From NCBI GenBank assembly GCA_010093515.1, contig MU001676.1, positions 753,739 through 817,738 of the forward strand: DNA of 64,000 nucleotides, written 5' to 3'. The stretch's first letter is position 1. Every line of letters begins with the position of its first letter. Shown here piece after piece: positions 1-64,000 of this stretch. Both the position numbers and the translations under genes were made by a program. The notes beneath the pieces were generated by a model. That model ran no database searches. It was not told where the DNA came from and was given only the letters and a program-made list of their open reading frames with translations. The DNA comes from Lineolata rhizophorae. Its lineage: Eukaryota; Ascomycota; Dothideomycetes; Lineolatales; Lineolataceae.

Positions 1-2711
1 CTATATTCGACGAGGATGACCCGAGGGCCCATCTTTTTAAACAGTTCCATAACTGTCTCCAGTGGCAGCCGGGGATGAACTGTTAGTGGCGTCGGGTCGA
101 TAAAGCGGCTAAAATCCACAGTCATCTGGCCTTGAGTCGGCCCCATGGTGTCAAACGATATGGCTGGTGCAGCTGCCGAGGAAGGCGTGACAGCATGCCT
201 TGTGGCAGATGGCATGAAGTAGCACTTGGCCGTTTGCGGTGCCATCTGGTCCTTCTTCGCACGATCTACCGCATATCGAAGTTCTGTGCGACCGATGTAG
301 CCAAGCAGTGTTTTTGACCCCCTCCCCTCAACGATTGGATAGCCTTGGAACTTGTTCCGGGACATGATCCGTTCCACCTCTTTGAGTTCCATACCACTAT
401 CTTGAAGAGCGGTCATGTTGGTGGTCATGACTTGGGATACTGGCACACCGAAGGTGTGATCTTCCTTGTTGTCAAGGAAAGGGAACCCACTGAACCAGAT
501 CATGCGATCCGCAATCCCGCCCTTTCCAAATCGGTCGCTAACGGCCTTGGTAACACCTACAACAATCTGCAAAAGTATTAGAGTAGGAAGAGAGAGAGAA
601 AGAGAAAGAAAAAAAAAAAGGAGGCTGTTTACACACCATTGTAGGTAGGATGTAGGTTAAAGCACCCGTTAGTTCGAACATGATAACCACCACAGATACG
701 GTGATGTGCATGATGCCGCTAAGAGCAGCTCCGGCACCAAGAAACGCGTATGTTCCTGGAGTGATGCACGGCCCATCCGGACCACAAGCCGAGAAAAAGG
801 GTGAGTTGGGGAAAGTTTCGTGCAAATGCTGAACGAAGATCCCGATCATCCTGCCGAAGGTCGCACCTATGGCCATTGATGGTACGAATATGCCAGCCGG
901 AACTTTGCAGCCGTACGAAATGATAACTAGAATGGTTCTAATTATGGTTGCCAAGCCAAGAGAGACGACCATCTGCATCCGGTGTTTGCGCCTACGCTTA
1001 TCAGCTCATGATCTCGAGGTCCACCAAACTCTTGTCGACTTACTCGCACAGCTCATCATAGTCATGGTCTCCCTCACACTCGAGGAATAGGATCTCCATG
1101 CTCTCAGTCATGTCGATGCGGAGGAACATGTTCGGATAGCATATTATGGCAGTAAGGGTGGCCAGTAGAGTTGCTTCCATAATGGGGTATTTGGTGAGGT
1201 ACTTCTTTCGAAATGCCTGAACGCGTAGGTTCCATTTGATGACAAAAGCTCCGTAAAGGCCGCCGAAGATGCCGATGATTATGTAGAAGATAATCTCGAA
1301 AAAGTGCCACGAGCGGTCATATTTAACTTGGAACATGACGAGCTGGCCTGTCCTGAAAGGATTCATAGCCTAGCGATGTCAGCTACAGCTCATCAAAATG
1401 CCAACATCTAGGACTTACAGCTAACAGAGCCGTAGCCACAAGAGCGCAGAAATAACTCCTCCACATTGTCTTCAGCGGAAAGTAATTAGACATTTCCTGC
1501 GAGATAAATTAGTACAATTCCCGAGGATTGTATTAAAAGCACTATTACCTCCAATGAAAACAGAACCCCGCCAATCGGACTACCGAACGCGACCGCAACA
1601 CCGGCCGCTGCACAAGCACTGAGAATCTCCCGTGTTTTGGATGCATTGCGTTTATACTTATCAAAAAGCCGGGAGATCACGTAGCCTGTGCAGACAGCAT
1701 AATGAACACTTGGGCCCTCTTTACCGACTGACAGGCCCGATGCGATGGCCAGAGGTAGACCAATGGATTTGATCAGGAGCGTCCAGAATCCGAGAAACCC
1801 TTTCATGACAAAGCCTGCAATGATGCACTTGATTTCTGAAATGCCCGATCCCGATGCATAAGGAGCAAACGATTTGACCAGTCTAGCGGCGGTGAAAGCA
1901 AAAATGGTCTGTTACGCTTGTAAGGCGACATTCAGGTCCAAGTATCCATGTGTACGTACCGAGAATATTATGTAAATTATGTAGTTCACTGGCTCAAAGG
2001 AGCTCCAGCGGTGCCACTCGTCACAGCCTACAATGTATTAGCTTGTTCCTATACTGGTATTAGAGTTGCCATACCGCTCTCCGTGCCCCAACAGCAGAAG
2101 TTTTCGTTCAAATAGAACGCAGTTGTACAGTAGCCCAGCTTAACGTCGGACAACCATTCGGTAACAATATTCAGGAAGCCAGCATTCAGCCCGATAGCCG
2201 CACCTGCGCTTGTCAGCATCGCATGTTACCTTAACTTCTCTTTAACACACACCAATCAAGCTGACGACTATCCAAGCCTGGCCGGCGTTGTAGGACTCCC
2301 ACAGGCTTCTTCTCCATCCCAGTCTACCCTCCTTCTCGAAGAACCCAGCGTTTTCCTGGCGTCGCGCCTTTCTTCGCAACTGTTCCCGCGCAGCATCCTG
2401 GACCCAATCTATCGCAAATGGTCAGAACTTTGCTTGTCATCGAAAGGTAATGTGTGGAGTACCTATCGTGGTGAAGTCCTAGGTTTACCAATAACGTCAG
2501 CAAGTCGTTTTTCCCACTAGATAAGATCCGCGAGAGTAGCTACCTCGTATCTCTTGATCTCCTCAATCTCCTCTGTGATAGCATGTTCTGCCCTCGCCGC
2601 GGCCTCATCGTGGCCTCGCTCCTCGGTCGAGAGCGCCGAGAACCGGCGGTTGAGTGAAGCCGGGGCATGCGCGGAGGATCGGCGTGTCGCTATGCTCGGT
2701 CGGGAGTTCAT
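1..2711 (-). CDS. CLC-family chloride channel / Cl-/H+ exchanger (3' end beyond window)
   Basis: Intracellular CLC transporter, probably of Golgi/vacuole/endosome membranes as in the Gef1/CLC group. Ten exons are traceable on the minus strand: 2544-2711, 2463-2478 (a 16-nt microexon), 2253-2408, 2075-2203, 1960-2027, 1549-1908, 1419-1496, 1044-1369, 637-991 and <1-566; all phases agree (740 residues so far). The selectivity loop reads GSGISE (about 199-204), the gating glutamate is Glu243 in GKEGP, and a glutamate in WHFFE (Glu350) sits where exchangers carry the proton glutamate, which favours an antiporter (inference). The last exon enters a CBS domain pair; the second CBS domain is cut by the window edge. 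The N-terminus is cytosolic and charged. The Ser in place of Pro in the GSGIP loop also occurs in Gef1-type proteins, so it is not an anomaly. Confidence 0.93.
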
Positions 2712-3419
2712 CGCATCGTGCAGTCCTTTGCCCAGAACGCACTCCTCATGACAGCACTCGTATGCCTCGAGCCGGCCCCAGATACGAGCGGCGATATTGT
2801 AGGTCCTGCAGGTCGACGGCGGCTTGTTTGGTCGTGGTATGCGATTGGCGAAGGCAACTGCTTGCCTGGGCTAGGTGATAGGCCTTTGTGGAGGTGGTAA
2901 TGTTACGCGCTGATGCACGACAAGCGGTAGCGTGGAACATCGATCCGAAGTCAACGTTTCGCGGAAAGCCAGGCACGGTCCCGTTTATTTAAAGAATACT
3001 CCGGGACCATGAGGCTGTAATTTTTAGACCTTGTGCATCAGAAAAAGAAAAATGCCGAATTCGAAATTAAATACGTGTTGCTTCCACCGCGATGGTCGCA
3101 CCCTTTTGTCCGCTTGCAATGGCTTCTTGGCGGACACGCTATACCCCATGCAGTAACTCTACCAATGTAGCTCCAAGGCCCCGCTGCTTTATTAGCAGGC
3201 GCGGTCCCCACCTGCTTCGACGCGTTAAACATTTGACACCCGCCTACTCTCTCCCTTCCAGCTCAGTCTCGCCGTCCATCGTCGCAACCTCCACTTGCGT
3301 GTTTGTTCTCTAGCTCCTTCACAACATCCTCAAAGATCTCTTGTTACCGTGTTGTGCTCGCGTTTCGCTCGCGTCTGAACCCCTCGTGACGGGCTCGACC
3401 AAGCTCAGTCGGGTCCACC
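2712..3419. promoter_or_regulatory. Divergent intergenic region between CLC and the histone-fold gene
   Basis: About 700 bp separating two genes transcribed away from each other, so it should hold both promoters. The short open frames in it show no recognisable protein. The half next to the plus-strand gene is rich in pyrimidines (3240-3420), as is common just upstream of fungal start codons. No other feature is seen. Confidence 0.5.
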
Positions 3420-4164
3420 ATGCCATACAATAACACGCCTATTCGGCCTCCCACCGAATACAATGGGACGGTCTCTCTGCCGCGTGAGTGCTAGAAGAAC
3501 TGAAAGTTAACCCGCCCACCTTAACTCTAACCTGCCGGCCCAACGCGCTCTTTCCCAGTGGCACGCGTCAAGAAGATCATAGCCGCCGACGAGGACATCA
3601 GCAACTGCTCTAACAATGCGGCCTTCATGATCGCCGTCGCAGCCGAAATGTTTGTGCAGTATCTTGTCGAACAGACACACAACGTAGTCAAGTCGGAGCG
3701 AAAAGTGCGCCGGTACCTTCAGTACAAGGACGTTGGTATGAGTTCACTTTTCGCTTGCGTTGCAACCTAGAGCTTAGCAGACTTACCTAACGACGTGCGC
3801 AGCAAATGCGGTAGCACGGATCGACAATCTCGAGTTCCTTTCTGACGTCGTCCCGCGAACTACTACGTATAAGGAGTTCAAGAAGGAGAAGGCCAAGGCA
3901 GCCACAGCAGCCGCGCCGTTGACCAATGGCCAGACTACTTTGGGCGGGACGGGAGGACGCTCCGCTGCAAATGGTCAACCGGGTCGAGTAGAATCGAGGC
4001 CAGAGCCAGTCGATGCTGAGCCTATGCAGCTTGATTCCGCCCCAGGTGCCGGTGCCTCTTTCGATTCCGAAATGCGACCTGGGTCGAGCTCAGATCCGGT
4101 GTCACGACAGCTGGAAGTTGAGATGCGAGGTCCAAGTCTCAACGGCGGAACACCCCATTCATAA
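3420..4164 (+). CDS. Histone-fold protein of the Dpb3 / CHRAC-15 (CBF/NF-Y) type
   Basis: A 200-residue protein from exons 3420-3483, 3559-3735 and 3803-4164. After a short N-terminus the histone fold begins at LPLARVKKII and continues through helices around NAAFMIAVAAEMFVQYL to YKDVANAVARIDNLEFL, followed by the DVVP turn typical of Dpb3/POLE4/CHRAC1 proteins. The C-terminal third is low-complexity and acidic. Known family members pair with a second histone-fold subunit in DNA polymerase epsilon or in a nucleosome-sliding complex; which of the two this protein serves cannot be decided from sequence alone. The first-exon ATG restores the conserved LPLARVK start across the intron. It converges on the macrodomain gene with 189 bp between stops. 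Confidence 0.85.
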
Positions 4165-4353
4165 GGGTACGACATCAGGAGCAATGAGTAATGCAGTTTC
4201 ATCTGGATGATCCCATTGTCTTAGAGTTGGGCTTTTTCGAGAAATAAAACCAATCCATCCATGCTTCTCTTGCCACCGCCCCATTAAAATACTAGAGAAA
4301 TGCAGGTGCTCAGGTTAACAAGCTACCAGCTTTGCCCGAATCTGAGTCTTCCC

Positions 4354-4905
4354 TCAATGTTCTTCTTCCGCCCGAGCCATAGCAGTCACTTTGTGAGGCA
4401 TGTTTTCGTTTTGGATCTCGATGGTCCGAAGGACTCGACTTGTCTCTGCAAACGGAACTCCAAACTTGCCAGAGTTAATCAAGCACATCCGTAGCTCAGA
4501 GATATTATTCCCTTCGGCAATCGATTTGGTGACCAGCTCAAGGAGATGCATCATTGCTTGCTCCGTTGCCGACAGGATTTCCACTGGAGCGTCTTTGGAC
4601 TTCCCGTAGCGTGTGCTCGTGAACAGACACCCTACATAATGACACGGACCACCACTGTCCTCGCAAGGCGCAATGAGTTGCGCGGTGCCCCGCAACTCCT
4701 CTGGATTTTCTTTATGCACTTTGCAATATTCGAAGTGCTCTTTGTAGGCTGCCGGGTACTTTTTCTTAAATTCGCTCGCGATGCCGGAGCCCCATATACC
4801 GAGACAATTGCAAGCATGAATGATGACAGTATCGTCCGGGGCATTGAAGAGGTCACCCTTGCTATCAATGAGTTGGAGATAACGTTTTGGTTTATTTGCT
4901 TCCAT
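4354..4905 (-). CDS. Macrodomain protein, probable ADP-ribose 1''-phosphate phosphatase (Poa1-like)
   Basis: Single-exon 183-residue protein consisting essentially of one macrodomain. The ADP-ribose-binding elements are visible: the first strand and loop reading VIIHACNCLGIWGSGIA, the region PCHYVGCLFTS, and a later glycine turn NSGKFGVPF. Poa1-type enzymes remove the 1''-phosphate produced during tRNA splicing, and macrodomains of this subclass can also de-ADP-ribosylate proteins; the exact substrate is an inference. Length fits the Poa1 class (about 170-180 residues). The C-terminus is a short basic/acidic tail. It is divergently arranged with the Rieske gene. Confidence 0.85.
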   Translation of the reverse strand: MEANKPKRYLQLIDSKGDLFNAPDDTVIIHACNCLGIWGSGIASEFKKKYPAAYKEHFEYCKVHKENPEELRGTAQLIAPCEDSGGPCHYVGCLFTSTRYGKSKDAPVEILSATEQAMMHLLELVTKSIAEGNNISELRMCLINSGKFGVPFAETSRVLRTIEIQNENMPHKVTAMARAEEEH

Positions 4906-5423
4906 GATAAAAAGCGGGAATTGTGTTACGGGATCAGCGCCAAATATCGATTGCTAGAAGAAGCGGTGTTGCTCGTGGTGGCCACAGTTTGCTTTGCCGT
5001 GAGAGATGGAGCACCTGGATGTGAACGAGCAGGTGCTTTTCTAGTCGATACTCTGACGTTTTAAGAAATGTAGAAGTGCTTGCTCGCTTGCTGTAGAAAA
5101 ATTGAAACCCATTTCAGTACATGCAAGTGGGCCCATTTCACAACAATTGCAGCCTTGAATTGATCAATCACTAAGCCAGCGTAGTGGAGCGGCGATTAAC
5201 TGCGAGGGCATCCAGCCGAGGACGCAGCTAAGTAAGGGAGCCCGCCAGCCAATCAGAAGCGTGCCAAAACCTGACGCAGCAAAACTTAGCGGACGTTCAT
5301 CATTGCAAGCCCCGTCTGTCCGTCACCGTCGCACCACCACACCAGCAACCGGCGACCCCGACCGCCCCTCGGCCCTCGTCCTCTCACTTTCCTTGACCCG
5401 TTCGCAATTCCTCTTCTCTCATC
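4906..5423. promoter_or_regulatory. Divergent intergenic region between macrodomain gene and rip1
   Basis: About 520 bp shared by two outward-facing genes. The last 90 bp before the rip1 ATG are C/T-rich. No RNA gene or repeat is seen. Confidence 0.5.
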
Positions 5424-6344
5424 ATGACGGCCGCTCTGACGACGTCGGCCGGCGCGCTGGTGCGTAGGTGCGCGCGGCAGCAGCTGCCCGCCGTACGCGC
5501 TGCCGCCGCTACCGCTATCCAGCAACGCAGCGGCTCCTCGACCGCCACTTTCGACAGCCCGTTCAAGGGTAGTGGCGCGACCAAAGTGCCGTCCTTCTCC
5601 AAATACAAGTCCAGCAGCGGCGAGACGCCCAACAAGATGGTTCAGTACTTCATGGCGGGCACATTGGGTGCCATCTCGGCCATGGGCGCCAAGGCCACTG
5701 TGCAAGGTGCGTTTTTGTTGGATTGGCAGCTGGAATGCGCTGGATAGCCCTGGCGGAGATGAAAGTGCCTGATGGGAGGTGTTGGAGAAACCAATTGCTA
5801 ATGGAATTGCGTCTACAGACTTCCTCGTCAACATGTCCGCTTCGGCCGACGTGCTAGCCCAGGCTAAGGTCGAGATTGATTTGAACAGCATCCCGGAAGG
5901 AAAGAACGTGAGTCAAACGCTACTTTAACTATATTTACTTGTACTTATAGGCCCGTGCAGGTTATCATCAAGTGGCGAGGAAAGCCCGTCTTCATCCGGC
6001 ACCGCACGCAGGATGAGATCCAGGAGGCTGAGAACACAAAGTGGGAATCGCTTCGGGATCCTCAGCCTGACTCTGACCGAGTGCAGAAACCAGAATGGCT
6101 TATCATGCTTGGTACAGTCTCTCATCTTTGCCCGGAAGCATACACTTACTAAGTATATTCAGGCGTCTGCACTCACTTGGGTTGTGTACCCATTGGCGAA
6201 GCTGGTGATTTCGGAGGCTGGTTCTGCCCCTGCCATGGTTCCCATTACGACATCTCTGGCCGCGCACGCAAGGGCCCTGCGCCATTGAACCTCGAGGTTC
6301 CCGAGTACAGCTTCCCGACGGAGGAGACCGTAATTATTGGCTAG
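5424..6344 (+). CDS. rip1: Ubiquinol-cytochrome c reductase Rieske iron-sulfur subunit
   Basis: Complex III subunit that carries electrons from ubiquinol to cytochrome c1 in the inner mitochondrial membrane. Four exons (5424-5706, 5819-5907, 5961-6111, 6163-6344) give 234 residues. The N-terminal 45 residues are Arg/Ala/Ser-rich, a mitochondrial presequence. The single membrane helix lies around [20 protein letters not shown]. The 2Fe-2S ligands are Cys177 and His179 in CTHLGC and Cys196 and His199 in CPCHGSH; Cys182 and Cys198 form the conserved disulfide. Length and motif spacing are normal. It converges with bcp1. Confidence 0.97.
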
Positions 6345-6605
6345 ACCAGCTGTAGGTAGGTTTGTGTGTACAATGTATCACTAGCGAAGGGCGAAGACCA
6401 AATGCTATGAGCTAGCATGTTGGTATGGCCAAGTTATATATATAGAATTTCTTTTGACTTTATACGTGATCATGTTCTGGAGAGCGGAATTGGATTTTAC
6501 TTCGTGTTCCACGCACTCCAATACTTATGGTACAGACCGAGCGTAGCCGCGCATAGTCGACCTAATCCAGAAGCCTGTGCTATTATTCAAGCTTCATAAA
6601 TGGTA

Positions 6606-7663
6606 TTATAATGCCTGGGGGTTCAAATACTCGCTCACGGCGTCCACCGCGGACTTGAACTTTTCAGCCTCGATCAATATCAAATGCCCTTGAGGTTTTA
6701 CGCCTTCGTCATGAAACGTCCTTTTCGAATCCGATGCGCCTTCATCGCTCTGCTTCGAGTACTCGAAATTACAGTGGCCTATGGCGTGTTGATGCAGTAC
6801 TTCATCCTCCGGATGATAATAGAATATTGCGTCCGTCTTATCCTTCCTTTTCTTCTTTTGCGGCCGGTTGTCTTCTTGATCTACCTTCGACTCCACTTCC
6901 GTGTATGTTTTTGAGAGCACCAAGATATGTGTAAAAGTGTACGGTTCCTTATCCTCGACAGCCCATATTATTTCCTCCAACAACATCCGGTACATGGGCG
7001 GCACGATCTCGGCCGGAAGGTTCATTACTCGCTCCGTCAAGATGAGGCCAACCTCTGCGTTGCTCGAAGGCGAAAGCAGACTAGCCAAGCCTGCAAGCGG
7101 TGAGCTTGACGCCGATTTCTCGACTAAATACTTTGTCATCGCCTCAATTGCCGGTTTGTCCTATAAAGTAAAGGTCAGCTCATTCTTCCACGCTAGAAAG
7201 CTCGCGAGGGAGTACTGTTCGAGTACGCGCCATACCGCATGGGTTTTTAGATTCAACACCGTTAAAAAGGCTAGTGGATCCTCCTCGTTTCCGCCAACCT
7301 TGACCGTCGAGCCCAGCAGTGGCTGCGCCAAAATCAAGTCGGCCAGTTGCGACAGGCCGAAAAGCTCCGCGTCGCTGTCGAGCAACTGCCGCAGTAGCAT
7401 CTTGACGCCTTCGAAGTCCTGCTCTTGCGGGTCAAACCACTCAAAATCGACATTAACCATGTCCATATCCTGATTATATGCACAGAGCTTAACTTAGCCG
7501 AGTGGTCCAAGGTGAAAAGGAAAAATCTTTGTAGTAGCATTATTGGAGACAGAATACCAACCTCATTGCTACTATCACCTTCGTCGGCCTGTTTGGTTTT
7601 TCGCCGGGGCATGTCCGCCGCGACATCAAGTTCCTTTCGTTTTGCCATCTCCGTGGCGGTCAA
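6606..7663 (-). CDS. bcp1: Bcp1 / BCCIP family nuclear export and ribosomal-protein chaperone
   Basis: In yeast, Bcp1 escorts Rpl23 and is needed for nuclear export of a lipid kinase; BCCIP is the animal homologue. Exons 7562-7663, 7236-7469 and 6606-7160 give 296 residues. The family signature is the segment DMVNVDFEWFDP followed by a VKMLLRQLL helix, and near the C-terminus the strand FYYHPEDEVLHQHA. For intron 2 (7161-7235) I chose the GTATGG donor because it keeps phase zero and joins VLNLKTHA to DKPAIEAM, and because the intron carries a GCTGACC branch-like site; the open frame through it ends in a stop. The first exon is rich in Lys/Arg and may hold a nuclear localisation signal. Confidence 0.88.
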
Positions 7664-8175
7664 AAGGGTCTTCCCGAGAGCTTTGTTGATGGAGGGACAT
7701 TTTCATATGCGCGCACAAAATTGGATTCCCCCGCCCTAAATGTCCCGCTGCGCCACACCCTCAGCCGCGTTCGGGTACAGATGCCTAATCCGGTAAAGCT
7801 CACGTGGAACGACTCAACCACTGCTCGTTGTAGTCACTTGAAGGCTATACAGAGACTTCTTTTGCAAGAAGAGTTGTGGATTTCTTGCTATTTAAATAGT
7901 CGGCATCTCTACCTGACGTCTTTAGCCTTTTTCCAAAATTTCCAAAAAAGCTCTATTGTGGTATAATCTACGCCCATAGCTTTACCGACCCACCACAGAG
8001 GGCCAGAAGCCAGCCCATGCTCTCTTTTTTTTTTTTTTTACATTATAATTTTGATACGAACGCAAATTCACGTTGGAGACAGTAGTGACAAAAAAAATTT
8101 TTTCTTGTATTTAGTTTGGCAGTTCTACAGATGCAATGCCACCTGCCAGTTCTCCACCCCATTCTCCGGCTGCGC
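7664..8175. other. Intergenic region upstream of bcp1
   Basis: About 510 bp, AT-rich toward 7960-8110, with T tracts at 8026-8039 and 8098-8105. It holds the bcp1 promoter side and the 3' end of the next minus-strand gene. Nothing else is recognised. Confidence 0.4.
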
Positions 8176-8947
8176 TCAAGGTTCAGCAAGACCAGTCATA
8201 GTATTTGACCCCTTGTTTTGCATCTCCAAAAGGCGATTCAAGCGTTCCTTAGCCTTCTCAAGCCGGTCAAGCAAGTCTAGCACCTCTTCAAAACTTTCTA
8301 GGCCAACAGGGTGGGCAATCCTCATTTGCTCCTGTCGACGTTTAGATTCGTGATAGGCAAAGTCGCCGTTCTCCGAAGATCCTCTCGTGTTGTACGATTC
8401 GATAATATGAACGTCCGTCTGCAAAAATTCGATTGCCAGCTCCAAGTCTTTCAACTCGACCTTGGTTTGTGCTGCTTTGCATTCGGTCTCGGCTTTGAGG
8501 ACTGGATAAGGTGATAATTGACCATTAGTAGTATTGTCGCTTTGAACAAGGAGTGTGGCTATAATGACCTTCGAGCTGGAAATGATGGATGTTCTTGATG
8601 AACATGACGAGGTAGCACCTTAGATCGAACCTCTCGATGAATGTCCATTTGCTTATGCGACCAGCATGGAGACCAACGCGTAGAGCCCAGTCCCGATACG
8701 GAGTCGCGACCTTGTTGAGAAACGCGTCGGAGATGTCTTCGCCGCCGACTTCCCGCAGCCTTAACCAGGCCCAATGTAGTGCGGTGTCCATGAGGAAGGA
8801 GTGCAATTGTTTTAAATCTTCTGGAGGACGCGTGGCCTCTACCGGCATCTGGAGCTCCACCAGGATCGAATTTGGCAGTATAGTTGGATCGGTCCGACGT
8901 CCAGGCAAGTTAGTCGATATGATCTTGTGCTTGCGGCGTACAGGCAT
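8176..8947 (-). CDS. Hypothetical protein, two exons
   Basis: I do not recognise this family. Exons 8569-8947 and 8176-8501 join in phase across a 67-bp intron to give 234 residues; without splicing the first exon runs into a stop after 14 extra residues. The N-terminal 130 residues look globular, with aromatic helices around DWALRVGLHAGRISKWTF and YLVMFIKNIHHFQLE. The C-terminal half is charged and probably coiled coil (EEVLDLLDRLEKAKERLNRLL). There is no signal peptide or membrane helix. The donor GTCATT is unusual, so the exact junction is uncertain. It lies between a conserved block and another unknown gene on the same strand. Confidence 0.55.
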
Positions 8948-9396
8948 CGTGACCGGGATGTTCGTAGAGAACCAGGAATGCTAATGTGTAGAAGTTTGTG
9001 GGCCACGATTATAATTGTACCCACAAAAGGAAGGCTAAGAGAAGGGAGTAGAGATGAGAAGTGGCAAAGGTTCCAAAGGTGAGACGGGTCTAAATTAGAT
9101 CGCAAGGTGTCTTGTGAATGCGCACAATGTGATCGCTCGGCTATGCGGACACCACATCGCAAAAACATAGAGACCAATGCCCTCATTTGATCTAAAAATT
9201 CATGTCAGGTTTTCCATATGCAATGTCCAAATAGGAGTCCTCAGCCCATGTTTTAACGTGCCAAAATTTTCCTTGTGAATAACCGTCTATGCTGATATGC
9301 GCAAGTTGCTAGCCTAGTTGTTGGTAAAAACAGGAGACATGCTTAGAAGAGCTGCCTAAATATGATGCAATGTATTCGTATGTGATAACGAGAGTA
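8948..9396. other. Intergenic region between two hypothetical genes
   Basis: About 450 bp of AT-rich sequence containing the upstream region of the 8176-8947 gene. No repeat, RNA gene or convincing coding signal is seen. Confidence 0.4.
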
Positions 9397-10056
9397 CTAA
9401 CTCTCATGTACCATCCTGTCAATGCATCTTCCATAGATATTGTGTCTTCTTATGAGTTGGTTCCACCTTTCAGATATGGCTTTCACATTACTTTTAATTT
9501 CGTCCACAGAGCTCTGTACTTCTGCACCCCCAGCTGAACGTTCGCATATAGTGTTTATGCCTTCTTGCGCCCTATAGGAGATGACTTGTATATTTTGGAG
9601 CTTATACAGCTTAGCGAACTCATTAGGTAGAATTTCTCTGTTCATGATTGGAATGCCAGCTGACATTTTTTTTGACATTAGCGAAAAATCGCAAGAACAT
9701 TGTAGAGCATCCTTATTACGCTCACTTCTTAGCTGTTCTTCCACGACATTTATCAACAACGTAAGGACCTCGGCGGCAGTTACCCAGACCGAGATCTCGC
9801 TTTGCGGACCGTTTGACAAAAGCCTCTGGTTTGAGTCAACCCATGACGCGAACTTGTCATAGCTGTCATATAGCTCATCGCATAGTTTGACAGCTAGATT
9901 TTGCCGGATGGGTTCTATCGTCGTGTGGTTCTTTCTCACTAGTTTCTCAAGACCTAGGCTGAGAGTTGCAAGTGTTAAAAGAGCCCAGTCAGTCCATATG
10001 CCCAGGTCAATAGACAATATGATATTGCCGCTTTCCAATTCTTTCAGTGTGGCCAT
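9397..10056 (-). CDS. Hypothetical helical protein
   Basis: Intronless 219-residue open frame, not recognised. It opens with a hydrophobic stretch of about 20 residues (IWTDWALLTLATLSLGLEKL) followed by a mostly helical body with scattered charged residues and four cysteines. The hydrophobic stretch is amphipathic rather than a clear membrane span. The layout loosely recalls the helical N-terminal domains of fungal STAND/HET-type proteins, but no signature motif is present, so this is only a suggestion. The surrounding sequence is AT-rich, unlike the block from 11 kb on. Confidence 0.5.
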   Translation of the reverse strand: MATLKELESGNIILSIDLGIWTDWALLTLATLSLGLEKLVRKNHTTIEPIRQNLAVKLCDELYDSYDKFASWVDSNQRLLSNGPQSEISVWVTAAEVLTLLINVVEEQLRSERNKDALQCSCDFSLMSKKMSAGIPIMNREILPNEFAKLYKLQNIQVISYRAQEGINTICERSAGGAEVQSSVDEIKSNVKAISERWNQLIRRHNIYGRCIDRMVHES

Positions 10057-10980
10057 AGAAAGATGGTGGTTGTAGACTTTGGCTCAATCGCTAGTCTATT
10101 GCTGATTGCCTTTTCAGACCTGGGAAAAGAGACTGATTGAGCGAGACACTAGGGACTTGAACATAATATGTGCGCTCAGAGGCAATAGATTCCGCAGTGC
10201 ACCAGTACTCTATGGTGCGTATATGCTGGCTTATAATCTGGCACTTCTCGCTTTAGAGACCACGTGGAACATAAACCTAGGGAGCGTCGTGACCATGAGC
10301 GGTCAGCCACGAGATAACCATAAGAGACAAACAGCAATATGGCAAACGTTCAACATTATATACTGCCAGCATATCGCCCATCGGCTAAGAACATACCTTA
10401 TAAACATTGACTACTCTTTTGGCGAGAATACATGTATATATAACGAACTATAGCCTCCTATTTCTTGTAATTTGTTGTATACAAGAGCTCTAAGTTCTAT
10501 AGATCAGTGCACAGCCCATCTTTATGATTTCCGATAGATCATGAAGGAGCGGCGGCTATGGAATTACACATCTCAGAGCAAGGCAACGAATAGTGGCAGG
10601 TCGCTAGGGGATGGTAGCAAATGAACAGCCTGGTTATGTGAAGGGTGAATGACTAAAGGTGTCAGAGCTCGGGAACAGAAGTAGCATCGCATCCGCGGGC
10701 TAGTGCATGGTGGTGAATAGACTCCCAGCGCTGCGGCCAATAGATCTATTGTGAGGCCAACGAGAATACGACCCAGCGGCCCACGTACCTACTCTTTCTA
10801 CCTTCCGCGTCCTCATCCACCACCACCGCCACCATCACCAGCGCGTCTCGACAGCTTTCCTTCCGCACACCCAAATAGCTCACAAGACGCGCTACAACTC
10901 ATCTCATTTTCGAACCCCAACCTACCGAAACCCAGAAATTCACAGGCGTTAGCCGCATTTCCGGACACACAACCATCAAA
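10057..10980. other. Intergenic region
   Basis: About 920 bp between two divergently transcribed genes. The left part is AT-rich and contains a 115-codon plus-strand open frame (10106-10453) with no recognisable similarity and ordinary intergenic composition. From about 10750 on, composition switches to CT-rich sequence that probably forms the promoter and leader of the next gene. Confidence 0.4.
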
Positions 10981-12251
10981 ATGGTCCCTCTCGAGAAGCA
11001 GATCCTCAAGCGCAGCTTTGCCTGCTCCACCACGGCGGTAAGTCCACGCCCTCGCTCGCGTCTCCGTCAGCCGGTCAGACCCGCGCACTAACGCGCCATA
11101 GACGGCCACGCCTGCCGACAAGCGCAGGAAGATCGAGCCGCACCCGGCCATGCCGCGCGTCGCGCCCGCCGCCAAAGCCGTCACCGTCGGCGACGCCGCC
11201 TTCGAGGCCAAGGTGTACCCGCAGGCGATCGGCCTCGCGCAGGGCCGCGGCCCCTTGCTGGCCCACCGCGCCACCGGCGCCCTCGCGCCGGCGCCGGGCC
11301 CGGCCCCGGCCGCGGAGTCGTCGGGCCGGCCGTCCATCAAGGTGCGCCGCCATCGGCTCCGCCGCGAGCAGCGCCGGCCGGGCGGGGCGAGCCCGTGGTC
11401 GCTCCGGGTCAAGGCGGCGGAGCGTGCCAGGTGGGCGCCCGGCGCGACGGGCGTCGACGAAGGCGTGTACCGCTGGTGGCGGCCGGGCGGGCTCGCGGAG
11501 CTCGAGGGCGAGGCCAGGAAGCGCGATCACATGGGCAGGGTGGCGCGCGAGCTCGAGGAGCTCGAGGAGGCCAAGAGGGAGGCGGTCAAGGCCGGGGAGA
11601 GCCGGCGGCAGCGCGGGGAGAGGGAGAGGAGGGAGGCGAAGGTGCGCAGGTACATGGACTTTAGGAAGAGGGTGGAGAAGAGGGTGGCGATGGAGAAGAA
11701 GAGGGGGCCACTCCTCCCGGAGGCGACGGCCACAACGGCCTTCGAGTCGGCCTACGCCATGGCCCACCAGGAGAGGATCAAATTCCTCCGCAGGCAATGC
11801 CTGCAGCGCAACGACCCGGTCCCGCGGTACCTCGGCGAGTGGGCGGTGCTCGAACAAGCCTTCTCCCACGTCTACGTGGTAGACGTGAAGGAGCACTTCG
11901 ACGAACTCGCTGAGGTGGCCGGCAGGGCGATCCTCTGGGAGCCGATAAACGGCGAGACTGGCGTGGGGGTGCACTACGTGTACCCCAAGGGGAGCAAAGG
12001 GCTCAAGGTCGTCAAGTGGACGGATGAGAACGGCAAGGAGTACACCAAGAGGGTGTACAAGCCCACAAAGTCCCGGATGAACGAGGCGGAGACGGCGGAG
12101 GACAGCGAGGGTGAGTAACCGGAGACGGGAGGAACGACGAAGGCTCAGCCTCCCAGCCTGCGCAAACAGAACTCAACAAAAGGAACATGTTGCTAACTCT
12201 AAGCGTTGACTGGCAGACGAGGCCCCGGCCGAGACTCCGGAGAAGGAGTAG
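10981..12251 (+). CDS. Hypothetical Arg/Ala-rich protein with central coiled coil, possibly mitochondrial
   Basis: Exons 10981-11037, 11102-12110 and 12217-12251 give 366 residues, with strong GTAAGT and GTGAGT donors and phase kept throughout. I do not recognise the family. The first exon (KQILKRSFACSTTA) resembles a mitochondrial targeting peptide. Residues about 165-235 form a Lys/Arg/Glu-rich coiled coil (EELEEAKREAVKAGE and following). A conserved-looking folded segment follows: YVVDVKEHFDELAEVAG, then GVGVHYVYPKGSKGLKVVKWTDENG. The tail is acidic. Gene GC content is very high, which creates long open frames on the other strand. A role in mitochondrial translation would fit the composition, but that is only a guess. 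Confidence 0.7.
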
Positions 12252-14877
12252 GGGACGATGAGGAGACCTTTAAAGCAACAAGAAAAAAAAAAAAAAACCA
12301 TAAAACTGCAAAACCTCCAAAAACACAGAAAAGAAGCGGAGAAAATGGAAGAAAAAAAAGTTTTTCTTTTCTTCAAGATGAGATGTTTTGTGGTTGGACT
12401 GTTGGTCCTCCTTTTTCTTTTTTTTTTTCTTTTTTCTTTTTGCTTTTTTTCCTTCCTGCTTTTTCTGCCTCTTGTCGTGCAGTACAAAAGCGTCTGGAAA
12501 GAGTCGGATCACCTACACGCCCACTCTGCCCTCGCCGGCTCCAAAGGACGTCCTCGAGAAGCGGACACGTGGGAGGCAGCCAACATGAGCTAGTACGTAC
12601 ACAACTTCGTACGTGCGGGGCCGCGCCGTCCCGAAGAGGCGGCCCTTTTGTCAGCCACAGGCGCGCTGCAGATGGATCGCCGAGCGAACACGGCGCCGAC
12701 GCGCTCGACGGATGGCGCCAGAGATGGTTGACGACGAAAGAATCATCGTCGGGGTGGGCGCGTTGGGGGGAGGCGGGCCCGGATCGGATCAGCACCCACG
12801 GGCAAAGCACGAAGCCGGCCACGGCCAGGATGATCCCCACCAACACTCGTCACGGGCGGATGCTTACTCTGCCCGTCACGAGTCGCCCTCCCCGGGAAGG
12901 AAAAAGACGCCATGTGCTCGGCTCCACGTAAACACCCGGACGAGGGCTCTGCGGTTTACATCAAACCGTAGCCCGGCTCCGCATATAGCCCCCTGCACAC
13001 CCCACGGGCTTCATATCGTCGCCGCTCTGCTCACGGGCACCATATTAAGGTACCCGTTCCGGCGCCGTGGCATGATGCCATCAAAGGCAGACCCGCATCC
13101 CGGCAGCGATCCCCGGCCTCGACTCTCGTGAGCTGCAAGGCCGGGGGAGCGCGCAGTTCCTCGAGGCTTCGGAGGCCGGCGGGACTGCGTCCTTCCCGGC
13201 CGAAGCCGCGGCGCTCCGTGGGGTTGTCGTGATGGCGGGTCGCTCGTCCCCGGAGCTTGCCCCGGCGGCGCGCCCGGTTGGTGCCAGCAGCGCCGGGCCG
13301 CGGTGGAGCAGCCCCCCAATCCCGCGAGAGCCCTGTCTCGGCGGCGCGCGCGGGTCTCCGGGCGCGTTTGTTGCTCGCTTTTTATTTCAAGTGCGGCCTT
13401 TTCCCTTCCATCCCTCCTCGCCATTCCTCACGCCAGCCGGCTGGGCCGCTGCTTTTCCGCTCGCGCTCCTCTTGCGACATTTTCCGGGGCCTTTTATGTT
13501 GCTCCTCTCTCTCCCTCTCCCTCTCCCTCTCCCTCTCCCTCTCCCTCTCCCTCTCCCTCTCTCTCTCTCCTCTTCTGTTCCACCTGCGACCGCACGAAAA
13601 GCCCGCGTCGTGGCTCCTCGGTCCCGCGCGAGCAGGGATCTCTTGCGCTCGAAACGCGGCGCACCAACATCCTTGGGCCCGGCCAGGGACAGCCCGGACA
13701 CAGGGCGACGGGCGGAAGCGGCGCGCCTATCGTTTGTACCTGCTACTACTGCATACGTCGTAGCACGCAGAGCGCAGCCGCTAGGCCGTTTCTCGCCGCC
13801 ACCCGAGCGCCCAGCGCCGCGCAAGGCACGTTTCGCCGGCGACTGGTGGTGGTGAAGCAGCCCGCGGGACCCCTCGGATCGACCGCCGCTGGTTAAGAGA
13901 ATATTCACCAAAAAAAGCGCCCCCATTTTGGTCTCCGTCGCCGCCTCCCTTCTCCGCCGTCTCCCGCTCTTCTCCTCGTCATTTGCCTTTTACTTTTCTT
14001 TTTTTTTTGTCGTGCCCTTTCCTTGGGCGGGTGTAGCCGATTGTTTTGCTGCGCCGGGCGTCGGAGTGCTCAGCACCTCCTGCCTCCTACCTGGGCCCGG
14101 CGTCGTCATCGCGGCCGGCGCGCGTTGCTCTTCCTCCTCCGCAGTCGCCCGCTTCCCACCCCCTTCTTCGCCCGCAAGTTCGCGGCAGCCGCGGCGCATT
14201 CTGCCCCTCGGGCGCACCGAGGGACCGCGCCGCCAGTGCAATTGAGGCCAGGAGCCCGCCCGGCGCGTCGTCGTGGCGGAAGGAATGGCTGTGGACCTCG
14301 GCGGCGTCCCGTTCGACTTGCCTATTTCGTGAACTGGTGATTCTACTGCCCGCCACACCGCGAAAGCGACCGGGTCGAGCGTCAATCTTTGGTGCCGGCG
14401 GACGCTCGCCTCCTTTCGAGCTCTCCCCTCCCGTGCGACTTTGGTAACCGCACAACCTTCGCCTAGCTCATGCCGGACCAACCCAACCCGTCGTCGAGAG
14501 AGAACCACTCAACAAAAGAGCGCCAGGCGCAATTGCACCCACAACTGTCGAGACCGTGGCCATTGACCACGTCCGTCCGTTTTCCAACGTACCGGCTAGC
14601 GACAGAATAACAAATCAATCGAGCGACTGACGACGCCAGAGCCCGCACATTTTGTTGGTTTCGTCTGGAACGCCACCGGCAACCCCCGCTCGTCAATTGC
14701 GTTGCCCTGTTGCTGGCTGGGTACGTCAGTAACAGCTAGCGGCAGCCAGCCGCCGTAACACTTGTTTCTCCCGGAGGGCCGAAAACCGGTCTTCCACATT
14801 CAGTTCGTCCTTTGGGTTTCTGCGACGGATTCCGGTGGATATTCGCCCTTCCTTTCCTTCCAAAGTACCTGCCAAAT
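12252..14877. other. Long GC-rich leader/intergenic stretch with homopolymer tracts
   Basis: A 2.6-kb stretch between two plus-strand genes. At 12285-12440 an A-rich run is followed by a T-rich run, which could fold and acts as a plausible 3' end for the upstream gene. The rest is GC-rich with a pyrimidine repeat at 13504-13575 and a T tract at 14001-14010. Many overlapping open frames exist on both strands, but none shows conserved motifs and all follow from high GC. Part of it is probably a long 5' leader with upstream ATGs for the next gene. Confidence 0.45.
13504..13575. repeat. CTCTCC/CT microsatellite
   Basis: About 72 bp of tandem CTCTCC units that break down to plain CT at both ends. 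It lies in the long leader region upstream of the 14878 gene and produces an artificial Arg-Gly open frame on the minus strand. Pyrimidine tracts like this are common in fungal promoters. Confidence 0.95.
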
Positions 14878-17037
14878 ATGTCCATCTGGCGCGGCGCTCA
14901 ATCCGCCATATTCTACTACCTGTCCTGCACTCCCTGCACAAATGTCTCGCTTCAACGCCGCCGCAAACGCGAGGCCCGCGAAGCCCGCTCTCGCCGCAAG
15001 GTGCTCGAGATGGAGCAACCGGGCCTGTACCGACACCCGTCCCCGTCGGCCACGAATCCTTTCTGGGCGGAGGAGATGATGGCCGGTCCCGGCCCGCCGC
15101 CGAGGCGCACGAGAAAGGGCCGCACGCCTACCGATTCGAGCTTCGCGGAGAAAGGCGCCGCTGCTGGCAGAGTCGGGACCGCGGAGACGACGAGCACGGC
15201 GGTAAGCAGCCCGGGCGGAGCAGGAGGGCGGAGTAGTCGTGGGAGAGAAATGAGCGGTGGAGGCCAGAATGGAGGACTGTTCAGTTCGTGGGGCGGCGGC
15301 GGCGGCGGCGGAAGCCAGAGAAGTGGGCGTGGTGGTGGCCGTCATAACCATGACCCGCAACACCCGGTGCCTCTGAGCTTGAATACGTCTGGGGATACCC
15401 TGGGTGGTACGGATGGTGTGGAGGATGACATCCATTGGAACCGCCGCCCTGGCTATCAGCGTGCGGACGAGGCATTGTGGGGACTAGACGACGAAAGCGA
15501 CGAAGATGGACTTGAGGAGGAAGACGACGCGCACGTAGCCGAACTCGCGCCGGGCCCGGTATTGGTGAGGCCTCGCGGATCAGGAGCGACGGGAGTTCCT
15601 GGAGGAGATTCCCGGAATGGACCGGTACGACAGGCGCGATCGGCAGGGTCGTCGATTGGATTGGCTGGTACAACGGAAGGAGGGCAGCCTATAATGAGCT
15701 CGTCGCCCTCTTCGTCATGGTCGGCCACATCGAGGCTTTCGAAGACGGACGGGCAGCGTGGACCGCTTCGACGCACGACGTCAGGGGTATCGGTGGCAGG
15801 CGGCGGAAACGGCGGTAGCAGCTACTATACCCGATCAGTGCCGCGAGCGCCGCCGGTTAACGACCTGCACCCACCGGTTGTGAGCACGCCCCCCAGTCTT
15901 GAAAGCACGCGTTGGATGCTGCAGCCTCCGCCAAGTGCGAAGGTCATGGAGGGTAAAGCTCCTCCGGCGAGCGCTAGAGGTAGCGAAGACGGCGGACCCG
16001 GGAGCACACGGAGTAGGAGCGGGAGTGGAGGAAGCAGTCTACGACGGGCAGGAGGAGCAGGAGGCGGTGGATCAGAAGTCTCACTTGGCCGTCAGCTGTC
16101 GGCAAAGGCCGTACGGGAGAAGTTGAACCGGGGCGAGACACCTCCGGTGCCGTTCCCGCGCTCGAACACGGCTCCCAATGGGATATCGACTACTCCTCGC
16201 CGTCCGAAAGTCAAAAGAGGGAGAACGACTCCATCCACACCACTTTCCTCGTCGTCTTCGGCCTCAAATACCTCCTCTGAAACCATCGCTGTTGGCGCCG
16301 CTGCCTCTGCCACCGCCGCTGTCACCATCACTTCACCACCACCCCCCGCCGCTCTCCAACCTCTCCCACACAGCGCGCCCAACGCAGTCCCCGCTCACCG
16401 CCGGCCTCCCTCCCGCCCCCAACTCGCCCCCATAAAATCCGCCTCGCTCATCCCGCACCGCTCCGACTCGAAGGAGAACTACCGCCCGTCGTCCGCGACA
16501 TCGCCGTCGCCGTCATCCACGCGGCAACCAGAAGCCACGCGGCGCAAAGACTCGCACCTATCGCACTCGCCATGCGAGCCGGCGGTGGGGCCGCAGCCGC
16601 AGCCGCAGCCGCAGCCGCAGCCGCAGCCGCAGCCGGGGCCCAAGGCGTCGTCGCGCACGCTCGACTCGGAGGCCGGCACGGCGTCCAGCGAGGCCGGCTC
16701 GGCCGTCCTCGTCGCCGACGGCTCGCTCTCGCTGCTGCAGGAGCTCGTCTCGCCGAGCGCGCTGCTGCGGTCGCGCTTCGTCAAGGCGCCGGCCGTGGAG
16801 GCGCGCATCAGGTTGCCGGACGCCGACGCCGAGGAGGAGGTGGCGCTGGAGCAGCGGAGGCGGCGGCGGAGGAAGAGGAGAGAGGGGGAGACGTCGGAGG
16901 GGGGCCGAGCAGGCGAGATGCTGCGAGAGGGGTTGTGGGTGGGTTGGGAGGAGTGGGGGGGGTGGGCGCCGGGGGGGCCGTTGGGGATCGGAGCGCAGCA
17001 TGATGCGGGGAGGGCGAGGTGGAGTGTGGATTTTTGA
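14878..17037 (+). CDS. Large low-complexity fungal protein with conserved N-terminal membrane-associated segment
   Basis: Intronless 719-residue protein. The start at 14878 is chosen because MSIWRGAQSAIFYYLSCTPC, followed by a basic helix and GLYRHPSPSATNPFWAEEM, matches the conserved beginning of a Pezizomycotina-specific protein often labelled 'signal peptide-containing protein'; the frame is open 66 bp further upstream. The Cys-rich SCTPC end of the hydrophobic segment could be a lipidation or anchoring site (inference). The remaining 600 residues are Ser/Pro/Gly/Arg-rich and disordered, with Gly runs (residues about 138-165), an acidic patch and a Pro-Gln repeat encoded at 16594-16637. 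The C-terminal 120 residues contain a helical LLQELVSPSALLRSRFVK element and end in a Trp/Gly-rich tail. Function unknown. Confidence 0.75.
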   Translation: MSIWRGAQSAIFYYLSCTPCTNVSLQRRRKREAREARSRRKVLEMEQPGLYRHPSPSATNPFWAEEMMAGPGPPPRRTRKGRTPTDSSFAEKGAAAGRVGTAETTSTAVSSPGGAGGRSSRGREMSGGGQNGGLFSSWGGGGGGGSQRSGRGGGRHNHDPQHPVPLSLNTSGDTLGGTDGVEDDIHWNRRPGYQRADEALWGLDDESDEDGLEEEDDAHVAELAPGPVLVRPRGSGATGVPGGDSRNGPVRQARSAGSSIGLAGTTEGGQPIMSSSPSSSWSATSRLSKTDGQRGPLRRTTSGVSVAGGGNGGSSYYTRSVPRAPPVNDLHPPVVSTPPSLESTRWMLQPPPSAKVMEGKAPPASARGSEDGGPGSTRSRSGSGGSSLRRAGGAGGGGSEVSLGRQLSAKAVREKLNRGETPPVPFPRSNTAPNGISTTPRRPKVKRGRTTPSTPLSSSSSASNTSSETIAVGAAASATAAVTITSPPPPAALQPLPHSAPNAVPAHRRPPSRPQLAPIKSASLIPHRSDSKENYRPSSATSPSPSSTRQPEATRRKDSHLSHSPCEPAVGPQPQPQPQPQPQPQPGPKASSRTLDSEAGTASSEAGSAVLVADGSLSLLQELVSPSALLRSRFVKAPAVEARIRLPDADAEEEVALEQRRRRRRKRREGETSEGGRAGEMLREGLWVGWEEWGGWAPGGPLGIGAQHDAGRARWSVDF
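16594..16637 (+). repeat. CCGCAG trinucleotide-pair repeat inside the 14878-17037 gene
   Basis: Seven or so CCGCAG units encode an alternating Pro-Gln run. It is in frame and part of the disordered C-terminal half of the protein; length variation between strains is likely. Confidence 0.9.
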
Positions 17038-17755
17038 AGATAGTGCCCCCCCCCTTTTTTTTTTCCCTTTTTGTTTTGCTTGGGATGTTTGATGGAAGCA
17101 CTGGTTACGATTTTTATTGCGGGGGTTTTTTTTTTTTTTTTTTTGCTAGCCGGGTTGGCTCATTCTTGTTCTGGTCTTGCAGAGTTTGTGTCGGCATTTC
17201 AGCGTCCTTGTATATGTTTCTGGGTGTTTTGTTATGGTATGGGCACGAAAATCCTTCTTTCCTTTGGGTTGCTAATGACTGGGATGGAGAAAACCGGCGG
17301 CAGGCTTCACTTTGGTTCGTCACGGAGCGTGGCATCGGCGTTCTCCCTTGCGGATTCGGACGATATGGTACAAGCATGTTTTGGGGTTTGGCTTCAAGTT
17401 GTCTGGTTCTTCTTTCATTGCAACCACTCCCGTTGGAGGCTGGGGTTGAATGGCTAAGCCATGGCTTTCTGCTCCTGTCCGCGAACATATTTTATTTTCC
17501 TTGGGATAGCTAGGTCGGTTGCGCAGGGACAGTGCAATGGGAGCGTTCAGGTTCATCTTCATCAGACTCAGGCGAAGGTTGCGATCTGGGGGGGAAATCA
17601 TTACGTACGAACGGTTGATACTTTGTGTGCATAAATACGCAACAGAGTGAAGAAATAAGATGCTGTATATTTCCAATTTCGACAGTGCTCAGATAACTGA
17701 GAGCAGTGTTATGCATGCTTAAACTCTTAACGGGAAGAGCCCCCATATCCACGAC
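17038..17755. other. Intergenic region between convergent genes
   Basis: About 720 bp between two stop codons. It starts with C/T homopolymers (17047-17070) and a T tract at 17127-17145, as expected for a fungal 3' untranslated region. The open frames on both strands carry no recognisable motif. Confidence 0.45.
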
Positions 17756-20291
17756 CTATTGCAGTCTTCCCTTGGCCAGTTCGATTGCCTTCTCTGCCGC
17801 CGCATCGAAATCGTCAAATGCATAGAGCGGATATCCACTTTCGGCAATCTGGGGTACAGCGCTTGTGGTCAGCAAACAGACAACATAACCCCCGCCCGAG
17901 AAGCCGAGCCCCCCCAGGCCTCGAAGAATCAAACTCACAATCTTCCGCCCCTCCTCCTCATTCGTGCCCCTGATCCTCACCACGACCGGCACCTCCCCGC
18001 GCGCCCCCTTCCCCCGCGCGTCCTTAAACGCCATCACGACCCCCTCGGCGACGACGTCCCCCTTGGTCAGCCCCCCGAAGATATTCACCAGCACGGCCGC
18101 GACCCGCGGCTCCGCCAGCACGAGCTCGAAGCAGCGCGCCACCGTCGCCGCCGTCGCCTTGCCGCCCGTGTCGAGGAAGTTGGCCGCGCGGATGCCGGCC
18201 GAGGCGCCGCGCGCCCCCAGCGCGTCCACCGTGTTCATGGCCAGCCCGGCGCCGTTGACGATGGTGCCGACGGCGGCCGCCGCCGTCGGGGAGTCGGACG
18301 GAGGGCCAAGAAGGCGTACGAAGGCTATGCCGTCGCGCGCCGCGGCCGCTGTGGCCGCTGCGTCGGCGTCGGCGTCGGTCGCGTCCGGGGCGGGCTGCGG
18401 GCGCAACGCGGCTGCGGCTGCGGTGCCGGCGTCGTCGAAACTGCACTCGGGAGCGAAGGCGACGATGGTCTCGGTGCTGCCATGGTCGTGGCCGTTGCCG
18501 TGGCCGGTGCCGTGGCCGGCGCCGTGGCCGGTGCCGTGGCCGTGGTGGCTGCCGCTGCTGCCAATGCTCGGGCCGGTGCCCTCGTTCGCGCCGCCTTCGT
18601 CCACGATGGCAACCTGGACCTCGAGCCGGAGCGCCTCGGCGGCGCGGAAAGCTTGCCATAAGAAGCCGAGCAGCTCCGCGGCATGTTGGGCGGCGCCTGT
18701 GTGGCTGATGAGGTGGGCGTGAGTAAGGGCCGCGCCGATGATGGCGACGCCGGGGCCGTGGGTGTAACAGAAGGGAAAGAGTTTGCGGTCGGGTGCTGAG
18801 GTGGACGACGGATCTAGGCGGGCTGAAACGAGGCAAGGAGCACGGGTTGTGCGGTCGATCGTGATGCCGAGGAGCGCGGCAGCTTCAGAGTCGGGTGGAG
18901 TCGTGATAAGATAGGGGATGGAATGTTGCTCGTGAAGGAAGGTACTAAGGAAGGTATGTGCCTGGGAAGAGGAAATGTGGAGCGCGCGGCGGTGCTGGAG
19001 GACAGAAGGTGTTGGAGATGGGCGTTGTCGTAGTAGAGTATGCAGTCCGCGACGCTGTTGGCTAGCCGTTGTTGAAGGGGCAGAGCCGCCGGTGGAACCA
19101 TGTAGCAAGCGCTTCATGACATTGCCAAATTTGGAGGGATGGTCAACCATTGTGACTCCTGCATCCTGGAGAGCGTAGTACTTCTCATCTGCTGATGCCT
19201 CACCAGGAGAAGCGAAAGCTCCGGCATGACCCATGATGTAGCCTGGTCTAGCGCACATACCCACAACTAGAGCGGCTATCGGCCTTCAAGATTATTAGAT
19301 CGCTTCTAATGTCCCAAGGGACTTCTCCAAACGGGGAAGGAAGCAATGTTCGAACTTAGAAGGGAACAACTCACTTCGGACTCGTACACCTCTTTCTATA
19401 CTCACGAATCCATTCGGCTGCATCTTCCTCCGCGCGTCCTCCAACTTCACCGATCAAGATAATGCCCTGCGTATCCTCATCATTTTCAAACACGCGCAGC
19501 GCGTCTACAAAATCAGTCCCGGCTACGACATCGCCTCCCATGCCGATGCACAGACTCTGACCGAGTCCTGCGCGCGTCGTCGACGCCGCGGTCTCGTAGC
19601 TGAGTGTCCCGGACTTGGATACGATGCCGACGTGGCCTGGCGAGAAACATGGGATAGGCTGAAAGCCGATACGGCAGCGGTGGATGGCGGAGATGATGCC
19701 AGGAGAGTTGGCGCCGATGAGGCGACACTTGGATTGTGTGGACAGCATAGAATGGACCTGTGGCGAAAGGAAATAACGTGAGATTTGGGACTACTGAAAT
19801 AGAAGAAAACAAGCTGCTCTCATTTGACTGCGTGCGGCTGTTCAACGTACTCTTAGCATGTCATGCACAGGCACATGCTCCGCGACAGCCACGATCAGCG
19901 GAATTTCGGCCTCGACAGCCTCTTCAATGGCGCCCGCAGCATATTGCGCAGCCACGAAAATCGCAGTGGCGCCCGGATTGAGCGCGTCTTTGGCGGCTTT
20001 AACGCTGGCGAGTACAGGCAAGTCAAGATGCTCGCCTTCCCGACCAGGAGTGACACCCCCAACGACCTTGGTCCCATAGTCAATGGACTGTAGCGCATTC
20101 ACGGTGGCTTGTTTACCGGTAAAGCCTTGGTATATAACGCGGGTGTGAGATCCAATGTTGAGATGTGAGATGGTGTTCGCATAGTCCAGAGGGTAAGAAG
20201 TGGAAGAAAAAGGAGCGACTCGGGGAAGCGAAAGACTGCGCAAGGAAAGACGCCGTAAATGGCGAGGACAGTGAGAGACACGCAGAGCCAT
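17756..20291 (-). CDS. Fusion of succinyl-CoA synthetase alpha subunit with a degenerate beta subunit
   Basis: Exons 19851-20291, 19375-19757 and 17756-19283 give one 783-residue protein in phase. Residues 1-30 are an Arg/Ser/Leu-rich mitochondrial presequence. Residues about 33-145 are the CoA-binding domain (YQGFTGKQATVNA, VVGGVTPGREGEHL). Residues about 150-340 are the alpha ligase domain, with the phosphorylated histidine His294 in IMGHAGAF. After a Ser/Thr-rich linker, a motif resembling a second presequence and a beta N-terminus (about 350-385) follows. Only a remnant of the ATP-grasp domain is left; the nucleotide-binding lobe is missing. A Gly-His-rich insertion lies at 520-543. The beta CoA-ligase domain (about 590-781) is well kept: VNGAGLAMNTVDALGARG, then LVNIFGGLTKGDVVAEG. 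Normal fungi have separate alpha and beta genes, so this is probably a paralogue whose catalytic ability is doubtful. Confidence 0.85.
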
Positions 20292-21463
20292 GATAGAAAA
20301 TGACTACGACAAAATGCCAGACCAATCGAAAGTTAGGAATGAAATTGACTGGACGGAAGACTGAACAAAACTCGACAAGCTCTCTAATCAGCCGGACTCT
20401 ATTGCAATTCTAGGGTTTAGCGTCCCATTGTGCTTTTGCAAGAGAATGAAAACTGTACGAAATTGAGAACGAGCAGTAGGAGGTAGGAAGAGGCCGAAAG
20501 CAGGCGCACAAGACGCGGTGTCAGACTGCCGGCCTTATAAAGCGGGCGCTAGGCGGAGATACCGAGGGAACCAGTGCGGATGGCGGATATCATTGCGAGA
20601 TACTTAATGCCGATCTCGGGGGCGGTCTCGTCCCGCTTCGAAGAACGGAGCTCGAATTCTGGACTGATTTTGGAATCACACAATCGCCATGGAACGGCAG
20701 CGCGCAGCTGGAAATGCTGTGGTTCAACTTATAAGTGCTCCCTACTCCGTTCGCGACAAGGATTCCACTTCATGGCGTGACAAGCCGACGCGGAAACGGA
20801 CGGGAGAGGCTCGTCCTGTGCGGGGAATGGCCAAAGCTCCCGAGAGCTCCTCCGCATCCCCCCGGTCTTGGCGTCGCCAATCCCCAACGGTCCCAGGAAG
20901 CTGTCTGCAATTCTCTCAGCCCACCGCAATTCCCTGCGGCCTTGGCGTAGTGGACGCAGGTAACTACGGCTCTTCGTTCCGCATCGTTTGGCGTCTATAA
21001 AGAGATTGTAGCATGGAGTGCGCCGAGCGCCGCTTCGTAGGAGCGACAACTACGTGTGTACGTTGGGGGTAATTGTAAGTTTGGAATATGCGCCCAACTC
21101 ACCGTCGAAGCTCATGCGGGTCGCGCAAAGGAGACTGCCTGAGGGAGCAGTAACATGCCTGACCTCGACCTCTCTCCAACTCCTGCAAGTGCTTGTGCTT
21201 GCCAACCATAAACACCGAAGGCAGCGACAAAGTCATACCGAGAGCGTAGAGCGGAAGTAGGGTATTAGCCGTAGCTAAGTTCCTATAGAGCTGCACCGAA
21301 GACGCCGACTACGACACTATAGTAGAAGAACGCTCCAAGTAGTATATTGGCCTCCTCGTCGACTACCTATCCTACCGATGGCCGGACTCGAGGGCGGACC
21401 CATCCCGGGTAGACGGGTCTCTTAAGAGCGACTCTGACACCAAGGAAGTCAAGCCGATCAACG
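20292..21463. other. Divergent intergenic region with a coding-like relic at its right end
   Basis: About 1.2 kb. The left part is the promoter of the succinyl-CoA synthetase-like fusion. From about 21290 to 21500 one plus-strand frame reads like protein (VDYLSYRWPDSRADPSRVDG and onward) but is interrupted by stops at about 21286 and 21338, so it may be debris of an older gene. Composition drops toward AT compared with the 11-20 kb block. Confidence 0.4.
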
Positions 21464-22786
21464 ATGCCGAACTCAAGGCTCTCCCGTCGCTTCTCTATCA
21501 ACCACACCACACTCCATCAACAACAAAGTATTATGCCCCGTCGGCCTTCTTTTCGTCCCACAACCTTCCTCAGAACCATGGCCCCTCCCGCATCCACACC
21601 CACGCTTTTCGAAGGACAGGTTCTTGTCGGCAAGCGTTGGCAGTATAGGCTCATAGAGCGCTTTCCCACTCAATGAGGCATCAACAATGTCTTCAAAGCC
21701 GAAGTCCTGGGGGACACATCTGAACGTGGTTTGAAACTGCATGTTATCTCACCTCCCAGCACAACCAAGGTGGTCAGGCTAACTTTTCCACCAGGGCTAT
21801 CATCAAGTCAGCATCTGAGTGGCTGCAAACCGATCTGGTAACTGAATGCAATGAATACTCGTTTCCCAATGTGTCATCGTGCCAATCGATCTGGCCCCTA
21901 TTGGAAGTTATTACTTCCGTGAACGACTTAGCCGTGTCAGAGGTTCGTGGCAACAGCGTCAATGACCCTCCACCGTACCTCGCACTTGCATGGACGGATG
22001 GAGACCTCTATGAGTTTCTTTTGAAGGGTGGCCAGAAAGACCTCGTACTCTTTGAAGCCATCGTGGCCGGAATTTCACAAGCGCTTGTCCCCTTTGAGTC
22101 GAACCAACGGGTGCATACAGGTAAGCCGAGAGAAAACACCGCCCAACCAAGTCCTCACTAAGCAATTACAGATATCAAAGGCGACAACATTATGATCGAC
22201 TGTCCGCAGCCTGGCTTGTACAAAATCGAGCTAGCAGACTTGGGATGTGGTAAGTATGCGCTACCCTTCCCTTCATCGCTATACTCACCGCAACCCAGCG
22301 ACCTACGATGGCTTCAACGACAATCTCCGTGGGGCTGCTGGCTCAGCGGCCCCTGAGGTCCTCGAAGGAAAAGGCTACTCTCATGCCTCAGACCTTTGGG
22401 CACTGGGAATGACGCTCTTGAAGAATTTCAAGGAAGACGCCGTTAATTATGCGCTCCCGGCTGGATCATGGTACCCCGAAGTAGATGTCATTGCCACATT
22501 GAGGCGCCTCTATCCTGACTGGACACCGGAACCGGTCAAGGGGGTGTATTTGATGGGTGTGCCTGTGGTAGACTTGTTCGAACAGGCTAGGGTGTTGGAA
22601 CCGTTTCTTTCGGTCTCCCCGTTGAAGCAGCAGTTAGAGGGTATGAATGCGCCTAAGGAGTTGAAAGATATGCTACATTTGCTGCTCAGCCTGGATGAAA
22701 AGAAAAGGTCATCTGCTGCCAAAGTCCTGAAATCTCCAGCGTATCTGGCTCTGCGCGAGGCAGTTCGTTCTTTGAAACGCGCCTAG
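21464..22786 (+). pseudogene. Protein kinase-like gene with an in-frame stop and a frame mismatch at intron 1
   Basis: Small fungal protein kinase fold. Pieces are 21464-21725, 21795-22120, 22172-22249 and 22299-22786; the last three join cleanly. Kinase motifs are visible: the glycine-loop strand INNVFKAEVLGD, the lysine strand AIIKSASEWL, the catalytic loop HTDIKGDNI (the usual Arg of HRD is Thr), ADLG in place of DFG, and SAAPEVLEGKGYSHASDLWALGM for the APE and helix F region. Two problems affect the first exon: a TGA at 21674-21676, exactly between RLIERFPTQ and GINNVFK, and a one-base phase mismatch between the only plausible donor (21726) and the CTAAC-preceded acceptor (21794). I read it as a pseudogene or very young decay; an assembly error cannot be excluded. 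The start could also be 21533 or 21578. Confidence 0.65.
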
Positions 22787-23142
22787 GCACATGGACATTT
22801 GGGGAAGGCTCGTTGGGGTTTCACTTTGGATCTCAGTCTTGTATTATATTATTGTTCTATCAACATCGCTCTCTTTCACCTTCATGACTACGCTCCATCT
22901 GAATGTCACTGCTCGCCCGTCCGAAAACAGCCCCTTGCTTACATCACTTCTCATGTTTCCAGCAAGGCTTGTTCAGAGCCCCCCACGCTCCTCAGTTTCT
23001 ATTTCAGCATAGTTACATCGGTTATTCTTAGTTTGCAGTCCAGTATTCCGTACATATCCCTCCTCCATCCACGAAAAACCCACACAACAACGAAACCTCC
23101 AACCCCGTACAAACCGACGCAGCCACCTATTCTCCACTCACC
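22787..23142. other. Short intergenic region
   Basis: About 355 bp between the kinase-like gene and the MADS-like gene, with a C/A-rich leader from 23040 to 23142. No other feature is seen. Confidence 0.4.
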
Positions 23143-23487
23143 ATGTCCGTATCACCACTCTCCCTTGCCAAATCCCCCTCTCAGAAAAGACGACTCGCAA
23201 ACAATAACTTCCAAAAGCAAATAAAAACCTTGAATAAAAAGTTTGCGAAGCTAAAACGTAACTTCGATACTGATATTTACTTCGTAGCATGGAGAAATGG
23301 GAAGTTCTACGTTTTCACTACAAAGGAAGATGACGGTAAGGCGTGGCCACCGAGCTCGGAAATACTGGTAAGTGTATTTTACTATCTCCTTCTTTGGTGC
23401 GGGATCGTTGATTTAGAATTCAAGGATAAGGTGTATCCGCCGGCGGTGAAGAGGACGGCAGAATCGAGAAATGATGGAAAGAATTGA
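23143..23487 (+). CDS. Small MADS-box-like protein
   Basis: Open frame of 114 residues. Residues 12-65 follow the pattern of the short SRF/MADS-related proteins scattered through fungal accessory regions: a basic helix with KRRLANNNFQKQIKTLNKK, a charged stretch, then the strand pair DIYFVAWRNGKFYVFTT and the motif WPPS. A GTAAGT donor at 23368 and a TAG acceptor at 23416 would remove 49 bp and give an 85-residue product with a different tail; both readings are possible. True MADS proteins dimerise and bind CArG-type DNA; whether this minimal version binds DNA is unknown. It neighbours a lesioned kinase and a transposon. Confidence 0.5.
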   Translation: MSVSPLSLAKSPSQKRRLANNNFQKQIKTLNKKFAKLKRNFDTDIYFVAWRNGKFYVFTTKEDDGKAWPPSSEILVSVFYYLLLWCGIVDLEFKDKVYPPAVKRTAESRNDGKN

Positions 23488-24009
23488 ATGAATTGCTGTG
23501 TAGATTTTCACGTAGATATTAGAAGAAGTTTAAGCTCGAAAGTGTAGTGTTGCAGACATTGTAAATTTTATTACGTGCATTTCATCCCGTGACTTTTGGA
23601 TATTTCTATCATCATTCTATCTTAGAATCACCTAGACCCTAGGGGTTTTGTCTCCTAGGAGCTATAGTCCTGTTTGGCTCTGCGGGTTTCATAGGAGAAT
23701 GTGCCAGAGATAATATTGTTAGGAGTGAAGTGGTGATGCCAAGATATGGTTACCACATACGGTTAGCGCGGGAGTAGCAGGCTTGGATCAACACACGCAA
23801 ATATATATGAGAGATCGGTGCGGGGAAGAAGCACCCCAGCGATCAGTCTCTATTCTGGCCTGCGTAGTGCCTGCTTCCATCAATATCGATCATTCAGTGT
23901 TCATTGTGAGATTCACACGATTAATACACCTCCTGAACCCCTGCTTTACCCCTGCATAAACCCTGGGTCTAACACTTACGTAGTGCTATCTTCAACAGCT
24001 TTAAAACTA
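23488..24009. other. Intergenic region left of the transposon
   Basis: About 520 bp of AT-rich sequence with no coding signal. It ends at the TA target dinucleotide (24008-24009) of the transposon. Confidence 0.4.
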
Positions 24010-24054
24010 AGCTAGCTGACCGGGTTCCGAGTCACCCGGGGTTCCAACTCACTG
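24010..24054 (+). repeat. Left terminal inverted repeat of the transposon
   Basis: 45 bp that match the reverse complement of 25708-25752 exactly. A TA dinucleotide precedes it. Confidence 0.95.
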
Positions 24055-24111
24055 CCCAGAACTCAACACCCTCAACAAAACACGTGTTTTCTCACCACCC
24101 ACACTGCCAAA

Positions 24112-25656
24112 ATGGACAACTGTGAAGAATCTATTCAAGCAGCTATCCGCGATCTTAATGCTGGTGTTTTTACTAGTCAAAGAGCTGCTGCAAAGGCGTA
24201 CAACATCCCTCAAGCTACCTTCTCTGCCCGTGTACGAGGCACACAGAACAGCCAAACCAGCCACGTATACCAACAACGATTGACACCAGAGCAAGAGGAC
24301 TTCCTTGTACAATGGATACTTGAAGAGGACGCACGAGCTTTTCCTCCCTCCCACGCGCGCGCACGAGAAATGGCGAACCGAATACTGAGGATGAATGGAG
24401 ACCACAGGCCCGTGGGCAAGCATTGGATGGCTGCCTTCCTGAAGCGCAACCCACGCGTCGCATCTGTTGTCGGACGAAAGATTGAGGCTGCCCGGGCTGA
24501 NNNNNNNNNNNNNNNNNNNNNNNNNNNNNNNNNNNNNNNNNNNNNNNNNNNNNNNNNNNNNNNNNNNNNNNNNNNNNNNNNNNNNNNNNNNNNNNNNNNN
24601 NNNNNNNNNNNNNNNNNNNNNNNNNNNNNNNNNNNNNNNNNNNNNNNNNNNNNNNNNNNNNNNNNNNNNNNNNNNNNNNNNNNNNNNNNNNNNNNNNNNN
24701 NNNNNNNNNNNNNNNNNNNNNNNNNNNNNNNNNNNNNNNNNNNNNNNNNNNNNNNNNNNNNNNNNNNNNNNNNNNNNNNNNNNNNNNNNNNNNNNNNNNN
24801 NNNNNNNNNNNNNNNNNNNNNNNNNNNNNNNNNNNNNNNNNNNNNNNNNNNNNNNNNNNNNNNNNNNNNNNNNNNNNNNNNNNNNNNNNNNNNNNNNNNN
24901 NNNNNNNNNNNNNNNNNNNNNNNNNNNNNNNNNNNNNNNNNNNNNNNNNNNNNNNNNNNNNNNNNNNNNNNNNNNNNNNNNNNNNNNNNNNNNNNNNNNN
25001 NNNNNNNNNNNNNNNNNNNNNNNNNNNNNNNNNNNNNNNNNNNNNNNNNNNNNNNNNNNNNNNNNNNNNNNNNNNNNNNNNNNNNNNNNNNNNNNNNNNN
25101 NNNNNNNNNNNNNNNNNNNNNNNNNNNNNNNNNNNNNNNNNNNNNNNNNNNNNNNNNNNNNNNNNNNNNNNNNNNNNNNNNNNNNNNNNNNNNNNNNNNN
25201 NNNNNNNNNNNNNNNNNNNNNNNNNNNNNNNNNNNNNNNNNNNNNNNNNNNNNNNNNNNNNNNNNNNNNNNNNNNNNNNNNNNNNNNNNNNNNNNNNNNN
25301 NNNNNNNNNNNNNNNNNNNNNNNNNNNNNNNNNNNNNNNNNNNNNNNNNNNNNNNNNNNNNNNNNNNNNNNNNNNNNNNNNNNNNNNNNNNNNNNNNNNN
25401 NNNNNNNNNNNNNNNNNNNNATAAAAGATTAAATAGTCAACTTGAGGCTCTTAAGCCTCAACAGCCACGAAAGAAAGTTCGTGTTAATCCAAATCAACGA
25501 TTTGCAGATATAGATACAATCATGGTTGCTGTACAGGCCTCACAACTTCTTGAGGCACAACGGGATGCCGACGCTGAGGAACGGGCAGCAGAAAGAGTAG
25601 CAGCTGAAACAGCAGCTCAAACACTTCAGTCTATGTGTACAGAGTGGCAATTGTAA
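24112..25656 (+). CDS. Transposase, DDE superfamily with CENP-B-type HTH domains (middle unknown)
   Basis: The visible N-terminus (about 130 residues) starts with a psq-type helix-turn-helix (AAIRDLNAGVFTSQRAAAKAYNIPQATFSARV) split here as AAIRDLNAGVF plus TSQRAAAKAYNIPQATF, followed by a Tc5/CENP-B-type second helix-turn-helix with LTPEQEDFLVQWI and KHWMAAFLKRNP. These bind the terminal repeats. The catalytic DDE core falls in the run of unknown bases (24501-25420) and cannot be assessed. The visible C-terminus has a basic patch KPQQPRKKVRVNP and a Gln/Glu-rich tail, typical of Fot1/pogo proteins. Frame continuity through the gap holds only if its estimated length is correct. Confidence 0.85.
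   Translation: MDNCEESIQAAIRDLNAGVFTSQRAAAKAYNIPQATFSARVRGTQNSQTSHVYQQRLTPEQEDFLVQWILEEDARAFPPSHARAREMANRILRMNGDHRPVGKHWMAAFLKRNPRVASVVGRKIEAARAXXXXXXXXXXXXXXXXXXXXXXXXXXXXXXXXXXXXXXXXXXXXXXXXXXXXXXXXXXXXXXXXXXXXXXXXXXXXXXXXXXXXXXXXXXXXXXXXXXXXXXXXXXXXXXXXXXXXXXXXXXXXXXXXXXXXXXXXXXXXXXXXXXXXXXXXXXXXXXXXXXXXXXXXXXXXXXXXXXXXXXXXXXXXXXXXXXXXXXXXXXXXXXXXXXXXXXXXXXXXXXXXXXXXXXXXXXXXXXXXXXXXXXXXXXXXXXXXXXXXXXXXXXXXXXXXXXXXXXXXXXXXXXXXXXXXXXXXXXXXXXXXXXXXKRLNSQLEALKPQQPRKKVRVNPNQRFADIDTIMVAVQASQLLEAQRDADAEERAAERVAAETAAQTLQSMCTEWQL
24501..25420. other. Assembly gap (920 unknown bases)
   Basis: A run of N inside the transposon, as happens when a multicopy repeat cannot be assembled through. This suggests that other near-identical copies exist in the genome. 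Confidence 0.99.
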
Positions 25657-25707
25657 CTACGTTGAGAGAATAAACACGATTTTTCATGAGGATGGGTGGT
25701 TTCGGGT

Positions 25708-25752
25708 CAGTGAGTTGGAACCCCGGGTGACTCGGAACCCGGTCAGCTAGCT
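25708..25752 (-). repeat. Right terminal inverted repeat of the transposon
   Basis: 45 bp, the exact reverse complement of 24010-24054, followed by the TA target duplication. Confidence 0.95.
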
Positions 25753-25827
25753 TAGGGGTGTGTGTTAGAATATTAGGTAGCCTATTTGGGCCTAGTTCGC
25801 CAAACCCTGACAGGGATTCTACAAGTA

Positions 25828-25863
25828 TATTTATGCAGCCTCAGATAGCACCATTTTTCCAAT
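25828..25863 (+). repeat. Left arm of a 36-bp dispersed inverted repeat
   Basis: 36 bp identical to the reverse complement of 30097-30132, and similar for some bases beyond. It lies just outside the transposon and 160 bp upstream of the APH-like gene. Confidence 0.9.
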
Positions 25864-26021
25864 GTCAATTACATTAGGATCCGGCACGCCGGCCCACCTA
25901 AATTTGGCGTCCTTCGCCTTGTCCTTTTCTGGCAACCGCTTTCTAGAGCTTTTCTTATATCAGGAGTCTACACTTGAGTACGTATAGTCCATTTCTATAG
26001 TTATGCACGCGATACGGCTTT

Positions 26022-26906
26022 ATGCTAAAACATCTCGCAACCAGCGTCATGTTCGCGCGCGCCCTTGATAGAGTAGCATCCCTGACCCTACAAGTTCGGC
26101 TTCAAATCGGCAAGAAGCTTTTTGGCTCTCTAGGGCCGACCCTCGTCAAAATTAGTCGAAATCGAGTCATCAAAGGGCCTTGTCAATTGCCAGAGCTGGA
26201 AGCTCTCAACTACGTCGCCAAATACACGTCCGTACCTGTACCGAAGGTCTGCGCGACCCACGATCAGCCTGAGGGATTTTACATTGAAATGGAATACATC
26301 CAGGGGACAAATCTGGAAACCGCGTGGATTGGCGGCCTTTTATCGCCAGCTCAGAAAAAGGCTATTGTCCAAGAGCTTGCTGGCTTCGTTGAACAGCTTC
26401 GACGGCTCAAACCACCACATGAGGGGATAGTGGCTTCAGCAGGACTGAGAGGTGCTCTCGACTACCGGATAGGAACTAGTCTCTTCGGACCCTTTCACAA
26501 CCATGAGGACTTCCATTCTTTTCTTCGTGGGCATATTCCCATGGAGAATTGTTCGCAAGTTTATGGCGAACGAGTTTCACGTTGTCATTCTCGTCAATAT
26601 CGGAGCTGTTTTCCCCATTCAGACCTCACGCTGCGAAATATCATTATACGCGACGGCAAGATCACTGCGATAGTTGACTGGGCATTCGCGGGTTGGTATC
26701 CAGAGTATTGGGAGTACACGAAAGCACATTATGGCCTCCTTGATATTCCTGATTGGTATGCGGAATTTGGACGCATTGTAGCAAGGTATGATGATGAACT
26801 GGCTGCTGAGCGTGCTTTATGGGCGCAGTTCGACGAACCCGGAATGGCACAGCAATGGATCAGCAGCTTTGCGAGCTCAAGGTGTGTAGAACGGACAGTT
26901 GTTTAG
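26022..26906 (+). CDS. APH-family (aminoglycoside phosphotransferase-like) small-molecule kinase
   Basis: Intronless 294-residue protein of the fungal APH group, which has a protein-kinase-like fold and mostly unknown substrates. Visible motifs: VIKGPCQLPELEAL (lysine and first helix), FYIEMEYIQGTNLETAW (hinge), CFPHSDLTLRNIIIRDGKI (catalytic loop with Asp and metal-binding Asn; HSD replaces HGD/HAD), and AIVDWAFAGWYPEYWEY (the metal-binding Asp is kept; the following Glu of VDWE is Ala). Length is normal and no stop interrupts it, so it may be functional. It stands alone in the accessory island beside a transposon. Expansion and loss of this family is common among ascomycetes; it does not imply drug resistance. 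Confidence 0.85.
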   Translation: MLKHLATSVMFARALDRVASLTLQVRLQIGKKLFGSLGPTLVKISRNRVIKGPCQLPELEALNYVAKYTSVPVPKVCATHDQPEGFYIEMEYIQGTNLETAWIGGLLSPAQKKAIVQELAGFVEQLRRLKPPHEGIVASAGLRGALDYRIGTSLFGPFHNHEDFHSFLRGHIPMENCSQVYGERVSRCHSRQYRSCFPHSDLTLRNIIIRDGKITAIVDWAFAGWYPEYWEYTKAHYGLLDIPDWYAEFGRIVARYDDELAAERALWAQFDEPGMAQQWISSFASSRCVERTVV

Positions 26907-27082
26907 GACTGTATCTGCACTGTAATCCGGTGCGCTGATTCATTCCGTAATGAAATTTCATTCACGTAGATGCTTGCTAATAACCCTAGTAATAACATGA
27001 CGCTACTAGGGTTGCCGTAGGTGAACCGGTAAAAATAGCAGTACGACAATAGGTTAACAAACGCGTAATTCGATCGTGATGA

Positions 27083-27622
27083 CTACGAAGACGTTCTAGT
27101 ATAATCGTAGAAATTGTCAAGTTCAGGGTTCGTCAACCCAGAATCGGCATACGTAAGGGCCCAAGCCATGAACTGGTTTATGTCGAATTGTTTGGCTATT
27201 CCAGCATTTTGTAACGACCCGATTGCAGCCGAGATCCAATTCACGCAGCTCTGTGCTGGTGTTGTATTTTTAACCGGAAGGGGGACCGCGGCAAGAATCG
27301 TCTGGATTTGCGCGTCTGTGACATGGTTGGGAACCTTTCCGATCTGTACTCTGCTGATAAGACGACCGCTTCTGATAGGGTCAACTCGTTCCTTGGGTCG
27401 GAGGAACCAGTTACGTTCTGGATTGAGATCCTGTCGACTGTCCGGATCAGAAATTGCCGCATCAGACACTTCGTATGCCGTGCAGTCAGCGCCTTTGGAG
27501 CCCTCTGGCGCAATCAAGATTCCCTAGTGAAAAGCCTCGTGGCCTAACCGTGATCTATTTCCCCCGAGCGACAGTTCATCACGGTGGTGGATCGTGACCA
27601 TAACCCGGCGTTTGTCACTCAT
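27083..27622 (-). pseudogene. Fungal hypothetical gene broken by one TAG (probable former TGG)
   Basis: A minus-strand frame from the ATG at 27622 to the stop at 27083 would give 179 residues but is interrupted by a single TAG after GHEAFH and before GILIAPEGSKGADCTAYEVSD. The parts resemble a family of small fungal proteins with the order FHW-x-LLI, GxxxxCTAYEV, KIGKVP-type strand, CVNW helix and a YG/N-rich end; in that family the position of the TAG holds Trp. TGG to TAG is a G-to-A change, that is C-to-T in a CpA context on the other strand, the signature of repeat-induced point mutation. The function is unknown. If translation began after the stop, the product would lack the first strand. 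Confidence 0.55.
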
Positions 27623-29538
27623 TTTCCTATAAAACACCTAGGCATCCGGTCAGCATAGGAGGAACTTAGGACGGTGATCTTACGGAGGCTATAGGACCCG
27701 ACAGTAAATGTATTCTATCGGCAAAGATTTCATAAAGGCTATAGGGCCTTAAACCTGTTCAGAGCGGTCTGCTTTTTAAGTAGATAAAGAGTTAGCAGAT
27801 CGCAAAGGGGAAAACGGAAAAAGAAGTATTGATGCTTTATATATCCATTTAGGGTCCCGATAACGTATCCGATTAGTAAACTGCATTTTGATCGGACGCA
27901 CCGACGGTGCACTTTCTCTACCACTCCTTTCGCTTCTGGCTAGGTTTAGCCACCCTGCTTCCACAGATTTTGCGCAGTCCGGATGGTCATTTCTGTTGAA
28001 GAGGGTCCCCCGATTCATATCTGATCTATTGGATGGCTCGCACGTCTGGGACGTGCCCACGGCTTCGCTCGCTCCTAGCATCTTGGGGGGAGCCATGAGG
28101 GCATATATTCACGGCACCTCTTCCCGCCTTTACGCCCCGCATTGCTCTTTGCCTGTTCCCACTTCATTGCCTTGTTGCTTGCACCATCGTCCTCCTGTCA
28201 ACTTACTTTGCGAAGCAGAAATGAGCCCTGCTGGTACACCTCCTTCTGTTGGAAAAAGTATGGTTGGTTGGTTCATGCTACGAAGCGAGTGGAAGTTGGT
28301 TTTCACCACCGCATGCGAAGTTGCGTACATTACATACACTAAAATTAGAGCAATATGAAGTACAACCCATTCTGATACTTTCTAGTCCCGCTTGCGGTAG
28401 CTCCCCCCTGCAAGTGCTGGTATGCGTTGCTATTAGTCTACATTTCGTCGTCTGACTATCCTCATAGAAGCCCGAAAGGATTGTCGTCGAAACCTTCTGG
28501 CAAGGTGTCCAGTTAAAGCAAAAATGCAGCGAACCTCAAATGGTATGTCATGATGAGATAATTATTTTCAGTCCACGCGCTGTGATTAACAGGTCGATAC
28601 GCTGAAGCGCTAGAAACCCACTTGTTCTCTCGCAGATTATGGGAAACAGCTCATGGAATTCCAACACAGATCAAATAGAGAGTGGGAGAAGATAGTGAAG
28701 GGAGAACTCGTTGATATGGTGCTCGTGATAAAGGAGGGTGGAAAGAAAAGGCCTGGCGCTTCTTGCTCACCGCAACTAGGTGTTCCATCTGAGGGACAAA
28801 CGGGCTTTCATTAACCATGACTTGACCCCGCAGCTGGAAGTAGATTACCAGCGGTTGTTCCAAAAGCAGGTCATGGTTATGCAGTCGAGTCACGGTCCGA
28901 ATCGACTTGGTCTTCTGCCGGCGGGATCAAATCAGCTCGCAAAATGCAGTTATCCCAACTTCTGTGAATCCTGCTCTTCAATAAACACCAGCAACGTACT
29001 GTTTCTAATAAACGTTGACGATTCCAAGGCACCATCATGTAGGTTATGCTGGGCAAGGTGTGCGGTCATTGCGGCAGATATGTGGGTTGAAATAGCGCAT
29101 ATGAGTACAACAGCGCCTGGGATCTGATTTGTCGGAGCGGTTTTGATGTAGTCTACTGTTCTCCTGTCTCTAAGATTGATTGCTTCTCACATTTCCAGTC
29201 CGGTCTGGATTTGGCTGGGTAGCAGATAGTTATAGCTCTTAAATTAGCGGTGTCTTTTTTCCTGTCGCATATCGCTGTCATGCTCAAATTTGATCCGTGG
29301 ATGCAGGAATCAACCATTGAACTGCTGTCAACGGCGCTAACATCTCCTTGCGTAATTTTCTGCACAGGCCGCGCGGAAGAGCAGCGACGATATTATCTTT
29401 CGGCTACCCCCTTCCCAAACCCCTCGTTTACTACCACCGCCTGACAGAGATTCCTGGAATTTTCGGATCGATTCGATTCCAGAGTCGTTGGACTTATTTA
29501 CCTTCTCCGCGGCGTCCGATACAGACCGCTAGTGCAAC
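27623..29538. other. Gene-poor stretch of the accessory island
   Basis: About 1.9 kb with no recognisable gene. Several open frames of 60-156 codons occur on both strands (for example 27888-28358 and 28780-29127) but none shows conserved motifs. From about 29369 the plus-strand frame that leads into the DUF1349-like remnant becomes open. This region probably consists of decayed genes or transposon debris. Confidence 0.4.
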
Positions 29539-29802
29539 ATGGCACCTATTATCTGCCAGCAGCTGCGGCATTGCTTCGTTTCTCCCAGAGTGACGATATA
29601 CGCAGGTTGGAGGTTTGAGTGGGATCAAGCCGGGCTTGTGATCTTTGCGCGTGCTCCTCCAGGACGGAGCACACCAGCTGCTCCAAGCAACTATGGCGCT
29701 TTACTTCCGTACTCCTTCCACATGGTCGGCCCGGAGCTCAAAGATGCAAGTCTTAATGCGATTTCTGCGGAACCCCTGCGTGACTGTCTAGAATTCAATT
29801 AA
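29539..29802 (+). pseudogene. Remnant of a DUF1349-like (concanavalin-type fold) fungal gene
   Basis: An 87-codon frame. Its first half reads NMAPIICQQLRHCFV then VTIYAGWRFEWDQAGLVIFA, the pattern of fungal DUF1349 proteins, where an aromatic strand is followed by YDQAGLV and a Pro-rich loop (APPGRSTPAAPSNYG). The same frame is open upstream from about 29369 but a TAG at 29530-29532 separates the two parts. The second half after 29720 no longer matches the family. Intact members are about 220 residues, so this is a truncated remnant. Confidence 0.4.
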
Positions 29803-30286
29803 AACTCCTGTATGCATAATAATACGAGCTGCGCCGACCGTAACAGGCTTTCTCCATACAAACCCGGCTTCGCCCACCTCAAATCATAGCGAGCGGTTGA
29901 GTTTGAGTTAGGGAATACGGCGGTTGCTAAAATTAGTGTCGAGACGCCATAGGATTGATCCTATATCTACAAAGTGCAGGCCCTTCTTCGAAATTCAAGA
30001 CGACTTTGATTACTGACAAGCTCCCTAAAGTGTGTTTCTAGGAGTGTCTGTCAGATTCCAGTGGAAATATGGAATGGGGAGGCCAAGTCTATTGATATTG
30101 GAAAAATGGTGCTATCTGAGGCTGCATAAATACGCTTGGAACCTTAGAGCACGTCTCCCTTCTTGAATCCGCGTTGCAATGCGGAAGCAAGCTCCTTAGT
30201 TGAGGATTGGCCTTAACAGCTAATCAGCGCCCCAAGCCTCGGGAAGGGATCCCTGGTGATATTACTAACTCCAAACTGCACCCACT
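29803..30286. other. Intergenic region with the right arm of the inverted repeat
   Basis: About 480 bp between the DUF1349-like remnant and pop5. It contains the inverted-repeat arm at 30097-30132. Nothing else is recognised. Confidence 0.4.
30097..30132 (-). repeat. Right arm of a 36-bp dispersed inverted repeat
   Basis: Reverse complement of 25828-25863, 4.2 kb away, with no mismatch over 36 bp. It marks the right border of the accessory island, shortly before the conserved pop5 gene. Confidence 0.9.
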
Positions 30287-30995
30287 TCAATCATCATCAT
30301 CCATAAGTTCGCTGTCATCTTCTTCCTCCCCATCGTCCTCCTCATTGCTCCCATCCACTATACTCTCTACTCTCGTCGGACCCTTGCCCTTCTCCCTGAA
30401 CATTTCTAAAATCCCGCCACTCCCATCTCCTCCAGAGCCCTTGCCCTTTCCCTCCTCAGCCTCCCTCCTAGCTCTCAGCACCGCCGCTCGCGCCCGCCTA
30501 ATCGCTTCTTCCTCGGCTTTCCGAATAGTGCCCGACACGCGAACGACGCGGAGGACGCACGCCTCGGACACTGGGTAAGGCAGCGTAGTCATGAACGATA
30601 GCGATGCCCAAAGCAATCGGTAAGCGGCACGAGAGACACGGATGATTGCCGTTGATGTCGGCGCGGAGAGGTACATTACTGGGTTGTCGGGCTCACTAGT
30701 CAGAAGAACATGGCCCTTCCAGTCGACTGATGTGCGAATAAGAAGACTCGGAGACAGCCTTACCGCGAAGACTTGCGCTCGTGATGCCGGCGCCGTAATC
30801 GCCGAAGTTTTCAACTATGGACTCGCGGATAGCGCGGAGGAGCAGCAGCGACGTCAGCGTGTCCGGGCTGGGCTGCAGGAAGCGCAGGACGTCTGGCTGC
30901 TGTTGGTGGGATTCGCCAGCAGCATTTTTCGATCTGGTGCTGCGTTTGGGGTAGAGGATGTTGACGAGAAGATAGCGGTGCTTCACGCGCACCAT
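30287..30995 (-). CDS. pop5: RNase P / RNase MRP subunit Pop5
   Basis: Protein subunit of the RNase P and MRP ribonucleoproteins, which process tRNA and rRNA precursors. Exons 30764-30995 and 30287-30678 give 207 residues. The start MVRVKHRYLLVNILYP is the classic Pop5 N-terminus, and the second exon carries YLSAPTSTAIIRVSRAAYRLLWASLSFM. For intron 1 (30679-30763) I used the acceptor that gives SLR-VMYLSAP, because it aligns with the family; an alternative acceptor at about 30726 would leave an intron of only 37 bp. The last 60 residues, a Lys/Glu-rich helix ending in a strongly acidic tail, exceed the usual length. Confidence 0.88.
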
Positions 30996-32067
30996 TAGTA
31001 CACCGTGGACAGTCGCCGGTTTGGACGCACTGTGTCGTTGGTGCTTTTCCGGAACCCTCGAAATCTTTTTTGGCCAGGAGCGAAGCGACGCGACAGCACG
31101 TGATGGCGCTTTGGGATTAGCGTCGTACACGTTTGGTCAACCGGCCTTTGAACCATGATATCCCGCCGACTTTACGAGGAAGATATCACTAAACCATAAA
31201 ATTCTGCGTCTCAGGTAAGTGTGCATTCGATTAATGATGTTTGCTAAGTTGATGAATCAAAAAAAAAAAGAAGAAACACAGTCTGGTGGCGCTAGAGACT
31301 CAAAACCGCTTGATTCTGACATTAGCGGATCTCTTGGAAACGTCCAATGACGTGCTATAATTGGCACGCCCGAGTATCGGCGCCGAATAGGGCACAGGCC
31401 AAGAGATCACCATGACTCGTGCTCTAGTCGCAATGCTAAACTTTCTGCTGACCTCTATCGCGAGGAGGAAGACGGCATGTGACAGGTCATCAAATGTTGC
31501 TGCTCGATTGACCAAACGGTATTCTCCATCTCTACTTGTGGGCATTGCTTCCATCGTATTAAAATCATCAGATATCTCTCTGGTGCGGGCGATGACTGTA
31601 TGGCCTGCATGTCTGCCTAGAGCGGTCTGTTTGTTCCAGCGAGACGGACCGGACGCTGATTGAACAATCGCTCCCGGGCCTCGCAAACAGAATGCCCATT
31701 GCTACAAATCACTTCAGGTAGGAGATACTGGCCAGAGTACATGAGCCACCTAACAAATCACAACTTCATATGATAGGGAGTTGCCTATCACCTGTTTCTG
31801 TTCGCTTGGTGCGTGCAATTCACTTTGTCACCTTGCCCCGTATCCGTGAACCCCTCGACCCCGTCGCTTCTCTCTTCACTTGTTCCCGCGTCGCACTTTT
31901 CGCCGGCTTTAACTTGTCCCTCAGCCTTATTCTGCCGCTCTTCACCTTCACCGCCCTTCCGGACCGGGGCGTGACGAGTTAGGCCGGCCACTTAAAGGTG
32001 TTTCTTCGCTTGACGCTGGTGGCTTCTTGTCTCATCGACTTCATCTTTCCTTCCGCTCAACGCTGCC
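30996..32067. promoter_or_regulatory. Divergent intergenic region between pop5 and the La-Arb1 gene
   Basis: About 1.07 kb. An A tract lies at 31259-31270 and the last 260 bp before the plus-strand ATG are C/T-rich. A 128-codon minus-strand frame (31300-31686) has no recognisable motif. Promoters of both genes should lie here. Confidence 0.45.
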
Positions 32068-34536
32068 ATGGCTTCGCCCGAGGAGCCACTGGTCGCGCAA
32101 ACCACCGGCGACGTTATCAACCAAGCACCCGAGACCTCCGTCGCAACAGACAATGAAACACGCGACACGTCCACGACTAAGGACATGCCTGCAGCAGTTG
32201 GAAACGGGCCCAAGGTCGACAAAGCCATTAGCACCGAGCATGGTGGAAGCGGCGCCGCTGCGACCAACGGAAGTGGCCAGCCACCGAAAGATGATAACGT
32301 GGCGTATGTGGATCCACTATGCATGGACTACGAATGGAAACCTCCGCCTGTGAAGGAGCACCCAGAGGGTGATGCCATCCGCCGTCAGGTACGTACTCTC
32401 ATCTCCGAAGACAAGAAGTAGCAAATTTCCTACGCTTTTCCATCCCCGTACCAGAGAAAAGTAAACTAGACGGTACCCTTCGGTCCTTTTCAGGTCGAGT
32501 ACTACTTCTCAGACGAGAATCTCCCGTATGATGAACACTTGCTCGAGAAATGCGGTGGTGTCGAGAACAAACCTGTCCGCATCAAGCACATCTGTGGCTT
32601 CCCTCGTATGCGCAAGTTCAAGCCTTTCACACAGGTGGTCGAAGCCCTTCGCAGGAGTGCCTTTCTTGAGGTTTGCTCCGGCAACACCATTCGTCGCCGT
32701 GTGCCGCTGCTACCGGACATGTTGGTACATTCGGACGACAGCGAAGTGGAGGGTGGCGAGAAGGATGAGGACAAAGACAAGGACAACAGGAAAAAGGAGG
32801 AGAAGAGGGGCCTTGTACCGCCGCCGAAGCGGATGAATCAGAAGACGCAGAAGGACACGGGCATGCTCAAGGGGTCGACCGGCTTCGAGGAGTTCTTTGC
32901 AGAGGCACCATTGACCCCCGAGCAGGTCAAGGAAGAGAGCGGCCTCTATGATGAGAAGAAACCCATCACTGAGTATGACCGTCCCTATATGGCTCCCACA
33001 CTGTTTCTGTTGTTTCTTATTTACTCACTTGTTTATTGCAGACGCCTGGAAATCGCTATCCACCGCTACAAGCAGAAGCGCAAGTTTTGGACCTTTGCAG
33101 GCCAAGTTTTCAATCGTTTCCTCAAGTATGGCGGCGTAGAGGCGAAGGAGCGCCAGTTTACGGGACCGATGGACGAGGTCCTGACCCAGAACAAAGACAA
33201 GGGCGAGGTCGCGCAGCTACTTGCAACCCACCAGCTCGACCCCGAGCTTGATGAAGCGGACACATGGGTTGTCGACTTCGAAGGCGTGGCCAAGGGTTTC
33301 TTGTAAGTTCTGCCCGTGCGCCAGATTCCGGTAATGGTACAGCAAATATCGAGCAACCTTACTGACGACATACTCCGTAGCTCCTCCGTATACCCCGTAT
33401 TTACCTCGTCTGTTACACCCCGCATGACCCGTGAAGCTACGGGAATTTTGCGCAACTTCTACAACTATCTCATGTACCACGACGTGTGTCCTGAGTACGC
33501 CGACTCGCTCGTGGCCGCTAGGCGTATCTGCGACCTAGCCGATCGGGAACTCCCTCGCGTGCGTCGCGCCGGTCTGCGCCTTCCCGGCGCCTTCAATGTC
33601 TCCTGTTCCGAGCTCCACAATGGCTATTGGTCTGGCATGTTCGTCGGCAAAGACAACTCTTTCATTCACGGCCGCTCTGACTGGGCCGAGGACGAAGCCG
33701 TGGCCGACCGCGAACTCGATGAAGAGGAAGGCCTCGAAGATGGCGAGGAGACGACCGGGGCACCCCGCGTCTGCCAAGCACTGGGCCCCATCCAGGCGCG
33801 CGTCGTCTTCTTCACAGCGCTAGCGTCACAGATGGACGAAGAGGAGCTGGACGCCTTGCAAAAAACGACGCGGAAGCTGGGGTTTGCGGGCAGCATGGCT
33901 CAGGAGCTCACACCCATGGGCCTCGAGGTCGCTCACGTCGAGATGCCGAACGAAAGGACCCTCCGCTTCTATGAGATGGCGCGGCTGAATCTACGCACCG
34001 ACTTCAAAGTCGGCCGCGCCATGCAGCCCGTCGGCAAGCTGCATTGCCGGCCGTGGACGCCTCCCGCTTTCGTCAAATACGATCTGCCGGTCGAAGAGGC
34101 CGCGAAGCAAGACCTGAACTCCTCCGATGAGTTGCTTGTCTTCCTGGTCGAAACTGACGTCCTGAGGACCTGCTTCGTCGGCATGAAGCTCGACGCCGTC
34201 GTCGGCCGCATGGTCAACGGCATGCCGTTCCTTGACCAGATCAACAACACTTACGCGTCATTCTACACTTACTTGCCCAACGAACTGCTTTCGACGCCTT
34301 GGAAGGCGCCCGAGATGACGGCACGTGCGCGTGAGCTCGAGATGACGGGCCCAGATGGTGAGATCGTCAAGCGGGACGAGGTTGCTGGCAAAAAAGGCGA
34401 GAATAGCGATCAGGAGGATCCGGCTAAAGTAGGCGGCGGATTAGACACGATGGCGGCGGATGGACTACTAGATTTGACAGATCAGGACATCGGTGAGATG
34501 TATCGGATGCCGGGATGGGAGAGGGTCACCGAGTAG
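32068..34536 (+). CDS. La-motif protein fused to an Arb1 (Argonaute siRNA chaperone subunit) domain
   Basis: Exons 32068-32388, 32494-32972, 33042-33302 and 33381-34536 give 738 residues in phase. Residues 1-100 are disordered. A La-type winged-helix RNA-binding motif follows (about 104-182): QVEYYFSDENLPYDEHLLEK, then ICGFPRMRKF and VVEALRRSAFLEV. After an acidic/basic linker, the Arb1 region starts at STGFEEFFAEAPLTPEQ and runs to near the end, with RLEIAIHRYKQKRK, FNRFLKYGGVEAKERQF, a long central part ending GLEVAHVEMPNERTL, and PWTPPAFVKYD. In fission yeast, Arb1 binds Ago1 with Arb2 and holds duplex siRNA for heterochromatin assembly. La motif and Arb1 region share exon 2 without interruption, so the fusion is real in this assembly. 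A role in small-RNA handling is inferred. Confidence 0.82.
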
Positions 34537-34813
34537 AAAGGCTCTGGTAGATTTGTGTGGTCCTGAGAACTAATTAGTGGAGAAGGCCACTTATGCTACG
34601 GAGTGGCCAAGGTGAGTTGGCAGCCTATCCAGGGGTTATTAGAGCTCTGCCATGTGGGCGGGAGTTCTCCTAGGTCATAGGTGAGAGCTATTACCTAGGA
34701 AGATACATGGGTTAAGCGAAGTGGCCATTAGGGCTGCACTATAACTGAAAATGACTTGGTTTTTCTACTTTTCAATTGCTTCTGGTGATTACAGTCTCTC
34801 TTAGTGCCGCCTC

Positions 34814-36291
34814 CTAGACTTTGAGAAGGAGCTTTCCTGTCGTCTTCCGGCCTCCCAGATCCTGCCGTATTCAGTGAGTCAGTCGATGTTTCCAAAACGC
34901 GTCTGACATGAAGAGGACTGAGACGTACGACTTGCGCCCTCGCCGCCTCAGCGAGCGGGTATATCTCGTGCATGTTCGTGTTGATTTTGTTCTTGAGCAT
35001 CATGTCAAACAATTGGACAACGTAGCCCTCGAACTCGTCCTGGGTCGCAATGTACGGGTACAGTTGAGGTCGAACTAGCTTGAGGCACTTGGGCGAGAGG
35101 CGCCTAGAGCGATTTATATCAGCATATCAAATCGCCCAGAACAGTTCAAGGTAGAGTATCAATGCCACTCACGTAATCGTCAGGGGGGGCACCGCCCCGC
35201 TCGCGTTCCCAAAGCTGACCATAGTCCCCTTCCTCCTCAAGCACCCCAGGCTCAGATCGAACGTATCCTTGCCCACACCATCCAGCACGCAAATGACGCC
35301 CTCCCCGCCAGGCGTGTTCTCCTTGACCACCTTCTCCACCTCCGCATACCCGCCTTCCTTCTTATAATCCACCACGGCCACCAGGGCCTCACCCGCCGTC
35401 TCCCTCACGAGCCGGCACTTCGCCTCCCCGCCCGCCGTCGCGACGATCCTGGCCCCCAGCGCCCGCAGCACGCGCAGCAGCCACAGCCCCACCCCGCCCG
35501 CCGCCGCGTGCACCAGCACGTAGTCGCCCTTCTCGACGCGGTGGCTCTCGCGCGTCATGGCGAGCGCCGTGAGGCCCTGGAGCAGGGCGGCGGCGGCGTT
35601 GTCGGTCGACAGGCCCGGCGGCACGGGCGCCGTGTTGCGCACGGGCGCGACGGCGTACTCGGCGTAGGCGCCGCCGCCGGTGAGGGCCGCGACGCGGTCG
35701 CCGACGCGGAGGGAGGTCGTGGTCGAGGTGGTGGGGCCGAGGGCGGCGATCGTGCCGGCGCATTCGCGGCCGAGGATCGAGGGGAAGGAGGGCGTCGGGT
35801 AGAGGCCGGTGCGGAAGTAGCTGTTGGTGGCGGGCGTTAGAACGTTTGGTGCGTGTAAGAGCAGGCAAGAGCAGGGGGGAGGGAGGGAAACAATACATGT
35901 CGATGAAGTTGACGCCAACGAACTCGTTCTTGATCAGCACCTCGCCTTCCTTGGGCGTCGGTACCGGCATCTCCTTGAGCTGCAGGACCTCGGGGCCGCC
36001 TGTCTGCTCGATGCAGACGCACTTCATGGTTTGGGGTACGTTGGCGGACGCCATTGCGGTTGCGAAGGGCCGGGATCGGTTATTGCTGCTTGCTGGACTC
36101 AGGAGACGCGAGAAGATCGCAGAAGCTCTTTGAGTGGCGTGCTGAGATTGGGCCAGGGTCAGAGTCGCGGACCAAGTGGAAGTTGCGCGTGCGGGCGATT
36201 CCGAGGTAGCGGTTGCCGCTGTGGCGAGAGGGTTGAAGCGCAGGCGCGAGATCAGACGGGATGGTGTGGCAAGGCGCAGGACGTGAGACAT
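34814..36291 (-). CDS. NADPH:quinone oxidoreductase (zeta-crystallin type MDR)
   Basis: Medium-chain reductase without zinc that reduces quinones with NADPH. Exons 35897-36291, 35173-35820, 34929-35103 and 34814-34861 give 421 residues. The first 85 residues are Ser/Ala/Arg-rich, probably a mitochondrial presequence; an internal Met at FATAMASANVPQTMK could start a cytosolic form. The core has the family marks: GGPEVLQLKEMPVPTPKEGE, GVNFIDIYFRTGLYP across intron 1, GRECAGTI, and the NADPH-binding VHAAAGGVGLWLLRV. The end GRKTTGKLLLKV is conserved. For the last donor I took GTACGT (34928); using GTCGTA three codons' worth of bases earlier would drop one residue. It converges with the La-Arb1 gene. 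Confidence 0.93.
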
Positions 36292-37687
36292 GCAATGCGC
36301 TACGCCTTAAAGCTATATGTGAGTGAGGAGTCACTGCCTTGGTAGACGACAGAGGGACGAACTTTGAACCTTTGAGTACGGAGCACTAGCTGCCTGATTC
36401 TCAGCGAGAACCAAGACTGACGACGAAATCGGACGAAAGGGTGAATTGAGCAATGGAAGCTAAAGGTGCGAGCACAGCTAAGCTTCGAAACAACCGGCGA
36501 GAAGGGAAGGGAAAGATCTGTTGCGCAGTGAGGAGTAGCTAGCAGTGGGTGGAAAGCTTCAGTTTATATATCCAATGACGGAGTCACGGAATTGCCTGCG
36601 CCCACCACTCGTGCCCCGCCCTGATCTTCCTCCACCCCTCTCGGACATTAGACCGTCCTCGGATATAGGCAGGCACCGGGAACACCCAATCCCGCCATCC
36701 TCTCCTTGGTAGCTCGGGTATAACTAGCGCGTCAAAAAGACGTGCGCAATATTCCTTCAATGAGTGTATAAGCGTCGACAAAAGTACTGAGCCATGGTGA
36801 TGAAAATAGTTCGGCATATCAGCGCGGACTTCGAATTTTGCTCGGCGATGCTCGTTTCCGACGAGAGCGGGGCATCCGAGGGGCGAAGGACTCAGGTCGG
36901 GTGGCTTGCGCCGGCGGTGCCGCCTCAACGACTTCCGCTCAGTTGGACATGACTTGCATGCCCGGACAAAAGCTTAAAAAAAGCTTGGCCCACGCTGAGG
37001 AACGGAAACGTCCACTGAGCCAATCCGTCACGGTGAGTCTAACTAGGGAGTCGGGAAAGTCGGACTTCGATTCGATTGAACAAGTGGATACGTTGGAAAT
37101 CGGCATTTTCATTAATTCTCCTCTAGTATTCCTCACAAACACAAGCCAGTCCGACAGATCCGCTCCAAGAATCACCGAAGCACGGCTCTAACCATCTAGG
37201 AAGTGAAACTCAAGGAAACTTCCAAGCAACCCAATTGCCTACTTGCTTATCCGGGACCCCGGCCTTCAAAGCAACAGCCCGTGAGAAAGCCCTGTAAACC
37301 TAAGCAGTAAGCGCATTCTAGCACAAGGAGAAAAGAAAAATTGACAATGTTGAGGGGATATAAGAGAATGCTAGCATTCTACGCAACAACATAAGAGCCC
37401 CAATGGCTACGAGGACAAATAAGCAACTCAAAAAAAAAGGCCTTAGCAGCAACTCGTGCACAAAATACGGAAAGCCAGTTCCAAAACCGTGCCATCAACG
37501 GAGGCTCCAAATTGTAACAAGAGGTGCCAGTAGAAAGAAACAACGGAAGCAATATCCAAAGATACAAAGAAAGGAAGTCGCACCATTAAACTTGTTACGC
37601 AGAGGACATAAGACGCAACCAATCATGGCAAACAGGGTCATCAAGCCTTCCTCCCCCTTCCCAACCAAACCATGGACGCGCTCCCGC
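36292..37687. other. Intergenic region between two minus-strand genes
   Basis: About 1.4 kb including the promoter of the quinone oxidoreductase gene and the 3' flank of the GH72 gene. A minus-strand frame of 114 codons (36584-36928) has a Trp/Arg-rich end but no family I know and no splice partners that I can support. Nothing else is seen. Confidence 0.4.
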
Positions 37688-39401
37688 TCACGCAAGCCAC
37701 ATCAGGAACGCCATAAAAGCGCCGTACTCGAGGCCCTGCGGCACGCCGCCCACGGCCGGCACTGCGGCCCCAGACGAGGTGGCGCTCGGCGCCGCGCCCG
37801 TCCCCGTGGCGCCACCACTAGTGTCCTCGCCGGACGGGGTGTTGGACTGGTCCTCTGGCAGTGGGCGGATCGCGAGGTCCTCGAGCACGTTGCCGTTGGT
37901 GCCGTAGCACTCCATGGGCACCTCTGTCTCGTCGACGTCGACGATCTGGCCGCGGTTGGGGTCGTCGAGTCCGTTGCTGATCAGGTCCGCCACGTCGTCG
38001 GGTGTCTCGGGGATATCGAAGTCGGTCGAGAACTGCGACGAGGAGATGAGGGAGCGCCCGCACTCAGGCGGTTCCAGGTTCACCGCCGTGTCGTTGGAGG
38101 ACTGGATGATGGACAGGTCGAGCTCGTTGTACTGGCCCTGTAGATTGTCAAAGTCGACGCGCAACGTCACGGAACCGTTGGAGTGGATATCGACAAGGCC
38201 GAAGTCGGCTTCCTCCTGGCTGTACTCATACACCAGGCCGCCGGAAAGAGAAGTCATCTGCCGACCGTATAACGCTTGCACTTCGTCGAAGACACGCGGT
38301 TGCACGTCGTTGCAGCCGTACTCGGAGAAGAACACGGGAATCGTGCTAGAGCCGAACATCTCCACAAGATCATCGTACCCGGAGGTGTCGAAGGTAGCAT
38401 CGCTACCGCACCACGAGTATGAGTTCAAACCGAAGAAATCGGAACGCGACATGTCGTCCTCGTCACCGTCGATAGCGCACTGGAGATACGCCCAGGTGTC
38501 TTCGAGGACCTCGCGAACATCAGCGGCAGAGTATCCGACAGGAATAGCACGATCAATGTTGTTCTTGATATAGTTCTTAAGATCGCGTTGAACAGCCTAT
38601 ATTGTCGTACTTAGCATTAACGCCCCGAATAGGCTTCATAGTGTATGCATACCCTAATGTACCGAGGATTTTCGTCAGCAGTACCGAGGTCGTTGATGAC
38701 TTCGTTTGCGGCGAAGAAGCCGAGCGTATTCGGGTAGGGCGCGAAAGCCTCGACGACGCCGAAGGTGCGGCTTAGGTAGCCAACATGGTAGGACGACTCG
38801 GGATCGGCACGGTTGAGACTCTCCCCGCCGAACGGAGCATTGACATCCATAAGCATGTAGATACCGACGGCATTGAAGATGCTGGCGCAATCGTCGTGGT
38901 TGAGCGTGGGATCAACATTGTAGACGCGAATGGTGTTGACCTGTGGGAGCCCGCTATATTAATTGGATTGCCCGTTGGAAGCTCACGAGGCTTCGAGTTT
39001 GGGGAAACCTACACCGAGACCCTGGAGAAGCGCCGCGTCGCGCAGGCAGACGGTGCCGTTTGTCAGAGCATCCTCACCCTCCTGAGGCTTGTAGCCCGCT
39101 TGGCCGCCAGGTTGATAGCTGTTGACAAATACATGAGCGAATCGAAATCCCCCCCCCTCCAAAACGTGGCGCAAACGAAACGCGTCGCAGGGTTGGTATG
39201 CTTACTCGACGCCCACTATGACGAAACGATCACCCGTGTCGGCGACGACAAAGTCCTGGCCTTGGACTTCGACGGGTTTGACGGCGTAAACGGCGCTCGT
39301 GAGGAGCGCGAGCGAGCAGACGACGGCGCGCTCGAGCTGTCAGGCCCGTCAGCAAAGGCGGGGTGAGCGAATTGCGGTCGGCAAACACGCACGGAGAACA
39401 T
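37688..39401 (-). CDS. GPI-anchored beta-1,3-glucanosyltransferase, GH72 (Gel/Gas/Phr)
   Basis: Cell-wall enzyme that cuts and re-joins beta-1,3-glucan at the plasma membrane. Exons 39393-39401 (only 9 nt), 39206-39336, 39013-39118, 38653-38940 and 37688-38596 give 480 residues. The tiny first exon joins to LERAVVCSLALLTSAVYA and so makes a normal signal peptide; without it no in-frame Met precedes the domain. The GH72 catalytic pair is Glu162 in FFAANE and Glu270 in FFSEYGCN. The C-terminal 50 residues are Ser/Gly/Thr-rich, ending in a short hydrophobic run (GAFMAFLMWLA), fitting GPI attachment. No Cys-rich CBM43 module follows the catalytic domain, so it belongs to the Gel class without that module. 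Confidence 0.93.
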
Positions 39402-41127
39402 GATTATTATTTCAATCGCTGGTGGAAGCGAAGAGGAAGGGTGGTGCGAGCGATGGGGAGGGTTCGGGTGCCCGAGAAGACGAAGAAGCGTATTAGCTTG
39501 CTCGAAACGAAGGCGGAATGAGCGACGACGGTGACCGAGACGCGGTCCCAAAAGGGTGAAGCGCTGCAAACGAGCCGGCCGCGAGACGGAGGAGGGGAAG
39601 AACAAACGATGGCGCGCGGCGGAACGAGCGACGGGGAGGCGCGCAGACGGCAGGGCAGAGAGGAAGGCGATGGGGGAGGCGAAGGGAGGCCGCGAGGGGG
39701 GAATTAAAGCGGAAGCCGCAGAAATGGATGACGGCGGCCGAGCGAGCTCTCGGGGAAGGCGCTAGGGGACTCGGAGGTCGCGGCGCGGCCATCGCAGCTG
39801 CTCGAACCGGGGATTCTGCGTCGCTAGCGGGACTACATCTGATTGCGGGCCCTTGGCGCCACCCCGTCCTGGCGCCCGCCCGCACCGCGCCGTCCCCCAA
39901 CTGGTTCGCCGCGCCGGCCCATGAAACGCCCCGGCGTCTTCGTGTTCTTGTCGGGCCTCACAAAGGCCGATTGGCGTCAACGACCCTACCTCCCGCTGCC
40001 GCGTGCCTGGACCCGCGCCAGGCCGCTTTGCAATGCGCCCTGGTTTGCTCGCAGCGCTTCCGACGCGGGCCGCTATGGCAGAAAGAATCGAAGGCTTTAT
40101 TTCGATTTTTCTTTTGGACAATTGATGCGGCCTCTTCCGCGCAGTACGGACTATCCCTTATATATCGCAATCGCAAATCGTAAATCGCACAATGGCCGCT
40201 TTGCCGCTAGCGTCGTGCGACGGACACTAGGGGCTCTACATACGTATTACCACCCGTACATCCCTATAATTACAATCCCGCCCAATCGCGTCGAGCTTCC
40301 CGCCGGAGTGCTTTCGCAACCACGCCCAATCAAATCGCTTCTCCTTTCAAGACTCAAAGGATTCACTCGTTGGTTCAATCGCCGGTCCGTGCCGCAGCAT
40401 CGGTTCCAGTTGGGATCGTTGTCAACGTTGCGCAACTCCACCAAACATCCCCATCTCATTCGCGCATGACGTCCTCAGAACCACCTACTACGTAGACGTA
40501 CCTACGTAGTGCGCTGATACGGTATGCGGACACGCTAGGCCCGTCTGGGTCCCGGGGGTCGCTTGGCGAGTTCATCCCGGAGCCATGGAATCAATACGTC
40601 ATAAATGGACCTCGTCTCAACTTGGGAACTACCCGAATAGATACGTACCTTGGTACAAGGCTGGATATCTGGTCTTTAACTCTGACCGGTGCCTGCCACA
40701 AGCTCGGTAGAATTACTAGTAGAACCGTGAAGCCTATTCAATACTTAATCGCTACAGGCTAACATTACCAATCTCAACGCTCTTCTCATTCCGCAAAACT
40801 CACAGGAACCACTGAATCCCCACGTTGCTCCCGAGACATGAATCCAGCATAGGCATTTGCCTCGTCACTTAGACCTCTCGATTCACTGAAATGGGAAGAT
40901 AAATTCGCACCTACTATGAACTCACCAAGGAACAAGAACAGATTTCGTTGGGCCAGACAGAGTCTACCACCTATCGACATCAATGCAGTCCAATCGCCCC
41001 GAACCTACCTAAGGTCGTATCGCCGAATAGGCTTGATCGGTCGTAATGATATGGTCATATTCATTGAACGCCACGTTGACTTTGTCGGACTCCGGAGCTT
41101 CTCGAACACTTTCTGCTTTCCAGCATT
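39402..41127. promoter_or_regulatory. Promoter side of the GH72 gene and downstream flank of the next gene
   Basis: About 1.7 kb. The part next to the GH72 start (39402-40000) is GC-rich with many overlapping spurious frames; from 40100 on it is closer to average. Copies of the palindrome TACTACGTAG occur at 40485-40495 and, as CTACGTAG, at 40502-40509. No coding feature is supported. Confidence 0.45.
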
Positions 41128-43144
41128 TCAGCCACACTTTTTGTGCCATCTCACCCAGGTGTCCACAAGTACTTTAAGCTGTTCCTGGCGCGGTCCAACG
41201 ATCAGATATGTCATCTGCTGGTTCTCAAGCTCCTTGACGTATACTAAAATGTCCCTGTAGACATCCGTTGGCGGTGGTGTGCCCCCCCCTTGAATGTCAT
41301 GCTCCTTCAAATCCAGACACTTCCGCGTAATCGCTCTGTCCAGGCTATCCAACACTTGGATGCAGCACTTGCAGATTTCGATGTGCTTCTGGATCGCGAG
41401 CGGCGCGTCCCACGTGCCCACGATCCACATGTTAGTCCGGTGCTGGAGCGCCCGGTCCGCGTACACCAGCCGTTCGTCCCTTCTCCCCTGGTAGAACTGC
41501 GAGCGCAATATCTTGGCGGTGATGTGGTACAAGAACGTCTCGAGCACCTCCTCCACGAAGTCCATGATGGTGAGGCTCTGACAATACACGTTCTCGCACG
41601 CCTCGGAGCCTCGGACGACCACGTCCACCTTGAACGGATCCCACGAGATCCAGTTGTCGAACCAGCCGACGATGTACACCCGGAAGCGGTCGGCCAGCGG
41701 GTGCTCCGTCTCCTTCATCGCGTTGCTGAGGTCGAGGAGCTCGCGGCCGATCTGGAGCGCGCGTCTCCGTACCCGGCACTCTTTGTAAGTGTGCGTCATA
41801 GGGTCGCCTTTTTGTGGTAGCTGCCTTCCTTGCGGGTTTCCGCCATGATTTGCAGAAGGAGAAGCAGGCCTTGCCGTAGCATCGCTAGCGTGCGAATGGG
41901 CCTGTCTTCCTGCTGCTGCGCTAGTTCGGTCACGGCTTGAAGAGTCCTTCGCGCGTCTCCCGAGCGGAGTGTTGGCGTCACTCGCGGGCGGGCTGCTCCT
42001 CGACGCATCTGAACTTCCTTGATTGGCGGAAGCGTTTGGAGGTGCATTGACCGGTGGGGGAGTTTTGTCTTCTGGAGAGTTATTATCTACAGGAGTTGTA
42101 TTGCCCGCGAGCGATGGGGGTGCGCTATTGTTATGAGGTCTATCGGACTGAGGTGCATTGGCATGAGGCACCTGGGTTTGAGCTGCATTTTTCCCGGGGG
42201 TCAAATCATTCGTGTGGGAAGTATTCCCCGTCGGTGCTTGCTCACCCGTGGAATTCGAGTTGTCCACAGGAAGCGTCTGGACTTGAGGTGTATTGGCCTC
42301 AGGGCCCAAGTTGCTTGTGGTGGAAGCATTGGAAGCATTGCCCATAGGAACTTGACTACCCGTAGAACTCGAATTGTCCGCAGCCGGCATGTTGCCTAGG
42401 GAAGGCGTGGGAAGCGCATTGCTAGAAGGAGGAGTGGCATCTCTAGGAGTATTGGGCGCGCTTGCAACAGCGTTCTCAAGGTCTGCAGGAGTTGGCTCTG
42501 CTGCAGGAGGTGTAATGCTCGTAGGAGGCATGTTGTTCGCAGCCAGAGTACTACCTGTGCGAGCCTTATTAACCGCGGATAAAGGCAACTCCTCGTCCAC
42601 CAGGTCGCTCCATTTAGCCCCCCCGGCTCCCGTTCCGTTGTGCGAGTTCGAGGGCGACTTGTCCGCCTTTCGCAGATGTGCTAGCACCGGGAGAGGAGGA
42701 TTGATTCCTTTTGTCAGTGCTCCATCTACTTGCTCCTATGCCGGTGCTTAGAGTTGCATTTCCCGTGCTTGTGGGAGTGGGCTTTGTTCCAGGGTTGGAA
42801 CCACCATTCTTACCATCGGTTCGTGACTTGGCCGAATCCACTCGGCCTGGGTCTTTATTATAGTTAGCTGCGTTCTCTTCGACTGGGTGGTGGCTGCGAC
42901 TTGAAAAGTTATTATTTCCTCTCGCCTTATAGTTTCCGCCCCTAGATGAGCCCCGAATCATATTCCGCCCTCTGTCTACCGAAGATCCTCTGCCTGAAGC
43001 TGAGCTATTTCGCTCAGTAGGAAGATGGGTCCCATCATTTTGAGGAGTGTTGTTGTTTCTCGTTGTGTTTGCCTTATTCCGGTCTCTTGAACGGCCGTCA
43101 GGATTCCGATGAGGTTGACCTCCTCCTCTATGCATCTGGTTCAT
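41128..43144 (-). CDS. Disordered RGG/Asn-rich protein with a conserved C-terminal helical domain
   Basis: Exons 42730-43144 and 41128-42680 (49-bp intron with a CTGAC branch-like site) give 655 residues. The family is not known to me. Residues 1-140 are rich in Arg, Gly and Asn with RGG-like spots (HRGGGQPHRN, RGSSRGGNYKARGNN), the kind of sequence that binds RNA. A short WSDLVDEELP element follows, recalling peptide motifs in translation-related proteins. Residues about 190-430 are Asn/Pro/Thr/Ser-rich with imperfect repeats of an NSTGxQxPxGN unit. The last 210 residues look folded: RRALQIGRELLDLSNAMKE, FVEEVLETFLYHITAKIL, HIEICKCCIQVLDSLDRA. A role in RNA biology is a guess from composition only. 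Confidence 0.65.
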
Positions 43145-43769
43145 ATTTCAAATCCCAGAATCAGATGATATGCTGAAATCGACTGCGATTGAGGTAATAT
43201 GCAAACGCCAGATGGAAGTCGCTTTGGCTGCGAACAAGGGAATTTGATAGGCTTTTATACATTGTGTGGATACCCCAACAAAGGCACCCCTGAGATCTCG
43301 GATGCCGTTTGTCTTCTTGTTATTTAAACAACGGCGACTAAAATAGCAACGTGCCCACCATTGTTCACCTTGGTGAGAAAGCTGCAAGAGACAAAGAACA
43401 CACAAGAGTGGCAGCGCATCCTGATCGCGCCACGATAAGCACACATTTAAGTGCAAAGAATGCGCTATATCCAATGCTGACTTGATAGTCATTGGTACAA
43501 TTGGAAATTCGTGGAATAATAGGCACATCTCATAGTTAACGAAATTCATATTTGGAATTCCAAGTTGCGATTACCACCTCAATGACAACAGAAAGTTAGA
43601 AGGTTAGAGAGAGTTACGTCATTCTCAATTTGCAAATTTTATGTGGGAATGCTCGAGAGTAATGTCGAAATCGTTACATGTAGATCAAATCATCAAATTG
43701 AAATATAAGTCGCACATCTGCACCAGATCAACTCGAACGCACTACATAAAATTCAGCATCCTTGTCCAG
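43145..43769. other. Intergenic region between two minus-strand genes
   Basis: About 625 bp of AT-rich sequence with the promoter of the RGG/Asn-rich gene. No recognisable element. Confidence 0.4.
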
Positions 43770-45174
43770 TCACTGCTTCTTAACAGCCTCAATTACTACG
43801 ACTCGTCCCAGAGGTTCAGAGTCCGAAGCCCGCCAGAACTTCTTGACCTCAAATCCAGCCGACTCAAGCAGCTGCTGGAACTCCGCCTCCGTCCTTTCCT
43901 GCGCTGAAAGTCCAGTCATCATCCTCAAATCAAGCACCGCATTGAAATGTGGCACATTCATCTCCGGCAACATGTTTTCATTGATCAACAGCGTCGAATC
44001 GTTGTCCATAGCAGCGTGTAAGTGGTCCAGAATGACCTTTGCCTGCTTATCCGGCCAGTCGTGTAGGACAGTCCTTAGGTAGTACGCTTTAGCGCCTTTT
44101 ATAGGCTGTTCGGTTAAAAAATCGTGACCAAGCGCTTCGATGCCAGACTTAGCCAGGCTTTGAGACGCTGGTTCGACAACGCCTGGAAGATCTTCGACAA
44201 CCAGGCGACCGGTAAGAGACGGAAACTTGCGCTTGAGCCCAAGCAACTGATGACCGATACCACCGCCCACATCAACAATGAGAACATCGGACGCTGAACT
44301 TGCTTTGGGTAGCAATCGCTCCTCAACAGGGTAAACGTCGAACCATTCCTTGCCAGATATCTGACGAGCGGCGCTCATCGTAACGTTAAAAGCTTCTTGA
44401 ATCCTCGGGTGATCAGCGAGCCAGTCGAAGTAGTGCTTTTGGGTTTGCAACCCGAATTGCCAAGGACTGTCGTAGGCATCCGTGGGATTCACGTAACCTC
44501 TTTCCGCGAAATAATCCGGGAGTCGAGCGATCGCTGGCATGTGAGATGTTCTGCGGAGCTATTAGTTGGGTCTTTGAGTCATGAGTTACCGTTATCGTTT
44601 ACAGCAAGTGACCGTAATACGAACAAATGAACAATGGCTGAACTGAGTGGACTTTTGGAAGAGTAAGCGCCTGCAAGAGGCGTCATCGCATATGTATTGC
44701 GAGCGACTTCCTTTAGGATGCCCATAGCGGCGAGCATTCTCGTAATTCTTCCTGGTGGAGGTTAGCAATTTGAACTAGTGCTCTCGTTCTGGGTCGCGCC
44801 TAAATGAAAACGTACGAACGAACAACGGATCAGTGCCAGTTGCGTTGCCCAATTGCTCGTTGGTGGCACTACCAGCGGCGGTAACGATAGCGTCGAAGAG
44901 CTTCATGTCTACGGCCAACCTGAGGCAAATGGCCTCGAATGGCTAAATCTGATTAGCACATATTTGAGAGCGGAACTATAAGCCAACTTCAGGCCTATTG
45001 AGCAAGACATAATACCCCTGAAGTGATGCGTAGAGTTGCATCAAGAGGACCTTCCAACGACCGACTTAGCTTATTGCACGCAGCAAGTAGCTTCATGCGC
45101 TCTTCGTCCGTCATATTCTGCGGCGTTGCATCTGCCGCCGCAGCTATGCTTTTGGTGAGATCGGAAGTGTCCAT
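43770..45174 (-). CDS. SAM-dependent O-methyltransferase (COMT-like)
   Basis: Exons 45016-45174, 44816-44942, 44625-44751 and 43770-44550 give 397 residues, the usual length. The N-terminal dimerisation domain reads PFEAICLRLAVDMKLFDAI; the SAM-binding glycine loop is VLIVDVGGGIGHQLLGL; the conserved acidic and catalytic-base region is YYLRTVLHDWPDKQA with the base His in LHDWPD; the C-terminal motif is NENMLPE. The third intron uses an unusual GTTCGT donor (44624), chosen because it yields IVHLTSHMPAIARLPDYF and keeps phase; other donors break the alignment. ATG 45174 was preferred over one 126 bp upstream because the extra residues look unconserved. Likely substrate: a phenolic or polyketide metabolite; no synthase gene is nearby. 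Confidence 0.88.
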
Positions 45175-46046
45175 GGTCTCCTCGTTTCTAGTATTCACTA
45201 CGTCTGGTGCCGTAAGATATATTCGGATGATATGTCGGGGACTGACGCAAGATGCTTGAGCGTAGATTAATGCTGGCAATGCCTGGAAAGTGCAGGCCAC
45301 AAGTGTATTAGCAAGGCGGTAGGGTGAATAGACTAGTCTTTAAGTACTTTGAGTGGCCTCGGTGGCTTACGTAACGTCCTAAGCGGTTAAGTCATAGGCT
45401 CTTCGCGAACACTCAGACTTGATTTGCAAATCTGCCGGTGACGAGACACGGCACACTTTGATAGTATTAATGTTTCAGACACGATACACCTTTGTCGGTC
45501 GGGGTGGGGAAAGAAAGCGGCTCGGTAAGCTGAGGTCGGGGCGTCGGAATCGGACATCGGCTTTGACTAAGAATTGGGTCTGCGGTCTCAATCCCATTCC
45601 CTGTCTCGATCGACACTCGACAGAACAAATCTGATCAAACTATACGAACAGTGCGCAGAACGTTAATAATTGCATACTGCCCCGCACTGGCACAGCTCTA
45701 CATACGAGTTGTGATTTCTTGGGGTTGTCCGTAAACTCTGTTCAGATTGCCATAGCAAGTTTGGCTTCCCCCATAGCGCCCGAACGTGCTGGATGTGCTG
45801 AAAGCATGATGTAGGATTTGGCAAAGCGGAGTTTTCGGAAATCGTCTACGTTGATCCTTATTATAGGACCTCGCCATTTTCATATCAAGGCCCAGGTGGA
45901 CATATCGTCCCGTAATTATTACAACTACAGAAGCTGATTCATGCAGCATGCAGTTAGATATCAGAGCTCAGCCGCAAAGCCCCAATGCCTAGTCGGACAA
46001 CCTTATGGCATACATACCTGTAGCCTCAGCTCAATCGCAAACTTTG
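45175..46046. other. Intergenic region
   Basis: About 870 bp holding the O-methyltransferase promoter and the 3' flank of gpn2. Short open frames without motifs only. Confidence 0.4.
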
Positions 46047-47449
46047 TTACCCTTTTCGCACGATCTTAATGCCACCCGTCTCGACATCTTTCCGCCGCTT
46101 CCGTTCCCACTCTTTTATAGCCACGATATCCTCATCATCCTCGCTCGCGATATCGAGGTCGTTCGTCCCGGGCGACGTATTATCTCCGACTCCACCTAAC
46201 CCGATCCCACCATCTTCCTCAGAGGTTGCCGTTCGGGTGCCAGCACTACCTTCTTCCTTCATCAGCTTGCTTTCTTCATCCCACAGCTTCCTCTCCTCTT
46301 CATCATATTCTTCCCGCCTGTCAATCCAGCGCTCCTGCACGTCGCGCACATCCATGGTGATCTCGTTCTCGCGCATTGCTATTTGCCAGACTGTATCATT
46401 TGCACCTTCTCCACCGAACGCGTAGCCCCCAGCGCGATCAATTTGGCGTAGCAGCACCATCATCATACTGCGGTCTTCGATGGCCAAGGGTGTGAAGCCC
46501 ACAAGAGCGAAATCCTCAACAAGCTGTATTATGGCGCGATTGAGAGCAGCGAATTTGGACTTCGGGTGGTCTATTTCGTCCTCGTCTTCGTCCTCATCCT
46601 CTGATCCCTGACCATCTCGACTGGCCTTTTTTCTTGATGCTTTATTGTCTCGCCCAGGCTGTTCCGGCTCAAGATGCGGTAATAAGTATCGGAGGTCTTG
46701 GACGTCGGTGTAGAAATCGAGGTTAAACGGTAGTTCAGGGTAGTTGGAGAGATTATCGATCTTCGTTAGGACATTTATATGCGGTAGGTCAAGTTGGAGC
46801 ATGCTACGCAAAGCAAGCAAGAGGGCGGAAATGTAGAGGGACGGGCGGGTAAGGACATAGGAATCGGTCAGCGCGACGACAACGAGCTAGTACATCCAGG
46901 GAGATCAGCGTGGTTTCTCAAATATTTGTGGCCTAAAGCACAAAATATAACTAGAGAAGAGCGGACTCTACCCTGTAGCCCAGCTTTTCCAACCGGAGAA
47001 ACATGTTGCGGAGAGATCCGTGATGCGTAAATAGCTCGACCTGACCCGGGCAGTCGAACAGGATGTAATCATCTATTCCACAGACACTTAGCAAAGTGTC
47101 GTGCGCCAAAGTTTCATAGCCTGCCTCACCATGTTCTAAGAAACAAAGCTCGACACCAACCTTCTAGTTCCTTCAAGCCCTGCTCTAACCACTCAAAGTT
47201 GTGTTCCAGCTCTTCCAGCGCGTAAAGTATACCCCCATTTGGCCCCAGATCCTCCGCTTCCATTATTTCGTCCAGCGTGACGAGATCCCGTACGTCGAGC
47301 GCACATGGATACGACGTTCGGTCGTTTGCGGGATCGAGGTTTACGATGGAACATTTGCGGCCGATAGCACCCATGAATTGGTGCATACCGTCGCAGTAGG
47401 TGGATTTACCTGCGCCGGGCGAGCCGATGACGAGCTGCCCAAAGCGCAT
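46047..47449 (-). CDS. gpn2: GPN-loop GTPase 2
   Basis: GTPase that, with its Gpn1 and Gpn3 relatives, is needed for assembly and nuclear import of RNA polymerases. Exons 47161-47449, 46972-47072 and 46047-46886 give 409 residues. Visible elements: P-loop GSPGAGKST near the N-terminus, the GPN signature in DLGPNGGILYAL, switch region DDYILFDCPGQVELFTHH, and the base-recognition motif NVLTKIDNLS. After the GTPase domain there is an acidic insertion (about residues 165-180) and a long charged C-terminal tail rich in Glu/Asp, ending KIVRKG. The tail is longer than in the budding-yeast protein. Gene models with GTTGGT and GTAGAG donors keep phase. Confidence 0.93.
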
Positions 47450-48218
47450 TGTGGGCTATTTAGTGAGCGCGTCGTCAAACTTTGTGGCAGTAATGGCAAA
47501 AGAACTTCAAGTATTACCTTTGATTTTTGGGAGTTTCCACATGAGTGGCGGGACACGCGCTAGGTATTATTCCGAGATACCCTGATCACGTGCATTCCTA
47601 GCAATTTTGGAAGGTTCTCTGAAAACTTTTGGTATTCAACTAAACATACTACGAGAAGGTGCGGTTTCTATTAGTTCTGTTTTATGTTCGAATGATAGAC
47701 GTAGTTAAACTTATGACATAAATGTATTATGGTGAGTCTTTAACCTTAATGGAGGTGAGAAGTAACCATAGCTTCGGAGGGTTTAGTAAATTATGAATGT
47801 TATGTTCTTTGATCCTTTTGTCTCTCATTTGCTCTTTCTTTCCTTGGCAAAGTGAAGGGAAACAGAAAGAAGTACAGGAATCAGAGCACTCTACTTTACT
47901 AGGTGTTTTTCAACTTGGAGGCGACAGGAGCTCTAACATCCGTGACGTATCCAGCAGCTTTGCGTTAAACACCGAGCAAGAATATATTCCGTCATTCACT
48001 TCTCAATCACACATTCTTGCTCCTTTATATACGGAAAGAAAAATTCCCTTCTAAGAGGTGCTGTCCTGTATAAAATGTGCTACAAACTTCGTTGATCTAG
48101 GGAAAGACGGTAGTGTTGAGAATAAATTTTATGTTGAATTCTAGTTCAATTCTCACCGCCGCAGTTGATAGTGTATAATTTCCTTGCGCCATGCGTGCCA
48201 CTGGTTCTCTACTCGGAA
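47450..48218. other. AT-rich intergenic region
   Basis: About 770 bp, among the most AT-rich sequence of the window (47600-48150). An 85-codon frame at 47797-48054 has no recognisable motif. It carries the gpn2 promoter and the 3' flank of the dehydrogenase gene. Confidence 0.4.
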
Positions 48219-49175
48219 TTATGCAATTGACATCTTCATACCGCCGTTAGCACAAATCACGCTCCCGGTTGTCCATGCGCTCTCGGCGGAACACAACATG
48301 CCAACCACGCCCGCAATCTCGTCCCCAAAGGCTGGTCGCTGTCCGCCCATGTTCTCCAGGACCATCTTGTCGTACTCAGCCGGATCCATGCCAGACTTAG
48401 CCCTCGACACATCGTCACCCTTGTACGCCATGAGCGGCGCCTGGTCGACATATTTCTGGTTGATATTCCAGAACGCTTGTCCCGCTTGAGTGTACATGTC
48501 GCCATGGACAGGGCCAGGATTGATCGCATTAACAGTGGCACGTTCTGCTAACTCACGGCTCCAGACCCGCGTCATAGCATCCAGCGCGGCCTTGGTCCCG
48601 GAATAGACGGATTGTCCTTCATAACCGATAGAGGAAGATACGCTGGACACGTTGACAATGCGGCCGGATCTATCCCTGGGCAAGAACGGCTCGCAAGCTT
48701 GCGTGAGCAGTAGCGGGGCAAGAACGTTGATTCGGTACTGGAAGTCGAAGTGCGTTTCCCCGATGGCTCCCTTGTCGGGGTCGTTGAGGAAGTGCATGGC
48801 CGCGACACCGGCATTGTTTACCAAGATGTCGACCTGGAAAATTCCGCTGTGCAGATCGCTGAAATTCTCCTTCGCTGCACTGAGAATTTTGGGAACATTC
48901 TGGGCCGGATCCGACAGGTTGGCTTGAACACTGGCGACACGAATTCCGTGTTCCTTCGCCAATTTACTGCTGAGCTTATCTGTGGGTGCCTTTGAAGATT
49001 CCGAAGTGAAAACTAGGAGGAGGTTGCAGCCTTTGGCAGCAAGATTTTCGGCAATACTAGCGCCAATTCCTTCGAGTTTTTAGCAATGAAATGGTTTTAC
49101 GGACAGCGAAAATTAAACCATACCACGTGATCCACCGGTGATGATTCCGACCTTTCCGTCATGCGGTCGAGCCAT
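48219..49175 (-). CDS. Short-chain dehydrogenase/reductase
   Basis: NAD(P)-dependent oxidoreductase with Rossmann fold. Exons 49124-49175 and 48219-49069 give 300 residues. Cofactor motif TGGSRGIG is split by the intron; NNAG is in ILVNNAGVAAMHF; the catalytic Ser, Tyr and Lys are in NVSSVSSS and YSGTKAALDAM. The C-terminal GSVICANGGMKM fits the classical SDR group related to beta-ketoacyl reductases. The chosen ATG (49175) is 156 bp inside a longer open frame whose extra residues look unconserved. It is divergent from the dehydrogenase at 49903, with a shared 727-bp region, so the two could be co-regulated. Substrate unknown. Confidence 0.88.
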
Positions 49176-49902
49176 GTTTGTCCGCGCGAGTATCGTTGAG
49201 GGTTTCGCAGAGTCAGCCACCGAGAACGACTGACAGTGTTCAGCGTTCTTATAGTCTTGGAGACCGGGAGGGGGTGTCAGCGAGGATTCAGGATTCGTCA
49301 AGCGCTTTGCGGCGCTAGCCCGTTCTGACAAGTGTTCTTCGGCGGTTGAGGTTGGATGTAGAAGCGCTCCAGAAAACTCGTCGACATTGAAAGGATCGTA
49401 TAACCTAAGCTCCTACATAGATTATATGCAAACAACTGTTGGCCGGAAAAGATCGCATAAAGATCTGCATTGGTTCGACTGGGCACCAACGGCGACAACC
49501 TGACATTTTCGCGCCACCTGTCGTTTTGGACCCCAACAGGCACTTAGAAAAGACACCAACGGCGATGTCCGGCCGGCTAGAGCTCCTAGTTCATCTAAAC
49601 TATTAATTTTGTTAGCTTCGACTGTCGAGCTACGTAATCAGACTAATGATGCCTCGGGGCAAGCTATCGCGAAAACACGGGAACTGTGGGGGAAACCTCG
49701 CCGTATCCAATCCACCGAGAACCAGTCTGACTGAGCCTAGTCTAAAAATGCGGGGAGCCCGATTTAGCTCGGCGACGTCGTCGAGATACTCATTTAGCAC
49801 GAGATTAGCCCTACTCATTTTGTTCTCCTGCTGTGCTTTGACAACACCTTCAATTGAAGTCTCTTAACACCGTCTTTTTGTTGTCGTCATTTCCAACTGA
49901 CC
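49176..49902. promoter_or_regulatory. Divergent promoter region between two dehydrogenase genes
   Basis: 727 bp between the starts of a short-chain dehydrogenase (minus) and an L-arabinitol-dehydrogenase-like gene (plus). Head-to-head arrangement of two oxidoreductases allows co-regulation. I see no specific operator. Confidence 0.45.
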
Positions 49903-51054
49903 ATGGCGGCGGCTTTAGCCCAGTCAAGGAAAGACAATATTGGCATCTACACCAATCCAGCCCACGAGTTATGGGTATCGGAAGCGGGCCCTGCCCTTGA
50001 AGACGTCGTGGCCGGCCGGGATCTGAAAGAAGGAGAAGTCTATCTTGAGCTCCGCTGCACCGGAATTTGCGGCTCCGACGTGCACTTTTGGCATGACGGG
50101 AGTATTGGTGACCTCGTGGTGCGAAGCAATCACATCATGGGCTACAAATCCGCTGGCGAGGTTCTAGCTATCCATCCTTCGGTGAAGCACCTTGCTGTAG
50201 GGGATAGAGTCGCCGTCGAACCGAATATTCCTTGCCAGAAATGCGAGCCTTGCCTTCTCGGGCGGTACAACGGCTGCCAGAACGATATTTTTCTCAGTTC
50301 GCCGCCGGATAACGGCCTCCTCCGGCGTTACGTCAAGCATCCTGCCATGTGGCGCCATAAAATCGCCGACATGAGTTTCGAGAAAGGGGCGCTGCTGGAG
50401 CCACTGGCTGTTGCTTTAGCCGGATGTCAGCGGGCAGGTCTTGCATTGGGCGACCCTGTGCTCATCTGCGGAGCTGGTCCAATTGGGCTGATGAATCTTC
50501 TCTGTGCACAAGCTGCTGGCTGCTCTCCTTTGGCTATTACGGACCTCGACACCGGGAGATTAGTGTTTGCAAAGAAGTTAGTGCCGCGGGTAAGGACGTT
50601 CCAAGTCCTAAAAGGAAAGACGCCACTGGAGTGTGCCGCAGATATCATCGCAACAATGGACGGCAATAAACCGCGTGTTGCTATTGAGTGCACCGGTGCG
50701 GAATCTTCGGTGGCCACCGCTATTTACAGCGTCAAGTTCGGCGGAAAGGTATTCAAGGTTGGAGTTGGCAAGCCGGAAATGAAGATCCCGTTCATGAGGG
50801 CTAGCACGCAGGAACTAGAGCTCGTATATCAGTACCGGTACTCAAACATGTGGCCAAAGGCTATTAGGCTCGTACAAAATGGCGTTATCGACCTAGATGG
50901 ATTGGTGACGCACAGGTACAACCTGTCGGAGGGAGTCCAGGCGTTCAAAACAGCCTCGGACACAAAATCTGGGGCTATGAAGGTGCATGTCATAAACGAC
51001 GATAGCTTGGAGCAAAGCGGACGGGTATCGCAGCCTAAAGTCAACAAACTGTAG
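49903..51054 (+). CDS. L-arabinitol 4-dehydrogenase-like MDR protein lacking two catalytic zinc ligands
   Basis: Intronless 383-residue member of the sugar-alcohol dehydrogenase family (LAD/XDH/sorbitol dehydrogenase). The substrate domain keeps Cys56 in [13 protein letters not shown] and Glu166 in LLEPLAVAL. The structural zinc lobe is intact: Cys111, Cys114, Cys117 and Cys125 in CQKCEPC and RYNGC. However, the strictly conserved GHE motif that supplies the second and third ligands of the catalytic zinc reads GYK (residues 80-82). The Rossmann motif is [11 protein letters not shown], and the Asp of ITDLD indicates NAD preference. The changes His to Tyr and Glu to Lys should abolish normal zinc binding. 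The rest of the protein is well conserved, so it may have a new role or be in early decay. Confidence 0.88.
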
Positions 51055-51211
51055 ACTTGACTAAGTGAATTGTGCGAGCTTATTTCGGGATTTCAGGTAT
51101 TACTTCCGAGATGTAAGGAAAATATATTGTAGTGATTCGAAGACACCAACTAATGACACAGCTTTGAAGCACACAGCAGAGAGAGTGCTTGTCCTTGAGT
51201 ATCAGCGTGAC

Positions 51212-52294
51212 TCAATGGCTTCGCCAGCCCCTCCTTTGCCGTACGTACATTATGAGACCATACGACAGATCTCTATTCTTGAATATAATATCCTGAACCT
51301 CAGACTTATCAAGTAGTTCTGGATGGCTGTACAATGTCCTAATGATCGGGTTTCTCAGTCCCGTGTCTCTCATTTCTGTTGAAGCGTAGGCCAACATAAC
51401 CGCTTCAGCGAAATCAGAACTGTTCCAATGGATGTCTAACTCTCTCTCGAATTTGTTGCATGCGAGCTTGTCAAGCCCCTTCACAAAGTACGCGGAAGCT
51501 AATTGGTAAACTTTGGTATGGATGATGAGGTTGGGAGAGTGATAGATCTCAAACATCTCTGACGGTACTTCATGTGGGAACTCATCCTCTGCGACTAGAG
51601 CATGGATCTGGTCGTAAGGAGTCGGTGGCGATTCGGCTCTCATTTTCGCTTTCCTCTGACCGTTCCTGGTCGTCGGGGTCGGATCCGGAGATTCGCTTGT
51701 GGATTCACCAGGGACTTGTGAAAGGTCTGAGTCCGAGATACCTGGCCGTTTCTCACTTGGTCCCTTAGCACTGCGCGAACCTTCTTGCTCTATCAAATTC
51801 TTCGTAGACTCTTCGTCTCTGCCGCTTTCGAAGACGTTAATCCGTTGTCTTGGTACGCCATCGTCGCAGTTTCCGTCGCGACCGTACAACGAAATTTGTG
51901 GGTAGTCCAAGTGGTAAAAAAAGTATACCATTAGACGCACGGCGAGGCCGTCATCGTCATCTAGATGGATGACTGAATCACGTCCTTCCTGCTCCGTATT
52001 GGCATATTTGTAAGCTAGGTCGATCCACACATGTACTTGAAACTTGGAGCAAACTTTTCCATACCTTGAAATTTCCTTCACACGCTTTGGCGAAAAAGTC
52101 AGACCGTGGACAGACAACTGATTTATGCAGCCGATACACATCAGTGCCGCATGTGACTGTGAGATCCGCATATTTTGGGTCGATGAAGAGCCTGTATAAT
52201 TAGCATGCTTTCACACTCCAAGGAGAATACTCGAATGGGTAACCAACTCATGCAGTGAGTCCAGCAGTAGGCGCTCAGAGTTTTTTGTGCCCAT
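51212..52294 (-). CDS. BTB/POZ domain protein
   Basis: Exons 52248-52294, 52065-52191 and 51212-51988 give 316 residues. The BTB fold starts with YADLTVTCGTDVYRLHKSVVCPRSDFFAKAC and, after the second intron, continues SVIHLDDDDGLAVRLMVYFFYHLDYP; shown here in halves, it is the usual fungal type. A disordered Ser/Pro/Glu-rich linker (about 125-200) is followed by a second conserved part (KVYQLASAYFVKGLDKLACNKF, then AVMLAYAST) that in this family resembles the C-terminal helices of BTB proteins. Such proteins often act as adaptors for Cul3 ligases or as oligomerisation modules; the target is unknown. Its stop is 157 bp from that of the converging dehydrogenase-like gene. Confidence 0.82.
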
Positions 52295-53483
52295 GATGTG
52301 TTCTACGTAGCAACGTTGTCTAGGAGTCCCTGTGGTGCAGACAGGTCGCCGTTACTTAGGGGATTGTAAACTAGGGATGTATGGCAGCTCTTAAGTGTTG
52401 CGACTGCGCTAGGCGTCAGCATGTTTGAAAAACGACACGTCATGCAGCCTGCCGATAGTAGCTGCTGCGGAGCAAATTTTCATCCTGCATGCGGCCAGAC
52501 TCAGAGATTCTGCAGAGAGTTGATGGTTTCGAAGTACTATGTTTAAGATTAAACTTCCCGTGCCTAACAGACTCGTCTGGACTGAAACTGGCAGACGTGA
52601 AAAGATGATACCTCATATTCTCGGGTGGAAGATGAGATAATTTGAACTGTCGTACCTTAGGGGTTCAGGTAGTTTGAACAAATGCTCCTTGTCCGTAAGC
52701 AAGTTGTCTGGTACTACTGCAAGGCTGGGACGGGAGTCAAACGTGATGGTACGTATTATGCGCTCAACTCTTGGCTGCATGTCGATTGGTTGGCAGCTCC
52801 GAATTAGCTCTGATGACACAGGTATCGGGGTGTCACAGGCGGTTCCATGCAGGACTCCTCGGTTTTACACAGTAGGGTTAAAGGCACTGGATTAGCTAGT
52901 CATTTGCCATGAGAGGTCAAGTCAGCTTTATCGTTAGCGTAACAGCACTACCATTTGCGCGATACGAAAAGCATAAGCATCGCATTATTGCGTAGGAGGA
53001 AATAGCGCTGTTTGGTAACCAATCTCTGGCTGATCAATTCAATTAGTTTGAGAAGTCTGAACGTCATTGATGCGGTTAGGACTTACCACGCAAGTGTAAA
53101 ACCATAGCCCGTACACCCAGCAGTCGCAGACTCTCCGCACCCGACAAACTAAACCGTCGCTCAGCAATCGGTGAGAAAAGAATACAATTAGTACTATAGC
53201 TGCTACAAACCATTACCATCTTCCATTTCTAAAACGCTTGTAAAGGACTCAAGGCACACCATCTCCAAATACGAACGCAAAACTACGACGTTAACGTCGG
53301 CTATTCATCCCGCTCAAGGCCGCTTTCGCCGGGAAATATGACGCATCAGCTCGAACCTGAGCCTAAGTCGAACGATGCCTAGACTTTTCCAAAGGGGCAG
53401 TATCACGAGAAGCACGGCCCCCAGCACCAAAACATCCTTCGTTCTCATCTGGAGAGCTCTCTGCTACTTCCCAGTACGACCGT
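52295..53483. other. Intergenic region between BTB gene and kei1
   Basis: About 1.2 kb, close to 50 percent GC, with only short open frames (for example 52613-52819 minus) without recognisable motifs. It holds the BTB promoter. Confidence 0.4.
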
Positions 53484-54655
53484 CTATCGCACCTCGTTCA
53501 GTTCCACAAACTGGGGCATCGGCGGCGGCGGCGGCGGTGGTCCCGTCCCGCTCCTCCTCCTCCTCTCCCTCTCCGTCGTGCCCGGCGCAGCCGGCGGCGC
53601 CGGCGTCAGCGGTCTCCCAGGATCCTCCACGCTGCGCCTAAACTTGCCGCCCATACCGCGCATCCACTGTGCCTCATCGTCACCGCCCAGCCAATACTCG
53701 GTACCCACCGCAAGCATGGCCCTGCCCAAGCGGCCGCGCCACCCGCGGCCCTCGTCCTTCCCCTCGGCGAAGGGGTTCTCAGCCAGCTCGCCGGCGGTTG
53801 TCGCGCTCGCCGCCGCGTACGGCGCGTAGTCGCCCGCCGCAGCGGCGGTGGCGCACTGCAGGATGTGCGAGCGCAGCACCGAGCGGGCGTAGGCTAGCAC
53901 GACGAGCACGAAGTAGCCCCTGAGGGCCCAGAGCGCGACGATGATGCCGAGCGACGCGAACGAGCCGCTCTGGAAGAAGATGTTGGAGCCGATGCCGGCG
54001 GGACCAGAGGCCGAGCCTGCGCCCAGCGCCACCGCGTCCTGCGCCGGCAGCACCCCGGCTGCCGGCTCCGCCACTACGTGCACGTCCGACACGTTGTACT
54101 TCGGCGACGTGAAGCCCGCCGTGTCGTCCATGGTCGAGCCGGGGCTACCGGCAGGAGCCGGCTGCCCTTGTTGTTGCGAGGTGGCTGCGTGCTCGGCCAG
54201 GACATGGAACCAGGCAAAGCCGAAAGCGGCCGTGTAGAGCGCGTTGACAGCCGAGTCGATGGCGTACAGGTAGGCGAGCGCCAGACACTGCAGCGGCGAC
54301 TGCCGCCGAATGTGCGGTGCCAGATACACCGTAAGGACCAGCACCACCAGACTGTACACGTACATGGAGAGTTGCAGGTTCGAGAGTTCGTAGCCGGTGA
54401 AGAGCGCTAGGATCCCGTAGAGCCCGGAGATCTTGTTGATTAGGATGGTAAGGGTGATGAGCTCGGTGCCCGTGCGGAGAGACATGAGGTAGAGGAATGT
54501 CTGCATTTGAAATCCGAAGGATTCCGAGGTTAGCATTGGTGTGTCTGCGGCCGCTGTTGCGCTCGTAGCTATTGTCACGAGTAGGTGGATGCGGAAGGAA
54601 AAGGGGCACGCGATACCTGAGGACGAGGTATGGAGAATAGCGTTGAGCGCGCCAT
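53484..54655 (-). CDS. kei1: Kei1, regulatory subunit of inositol phosphorylceramide synthase
   Basis: Golgi membrane protein needed for activity and placement of IPC synthase (Aur1) in fungal sphingolipid synthesis. Exons 54617-54655 and 53484-54500 give 351 residues. The first exon encodes MARSTLFSIPRPQ, which joins TFLYLMSLRTGTELITL and so restores the family N-terminus; the longer open frame starting at 54578 reads through the intron. Four hydrophobic segments are visible (LYGILALFTGY, MYVYSLVVLVLTVYL, LYAIDSAVNALYTAAFGFAWF, LGIIVALWALRGYFVLVVL). The C-terminal 120 residues are cytosolic and Pro/Arg-rich with a Pro run before MPQFVELNEVR; the acidic/Leu tail may serve in COPI sorting (inference). 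Confidence 0.87.
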
Positions 54656-55816
54656 GGTGACTATGGGCTGCGCTTGGCAGCGCAAAAAGTGTATATATTG
54701 TCCTGAGGTGAGGATTATGGCGGTGGAGTAGTCAGAGGTACAAAGAGCGGCTAGAGATGGCGAAGAAGCAGGTGCAGCTGGTGATGGCGCTCCGGAATGC
54801 CCGGCTCGCTTACTACGTAGTCTGCCAGCCACTCGCGCCAAGCCACGCACGTGCCTCCTGAATATTGCCCGACACGGCAATTTGGCGGCTCCAATGAAAC
54901 GAACGAAACACCGTGATCACGGAAGATAATAGATTGGATGTATCAAAGTCTGTTGTGATCAAAATTAGAGGGCTTGCTCTGTCTAGTTAGAATTTTCTCA
55001 GTCCACGAACAGCCGTCTATCACTGCTATGCATCCTTACATCATTACTATGGAAGAAGAGCTTCGTCAGATGTCTTTTCAGTAGATCGTTGCAACGAAGA
55101 TGGGAGTACAATCATAACCCAAAACTTTTTCCACTTAGCCTAGTCAGGTTCTACTCGGCCATTCACTATGCCGACGCATTACTTTGGTATCTTACTCAGA
55201 AGACGACCATTTGGCTAAAAGCCAACCGCAGCAGCTACCTACTTTGTACTCGCGGACACAACTAGCCCTACGACAACTCCGCAGCTTCCATCTCACAGCC
55301 CCTCAAATCCCGCCTATCCTTTTAACAGGACGAAAACTATGCTTGCATGCTCAATGCGTGTCGCGTTTACAAGGTCGCAGCTAAAAAAAAGAAAAGCAAA
55401 CAGAAATTACGTGAGCAAAGCAAGGAAAAGATGAGAAAAGGAATCATTGAGAGAGGTCCTCCTCATCCAGCCATCTCTCAATGGTCCGTGACCGGGAAGA
55501 AAGAAGAGAACGTGTGCTCGTCTCTATGCATTTCGCAGCACTCAGGCCAGGAAAAGCAGCGTAGCGCCCAACAAACGCAACAGGCCTAGCTTGTTTAGCC
55601 CTCATTACCATGTCCACTCCAGTTCACCGCCGCATAAACACGCACATTTCGCGCGTGCTCCTCCTTCGATTTTCCTCCCATCCCCAGCACCTTCTAGACT
55701 GCCATCCGATCACGGCTGCCACCATGCCATAAAAATATACAACAACAATACTAAACAACAATCCCGCCCTCCTCACCTCCTTCCCTCCGACCCAACTCCC
55801 TTCTGGCGCTCTTCCT
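54656..55816. other. Intergenic region between kei1 and pat1
   Basis: About 1.16 kb with the kei1 promoter on its left and the pat1 3' flank on its right. A TACTACGTAG palindrome lies at 54811-54820, about 160 bp upstream of the kei1 start. No gene is supported. Confidence 0.45.
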
Positions 55817-58579
55817 TTATGAGAGCAGCTCCACATCCAACCCGATTGCCCTCATGAATAGATTCACATTGCCCAGCCGCTGCGCTGCCATTTCCTGCGG
55901 CAACCCCTTGCTCACCGCCACCGTCTCCATGACCCTATCTTTGACGCCTAGCACCAGCCTCTGCTGCTGCTCGGGGCTTGCGCCGGCGCCCATGGCCGCT
56001 AGAAACTGCCACACGTGCACGTCGTCGGCGTCGTTCGCCCTACCAGGGAATAAGTGCGCCAGCGCCGGCTCCGCAGCGTCGAACAGGCGCCCATACAACG
56101 CCGCCCAGAGGTCCCAGTCCTGCTGCTCCGGTCCGCCTTGCTGCTGCTGCTGGCCGACGGTCGACTTGACTAGCTCCGCCCGCGAGACCAGCATGGCTAG
56201 GACCGAGAGTCCGACGCGTGTCCTCAGCAGCTGCTGCACATTGGTGCGATCGAGCACGAGGCCGAGCAGGCCAGACACGATGGAGAGCGGGGCTTCGTTG
56301 ACGTAGGCGAAGAGTGAGGGCATCACGGTGCGGTGAAAGAGGTCGATCTCGTCGCGGACGGAGCGTGGCAGCGTCGCGGGTGGCGCGTTCGGGTCCTCCT
56401 CGGGTGCGGCGGCGTACGGCGGCATCGCTAGGCGGACGACGTCCAGGCCGTCGAGGTGCACCACAATCATGGTGATGAGCGTAATGCGCTGTTGCTCGTC
56501 GATATGGCGGAAGACGCGCGGGATGGTTTTCTTGCCTTTTGGGTGCGAGAGAATGGCGATGAATGGGTGCGAAACGGGAGAGCTACAACGAAAACATGTC
56601 AGTAAACGGGGAGGGGGGAGGGGGCCAGAGGTAATATGGCTTAGGCAGGTTACGCACTTCGGAATAATGGGCTCCATGACTTTCAAGTCACTCCAAATCT
56701 TGTCGATCAAAGCCTTTGCACCCTGCTGCCACGCAATATGTTCGTGGATGAGTGCGTCGTTGCCCGCAACATCAACCGGCGGAGGGAGATGCCGCTCGTG
56801 ATCCTCCAAGCGCATGAGCGTCGTGTATACGTTTTCGATATCCTTCAAAACAGACTTATTGTCCACGTGCATGGCACCGCGGCTCGGCGGCCCCTTCGAT
56901 TGGTTCTGCGTCTTACTATCGCTGCTCTCAGGCCTCTTGATGTTGAGAAGCGGCTTCGGCGTCTTGGCATTGCTGAACGAGATCTTGCCTAAGCTCCCTT
57001 CAATCACCAGCTGTTTGTTCTTGGGTTTCAATTTCGCGGCCTCCACAGCACGTTGAACCTGCTGCTCCATACGCTGCATGTGATTGTCGGCACCGCGGTG
57101 GTGGCGACGCCCGGCGAGTCCGTACCGGCCGCCAGTCTGGAAAAGATATGTCTGGGCGAATTGGTTGGCGGGTTGGTGAGGATTCTGTCGAGGAGCGCCG
57201 CGTATTTGGGAGTACACTTGATAGTAGAAGTCCTCGTTCAAAGCGGCTTCGCCATTCTGCTCATCAATATTTCCAGTCGCAGCGACAAGTTGTTGGAGCT
57301 GGATTCGGGTAATAAAGTTCTTATCTTGAGGGGTCATCAGGCCGTTGTCTTTGGACAACAGGTGAATCTTGTGGTTGCGTTTGGCGCGTCGAGCATCTTC
57401 CACAAGGTACGCTTTACGCTCTGCTTCGTTCATGTGCATCAATTGCTCTGCGTGTACGACGGGCCCCTGGAAGGATGGGCCGCGACTGTGTGACGCGCCT
57501 ATATGAGGCATGCGTGGCTCAGGGTGATAATGTTGCTGAAGTGGCTGGCCGTGGCCAGAAAGCCGGTTCGGATTCTGTAAGATTTGACGAGGTTGGGTGG
57601 GCCCTTGTTGGGTTGGCAAAGCGGGCTCCCTTGCGCGCGCCTGTTCGTTGGCGGGCATGGCAGCGCTCTCTCGAAGAGTCATTTCCCGAAGAGATTGAGC
57701 TAGCTCCGGTGGGAGGGCTTGGTGTTCAGCCTGATACGCAGGACGCTGTAAGCCCGGACCAAACGTGGACTGGGTCGCAGACTGAGGCGGTCGCTGAAGG
57801 ATCGAAGGCGCGAATGGTGTTTGTTGCTGGGGAGGCTGCTGTGAAGGCGGCTGCGAAATGGGGTCTTGATGCTGAGGAACTTGAGGAGGCGGTTGAGGCG
57901 TGACCGGCTTCTTAGTCTGCTGGGCACGCATCATGGCTTCCACCTCTTCCAAGCTCATCATCTTCTTTCCCGCAGCCGCTTGTGCAGCCGCTGGCGTAGC
58001 CACTGATGCAGCCGCAGGAGTAGGCTTGGGTTCTTCGGCAGGCTTCTTGGGCGCTATGCCCCACAAGCTCGCGTTCGCTTCCAGACGAGGAATGTATCCA
58101 GGCTCCGCATAGCTCTCATAACCCGAGCGCTTAGGCTTTGTAGCGGCCGACTTGGGTGGGCTGGCTGGCTTTTTGGCTGGCGGTGGCTGACGAGCTTGGT
58201 AGAGCATTTGCTCCTCCTGCATGGTGCGAGACATGGCAGCAGTGGCACCGCCAAAGTCGAAGTCACGACCGACGGACTCTTGGGTGGCAGGCTCGGCCTC
58301 GGCGCCGAAAGTATCCTCGTTCAGGTCATCGCCGGTCTCCTCGAGCTGGTCGCCAAGGCCATCGTAGGTGTCATCGAAGTCGAGCCTGAGTTTAAAACGC
58401 TGGTTAACTGAAGACACTGTCTGAAACACGGGATCGGAATGCACTCACGCATCATCGTCAGTAGGGCCTCTAGCGCGATCTGAGAGGCCGGCGAAGGCGT
58501 CCGAGTGGCTGAAGCCAGGCGCAGATTTCTGGTGACCGCGGTCCCGCGGCAAGGTAGTGTCGAAGCCGAAGAAAGACAT
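55817..58579 (-). CDS. pat1: Pat1, mRNA decapping activator
   Basis: Scaffold of P-bodies that links the Lsm1-7 ring to the Dcp2 decapping enzyme and Dhh1 helicase. Exons 58449-58579, 56658-58385 and 55817-56582 give 874 residues. The N-terminus MSFFGFDTTLPRD and the acidic patch DDDALDFDDTYDGLGDQLEE are the conserved Dhh1-binding part. The middle is Pro/Gln-rich and disordered. The Pat1 core begins near AAGKKMMSLEEVEAMM, with DFYYQVYSQIRG, and RYGLAGRRHHRGADNHMQRM, and the C-terminal helical repeat domain ends NLFMRAIGLDVELL. The acceptor for intron 1 (58386) was chosen because it gives the ALDFDDTYDG join; the open frame runs past it. Length is typical for filamentous fungi. Confidence 0.93.
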
Positions 58580-59867
58580 TATCGGCAGAGCTCTGGAGAG
58601 CTCCGTGGAGCTCACCGCAAGTATTTAGAGCTGCTAAAAAGAAGGTGGGTGTAAGATGTTGCTCTTTGAGGAGGTGCAGCGAGAGTGATGTTTTGAGAGG
58701 ACGAGCCAAACGAAGTGTGAATCAGGCACCAAGCAGCCAGCTGGACAAAATTGGAATGGGGAAAGTAACTTGGGTACGAACCTGCGCAGCTGGATTCTTC
58801 GTTGGGGAAAGGGTCGTAAAGAGCCTCCGCAAATTGGCACTGTTTATAGAAAGCAGAGCAAGCGGGGATAAAAACCGAAGGAGAGTACGGGACGTGGAAG
58901 AGACAGGGAGGGCAGGTCGGATATGAAGGTGAGAGGTGGCCGAGAGGTGGTGATGTTTGGCGGTGCAGAGGGCGGGACCCGCCACCCGGGCGGTGCCAAG
59001 AATGATGGCATCTCGCGGGCCGCGGCCGACGGCTCCTCAGTGCCCCCGGAGCCGCGTCGAGCGGAAGCCGCATCTTTGATTAGTTGCAATTCGATACAAT
59101 TGGAGTCTAGAGGCGCGGAACACGTAGGTCAATCAGCGTTCGCGACGTTTGTTCTAGTCTGTCAAAATCGGCCTCGCATCCCGTGGTCCTCTCTACCTAC
59201 TACCTACGTCGGTCTATCCAGGGCTGTCCGCGTCCGCAGGCGTGCCGAGGTTTCTGCGCCGCGCACCCGTTTCTCGTGGCCAGTCTGGCTGAAACAAAAC
59301 GTTTTCAAATATACTACGCACGTACTCCAAACGTCCCGGCGCCCGCGGTATACCTACTACGTAGGTAGATCGAACAAGGGCGAAATTAAAAGTAAAAGCC
59401 GTTGCTCGGCAAGCTCGTATGCGACGGGCTCGCCCAGCGACCGCGCGAACGCCACTCGCAGACGCGGGAAAGGGACCGAGGGACGCGCGGGCGCGCGTGC
59501 GTGGCTGCGCAGAGCCAGGGGCTGGACCCCCCGGCCGCGCCACTACCTAGAATCGGAACCCTCACCTGGCACAAAGCCAACTTGTCCCCACGGCCTTCTG
59601 CCTCGCCTCTCTCTCCTCTCCTTCATCTTCTCTTTCCAGGACGATCCTTTCCCCTTTCTTCTTCACGCCCGCTTCTTTTCTTCTAACTTCCGTCCTTCGT
59701 TAACCCGCTTGCGCCCTTTTTCAGATCGGACACTGGCTTGGGGATAAGCGCTATCGCGGGCACACCTCCGCCCCGACGTCACCCTGGATCGCACACGGGC
59801 AGCGCGAGACGACATCACTTTCTCCGAAAAGGGAGGGCACGCAGCTCCTCCACAAGCGGGGAAGACC
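58580..59867. promoter_or_regulatory. Divergent intergenic region between pat1 and the GT15 gene
   Basis: About 1.29 kb. The palindrome CTACTACGTAGG is at 59354-59365, and related repeats of CTACCTA occur at 59195-59210. The last 280 bp before the GT15 start are strongly C/T-rich. Long frames on both strands show no protein motif. Confidence 0.45.
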
Positions 59868-61314
59868 ATGGGTACGCAGCGATATGTGCGCTACATAGCG
59901 TTTGCCTTCTTCGTAAGTCCACCCGCGCCGCGCTCTCGCCATGTACCTGCTGTTAACGTGGCCGCTTCAGTGCCTCCTGATCATATTCTTCATTTCTTCG
60001 AGCTCGAAACAGGGCCTCCGCAGCCCTGGCGACATCATCAAGGGCCAGGATGAGTACTGGCGCGGGAAACCGCAGGAACCTGCGGAGCCGGCCGCTCCGG
60101 ATATGCCGAATGAGGCCGAGCGGCCCGTCGCGCCTGAGCAGCCCGCCGCACCCGCCCAGCCCACCACGCCTGCGACGCCCGGCACCGCACTACCGCCGCC
60201 GGCCGCTGAGGGGGCGCGCATGAACGCGACATTCGTGACGTTAGCCCGCAACTCGGACGTCTGGGAGATCGCGCGGTCCATCCGCCAGGTGGAGGACCGG
60301 TTCAATCGCAAGTTCAACTACGACTGGGTCTTCTTGAATGACGCCGACTTCGACGACACGTTCAAGAGGGTGACGACGGCGCTCGTGAGTGGTACAACGC
60401 GCTACGGCAAGATCCCGACAGATCACTGGAGCTTCCCGGAATTCATCGACCAGGACAAGGCGGCCAAGGTCCGCCAAGAAATGAAGGAGAAGAAAATCAT
60501 CTACGGTGACTCCATCAGCTACCGCCACATGTGCCGGTACGAGTCTGGTTTCTTCTTCCGCCACCCGCTCATGAACGAATATGAGTGGTACTGGCGCGTC
60601 GAGCCGAGCATCGAGCTCTACTGTGACATCGACTACGACACGTTTAAATTCATGGCCGAAAACAACAAGAAGTACAGCTTCGTGCTCAGCCTATACGAGT
60701 ATGTCGAGACGATTCCTACGCTCTGGGACAGCGTCAAGACATTCATGCAGAAGCATCCGGAGCACGTCGCCCAAGATAACTCCATGGGCTTCCTGAGCGA
60801 TGACGGTGGCGAGACGTACAATCACTGCCATTTCGTGCGTATCCTTTGAATTTTCCTTGGCGTATGCTAAGACGCTCGCTAACTATCCTACTATGCAGTG
60901 GTCCAACTTTGAGATTGGCAACCTGAATTGGCTGCGCTCCCAAGCGTACCTCGATTTCTTTAGTCAGCTCGACCGCGACGGCGGCTTCTTCTACGAACGT
61001 TGGGGCGACGCGCCAGTACATTCCATTGCTGCGGGTCTCATGCTTCCCAAGGACGAGATCCACTTCTTCAACGATATCGCCTACTATCACGTTCCATTTA
61101 CGCACTGCCCCACGGGCGAGCAGTACCGCATGGACCACAAGTGCCACTGCAATCCCAAGGACAACTTCGACTGGAACGGCTATTCCTGTACGCAATTTCC
61201 AATCCGTTACGTCTCAATTGAAGAAAGCGTAGCTAACAAATGCGTTTAGGCACTGCCCGCTACTTCGAAATCAACGGGCTGGAGAAACCAGAGGGGTATG
61301 AAAAGGAGCAATAA
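59868..61314 (+). CDS. Alpha-1,2-mannosyltransferase, GT15 (Kre2/Mnt1/Ktr)
   Basis: Golgi type II membrane enzyme that adds alpha-1,2-mannose to O- and N-glycans using GDP-mannose. Exons 59868-59912, 59971-60834, 60899-61187 and 61250-61314 give 420 residues. The N-terminal anchor is formed across intron 1 (YIAFAFF plus [13 protein letters not shown]). A Pro/Ala-rich stem of about 70 residues follows. Catalytic domain motifs: [43 protein letters not shown], and [15 protein letters not shown] made across intron 2, which includes the glutamate thought to be catalytic. The end [12 protein letters not shown] is typical. It faces bub3 across a 1.1-kb gap that holds an unexplained membrane-helix frame. 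Confidence 0.95.
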
Positions 61315-62400
61315 AGCACCAGCACACCCACAACCCTCTTTCCAACCCATTCTCCACCTTGCTGCTTTTTTTTTAATTTCTTTTATGCCTCCCACTTTTT
61401 GATAATACATCACCGGCCGCAACGAACGCGCAACCAACACCCTAACTAATTCTTGTTTCTCTTGGTTTTTCCTCGCGCCCGCTAAAGTGCCCCGCTCACC
61501 AAGTGGCAACGCATTCGCCTCATCACGTTGGCCATCTTCCTGCTCATCTTTTTCGCGGGCACAATAGGCGCGGTGGCGCAGTCCAAGAGGCGCAGGTTTT
61601 GAAAACTTCGAAATGACAAAGAAGCGTTTTCTTTGAGAGCATTTGCTGCATTATTAATATCTGTATGTTTTGTCTTGGCCGGGGGGTAATGCTGCAACGG
61701 TGCAATGAAGGTCTGGTGGCTCGGTTCAAAAAGACGGGTTGGTACGTGAGAGTGGACAAAGGGGCGGGTAAGCTGGGCGGACCCATACTCTGGTATCTTT
61801 GTCTTGACCGGTCTTATTTATTCTTCTGGACCTTTCCATGCCGCGTGCTCTATTCGCAGTGCAGCGGCGTTTCTTGTATATTCTTCACAGGGAGCTTTCG
61901 GCGTTTTGGGGCTTGTCCGGGCTATCATTTCGCGGCCTTTCCCACCTGGAAGAAGCGGGGAAGAAAATGCGAAATGCGAGGGTTTAGGCAACTATTCTTC
62001 TTCGGTGGTCGTGTAGCTGGCATTCTTGAATGCTCTACACTAGGCAAAAAAAAAGTGAATCTCTATAATCCGCCGTGGCAACGCCAGGTTATAAATTCCA
62101 TCGTGTTAATGTTGATGTCTTAAGGACAAGCGAGCATCACTTATAGTGGGATTGCGAATCCTAATGAAGGCATGTGGGACCTCGGTTCGATGGTGCAAGC
62201 CGTTTCTATCAAAATCCCATGGCTAGGCCAGGCAGCGCCAACTCCCCAGGTCAGAACTAGATTCCGTTCTTCAACTCCTAACGCCGCCATGTCTGTGGTG
62301 CAAATACTAAAGTAGGAGTGACTAACGGACAACCTGCAATGAAAGAAGAGAATCCCAAGCTTCCTTTCGCAAAACTTTTAATCAACTAAACACCCCCACT
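61315..62400. other. Intergenic region between convergent GT15 and bub3 genes
   Basis: About 1.09 kb. It begins with a C/T-rich stretch. At 61484-61603 a plus-strand frame encodes a clear membrane helix with a basic end (see findings). The remaining frames lack motifs. A poly-A run lies at 62046-62054. Confidence 0.45.
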
Positions 62401-63621
62401 CTACTTGGCCGTCTTGCCCTTCGCTTCACCTTCCGCCAACTCCCTCACAAAGATTTTGACCACCCCGCCCTCCTCGTCTTCAACGCCCCCTTCCTTGCCG
62501 TCCTCGAAGCCCGGACTCACAGCCACGGCCAGGTACTTCCCATCCGCCGAGAAGCTCAGCGCCGCCACGCTGGCAGGATATCGTTGGTACTGCCTGATTC
62601 TCCTCTTCGCGACACCGTCCCAGAGCGCCACCATGCCGTCCCCGCCTCCCGATGCGAACGTGCCATGCACGGGATGGAACGCGAGCGCATTGACCGGATA
62701 GACGACGTCGACGGGCGCGTTCCCATCCTCGGCCGCGGTCCCTTGCTGGCGATGGCACTTGAAAGCGTACTTGCGGGCCTGGCTCTCGGGGCTCGGATCG
62801 AACCACTCGACCGCGACGCGGCCCTCGATGCTCGCGCTCGCGTAGCCGGCGTCGTTGGGCATGCTCGCGACGGCGCGCGTCATGAACTTGAGGCTGCTCT
62901 CGCGGCGCTGCCAGGGCTCGAGTTCGAGCATAGGCGGGCTGCCGTCGGGCTCGACGCCGCCGGCCGTGGCCGCCTGCTCGCTCAGCGCCGCCAGCGCCGC
63001 CAGGTCGTAAATGTGCAGGGCGCGGTTCGCCATGGCGACGACGAGGCGCGAGCGCGAGAGCGAGAGCGAGAAGGGCTTGTGCGGCAGGCCTACGGCCGCC
63101 ACGGGCACGCGGGCGTTCTCGGCCGCGCCGCCGCCTTCGTGCCGATGCGGGTGCCCCGGCCGGTGCACGTGCAGCGTGCAGTCCCAGCTCGCGCTGATGA
63201 GCAGGTCGTGCGGCGGCGGCGAGTAGACGACGGCCTTGACGCCCGCCGCGTGCGTCGACAGAATGCTGTGCGTGCCGCTAGCCAGGTCGATGCGGCGCAC
63301 GGCCCAGTCGACGCCCGCGCTGAAGGCCTCGCCGCGGTCGGCGCGACCAAAGCATACGTCTAGCACGGGCGCCGGATGCTCGATCGTCTTTAGGAGAACC
63401 CCGCTGCCATCATTGGCGTTCGTCTCGTAGTGGTATATATGGCGGTCCCAGGAGGAAACGAGAAGCTGGGGGCCCGAGGGTGCAAAAGTAACGGCGGAGA
63501 TGGCGTCGTGCGGCGGCGAGGCGAGTTCGGATTGTGCTGCTTCCGGGCGACAATTAGCGAAGTGCTGTCCTTTTGAGTAATGCTGTCGTTTGGGCCGGTA
63601 TGGCATCTCACAGGAACTCAT
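62401..63621 (-). CDS. bub3: Bub3, spindle-assembly checkpoint WD40 protein
   Basis: Seven-bladed WD40 protein that brings Bub1 and Mad3/BubR1 to kinetochores by binding phosphorylated Spc105. A 10-nt first exon (63612-63621) and exon 62401-63539 give 382 residues; the join produces MSSSAQSELASPPHDAISAV, the normal Bub3 start, whereas the unspliced frame adds 24 foreign residues. Blade signatures: FAPSGPQLLVSSWDRHIYHYE, DVCFGRADRGEAFSAGVDW, LLISASWDCTLHVH, ASIEGRVAVEWFD, and HPVHGTFASGGGDGMVALWD. The ASIEGRVAVEWF segment is a family hallmark. Insertions with Gly/His and Ala make it slightly longer than the yeast protein. Confidence 0.93.
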   Translation of the reverse strand: MSSCEMPYRPKRQHYSKGQHFANCRPEAAQSELASPPHDAISAVTFAPSGPQLLVSSWDRHIYHYETNANDGSGVLLKTIEHPAPVLDVCFGRADRGEAFSAGVDWAVRRIDLASGTHSILSTHAAGVKAVVYSPPPHDLLISASWDCTLHVHRPGHPHRHEGGGAAENARVPVAAVGLPHKPFSLSLSRSRLVVAMANRALHIYDLAALAALSEQAATAGGVEPDGSPPMLELEPWQRRESSLKFMTRAVASMPNDAGYASASIEGRVAVEWFDPSPESQARKYAFKCHRQQGTAAEDGNAPVDVVYPVNALAFHPVHGTFASGGGDGMVALWDGVAKRRIRQYQRYPASVAALSFSADGKYLAVAVSPGFEDGKEGGVEDEEGGVVKIFVRELAEGEAKGKTAK

Positions 63622-64000
63622 GGTGGCGGAAGTGTTCTGTGGACGTTAGTGTTGGTGATGATTTTGCGCAACGGCGGACTCGGCGGTGTTTGTTTTTCAA
63701 GCGCATTGCCATCGTCGTCGCTGAAGCTCTGATGTGAAATGGCATTATGGCACCGCCTTACTCACCGCCTTGGGAGCCTACTGGATGCGCGCCGGATCAG
63801 GCAGGCAGCCGGGGGCGCAAGGCTAAAATTGAACGTCGCGCCAGAGGGCGACCCCCGGTCACTTACTACGTAATCTTCGCGGCAACTCCAAAATGCAGCC
63901 GCAGCTTAAGTTGCTTTAGACCCCCTGCAAGGCATATTCGAGCGTTCCTCCAGGCATTTGCTATCGTTTTATCACTCTCGCTTACCTTTCCTTACCTTCT
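63622..64000. promoter_or_regulatory. Upstream region of bub3
   Basis: About 380 bp to the right edge. A TACTACGTA palindrome is at 63864-63872, about 240 bp upstream of the bub3 start. No other gene begins inside the window here. Confidence 0.45.

Follow-up and report, generated by a model that had tools for sequence, protein, structure and literature searches.

A single minus-strand gene at 20291-17756 of a 64-kb window of Lineolata rhizophorae DNA (the window being the whole stretch analysed) is predicted to encode one chain made of an N-terminal extension, the alpha subunit of succinyl-CoA synthetase (SCS), a linker and a beta part. Judged from the sequence, the product is a strongly diverged, paralogue-like SCS-related protein with alpha and beta in one chain. 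In SCS, a textbook enzyme of the TCA cycle, catalysis depends on the coupling of two sites. The initial annotation had proposed that SCS alpha is fused to a beta subunit lacking nucleotide binding, and this is supported by Pfam and NCBIfam matches, by shuffle tests and by the loss of site residues. Its further proposal of a regulatory or moonlighting paralogue holds in part, in that it fits the divergence from one human and 83 bacterial alpha sequences.

Gene model and genomic surroundings

All introns of the fusion gene are predictions (Table 1). The three exons originally proposed give a stop-free, phase-consistent frame of 783 residues, and that frame stands, but not its length: the last exon hides intron 3, whose removal leaves a predicted protein of 753 residues, with zero stops in 753 codons, and restores the usual beta C-terminus. 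Intron 3 is the sole strict donor-branch-acceptor match in that exon and coincides with a 30-column insertion relative to SucC, its 30 codons being without counterpart in the SucC rows. Without it, our own beta profile scores 129.1 rather than 108.9 bits and the NCBIfam beta model 145.7 rather than 128.3, and the NCBIfam match now extends to the end of the model. The strict intron pattern occurs once on the sense strand of the Pfam-matched open frames of this window (10,533 bases), and there are 34 matches in the whole window, real introns included, which corresponds to 0.27 per kb per strand. For intron 2, the sole alternative scored (GTACGA/ATAG) is 12.8 bits worse on the alpha match (328.5 vs 341.3 bits). 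No CTRAY branch site was found in intron 1. By codon usage the proposed frame is the best in seven of nine exon segments, by a narrow lead in exons 1 and 2 and the C-lobe remnant; the linker and the His/Gly stretch do not favour it.

Table 1 Predicted features of the fusion gene, with positions in the 64-kb window
Feature	Positions	Strand	Description
Exon 1	19851..20291	-	Residues 1-147: N-terminal extension and CoA-binding domain of alpha; Pfam CoA_binding E 3.2e-17
Intron 1	19758..19850	-	GTACGT...CACAG, 93 nt
Exon 2	19375..19757	-	Middle of alpha; carries SKSGTL and IGEVGG
Intron 2	19284..19374	-	GTGAGT...CTAAT...GAAG, 91 nt; AAG acceptor, unusual
Exon 3	17939..19283	-	Alpha end with His294, linker, remnant ATP-grasp C-lobe, most of beta CoA-ligase domain
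Linker	18992..19117	-	Residues 331-372; Arg-rich, acid-free; pLDDT below 50 in model
Degenerate ATP-grasp C-lobe	18272..18919	-	Residues 397-612; Glu197 kept; N199Q, D213A, K215E (E. coli SucC numbering)
His/Gly low-complexity stretch	18479..18545	-	6/12-nt tandem repeat within C-lobe remnant; missing from aligned SucC rows
Intron 3	17849..17938	-	GTGAGT, branch GCTGAC, CCCCAG; 90 nt, open in frame; overlooked in the initial annotation
Exon 4	17756..17848	-	C-terminal end of beta CoA-ligase domain and stop

Neighbouring genes in the window include PAT1, Kei1, Arb1 and GH72. A 765-residue open frame on the plus strand (14740-17037), low-complexity by eye and with no Pfam match at E 0.001, converges on the fusion gene, and another plus-strand open frame at 22235-22783 resembles, by eye, the C-terminal part of a protein kinase. 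At 32470-34536 on the plus strand, La-domain and Arb1 matches lie in two open frames of one phase, and the stop between them (33304-33306) sits in an apparent ordinary intron at 33303-33380 (GTAAGT...TACTGAC...CCGTAG). An AT-rich, RIP-like island considered at 24-26 kb was rejected: the region is a run of 920 N (24501-25420), an assembly gap, and the low G+C of 24001-26000 and the long open frames there are therefore artefacts. Neither Rfam (at gathering scores) nor a tRNA scan gave a hit in the window.

The alpha and beta halves

Pfam places CoA_binding and Ligase_CoA domains in the alpha half and a second Ligase_CoA domain in the beta half, and among NCBIfam models those of SCS alpha and SCS beta match the two halves best, all scoring under their curated cut-offs. 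The alpha models match residues 47-335 (E 4.6e-93), with scores of 311.7 against a cut-off of 353.2 and of 310.4 against 336. By sequence, the alpha half is closest in the PDB to human mitochondrial SCS alpha (299 bits), followed by pig (291-292 bits) and E. coli (243-247 bits); the bacterial SucD rows begin at about residue 46. The motif GHAGA from residue 293 puts the active-site His at 294 and, together with the Pfam and NCBIfam alpha matches, bears out the full alpha subunit with His294 that had been annotated, so that the alpha domains of SCS are present with their active-site His. The Glu of IGEVGG is the counterpart of Glu208-alpha and is kept; the E. coli SucD equivalents of His and Glu are 247 and 209, initiator Met counted. 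SKSGTL is presumably the phosphate-binding motif.

Conservation was gauged on a narrow, query-biased sample, because the bacterial alpha rows are the best 80 of at least 576 relatives plus three plasmid copies, with titles mostly of Alpha- and Gammaproteobacteria; 4 fetched records included, the alpha and beta matches numbered 84 and 74, which length filters reduced to 83 and 72 rows. On this sample the fusion keeps 67 of the 89 alpha columns conserved at 99% or more (human, 88 of 89) and 87 of the 121 conserved at 95% or more (human, 117 of 121), and in a leave-one-out check every bacterial row retains at least 97.8% of the conserved alpha columns. Retention of the consensus drops with column variability (67/89, 32/51, 26/64, 13/64 and 5/23). 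The loop after the active His carries Pro301 where human and at least 97% of the 83 bacterial rows have Gly. Alpha identity is 49% between fusion and human and averages 47% between the fusion and the 83 bacterial rows, compared with a mean of 68% between human and bacteria. An unrooted alpha tree of the 83 bacterial rows, human and the fusion sets the fusion and the lone human row apart from the bacteria (98/91), with an unsure placement of the fusion because its branch is extremely long (5.06 vs a median of 0.14).

The CoA-ligase domain of beta is kept, as the initial annotation had it. Our own profile matches it at E 5.5e-42, 43 of the 61 columns conserved at 95% or more are retained, and its similarity to the SucC profile has a z of 36.9, with 0 of 300 shuffles scoring as high. 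These shuffle tests used local alignment of parts of the fusion to a profile of 72 bacterial SucC proteins, with 300 shuffles each. The NCBIfam SCS beta model matches from about residue 566 (E 1.9e-42, under the curated cut-off), and SCS beta chains are the top PDB matches of the second half by sequence.

The beta part had also been described as devoid of its ATP-grasp domain, which applies to the N-lobe but not entirely to the C-lobe, where a weak collinear remnant is found. The N-lobe is undetectable in residues 331-396 (z 0.5, 69 of 300 shuffles as high), whereas residues 397-612 match the C-lobe with a z of 3.7 and 2 of 300 shuffles as high (sub-stretches 397-505 and 541-612, 8 and 2 of 300, respectively). 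Eight HMMER segment models run against residues 331-612 all score about 1 bit or less, with 234 and 176 of 1000 shuffles as high for the N-lobe segments, 2, 16, 4, 8 and 16 for the C-lobe segments and 27 for a model of both lobes. The case for the C-lobe remnant is made by the shuffle tests and by order, because at columns conserved at 95% or more the C-lobe does no better (8 of 29 retained) than the force-aligned N-lobe (6 of 23). The linker likewise has no detectable similarity to the SucC N-lobe in the shuffle test against the 72-row profile, and a reading of the linker end as the SucC N-terminus (LHEYQAK...) was rejected (residues 331-420 against SucC 1-100, 56 of 300 shuffles as high).

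The fusion thus lacks the complete ATP-grasp domain of SCS with its nucleotide and Mg residues. At columns invariant in all 72 SucC rows, K46 falls in a gap of the fusion and the substitutions are E107A, N199Q, D213A and K215E. We take N199 and D213 of SucC to be Mg ligands, and K46 and E107 to serve nucleotide binding. Glu197-beta is retained as E496 in the alignment used. An alignment-guided structure model, which depends heavily on the alignment (52 beta rows after dropping L001-L004 and applying an 85% identity filter, 32 of the 52 used), has a mean pLDDT of 62.9 and a pTM of 0.47; its first 75 residues are of low confidence, and the C-lobe part has strands and helices with ten-residue means mostly of 52-83. 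Foldseek of the model ranks SCS beta chains first, at TM 0.23-0.32 and rmsd 16-21 Å (first 49 targets). A single-sequence fold of residues 331-612, made without the alignment, gave no usable structure (mean pLDDT 40.1).

Comparison with known systems

The fusion shares with SCS (human SUCLG1 with SUCLA2 or SUCLG2; bacterial SucD with SucC) the full alpha domains, the active-site His and the beta CoA-ligase domain. In contrast to the separate alpha and beta chains of SCS, the fusion gene is a single open frame in the order alpha-beta, with an undetectable N-lobe and replaced nucleotide-site residues. Some ADP-forming acyl-CoA synthetases and ATP-citrate lyase also have alpha-like and beta-like modules in one chain, and they keep a working ATP-grasp domain; their matches to the fusion are weak, with scores far under cut-off. 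FdrA/AllF, a part of oxamic transcarbamylase, has SCS-family domains like the fusion and, we assume, no ATP-grasp domain. The FdrA/AllF profile matches the fusion weakly (E 5.8e-8), the family model reaching 31.7 bits against a cut-off of 433, and the best matches are SCS subunits. In the available text of PMC8550087, FdrA is called SCS by domain search and is without SCS activity, and its place in oxamic transcarbamylase is a precedent for such functional change (available text of PMC8550087 and PMC11326118). Bacterial Pat acetyltransferases provide an SCS-family module repurposed as an acyl-CoA sensor (available text of PMC8556138). The Pat type combines a GNAT domain with a His-less acyl-CoA synthetase domain; the Pfam scan shows no GNAT domain in the fusion, and the His is kept.

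Single-protein scans confirmed no relative of the fusion among 93 genome-contig and 29 viral-contig pattern matches. Against plasmids, the 783-residue version matched 118 records, in none of which a single place covered 80% of the query, and three regions inspected, of 20 rows listed, carry sucC and sucD as separate genes. The beta part matched 3 phage records, in the CoA-ligase domain alone. Positions 858-1163 of OR850397.1 (1,559 bases, named Staphylococcus phage) encode a sequence with 45% identity to the CoA-ligase domain; the record may be host DNA. No report of such an SCS fusion in fungi was found in titles and the starts of abstracts, in a literature coverage that leaves out most subscription papers. 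Orthologues of the fusion that are unnamed in databases may well exist.

Possible function and alternative explanations

We lean towards a nucleotide-independent function based on site I, sensing included. Site I, which lies between the two CoA-ligase halves, would still bind acyl-CoA (perhaps succinyl-CoA) and phosphate, and phosphate transfer to a nucleotide at site II would be lost. The nucleotide-free work left to the protein would most simply be acyl-CoA phosphorolysis to an acyl-phosphate or a phosphohistidine. The first half-reaction, or at least acyl-CoA binding, has probably been kept, because the His and both Glu remain and the nucleotide-site residues are gone. A fungal mitochondrial enzyme running the first half of SCS chemistry alone, nucleotide-free and in a single fused chain, is a more specific and rather doubtful version. 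For SCS, the available text of PMC10342173 describes His246-alpha as phosphorylated, then thought to move to the nucleotide site, and stabilised by Glu208-alpha and Glu197-beta, and Glu197-beta as acting towards the nucleotide site; the retention of Glu197-beta is therefore not accounted for by loss of that site. An ATP-grasp domain borrowed from elsewhere, the other option raised by the initial annotation, appears less likely, since the alpha-beta interface would already be occupied by the fused CoA-ligase domain.

Site I may itself be inactive, because 22 of the 89 near-invariant alpha columns (99% or more conserved) are altered in the fusion, compared with 1 of 89 in human. The same count speaks for a non-catalytic pseudoenzyme that only binds acyl-CoA, serving either to sense it or to act as a decoy for the canonical SCS subunits, and Pat-type acyl-CoA synthetase domains are described as inactive yet acetyl-CoA-binding and regulatory (available text of PMC8556138). 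However, the type II Pat domains are described as inactive for want of the catalytic His (same text), whereas the fusion retains the active His and both helper glutamates, and we rate a pseudoenzyme as rather unlikely; it is a narrower case of the site-I-based function, without any catalysis, and our estimates for the two overlap. Compatible with the site-I-based function, and in itself unlikely, is a mitochondrial tandem precursor in which the matrix processing peptidase would cut the linker to give separate alpha and beta-like chains, as in yeast Arg5,6, for which the available text of a review gives internal cleavage (PMC8847149). The linker is Arg-rich and acid-free, contains RGL at 353 and RAL at 374, and does resemble the internal presequence initially described, but in composition it does not clearly exceed chance. 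Among 2000 shuffles of the protein, 102 have an acid-free run as long as 323-392, and 575 contain one of at least 25 residues with at least 7 Arg/Lys. A tandem precursor would also leave the loss of the ATP site unexplained. The fusion protein is probably mitochondrial, going by a composition that shuffles often match; residues 1-35 are acid-free, with 6 Arg/Lys.

That the gene is instead the decaying pseudogene of a one-time SCS fusion is improbable in our view. The degenerate ATP-grasp domain, the repeat expansion and the odd AAG acceptor of intron 2 would be in keeping with decay, but the unbroken frame argues against it: at 25% amino-acid change without selection, 753 codons collect a mean of 5.7 stops, and of 300 simulations 1 was stop-free over the whole frame, 8 over alpha and CoA-ligase and 13 over alpha alone (starting from the gene's own sequence and without indels). 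Also against decay, the fusion agrees with human in 67 of 89 of the most conserved alpha columns but in only 2 of 23 of the least conserved, and the frame used scores best in most exon segments (7/9), although often by a small margin. We consider two separate genes or an assembly artefact very improbable. Linker residues 331-412 have no coding signal of their own (-0.32 vs -0.31 in another frame), which speaks for these readings. Against them, there is no in-frame stop, the relaxed donor patterns tried find no donor in the linker, zero N occur within 17700-20400, with the window's only gap at the 920-N run, and both halves are diverged.

A natural chain with one SCS site kept and the other lost would allow the half-reactions to be studied separately. 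Such a chain would also hint at an unrecognised fate or sensor of succinyl-CoA or other acyl-CoA in fungal mitochondria.
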